A stretch of DNA of 8,207 bases from contig DAOWFY010000155.1 of the NCBI GenBank assembly GCA_030637775.1, forward strand, positions 1 to 8,207. The letters are read 5' to 3'. Both the position numbers and the translations under genes were made by a program. Every line of letters begins with the position of its first letter. Within the stretch, counting starts at the first letter, position 1. This document shows positions 1 through 8,207 of this stretch, in pieces. Source of the DNA: DAOVGU01 sp030637775 [NCBI: bacterium] (lineage in GTDB: Bacteria; Ratteibacteria; UBA8468). The notes beneath the pieces were generated by a model. The model searched no databases. It was not told the DNA's origin and was given only the letters and a program-made list of their open reading frames with translations.

Positions 1-8
1 CCTTTCTC

Positions 9-37
9 AATAGAGATACTATTTCTTTATCTCTATT
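9..37. repeat. Perfect 10-bp inverted repeat (stem-loop)
   Basis: AATAGAGATA (9-18) and TATCTCTATT (28-37) are exact reverse complements around a 9-nt loop. Neither strand has a T-run directly after the stem, so it is not a clear intrinsic terminator. It lies in noncoding DNA next to a second stem-loop of related sequence (141-166). Confidence 0.55.
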
Positions 38-68
38 TTACCACACTTAAAGAAACCGGGAGTGTTAC

Positions 69-184
69 CTATGTATCTCATCTTTTGCAGTTTTATTTAC
101 ATTTCTGAAAAAATTAGCGAAATAAAAAAACCTCCCACCCATAGAGAAAGACTTCGCTTTCTCTATGTATCTCATCCTTCACAG
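69..184. repeat. 22-nt direct repeat, two copies 94 nt apart
   Basis: CTATGTATCTCATC occurs at 69-82 and again at 163-176. Similarity continues to a shared CAG at 88-90 and 182-184, giving 19 matches in 22 positions. The right copy overlaps the end of the 141-166 hairpin and ends just before the DUF2283 stop codon. Two copies at this spacing do not make a CRISPR array. The origin is unknown; a decayed small repeat element is possible. Confidence 0.5.
122..166 (-). terminator. Stem-loop with downstream T-run, possible terminator after the DUF2283 gene
   Basis: ATAGAGAAAG (141-150) and CTTTCTCTAT (157-166) form a perfect 10-bp stem with a 6-nt loop. Read on the minus strand, the stem is followed by GGGTGGGAGG and then seven T. 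It begins about 20 nt after the DUF2283 stop, where a terminator is expected. Against this call, the T-run starts about 10 nt after the stem instead of directly after it, and the stem is AT-rich. It could equally be part of a repeat element with the neighbouring direct repeat. Confidence 0.35.
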
Positions 185-186
185 TG

Positions 187-429
187 TCAATGATAAACTT
201 TCTGTAATGGGCGTATATGAATTTTCCCTAATTCAGGTCTGTGATATTTCTTGGCGATCTTACGCAATATCAAGGTCCCAGGATTAAGAAGTTCAATACC
301 TATTAGATTACCCTTCTCATCTAAATCAATAAAAGTTTCAGGAGTGAACTCAATAGTTCTTTTTACCTTACTTTCCTTTAAAGCAATATACACCACTTTT
401 GCCAAAGGATCAAAAGAAATCATTAACAT
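187..429 (-). CDS. Small DUF2283 family protein
   Basis: This 80-residue protein has the DUF2283 pattern: an N-terminal strand with FDPLAKVVYIAL (6-17), then IDLDEKGNLIGIELLNPG (34-51), matching the family's D-x-D-x-x-G-x-x-x-G-I-E-I/L core. The C-terminal part (52-80) is basic. The start is well supported by AAAGGAG 7 nt before the ATG. DUF2283 proteins are small, have no settled function, and often sit beside toxin-antitoxin-like genes. No partner toxin is visible next to it in the window; the nearest toxin is MazF, two genes upstream. It lies 67 bp after the PIG-L gene on the same strand and may have its own promoter in that gap. There is no signal peptide or membrane segment. The family call is fairly secure and the role is unknown. 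Confidence 0.75.
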   Translation of the reverse strand: MLMISFDPLAKVVYIALKESKVKRTIEFTPETFIDLDEKGNLIGIELLNPGTLILRKIAKKYHRPELGKIHIRPLQKVYH

Positions 430-462
430 TTAGCATCTCCTTTCTTTAACCAAGCCGCTGTT

Positions 463-483
463 ACTATAACAAAAGAATTCTTT
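463..483 (-). promoter_or_regulatory. Extended -10 promoter and 12-bp palindrome before the DUF2283 gene
   Basis: The minus strand reads TGTTATAGT (463-471), an extended -10 element in which TATAGT matches five of six consensus bases. No good -35 box is present 16-18 nt upstream. Just upstream, filling the spacer, is the perfect palindrome AAAGAATTCTTT (472-483), a possible operator. The likely transcript start is near 456, giving a leader of about 27 nt that includes the strong ribosome site of the DUF2283 gene. Confidence 0.4.
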
Positions 484-496
484 GTCTCTACATTTT

Positions 497-1198
497 TCAA
501 GGTAAGAGTCTCGCTGGTTTTATTCTTCCGGAGACATAGTGGAGTCGGAAGCCTTCGGCAAACTCAACCCCACATTGCAGGCCGCGGAAGGAAGCCACCT
601 TTCTCATCAGTTCGACATAGTCAAGATGATCATGTTCTTTTAGCCATTTTGCCTGGGAGATATGACAAAGGAGCATTCTCTCCTTTATTTCCATAAATTC
701 AGTGATATCAACGTATTCTGTTGGTTGAAAATTTATCCCATTGACCGTATCCATAAAATAGAGAGGTGTAACCGAAACATAATTGGATCTTTTTGTCTTG
801 TAGTTGGGCAAACTTGCCATAAAGGAGGCATCAACTACCAGTTGAGAAGTAACAGTATGGTCGCACATATAGTCGTCGGGAGAATGGGTAATAATGAGGT
901 CGGGTTTAGTCTTTCGGACAATATCAATGACCTTATCCATCGTAGGTTTGTTCCGGTAGAGTTCCAAATCAGCTGCTACCGGTCCCAGACATTCCGCCTC
1001 AAGGATTCTAGCAGAATTCCTTGCCTCTTTATCCCTCATTCTGGCAAGAGGGACTGCGGGAATTTCAAAATGGCCTTTATTGCCATTACAGAGATGCGCC
1101 ATAAAGATTTTTGCTCCATCCTTCTTGAATTTGGCTAATGTTCCGGCACAAAGGATCTCCAGATCATCCGGATGTGCCCCTACCGCTAAAATACGCAT
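497..1198 (-). CDS. PIG-L (LmbE-like) family zinc deacetylase
   Basis: The 233-residue length is typical of bacterial PIG-L deacetylases, Zn-dependent enzymes that remove acetyl groups from N-acetylglucosamine-type moieties (as MshB and BshB do). The diagnostic AHPDD motif is at 8-12, giving predicted Zn ligands His9 and Asp12 and general base Asp11. The third ligand is His114 in the DHTVTSQLV segment, after the usual HSPDD stretch (105-109). The helix RMRDKEARNSARILEAE (53-69) and YVDITEFMEIKERMLLCHISQ (162-182) also match the family. There is no signal peptide, so it should be cytoplasmic. It starts 24 bp after the mazF stop with only a weak purine-rich ribosome site and no room for a promoter, so read-through from the toxin-antitoxin promoter or a promoter inside mazF is likely. 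The substrate cannot be read from sequence. Small-molecule thiol pathways (bacillithiol, mycothiol) and amino-sugar catabolism are both possible; the nearby sugar operon favours the latter. Confidence 0.9.
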   Translation of the reverse strand: MRILAVGAHPDDLEILCAGTLAKFKKDGAKIFMAHLCNGNKGHFEIPAVPLARMRDKEARNSARILEAECLGPVAADLELYRNKPTMDKVIDIVRKTKPDLIITHSPDDYMCDHTVTSQLVVDASFMASLPNYKTKRSNYVSVTPLYFMDTVNGINFQPTEYVDITEFMEIKERMLLCHISQAKWLKEHDHLDYVELMRKVASFRGLQCGVEFAEGFRLHYVSGRIKPARLLP

Positions 1199-1222
1199 AT
1201 CTTTTTTCTCTATTTACTATTA

Positions 1223-1576
1223 CTAACTTAAATCTAAACTGGCTTTTAAAGCTTTATCTACTTCTTGCTGAATGCGAAATGGAATTTCTCCCCATTTTTT
1301 ATCTAATCTTTTTTTATCTAGCGTTAAAAGGTGTCCGGTATCAATTACTGAGTCTTTAGTCAACCCGCCTACCCCTCTCTTGATTAAGACGCAGACCGGT
1401 AATTCTTTGGTTTCGTCTACTTGATGAATAGCCGCAACAATAGTTGTAGGTGAATGTTGATTGCCAATGTTATTCTGGATTATTAACGCTGGCCGAACCT
1501 TACCAATTTCTGCTGTTGTAATTCCTCCAAAATCTACCGAATAAATTTCTCCCCTTTTAGGAACTATTTCAGCCAT
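1223..1576 (-). CDS. mazF: MazF/PemK-type endoribonuclease toxin
   Basis: The 117-residue protein has the PemK/MazF fold pattern. KRGEIYSVDFG (7-17) is the first strand. GKVRPALIIQNN (25-36) carries the conserved Arg28-Pro29. SPTTIVAAI (42-50) holds the Ser/Thr-rich active-site strand. SVIDTGHLLTLDKKRL (76-91) corresponds to the family's SV-x-L-x-Q-I-R-T-x-D-K-x-R-L segment, although the usual Gln-Ile-Arg reads His-Leu-Leu here. The toxins of this family cut mRNA at short sequence motifs; the target motif here cannot be predicted. It follows the antitoxin by 16 bp, and its AAGGAG ribosome site directly abuts the antitoxin TAA stop, suggesting translational coupling. The ORF is intact and of normal length, so it could be active. 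Confidence 0.92.
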   Translation of the reverse strand: MAEIVPKRGEIYSVDFGGITTAEIGKVRPALIIQNNIGNQHSPTTIVAAIHQVDETKELPVCVLIKRGVGGLTKDSVIDTGHLLTLDKKRLDKKWGEIPFRIQQEVDKALKASLDLS

Positions 1577-1592
1577 GATTATTTTTCTCCTT

Positions 1593-1853
1593 TTAGCACC
1601 CAGGCCAGGTTTCTAAGGCGAGTGGCAACATTTCTTCAACTCGTTTAAGTTGCTTTTTTCTAACATTGAGATTGGAATAAACCGTGATATACCTTTTTCG
1701 CATTTCTTCTTTTTTTCTCACGGCTAACCATAGTTCGATGGCTTGTTTGAATAAGGCACTTCGTGGGAGATGAAGCTTAGATTCGTATTTGGTAACCATT
1801 CTTAAATCATCTTTGGGCAGACTAACAGTGACTTTTTCCGTTCTAATTGTCAT
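1593..1853 (-). CDS. Ribbon-helix-helix antitoxin of the MazF-type toxin
   Basis: This 86-residue protein has an N-terminal ribbon-helix-helix DNA-binding region: strand TEKVTVSLP (5-13), first helix 15-26, and second helix SALFKQAIELWLA (32-44). The basic, charged C-terminal tail (46-86), ending in LPLALETWP, is of the type that wraps and neutralises MazF; similar endings occur in MazE-like antitoxins. The start is secure: GGAGGTG lies 7 nt before the ATG, and a near-consensus promoter lies about 40 bp upstream. It comes first in the operon, the classic antitoxin-toxin order. Such antitoxins usually repress their own promoter, more strongly when bound to toxin; this is expected here but not shown. 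The sequence is not E. coli MazE, which has an AbrB-type fold, so no mazE symbol is given. Confidence 0.88.
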   Translation of the reverse strand: MTIRTEKVTVSLPKDDLRMVTKYESKLHLPRSALFKQAIELWLAVRKKEEMRKRYITVYSNLNVRKKQLKRVEEMLPLALETWPGC

Positions 1854-1893
1854 AACTTTTCACCTCCATTCTGGCATTATTATTCCTACCAAA

Positions 1894-1922
1894 AGTATAA
1901 CACAAGTTCTTACTGTTGTCAA
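1894..1922 (-). promoter_or_regulatory. Strong sigma-70/A promoter of the toxin-antitoxin operon
   Basis: On the minus strand a perfect -35 TTGACA (1917-1922) is followed by a 17-nt spacer and TATACT (1894-1899, five of six). The -10 is preceded by TGT, giving an extended -10. The expected transcript start is near 1887, with a leader of about 34 nt that includes the antitoxin ribosome site. It may also drive the downstream PIG-L gene. Confidence 0.8.
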
Positions 1923-1956
1923 ATCACTGCTGAAACTTTCCTTTGATAAGATTTTT

Positions 1957-2033
1957 ACTTACTAAAGATAGCCTGATCAGTAAGTGGCGGAAGTTAAAAG
2001 GGCAAGAGCAATGATCTTACTTTTAATCATTGC
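1957..2033. repeat. Two stem-loops in the 249-bp gap after the oxidoreductase gene
   Basis: The gap 1854-2102 lies between the end of the sugar operon and the antitoxin gene. Besides the antitoxin promoter it holds GCAATGAT (2008-2015) with ATCATTGC (2026-2033), a perfect 8-bp stem with a 10-nt loop, and ACTTACT (1957-1963) with AGTAAGT (1979-1985), a 7-bp stem with a 15-nt loop. On the minus strand the first is followed by TCTTGCCCTTTT, a poor T-tract, so termination of the sugar operon here is possible but not canonical. I see no coding sequence in the gap. Confidence 0.35.
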
Positions 2034-2102
2034 CTCGGTCAGAAAGATAAATCAACGGGTCAAAGTAGGAGCCTTTAGAGATGGCAAAGAAGCATTTTCT
2101 GG

Positions 2103-3116
2103 CTAAAACTCGCATATCTTTTCCCCTTTCTCTGCCGATTCCATCTCTTTGAGGACAAGCGCAAGAGAATCACGCGCATCCTCTGGCGTAACAACGGTCG
2201 GTTTTTTCTTCGCCTGTACACATTCCACAAAATATTTAATCTCATTATAGTAGCCACCTAACTCGGAGATGTTGCCGGATGTATCGGTTACCCTGGGAAT
2301 ATCCTCGCCTAATTTTGGATATTCGCTCTTTCCGGCGGTATAAATACCAAAAGGCTTGTTATAGGAGGTGTTATATTCCACTACTCCTTTCTCAAAGCGA
2401 GCAACAAAGGCCATTCTAAAGGGAAGGGTATCGACAAAATCCCAGCCGCCTTCAGCCGAAACAATAGAGTCCGGATATTCAAAGAGGGAAAAGATATGGC
2501 CATAGCCTCCCTTAATCTTTGTCCCGGAAGAGAAAAGAGTTTTTGGCCTTCCCAGAAGATAAAGAATGTAGTCGGTATCATGGATGTGCAGGTCAAAGAG
2601 AGCGCTACCGCTTTTCTCTGGTATCTGAAGCCAGTTTTCCCAGCCCCAGGTAGGAAGAGGTGAAAGCCGGGTAAGAGCAAGGGAGAGAAGTCTCCCCAAT
2701 TCACCGGAATCTTTAATTTCCTTTAGCCTGATATATTCCGGCCAGAATCTAATCACCTGAGCGATCATAAAGGTAATATTATTTTTGCGAGCCACATCAA
2801 CCATTTCATTGGCATCCTTCAGGGAAAGGGCGATCGGCTTTTCACAGAGGAGATGCTTGCCGGAGTTGGCCGCTTTAACCACCCATTCCTTATGGATGTA
2901 GGTTGGCAGACAGATATCAACCGCATCAACTTCAGAATTTTTTAAGAGTGCTTGCGCATCCTGGTAAGCGGTTGCACCAAACTTTTTTGCCAATTCCTCC
3001 GCCTTCTCTTTTCTGATGTCGGCAATTCCAATCAATTTTGCTCCGGGCAAAAGAGCATAGCACTGACTGTGCATTCCACCCATAAAACCGGCTCCAATCA
3101 CCCCTATCCTCACCAT
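2103..3116 (-). CDS. Gfo/Idh/MocA family NAD(P)-dependent oxidoreductase
   Basis: The 337-residue length fits the Gfo/Idh/MocA family, which oxidises or reduces sugars, inositols and sugar derivatives with NAD(P). The N-terminal Rossmann fold shows IGVIGAGFMGGMH (4-16), the glycine-rich nucleotide-binding loop, and an acidic residue in IADIRKEKAEE (31-41) that suggests a preference for NAD. CEKPIAL (91-97) contains the conserved Glu-Lys-Pro, with Lys93 the usual catalytic lysine. The C-terminal domain holds DLHIHDTD (175-182), matching the D-x-G-x-H-x-x-D signature, with His179 and Asp182 as predicted active-site residues. There is no Tat or Sec signal, so it should be cytoplasmic. It is the last gene of the operon, 9 bp after the membrane protein gene, whose TGA stop lies at the edge of the AGGAGG ribosome site. 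The family is certain; the substrate is unknown. Confidence 0.95.
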   Translation of the reverse strand: MVRIGVIGAGFMGGMHSQCYALLPGAKLIGIADIRKEKAEELAKKFGATAYQDAQALLKNSEVDAVDICLPTYIHKEWVVKAANSGKHLLCEKPIALSLKDANEMVDVARKNNITFMIAQVIRFWPEYIRLKEIKDSGELGRLLSLALTRLSPLPTWGWENWLQIPEKSGSALFDLHIHDTDYILYLLGRPKTLFSSGTKIKGGYGHIFSLFEYPDSIVSAEGGWDFVDTLPFRMAFVARFEKGVVEYNTSYNKPFGIYTAGKSEYPKLGEDIPRVTDTSGNISELGGYYNEIKYFVECVQAKKKPTVVTPEDARDSLALVLKEMESAEKGEKICEF

Positions 3117-3125
3117 TTTCCCTCC

Positions 3126-5090
3126 TCAAATCCAGAAAACCATATTCCCTTCCATCTTGGTAAAATAGTCAATAACAACCCAGATTCCAGCACAGGTATA
3201 TTGACCCAAAATCAACCCTAAGAAAAAAGGAACGGTATTTTTATATAACTTTGGTCCTCCATAGCGAAGAATCAGGCTTTTCAAAAGCCAGGCAAGAAAG
3301 ATGGAAAACCAAAGCTGGCTGATCCAGGTGAGAGAACCGACGGTAAAGCCTATTGGGTGTAAAGGCCACCAGAGAAATCTATTGCGCATAAACATCAGAC
3401 CAAACATTACTGCCGCTCCAATGCCCTTGCAGAGCCAGCCCAGGCCATTGGGACCGGTTGGATGAAGGATCTTATCTGCGGTATATAAAAATGGTGCCTT
3501 TGGTCCTCCGACAAAATACCAGGAGTTAAGGTTTGCCCCTCCATAGGTGTAGGAAAGTCGCAATACCAGCCAGAGGGAGGCAAAGATACCGATAATGAGA
3601 GCCAAAAGCATCCCCAGGAAGAGTAATCTCTTTCTCTTTCCCATCTCCTCGGCCATCTTCAAGCCATGAGCGGCTGGCGACATCGGGAAGGTTCTCACAT
3701 CGGAGGAATAGACATAGGTGAAACCTAAACCAACAAGACCAGAGGCTCCGACATTGGAAGAACCAATGCCAGAGACAACGGCTGAGGAGGAGATGGTCGG
3801 TGCGGTTAAGGTGGGGACACCACCTTCAGCAACAATCCGGGTTAAACCCAAAAAGAGAAGAAGAGCACCAAAGAGAAAGAGAAGAGAAATCCAGAAAGGG
3901 ATACCGGTTAAAACAAGCCAACCGGTCATAAAGATGCCTCCTAAGATAAGTCCGATTACGGCTGTCCGATAAGAAAGCATCTCGGAAGAGTCATCTATCT
4001 TTTTATCTCCTTTAAATGCTTTCCTAAAAACATCTCTTAAATGAGCTCTGGCCATCCAGAGACCAAAAAGAACAAAGACCAGGAAGGCACCCATTCCTAA
4101 GTGACCAAAGATAGGATCGGGTGTCCCATAGATACCAACATTCTCGGCACTACTTATCCCGGTGATATTAAAAATACCTCTAACAACGGTGGAAAGAAGA
4201 TTAAAGAACCAGAGAGAAAGAGCAACATCAAGGTTAATCAGATAGGCCAGTCCCATTACGGGAAAACTGAGGCGAAAGTAGATACCTGTTGTCTGCCGGA
4301 AGATAGGGATAAACTGGACTAAATTTATCGAGGGAATAAAATGAAAGTGATGGTGGAGGGCATTGATACTGCCAATGATAAAGGGAATCCCAAAGCCAAG
4401 CCACATTAGTTTATTTCGATAAAAGGGAGCAAGGGCAGGCGCCTGCCTGCCGGTAGGCAGGGGTTTACTCTTCTCTTCCTCTTTGACAATCTCCATCGGA
4501 AGTCTTGTTAGAGGAAAGATTAATCTTTCTCTCTCTACCCATTGCTTGCGAAGAATGACTATAATACAGATCATTACGATATAAAGAGCTAGGATAAAGG
4601 GAAGCCAGGCAGAGAGTGGTTTTATCCAGGCGCCCCAGGGGATGGAGGCTCCTTTGGGTAAACCCTCAAAGAAACACCTGATATTCTCTGCTCCCTGGGG
4701 AACCAACCAGGGTTTGATGTGGGGTTGAATAATCTCTGCCCATCTGTTCTCGGGAGTAGCATAATAAAAGGGAGCAGCAAGCATCGGGAGAATCTGGCTG
4801 CCCAAGCCCATCGTCACTACCGAGGAGCAGACAATGAGCATCGTATAGATTAAGAGTTGCTCTGAAGGATTAAAGCCAATTCCCATCTTGCGCAGAATTG
4901 TATTAACAAGAAGGGTAAAGACAAAGAAGATAAAGATACCTGCCGCGGGCATATGGTCAATCGCAAGGTAGGAACCATGGACAATGTTGATAGAGTATTG
5001 GCACATCACAACAACAAGGAAGCAAAGGAGAGCTCCGGTGATAAATGCCCTCAGGGTAAACCCCGACTTATTTTCTCTATCTAAATCCAT
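3126..5090 (-). CDS. Polytopic membrane protein, DUF6785/DUF6784 type, putative transporter
   Basis: The 654-residue protein has roughly 12-14 hydrophobic segments, clear ones near 13-32, 49-66, 78-95, 156-180, 276-296, 331-348, 374-417, 487-510, 553-569, 588-606 and 617-640. The N-terminal half carries the signature FYYATPENRWAEI (108-120), then PHIKPWLVPQ (123-132) and EGLPKGASIPWGAW (142-155), which I recognise from DUF6785 proteins. The C-terminal part, with PLHPIGF (576-582), LKSLILRYGG (603-612) and PFFLGLILG (621-629), matches DUF6784. No function is established for these families. A Gly/Ser/Ala-rich stretch (423-456) resembles re-entrant regions of transporters. The gene sits 5 bp after the NagB-like gene and 9 bp before the oxidoreductase gene, so uptake of a sugar-like substrate is a reasonable inference. 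Residues 211-217 come from a palindromic element inside the loop 201-226, after EEEKSK. The ribosome site is weak, so translation may depend on coupling. Confidence 0.85.
   Translation of the reverse strand: MDLDRENKSGFTLRAFITGALLCFLVVVMCQYSINIVHGSYLAIDHMPAAGIFIFFVFTLLVNTILRKMGIGFNPSEQLLIYTMLIVCSSVVTMGLGSQILPMLAAPFYYATPENRWAEIIQPHIKPWLVPQGAENIRCFFEGLPKGASIPWGAWIKPLSAWLPFILALYIVMICIIVILRKQWVERERLIFPLTRLPMEIVKEEEKSKPLPTGRQAPALAPFYRNKLMWLGFGIPFIIGSINALHHHFHFIPSINLVQFIPIFRQTTGIYFRLSFPVMGLAYLINLDVALSLWFFNLLSTVVRGIFNITGISSAENVGIYGTPDPIFGHLGMGAFLVFVLFGLWMARAHLRDVFRKAFKGDKKIDDSSEMLSYRTAVIGLILGGIFMTGWLVLTGIPFWISLLFLFGALLLFLGLTRIVAEGGVPTLTAPTISSSAVVSGIGSSNVGASGLVGLGFTYVYSSDVRTFPMSPAAHGLKMAEEMGKRKRLLFLGMLLALIIGIFASLWLVLRLSYTYGGANLNSWYFVGGPKAPFLYTADKILHPTGPNGLGWLCKGIGAAVMFGLMFMRNRFLWWPLHPIGFTVGSLTWISQLWFSIFLAWLLKSLILRYGGPKLYKNTVPFFLGLILGQYTCAGIWVVIDYFTKMEGNMVFWI
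4435..4461. repeat. GC-rich palindromic element inside the membrane protein gene (encodes LPTGRQA)
   Basis: CCTGCCTGCCGGTAGGCAGG (4442-4461) has perfect 7-bp arms and only one mismatched pair in its centre. It overlaps a second, perfect 12-bp palindrome, GCAGGCGCCTGC (4435-4446). The patch is far more GC-rich than its surroundings. On the coding strand it reads LPTGRQA (residues 211-217) in frame, in a hydrophilic loop between membrane segments. From memory, peptides like LPTGRQA or LPAGRQA recur in unrelated proteins of candidate-phylum genomes, as expected of a dispersed palindromic element tolerated inside genes. Confidence 0.7.
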
Positions 5091-5095
5091 TTTCT

Positions 5096-6016
5096 TTATT
5101 TCATCTTAATCTCAACATTTTCCGCCACGCCGCCCAAGATTGTGTAGGTTCCGGGAACTGTCTGTAGAAGTGAGCCGGGAACAAGGGTGTTAACCCGGCC
5201 GTGCGCAACAAGTCGTCCAATAAACCTTTGCCAGGAGATACCTCCGCCAAGATAACCATCCAACCAGAAACTTCTGTCTTTAGCCGAAATGATCTGGGCT
5301 GGCCCAATGGTATTTGCCTTTGGTGGAACCCATGACCAATCACCCGAGAAGGAATGGAGGGCATTCTGCATAATTGTCATTGGATGAAGCTCCACACACC
5401 TTGGCCCGGCTTTCTTGTAGGCATCTAAATCATCGCCAAATTCCTCTCCTAAGTGTGCCTCCCAGAAGGCAATATGACCACACCAGCCAATACCGCCGTA
5501 GACAATATCTGCCCCTCCGGAATCTTCAATCATTTTCCCGTAGGAAGAAAGAACCTCTGTGGTAGGAAAATGTATCTGATTCTCAGGCGGCCTTAAATCC
5601 TTGTCGATCTTTAAGAAAAATTCCTCCCTCATCACTTTCTGGAAAGAACCAGACCAATCTGCAGGAGCGCTCTCCCCTCTCTCATTGGTATATTCATCCA
5701 TATTGAAGGAAATGAGATTTTTGCAACTGATTCTTAGCCTATTAATCAGGGAGGCAGCAATGGGATATTGCGGCATTGGACCTACGGGAAAGATAGCCAC
5801 CAGTTTCCTTCGGTCTTCGTTTGCTTTTTTAATCCTCTCTACAATATCCAAGGCAAATTCCAAATAGAAATCCTCTAACTTTTCAATGATTCTAATCTTA
5901 AATTCGGGATTGGGATGCTTACAGATATCCTCTTTCTTGACCTTCCTTACCCGGGCGCATTCTTCACTGTCCTGAAATGGCAAAAACTTTGCCAACCGAT
6001 AATTAAATTCTTCCAT
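5096..6016 (-). CDS. Divergent NagB/6-phosphogluconolactonase-fold protein
   Basis: This 306-residue protein resembles glucosamine-6-phosphate deaminase (NagB, about 266 residues) with an extra N-terminal stretch of about 40. NMDEYT (105-110) matches the NagB Asp72-Glu73 segment. YGGIGWCGHIAFWEA (173-187) matches the GGVGNDGHIAFNEP motif, keeping the His (181) and Glu (186) but with Cys179 where NagB has catalytic Asp141. ANTIGPAQIISAKD (234-247) matches the later TVGVGTLLDA segment. The sugar-phosphate loop, normally TGGTP-like, reads FPVGPMPQYP (76-85), and by eye I find no counterparts of NagB Arg172 and Lys208. So the fold is well supported, but the substrate may not be glucosamine-6-phosphate, and a different isomerase or lactonase role is possible. 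It is the first gene of the operon, with its own strong promoter and an unusual G8 tract in its ribosome site. There is no signal peptide. Confidence 0.85.
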   Translation of the reverse strand: MEEFNYRLAKFLPFQDSEECARVRKVKKEDICKHPNPEFKIRIIEKLEDFYLEFALDIVERIKKANEDRRKLVAIFPVGPMPQYPIAASLINRLRISCKNLISFNMDEYTNERGESAPADWSGSFQKVMREEFFLKIDKDLRPPENQIHFPTTEVLSSYGKMIEDSGGADIVYGGIGWCGHIAFWEAHLGEEFGDDLDAYKKAGPRCVELHPMTIMQNALHSFSGDWSWVPPKANTIGPAQIISAKDRSFWLDGYLGGGISWQRFIGRLVAHGRVNTLVPGSLLQTVPGTYTILGGVAENVEIKMK

Positions 6017-6020
6017 AACG

Positions 6021-6030
6021 CCCCCCCCTC
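6021..6030 (-). promoter_or_regulatory. G8 homopolymer in the ribosome site of the NagB-like gene
   Basis: The minus strand reads GAGGGGGGGG (6021-6030) and then CGTT before the ATG at 6016. It is the only ribosome site candidate for this gene and an unusual G-run for this AT-rich genome. It also falls within the first bases of the predicted transcript (start near 6031), where polymerase slippage is possible. Confidence 0.5.
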
Positions 6031-6037
6031 ACAATTT

Positions 6038-6066
6038 ATTTTACTTCCTTCTTTCCTTAATGTCAA
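6038..6066 (-). promoter_or_regulatory. Sigma-70/A promoter of the NagB-like/DUF6785/oxidoreductase operon
   Basis: On the minus strand a perfect -35 TTGACA (6061-6066) is followed by a 17-nt spacer and TAAAAT (6038-6043, five of six). The predicted start near 6031 leaves a leader of only about 14 nt. No promoter-like gap exists between the three genes, so this should drive all of them. Confidence 0.75.
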
Positions 6067-6073
6067 AAATACT

Positions 6074-6086
6074 CCAAAAGATTTGG
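6074..6086. promoter_or_regulatory. 13-bp dyad between the two divergent -35 boxes, possible operator
   Basis: CCAAA-AGA-TTTGG (6074-6086) is a perfect 5-bp inverted repeat with a 3-nt centre. It lies in the 21 bp separating the leftward (6061-6066) and rightward (6088-6093) -35 boxes, so one bound protein could control both units. Short dyads arise by chance, and no regulator gene is visible in the window. Confidence 0.3.
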
Positions 6087-6087
6087 G

Positions 6088-6116
6088 TTGACAGGGTTAG
6101 AGGGCAATGTTACACT
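6088..6116 (+). promoter_or_regulatory. Sigma-70/A promoter of the ROK kinase gene
   Basis: A perfect -35 TTGACA (6088-6093), 17-nt spacer and TACACT (6111-6116, four of six) are preceded by TGT, giving an extended -10. The predicted start near 6123 lies downstream of the ATG at 6107 and about 11 nt before the ATG at 6134, which decides the start of the kinase gene. Confidence 0.7.
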
Positions 6117-6133
6117 TATCTGAGAAAACAAAG

Positions 6134-7087
6134 ATGAAGACAATTGTTGGGCTTGATTTGGGGGGAACATTCATTAAGGCTGGTCTGGTGAGTGAGAAGG
6201 GAAAAATCTTAAAGAAACAGCAGTTACCAACCTTGGGAGAGAAAGGAAGGGAGACGGTCCTTTCCCAGATGGAGAAAGGGATTAGATTTGCTCTAAAAGG
6301 GGAAAAGGAAATTATCGGCATTGGTATCGGTACCCCGGGCTTAGTCGATAAAGAGGGAAAGGTATTCTCTGCGCCAAATTTGCCGGATTGGGATAATTTA
6401 CCTTTAAAAAAGATTTTCCGGGATAAATTTCATCTTTTGGTTGTCGTGGAAAATGATGTCAATACCATTACCTCGGGTGAATACATTTATGGTGCGGGAA
6501 AAGGCTATAAAAACATTATCTGCATTACCTTAGGGACAGGTCTTGGTGGGGGAATGGTTCTGGATGGAAAGCTCTTTCGTGGCAGTAGCCTTTCTGCCGC
6601 TGAAATCGGACATATCCCCATTTGCTACGATGGACCAAAATGTAACTGCGGAAATATCGGCTGTATTGAACGCTATGTTGGCGCGGCCTACATCTCCCAG
6701 ATGGCTAAGGATGCAATTAAAAAAGGAAGAGAAAGCAAAATTAAGGAGTTAGTTAAAGGAGACCTTTCCCTTATTACCCCGAAGATTATCTCCGAGGCTT
6801 ATAGAAAGGGAGATTCGTTAGCCAAGGAGGTCTGGAAAAAGGTTGGTATCTACTTAGGAACGATGTTTTCCGGTCTGATTAATCTGCTTAATCCAGAAAT
6901 AATTATTATTGGTGGAGGTATTAGCCAGGCGGGAAAAGTCCTTTTTGATTCAGTAAGAAAGGAGATTAAGCAAAGGGCCTTCCCCCTTTTAGCAAAGGAT
7001 GTAAAGGTGGTGCCCGCAAAATTAGGCACAGACTCCGGTATCATCTCGGCTGCCTCCTTAATAAAGGGGTCAGGTCTCCACAGTTGA
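6134..7087 (+). CDS. ROK family sugar kinase (glucokinase-like)
   Basis: From the chosen start the protein has 317 residues, normal for ROK kinases that phosphorylate glucose or an N-acetylated amino sugar with ATP. Numbered from this start: LDLGGTFIKAG (7-17) is the phosphate-binding loop; GIGTPGLVD (64-72) follows; ENDVN (106-110) holds catalytic Asp108; TLGTGLGGG (132-140) is the second ATP loop; EIGH (157-160) has the sugar-binding Glu and a Zn-ligand His; and CNCGNIGCIE (170-179) is the ROK zinc signature with all three Cys. IIIIGGGIS (256-264) is the C-terminal nucleotide-binding segment. An upstream in-frame ATG (6107) would add nine residues, but it lies within the promoter and has its purine stretch only 2 nt away, so I reject it. 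It diverges from the sugar operon and precedes the tRNA enzyme gene by 7 bp. A regulatory ROK is unlikely, as there is no N-terminal helix-turn-helix. The sugar is unknown. Confidence 0.93.
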   Translation: MKTIVGLDLGGTFIKAGLVSEKGKILKKQQLPTLGEKGRETVLSQMEKGIRFALKGEKEIIGIGIGTPGLVDKEGKVFSAPNLPDWDNLPLKKIFRDKFHLLVVVENDVNTITSGEYIYGAGKGYKNIICITLGTGLGGGMVLDGKLFRGSSLSAAEIGHIPICYDGPKCNCGNIGCIERYVGAAYISQMAKDAIKKGRESKIKELVKGDLSLITPKIISEAYRKGDSLAKEVWKKVGIYLGTMFSGLINLLNPEIIIIGGGISQAGKVLFDSVRKEIKQRAFPLLAKDVKVVPAKLGTDSGIISAASLIKGSGLHS

Positions 7088-7094
7088 CAAAAAG

Positions 7095-8207
7095 ATGACA
7101 CAAGTAGAAATAATCAAAAAAATTACTAAGATTATCAAAAAAGAAAATCCTGCCTATCTGGTAGGAGGGTATCTCCGAGACAAAATATTAAGGAGGGTCT
7201 GCCATGATATCGATATCGTTGTGGAAGGAGATGCTCTCCTCTTGGCAAAAAGGGTAGCAAAATCTTTAAAGATTCCTCCCCCGGTAACCTACCGGAGGTT
7301 TGGCACCGCGATGATAAAGATGGGGAAAACAACGATTGAATTTGCTACCGCCAGAAAAGAAAGCTACGGCAAAGATTCTCGAAAACCTGAAGTCTCTCCC
7401 GCCACTTTATCCGAAGACCTTCCTCGCCGGGACTTCACCATCAACTGCCTTGCCCAAAGATTGGGAGAAAAAGAGATGATTGACCCCTTTGGGGGAAGAG
7501 CCGATATCAAAGCAAAGATTATCCGTACTCCGCTACCGCCCAATCGCACCTTTTATGATGACCCTTTAAGGATGCTTCGCGCCATTCGCTTTGCTACCAA
7601 ACTAAAATTTCGGATTGAGCCAAAAACGGCAAAAGCAATCATTGAGAATCGGGAAAGGCTAAGGATTATAAGTTCCGAGCGGATTGCCGATGAACTTCTC
7701 TTAATGCTCGATGCCAACAACCCCGCAAGGGGAATAGAGTTACTTAGAGAATTGAGGCTACTGAACTTAGTTTTGCCGGAGATCTCCGCTCTAAAAGATG
7801 TAAATGACCTCCAATGCAAGGACCTTTTTACTCACACCCTTACTGTGCTTGATAATATGGCGATGATAAAGAAGGATAGAATCTTGCGGCTTGCCGCCCT
7901 TTTCCATGATATTGGAAAGCCCAAAACCGCCAAATACGTTTCCGGGAAGGGCTGGACCTTTTATGGGCACCAGTATTTAGGGGCTAAAATGATGCGCTCG
8001 GCTGCCTCACGATTGAAATTGTCGGCTTCCGATACCAAAAGGATTGGCAAAATTATTGCCTATCACCTTCATCCTCACTGGTTAACCAGGATAAATGTGA
8101 CGGAAAGGGCAATCTTCCGCTTTCTGCGGGAGGTGGGGCAAGAATGGCAAGGTCTTCTTCTGATAGCAAGGGCAGATATCACCAGCAAAAACAAAAGGAA
8201 GGTAAAG
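7095..8207 (+). CDS. Class II tRNA nucleotidyltransferase (CCA-adding or related) with HD domain, 3' end beyond window
   Basis: The reading frame is open from ATG 7095 to the window end, 371 codons with no stop. The class II nucleotidyltransferase motifs appear in order: YLVGGYLRD (21-29); HDIDIVVEGD (37-46) with metal-binding Asp38 and Asp40; RRDFTIN (111-117), the template-recognition region; YDDPLRMLRAIRFATKL (154-170); and SSERIADEL (193-201). An HD phosphohydrolase-like domain follows, with His247, His271-Asp272 in LFHDIGKP, His292 in YGHQ, and Asp361 in ARADITSK. These enzymes build or repair the tRNA 3' CCA end. Some bacteria split the job between CC-adding and A-adding enzymes of the same family, which I cannot separate here, so no gene symbol is given. 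The poly(A) polymerase relative is less likely because of the HD domain. It starts 7 bp after the kinase stop with only a weak AAAAAG ribosome site, so it is probably cotranscribed and coupled. Confidence 0.92.
   Translation, partial: MTQVEIIKKITKIIKKENPAYLVGGYLRDKILRRVCHDIDIVVEGDALLLAKRVAKSLKIPPPVTYRRFGTAMIKMGKTTIEFATARKESYGKDSRKPEVSPATLSEDLPRRDFTINCLAQRLGEKEMIDPFGGRADIKAKIIRTPLPPNRTFYDDPLRMLRAIRFATKLKFRIEPKTAKAIIENRERLRIISSERIADELLLMLDANNPARGIELLRELRLLNLVLPEISALKDVNDLQCKDLFTHTLTVLDNMAMIKKDRILRLAALFHDIGKPKTAKYVSGKGWTFYGHQYLGAKMMRSAASRLKLSASDTKRIGKIIAYHLHPHWLTRINVTERAIFRFLREVGQEWQGLLLIARADITSKNKRKVK

What the first reader, a model, noticed from the sequence alone, without database searches (positions are those of the whole stretch)
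2103..7087. Candidate undescribed carbohydrate-use locus built around a DUF6785 membrane protein
Seen: a NagB-fold protein, a DUF6785/DUF6784 membrane protein and a Gfo/Idh/MocA oxidoreductase are packed with 5- and 9-bp gaps behind one promoter. A ROK kinase diverges from the same control region, and a PIG-L deacetylase lies further along the operon's strand. Known: ROK, Gfo/Idh, NagB and PIG-L families all act on sugars or amino sugars. Inferred: together they form an uptake and catabolic module, perhaps for an N-acetylated or unusual amino sugar, with the DUF6785 protein as importer. No secreted hydrolase, ABC or PTS component is present, so substrate entry depends on an uncharacterised family.
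Basis: partly seen in the sequence, partly recalled or inferred. Interest (0 to 1): 0.6.

Follow-up and report, generated by a model that had tools for sequence, protein, structure and literature searches.

The report
Amino-sugar-type operon with OPT-fold transporter
A small gene cluster in an uncultured bacterium pairs sugar-processing enzymes with a membrane protein of a nameless family, and that family turns out to be a distant branch of a known transporter superfamily, which makes its role as an importer testable although its cargo is still unknown.

Summary
The anatomy is confirmed: NagB-like (5096-6016), DUF6785/DUF6784 (3126-5090) and Gfo/Idh (2103-3116) lie on the - strand with 5- and 9-bp gaps. 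A ROK kinase diverges across 90 bp that hold two near-consensus promoters. DUF6785 is very probably a transporter: its profile matches OPT nearly end to end (E 1.3e-9; controls fail), and its AlphaFold2 model (pLDDT 93.9) matches barley YS1 (Z 24; next unrelated chain 5.2). DUF6785 stands beside it in 2 of the 27, the window and its sister genome. Best reading: a mobile amino-sugar-type catabolic module that here has an OPT-superfamily importer. Substrate and transport direction are inferred. The ROK kinase has an orthologue in 34 of 35 genomes of the class, so it is a doubtful module member.

The parts
5096..6016 (-). NagB-like protein, 306 aa: divergent clade of the NagB (glucosamine-6-phosphate deaminase) superfamily with a ~40-aa N-terminal extension; first gene of the operon
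3126..5090 (-). DUF6785/DUF6784 membrane protein, 654 aa: distant OPT-superfamily transporter; candidate importer
2103..3116 (-). Gfo/Idh/MocA-family dehydrogenase, 337 aa
497..1198 (-). PIG-L-family N-deacetylase, 233 aa (nearest solved relatives BshB and diacetylchitobiose deacetylase); closer to Gfo/Idh in two related genomes
6107..7087 (+). ROK-family sugar kinase (start more likely 6134); divergent; near-universal in the class, so only a doubtful module member
6038..6066 (-). Sigma-70-type promoter-like site TTGACA-17-TAAAAT upstream of the NagB-like gene
6088..6116 (+). Sigma-70-type promoter-like site TTGACA-17-TACACT with extended -10, before ROK and the CCA-transferase
1223..1576 (-). 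PemK/MazF-family toxin of a type II toxin-antitoxin pair; probably an insertion into the cluster
1593..1853 (-). Ribbon-helix-helix antitoxin-like protein (RHH_1 20.4 bits, just under the Pfam cut-off 20.5)
1894..1922 (-). Promoter-like site TTGACA-17-TATACT (11/12, TG) before the toxin-antitoxin pair and PIG-L

Best explanation
The locus is a compact catabolic module for an N-acylated (amino) sugar or a similar polyol. DUF6785 is an OPT-superfamily secondary transporter that most likely imports the substrate. PIG-L removes the N-acyl group, Gfo/Idh oxidises or reduces a ring hydroxyl or keto group, and the NagB-like enzyme carries out the aldose-ketose isomerisation and/or deamination. The ROK kinase may phosphorylate the sugar but is probably a general hexokinase of the class. 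The recurrent core is the NagB-like enzyme with PIG-L and Gfo/Idh (and DegT elsewhere). It occurs in several phyla, often beside ABC sugar importers (11 of 27 loci), and DUF6785 occupies the importer's place only here and in the sister genome. Shown: gene order, families, fold, co-occurrence counts. Inferred: substrate, direction of transport, order of steps.
For: OPT relationship: hhalign of 64 DUF6785 against 19 OPT proteins gives probability 96.4, E 1.3e-9 over 531 columns; sodium:solute symporters give 0.2%, reversed OPT 0.1%. The Pfam DUF6785 profile scores a G203 protein at 28.8 bits, over its cut-off of 25, and that protein is a Pfam OPT (E 4.6e-43). The model (pLDDT 93.9, pTM 0.93) matches YS1 7wst/7wsr at Foldseek E 2.2e-9 and 3.5e-9 with the next chain at 0.06, and Z 24.2 over 539 residues at 3.7 A with the next unrelated chain at 5.2. 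Module: 23 clade-1 NagB-like loci have PIG-L in 10 (10 of 179 nearby ORFs against 0 of 476 control ORFs), DegT in 8, ROK in 7, ABC sugar importer parts in 7; four loci recovered later add ABC 4, DegT 4, Gfo/Idh 4, ROK 2, PIG-L 1, making 27. In the class, PIG-L lies within 300 bp on the same strand at 10 of 40 NagB-family places of 84 bits or more, in 9 of 28 genomes; all 10 belong to the more distant NagB clade (28 places). In the sister genome G001, NagB-like and DUF6785 are neighbours, and Gfo/Idh and PIG-L follow a DUF6785 end piece on a second contig.
Against: DUF6785 sits beside a clade-1 NagB-like gene in only 2 of 27 loci, both in one genus, and the 5-bp gap of the window is 195 bp in the sister genome. 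The DUF6785 family as a whole is not enriched near these enzymes, and one copy found in many genomes of the class sits among leuA/leuC/gatA/pyrG-like genes. Known OPT cargoes are not sugars. The Gfo/Idh excess is weak (7 of 179 near against 6 of 476 control, p 0.05). NagB's catalytic Asp141 is Cys here and the Lys208 position is Pro, so deamination of a 6-phosphate sugar is not assured. In a second clade of NagB-like proteins (9 loci) neither PIG-L, DegT, ROK nor ABC sugar parts occur within five genes.
Confidence: 0.5

Rival explanations
1. DUF6785 is an OPT-superfamily transporter for peptides or a metal chelate and stands in this operon by chance or for a separate need; only the enzymes form the sugar module.
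For: Family-wide neighbourhoods show no link to these enzymes; OPT cargoes named in the listing (glutathione, folate) and in passages of PMC9691689 (iron-phytosiderophore) are not sugars; DUF6785 accompanies the clade-1 NagB-like gene in one genus only, with a 195-bp gap in the sister genome.
Against: In the window the gene lies between NagB-like and Gfo/Idh with 5- and 9-bp gaps, in the place where other clusters have ABC sugar permeases; NagB-like and DUF6785 are neighbours on one strand in the sister genome too.
Confidence: 0.27
2. The substrate is an aminocyclitol, inositol or 3-amino-3-deoxy sugar rather than a GlcNAc-type sugar: Gfo/Idh and DegT would interconvert keto and amino groups on the ring, with xylose-isomerase-like TIM-barrel proteins as epimerases or dehydratases.
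For: Both Gfo/Idh proteins of the G175 cluster (L036) score best with IolG among NCBIfam models (under cut-off); for the window Gfo/Idh, IolG is second (154.5 bits) after UDP-GlcNAc 3-dehydrogenase (163.8), both far under their cut-offs. The DegT neighbour matches glutamine:scyllo-inosose aminotransferases and NtdA in PDB, though its best matches are an unnamed DegT protein (7l7x) and perosamine synthetases. TIM-barrel epimerase-like genes lie in some of the clusters.
Against: No DegT or TIM-barrel gene is in the window, and the subfamily models stay under their cut-offs. TIM-barrel genes are not enriched near the NagB-like gene (3 of 179 against 5 of 476).
Confidence: 0.25
3. PIG-L here serves a bacillithiol-like thiol or envelope pathway and is unrelated to the operon.
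For: The best-scoring NCBIfam model is BshB1 (117 bits, under the cut-off of 182.5), and the best PDB match is a BshB-type deacetylase (6p2t, E 6.6e-19); in the window PIG-L lies behind a toxin-antitoxin pair with its own promoter-like site.
Against: In G001 and G003 PIG-L follows Gfo/Idh by about 435 and 506 bp, and PIG-L of this type directly flanks the NagB-like gene in G080, G355, G434 and G437. Diacetylchitobiose deacetylase is nearly as close as BshB (E 5.9e-17). Other bacillithiol genes were not searched for.
Confidence: 0.12

Closest known systems
OPT superfamily (Pfam PF03169; barley Yellow Stripe 1, PDB 7wsr/7wst)
   Same: Collinear along nearly the whole chain by profile and by structure.
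   Different: About 11-13% identity; the window protein gets no Pfam OPT hit at E 5; the OPT GD..QD motif, which holds YS1 Asp490 and Asp494 (proposed proton sites, PMC9691689, passages), is not kept at the aligned place, where Lys478 (Lys in 54 of 64, Arg in 9) stands.
Glucosamine-6-phosphate deaminase NagB (TIGR00502)
   Same: Detectable homology; FNMDEY with the Asp72 equivalent, GH-IAF-E with the His143 and Glu148 equivalents, and the Arg172 equivalent are kept (residue roles partly recalled).
   Different: Asp141 to Cys, Lys208 position to Pro, the GSTP-type loop replaced by VGPMPQ, an N-terminal extension, and 54.3 bits against a cut-off of 236.9.
   Same: NagB-like and Gfo/Idh in one cluster (PIG-L too in G175 and G407).
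   Different: They carry a binding protein, permeases and DegT; here one DUF6785 gene and no DegT.
Archaeal chitin route with PIG-L diacetylchitobiose deacetylase (recalled; PDB 3we7, 8bgn)
   Same: PIG-L deacetylation of an N-acetyl sugar before further catabolism.
   Different: No glycoside hydrolase in the window, a NagB-fold rather than a SIS-fold deaminase (recalled), and a different importer.

Membership tests
Pfam DUF6785 (PF20581) plus DUF6784 (PF20580) | Score over the curated cut-offs | tested here: met
   439.8 bits (cut-off 25) and 112.4 bits (cut-off 26.4)
OPT superfamily | Full-length profile similarity beyond that of unrelated membrane proteins | tested here: met
   hhalign 96.4%, E 1.3e-9, 531 columns; controls (one unrelated family, two reversed alignments) at 0.1-0.2%
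OPT superfamily | OPT fold | tested here: met
   Z 24.2 over 539 residues of a 600-residue chain, next unrelated chain 5.2; Foldseek E 2.2e-9
OPT family in the strict sense (PF03169) | Pfam OPT score over the cut-off | tested here: not met
   No OPT hit for the window protein at E 5
OPT family in the strict sense | GD..QD motif that carries YS1 Asp490/Asp494 | tested here: inconclusive
   Not kept in the hhalign alignment (Lys478 and Glu482 instead), but the local alignment is gapped there
OPT superfamily | Proton-coupled uptake | not testable with these tools
   Needs transport assays
GlcN-6-P deaminase NagB (TIGR00502) | Curated score | tested here: not met
   54.3 bits against 236.9
GlcN-6-P deaminase NagB | Catalytic set Asp72, Asp141, His143, Glu148 | tested here: not met
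   Three of four kept; Asp141 is Cys in the window and in the 11 other clade-1 rows aligned (numbering recalled; His143 and Glu148 named in a passage of PMC4008608)
GlcN-6-P deaminase NagB | 6-phosphate site with Arg172 and Lys208 | tested here: inconclusive
   Arg kept, Lys208 position is Pro with Lys one place later in 10 of 12 clade-1 rows (roles recalled); no reliable model (pLDDT 33)
PIG-L deacetylase (PF02585) | Pfam score and AHPDD/H zinc motif | tested here: met
   86.1 bits; AHPDD and DH present in the translation (zinc role recalled)
BshB1 (TIGR04001) | Curated score | tested here: not met
   117 bits against 182.5
ROK glucokinase (TIGR00744) | Curated score, no DNA-binding domain | tested here: met
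   263.3 bits against 260.35; 326 aa, aligned from residue 13 to glucokinase 3vgk
Gfo/Idh/MocA dehydrogenase | Pfam N domain; any named substrate class | tested here: inconclusive
   N domain met (110.1 bits); each equivalog model listed is under its cut-off
   Gfo 11, ROK 3, PIG-L 3, NagB 2 of 809 near ORFs (window and sister locus included: both NagB, two ROK, one PIG-L, one Gfo) against 6, 1, 0, 1 of 476 control ORFs

The most novel reading that the evidence does not exclude
A NagB-fold clade with Cys in place of the catalytic Asp, partnered with PIG-L, Gfo/Idh and DegT, defines an undescribed (amino) sugar pathway spread across phyla, and DUF6785 is the first OPT-superfamily branch that imports sugars.
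Probability: 0.2. Interest if true: 0.7.

Novelty: new variant of a known kind. Interest (0 to 1): 0.42.

Why it matters
DUF6785 is a large family, often with several copies per genome, in Ratteibacteria, Poribacteria, Latescibacterota, Gemmatimonadota and Planctomycetota records, and no paper in the searched library names it. Placing it in the OPT superfamily gives these uncultured bacteria a testable class of secondary transporters. The module shows which enzymes to assay for the substrate. If DUF6785 carried sugars it would widen the known cargo of OPT proteins.

Tried and rejected
DUF6785 and sulfatases: a first count looked striking (45 of 809 near ORFs against 1 of 476), but it is confounded. 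In the named loci sulfatases are as common 3-5 genes away (23 of 221) as at 1-2 genes (18 of 195), and still 6 of 103 at 6-9 genes; in the G-handle loci they are 6 of 442 within 5 genes and 2 of 74 at 6-9. I reject it as a specific link. The PhyH (15 against 0) and SDR (10 against 0) excesses were not checked for the same confound.

Sequence searches of PDB with DUF6785 and the fold search among viral proteins gave nothing useful. The scan of viral contigs confirmed no NagB-like relative. The NagB-like model from two sequences failed (pLDDT 33) and was not used. Paper searches for the enzyme combination found nothing. MFS, CLC and peptide-transporter rows (Z up to 5.2) were treated as background.

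Limits: ORFs come from a simple longest-ORF caller, and the family labels come from profiles built here by iteration, which can miss distant members. In one search, four of the 80 named loci (L186, L188, L194, L240) yielded no DUF6785 ORF and were left out; four NagB-like loci (L311, L316, L317, L319) were lost the same way and recovered. Two clade-1 places (G406, G438) were not fetched. In one search I had added by hand an 11th NagB/PIG-L pair (G014:C63, a 38-bit contig-end piece) because it stood next to PIG-L; it is left out of the counts given here. The 40 control stretches were picked by hand from genomes with DUF6785 or NagB-family genes; most named loci and all clade-1 genomes but G002 are not represented. 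Loci are not independent lineages, so p-values are only indicative. Genomes are drafts, so genes on different contigs say little about adjacency.
Full report
WHAT IS THERE. The window is one whole 8207-bp contig (G000:C26) of a 1.4-Mb draft genome, 83.5% complete. The closest named relatives of its DUF6785 gene are labelled bacterium, Candidatus Omnitrophota or Candidatus Ratteibacteria, with a few other labels such as Mariniphaga, Vermiphilus and Poribacteria; I take the class to be Ratteibacteria. Genes on the - strand, in order of transcription: NagB-like 6016-5096, DUF6785/6784 5090-3126, Gfo/Idh 3116-2103, a ribbon-helix-helix protein 1853-1593, a PemK/MazF-family toxin 1576-1223, PIG-L 1198-497, DUF2283 429-187. 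On the + strand: ROK 6107-7087 and CCA tRNA nucleotidyltransferase from 7095 to the contig end. The 90 bp between NagB-like and ROK hold two diverging near-consensus promoter-like sites, and a third stands before the toxin-antitoxin pair. So the first three genes probably form one transcription unit, while PIG-L may have a second promoter here.

IS PIG-L PART OF IT? In the sister genome G001, NagB-like and the first part of a DUF6785 end one contig (C102), with a 195-bp gap between them instead of 5. Another contig (C267) carries the last part of a DUF6785, then Gfo/Idh (93% identical) and PIG-L (two pieces, 90 and 89%) about 435 bp later; in G003 Gfo/Idh and PIG-L (83 and 85%) are about 506 bp apart. 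These gaps are shorter than the 904 bp in the window, so the toxin-antitoxin pair looks like an insertion (inference; the gap sequences were not read). Elsewhere the same short PIG-L type directly flanks the NagB-like gene in G080, G355, G434 and G437, and a longer PIG-L type lies near it in G175 (two loci), G401, G402 and G407 (four of these five confirmed by Pfam). Among 40 NagB-family places of 84 bits or more in the class, PIG-L lies within 300 bp on the same strand at 10, in 9 of 28 genomes; all 10 are of the more distant NagB clade, which has 28 of the 40 places. PIG-L therefore belongs with NagB-like genes.

THE NAGB-LIKE PROTEIN IS THE ANCHOR. It has no Pfam hit and is far under the NagB cut-off, but is homologous to NagB. 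Orthologues at 66-92% identity occur in the window's family, in G175's phylum, in G080's phylum (3 of 3 genomes) and in G061's phylum. Such identity across phyla suggests transfer (inference). In 27 clade-1 loci (23 plus 4; 27 of the 29 clade-1 places found), within about five genes: ABC sugar importer parts in 11, PIG-L in 11 (one a contig-end piece), DegT in 12, Gfo/Idh in 10, ROK in 9 (several of about 400 aa, so repressor-like), DUF6785 in 2. Controls (476 ORFs in 40 arbitrary stretches) had 0 PIG-L, 0 DegT, 0 ABC sugar parts, 6 Gfo/Idh and 1 ROK. A recurring order is permease-permease-NagB-like-DegT-Gfo/Idh-binding protein. In the window DUF6785 stands between NagB-like and Gfo/Idh. A second clade of NagB-like proteins (9 loci) has none of PIG-L, DegT, ROK or ABC sugar parts nearby, so the association is particular to clade 1 and, for PIG-L, to the distant clade. 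In the 12 clade-1 rows of the alignment the NagB Asp141 position is Cys, and the lysine position of VPKxA is Pro, while the Asp72, His143, Glu148 and Arg172 equivalents are kept (roles partly recalled). A NagB-type proton transfer is plausible, a canonical GlcN-6-phosphate deaminase is not established.

WHAT DUF6785 IS. Three lines place it in the OPT superfamily. First, profile-profile: 64 DUF6785 against 19 OPT proteins, probability 96.4, E 1.3e-9, 531 columns covering both nearly end to end, while sodium:solute symporters and reversed alignments give 0.1-0.2%. Second, the Pfam DUF6785 model scores a protein in G203 at 28.8 bits, over its cut-off, and that protein is a Pfam OPT (E 4.6e-43); two weaker hits under the cut-off (G189, G369) were not followed. 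Third, structure: pLDDT 93.9, pTM 0.93; Foldseek E 2.2e-9 to barley YS1, next chain 0.06; Z 24.2, 3.7 A over 539 residues, next unrelated chain 5.2. Against strict membership, the window protein itself gets no Pfam OPT hit at E 5. YS1 is described as a proton-coupled importer with a proposed elevator-like mechanism in which Asp446, Asp490 and Asp494 may bind protons (PMC9691689, passages read). The OPT profile aligns its GD..QD motif to Asp490/Asp494; in DUF6785 the aligned stretch carries Lys478 (Lys in 54 of 64, Arg in 9) instead, so the coupling chemistry may differ, if that gapped part of the alignment is right. A further family without a Pfam hit for its representative (L217:3097-5112; 8 members found, the 7 over 500 aa used) is also OPT-like (94.7% to DUF6785, 93.0% to OPT) and is sometimes a neighbour of DUF6785. 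No paper in the searched library names DUF6785 or DUF6784; nothing outside that library was searched.

DUF6785 was found in 47 of 386 genomes sampled around the window (45 over the cut-off), including 31 of 35 of its class. Around 130 distinct DUF6785 genes, NagB, Gfo/Idh, ROK and PIG-L are not enriched (2, 11, 3, 3 of 809 ORFs against 1, 6, 1, 0 of 476); both NagB and two of the three ROK hits come from the window and its sister locus. Among 117 close same-strand neighbours, the largest groups are GatA-type (18) and PfkB/HldE-type (11) proteins, then DUF6785 itself (7), sulfatase (6) and the ~1600-aa peptidase/FtsX-type protein (5); the one NagB and the one Gfo/Idh are both the window's own (GatA and PfkB/HldE names are my reading of the sequences). 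The sulfatase excess did not survive an internal control. So the family does not mark this kind of sugar locus. The case for sugar import here rests on the position in the operon and on importer replacement, that is, on one genus.

THE ROK GENE. It passes the glucokinase model by a small margin (263.3 against 260.35) and is closest to glucokinases in PDB. All 35 genomes of the class have a match at E 1e-30; in 34 the best match is 54% identical or more, in G008 it is 27%. The clade-1 NagB-like gene was found in only 3 of these genomes. ROK lies next to or within 2 kb of the CCA-transferase in G000, G001 and G002 only, as far as the drafts show. It may serve the module but looks like a general hexokinase.

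JUDGEMENT. Observation confirmed; interpretation partly supported. Shown: anatomy, OPT-superfamily placement of DUF6785, recurrence of NagB-like with PIG-L, DegT and ABC sugar importers. Inferred: import rather than export, substrate class, order of reactions. Confidence in the OPT placement about 0.93, in a sugar/amino-sugar module about 0.65, in DUF6785 importing the module's substrate about 0.45.

Noticed in passing
window 4442-4461: A perfect 20-bp palindrome (CCTGCCTGCCGGTAGGCAGG) lies in an in-frame insertion that adds about 8-9 codons (around PLPTGRQAP) to DUF6785; the 15 other sequences displayed (of 63 aligned) lack it, and an exact 17-base core occurs in none of the other fetched loci apart from two cut from the window's own contig. 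It may be a small mobile palindromic element tolerated in a loop.
   Followed up: partly
window 1223-1853: PemK/MazF-type toxin and ribbon-helix-helix partner with their own promoter-like site between Gfo/Idh and PIG-L; the corresponding gap is shorter in G001 and G003.
   Followed up: partly
L049 4222-5925 and following 89-aa ORF (G000:C30): A second DUF6785 copy in the same genome is broken into a 567-aa and an 89-aa reading frame (mutation or assembly error) and is flanked by two UroD-type and several Gfo/Idh genes.
   Followed up: no
L217 3097-5112; also L181, L183, L214, L222, L227, L112: A family of about 670 aa, whose representative has no Pfam hit, is an OPT-superfamily relative by profile comparison; in five of these seven loci it directly follows a ~1560-1640-aa protein (M28 peptidase plus FtsX/MacB domains in the one scanned, L181) near DUF6785.
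   Followed up: partly
L124, L129, L130 and others: In many genomes of the class one DUF6785 copy lies in a recurring row with LeuA/HCS-, LeuC-, GatA-, HldE/PfkB- or PyrG-like genes, a housekeeping-like setting (names read from sequence).
   Followed up: no
L040, L042, L045, L046: A second NagB-like clade (50-53% identical in these loci) is followed by an amidohydrolase-like gene, a gene that in L042 is a LarA-type lactate racemase homologue (Pfam Lar_N/LarA_C), and a UroD-type gene, suggesting a different sugar-acid route.
   Followed up: no
window 6107-6134: The called ROK start overlaps a strong promoter-like site; the ATG at 6134 is the likelier start.
   Followed up: partly
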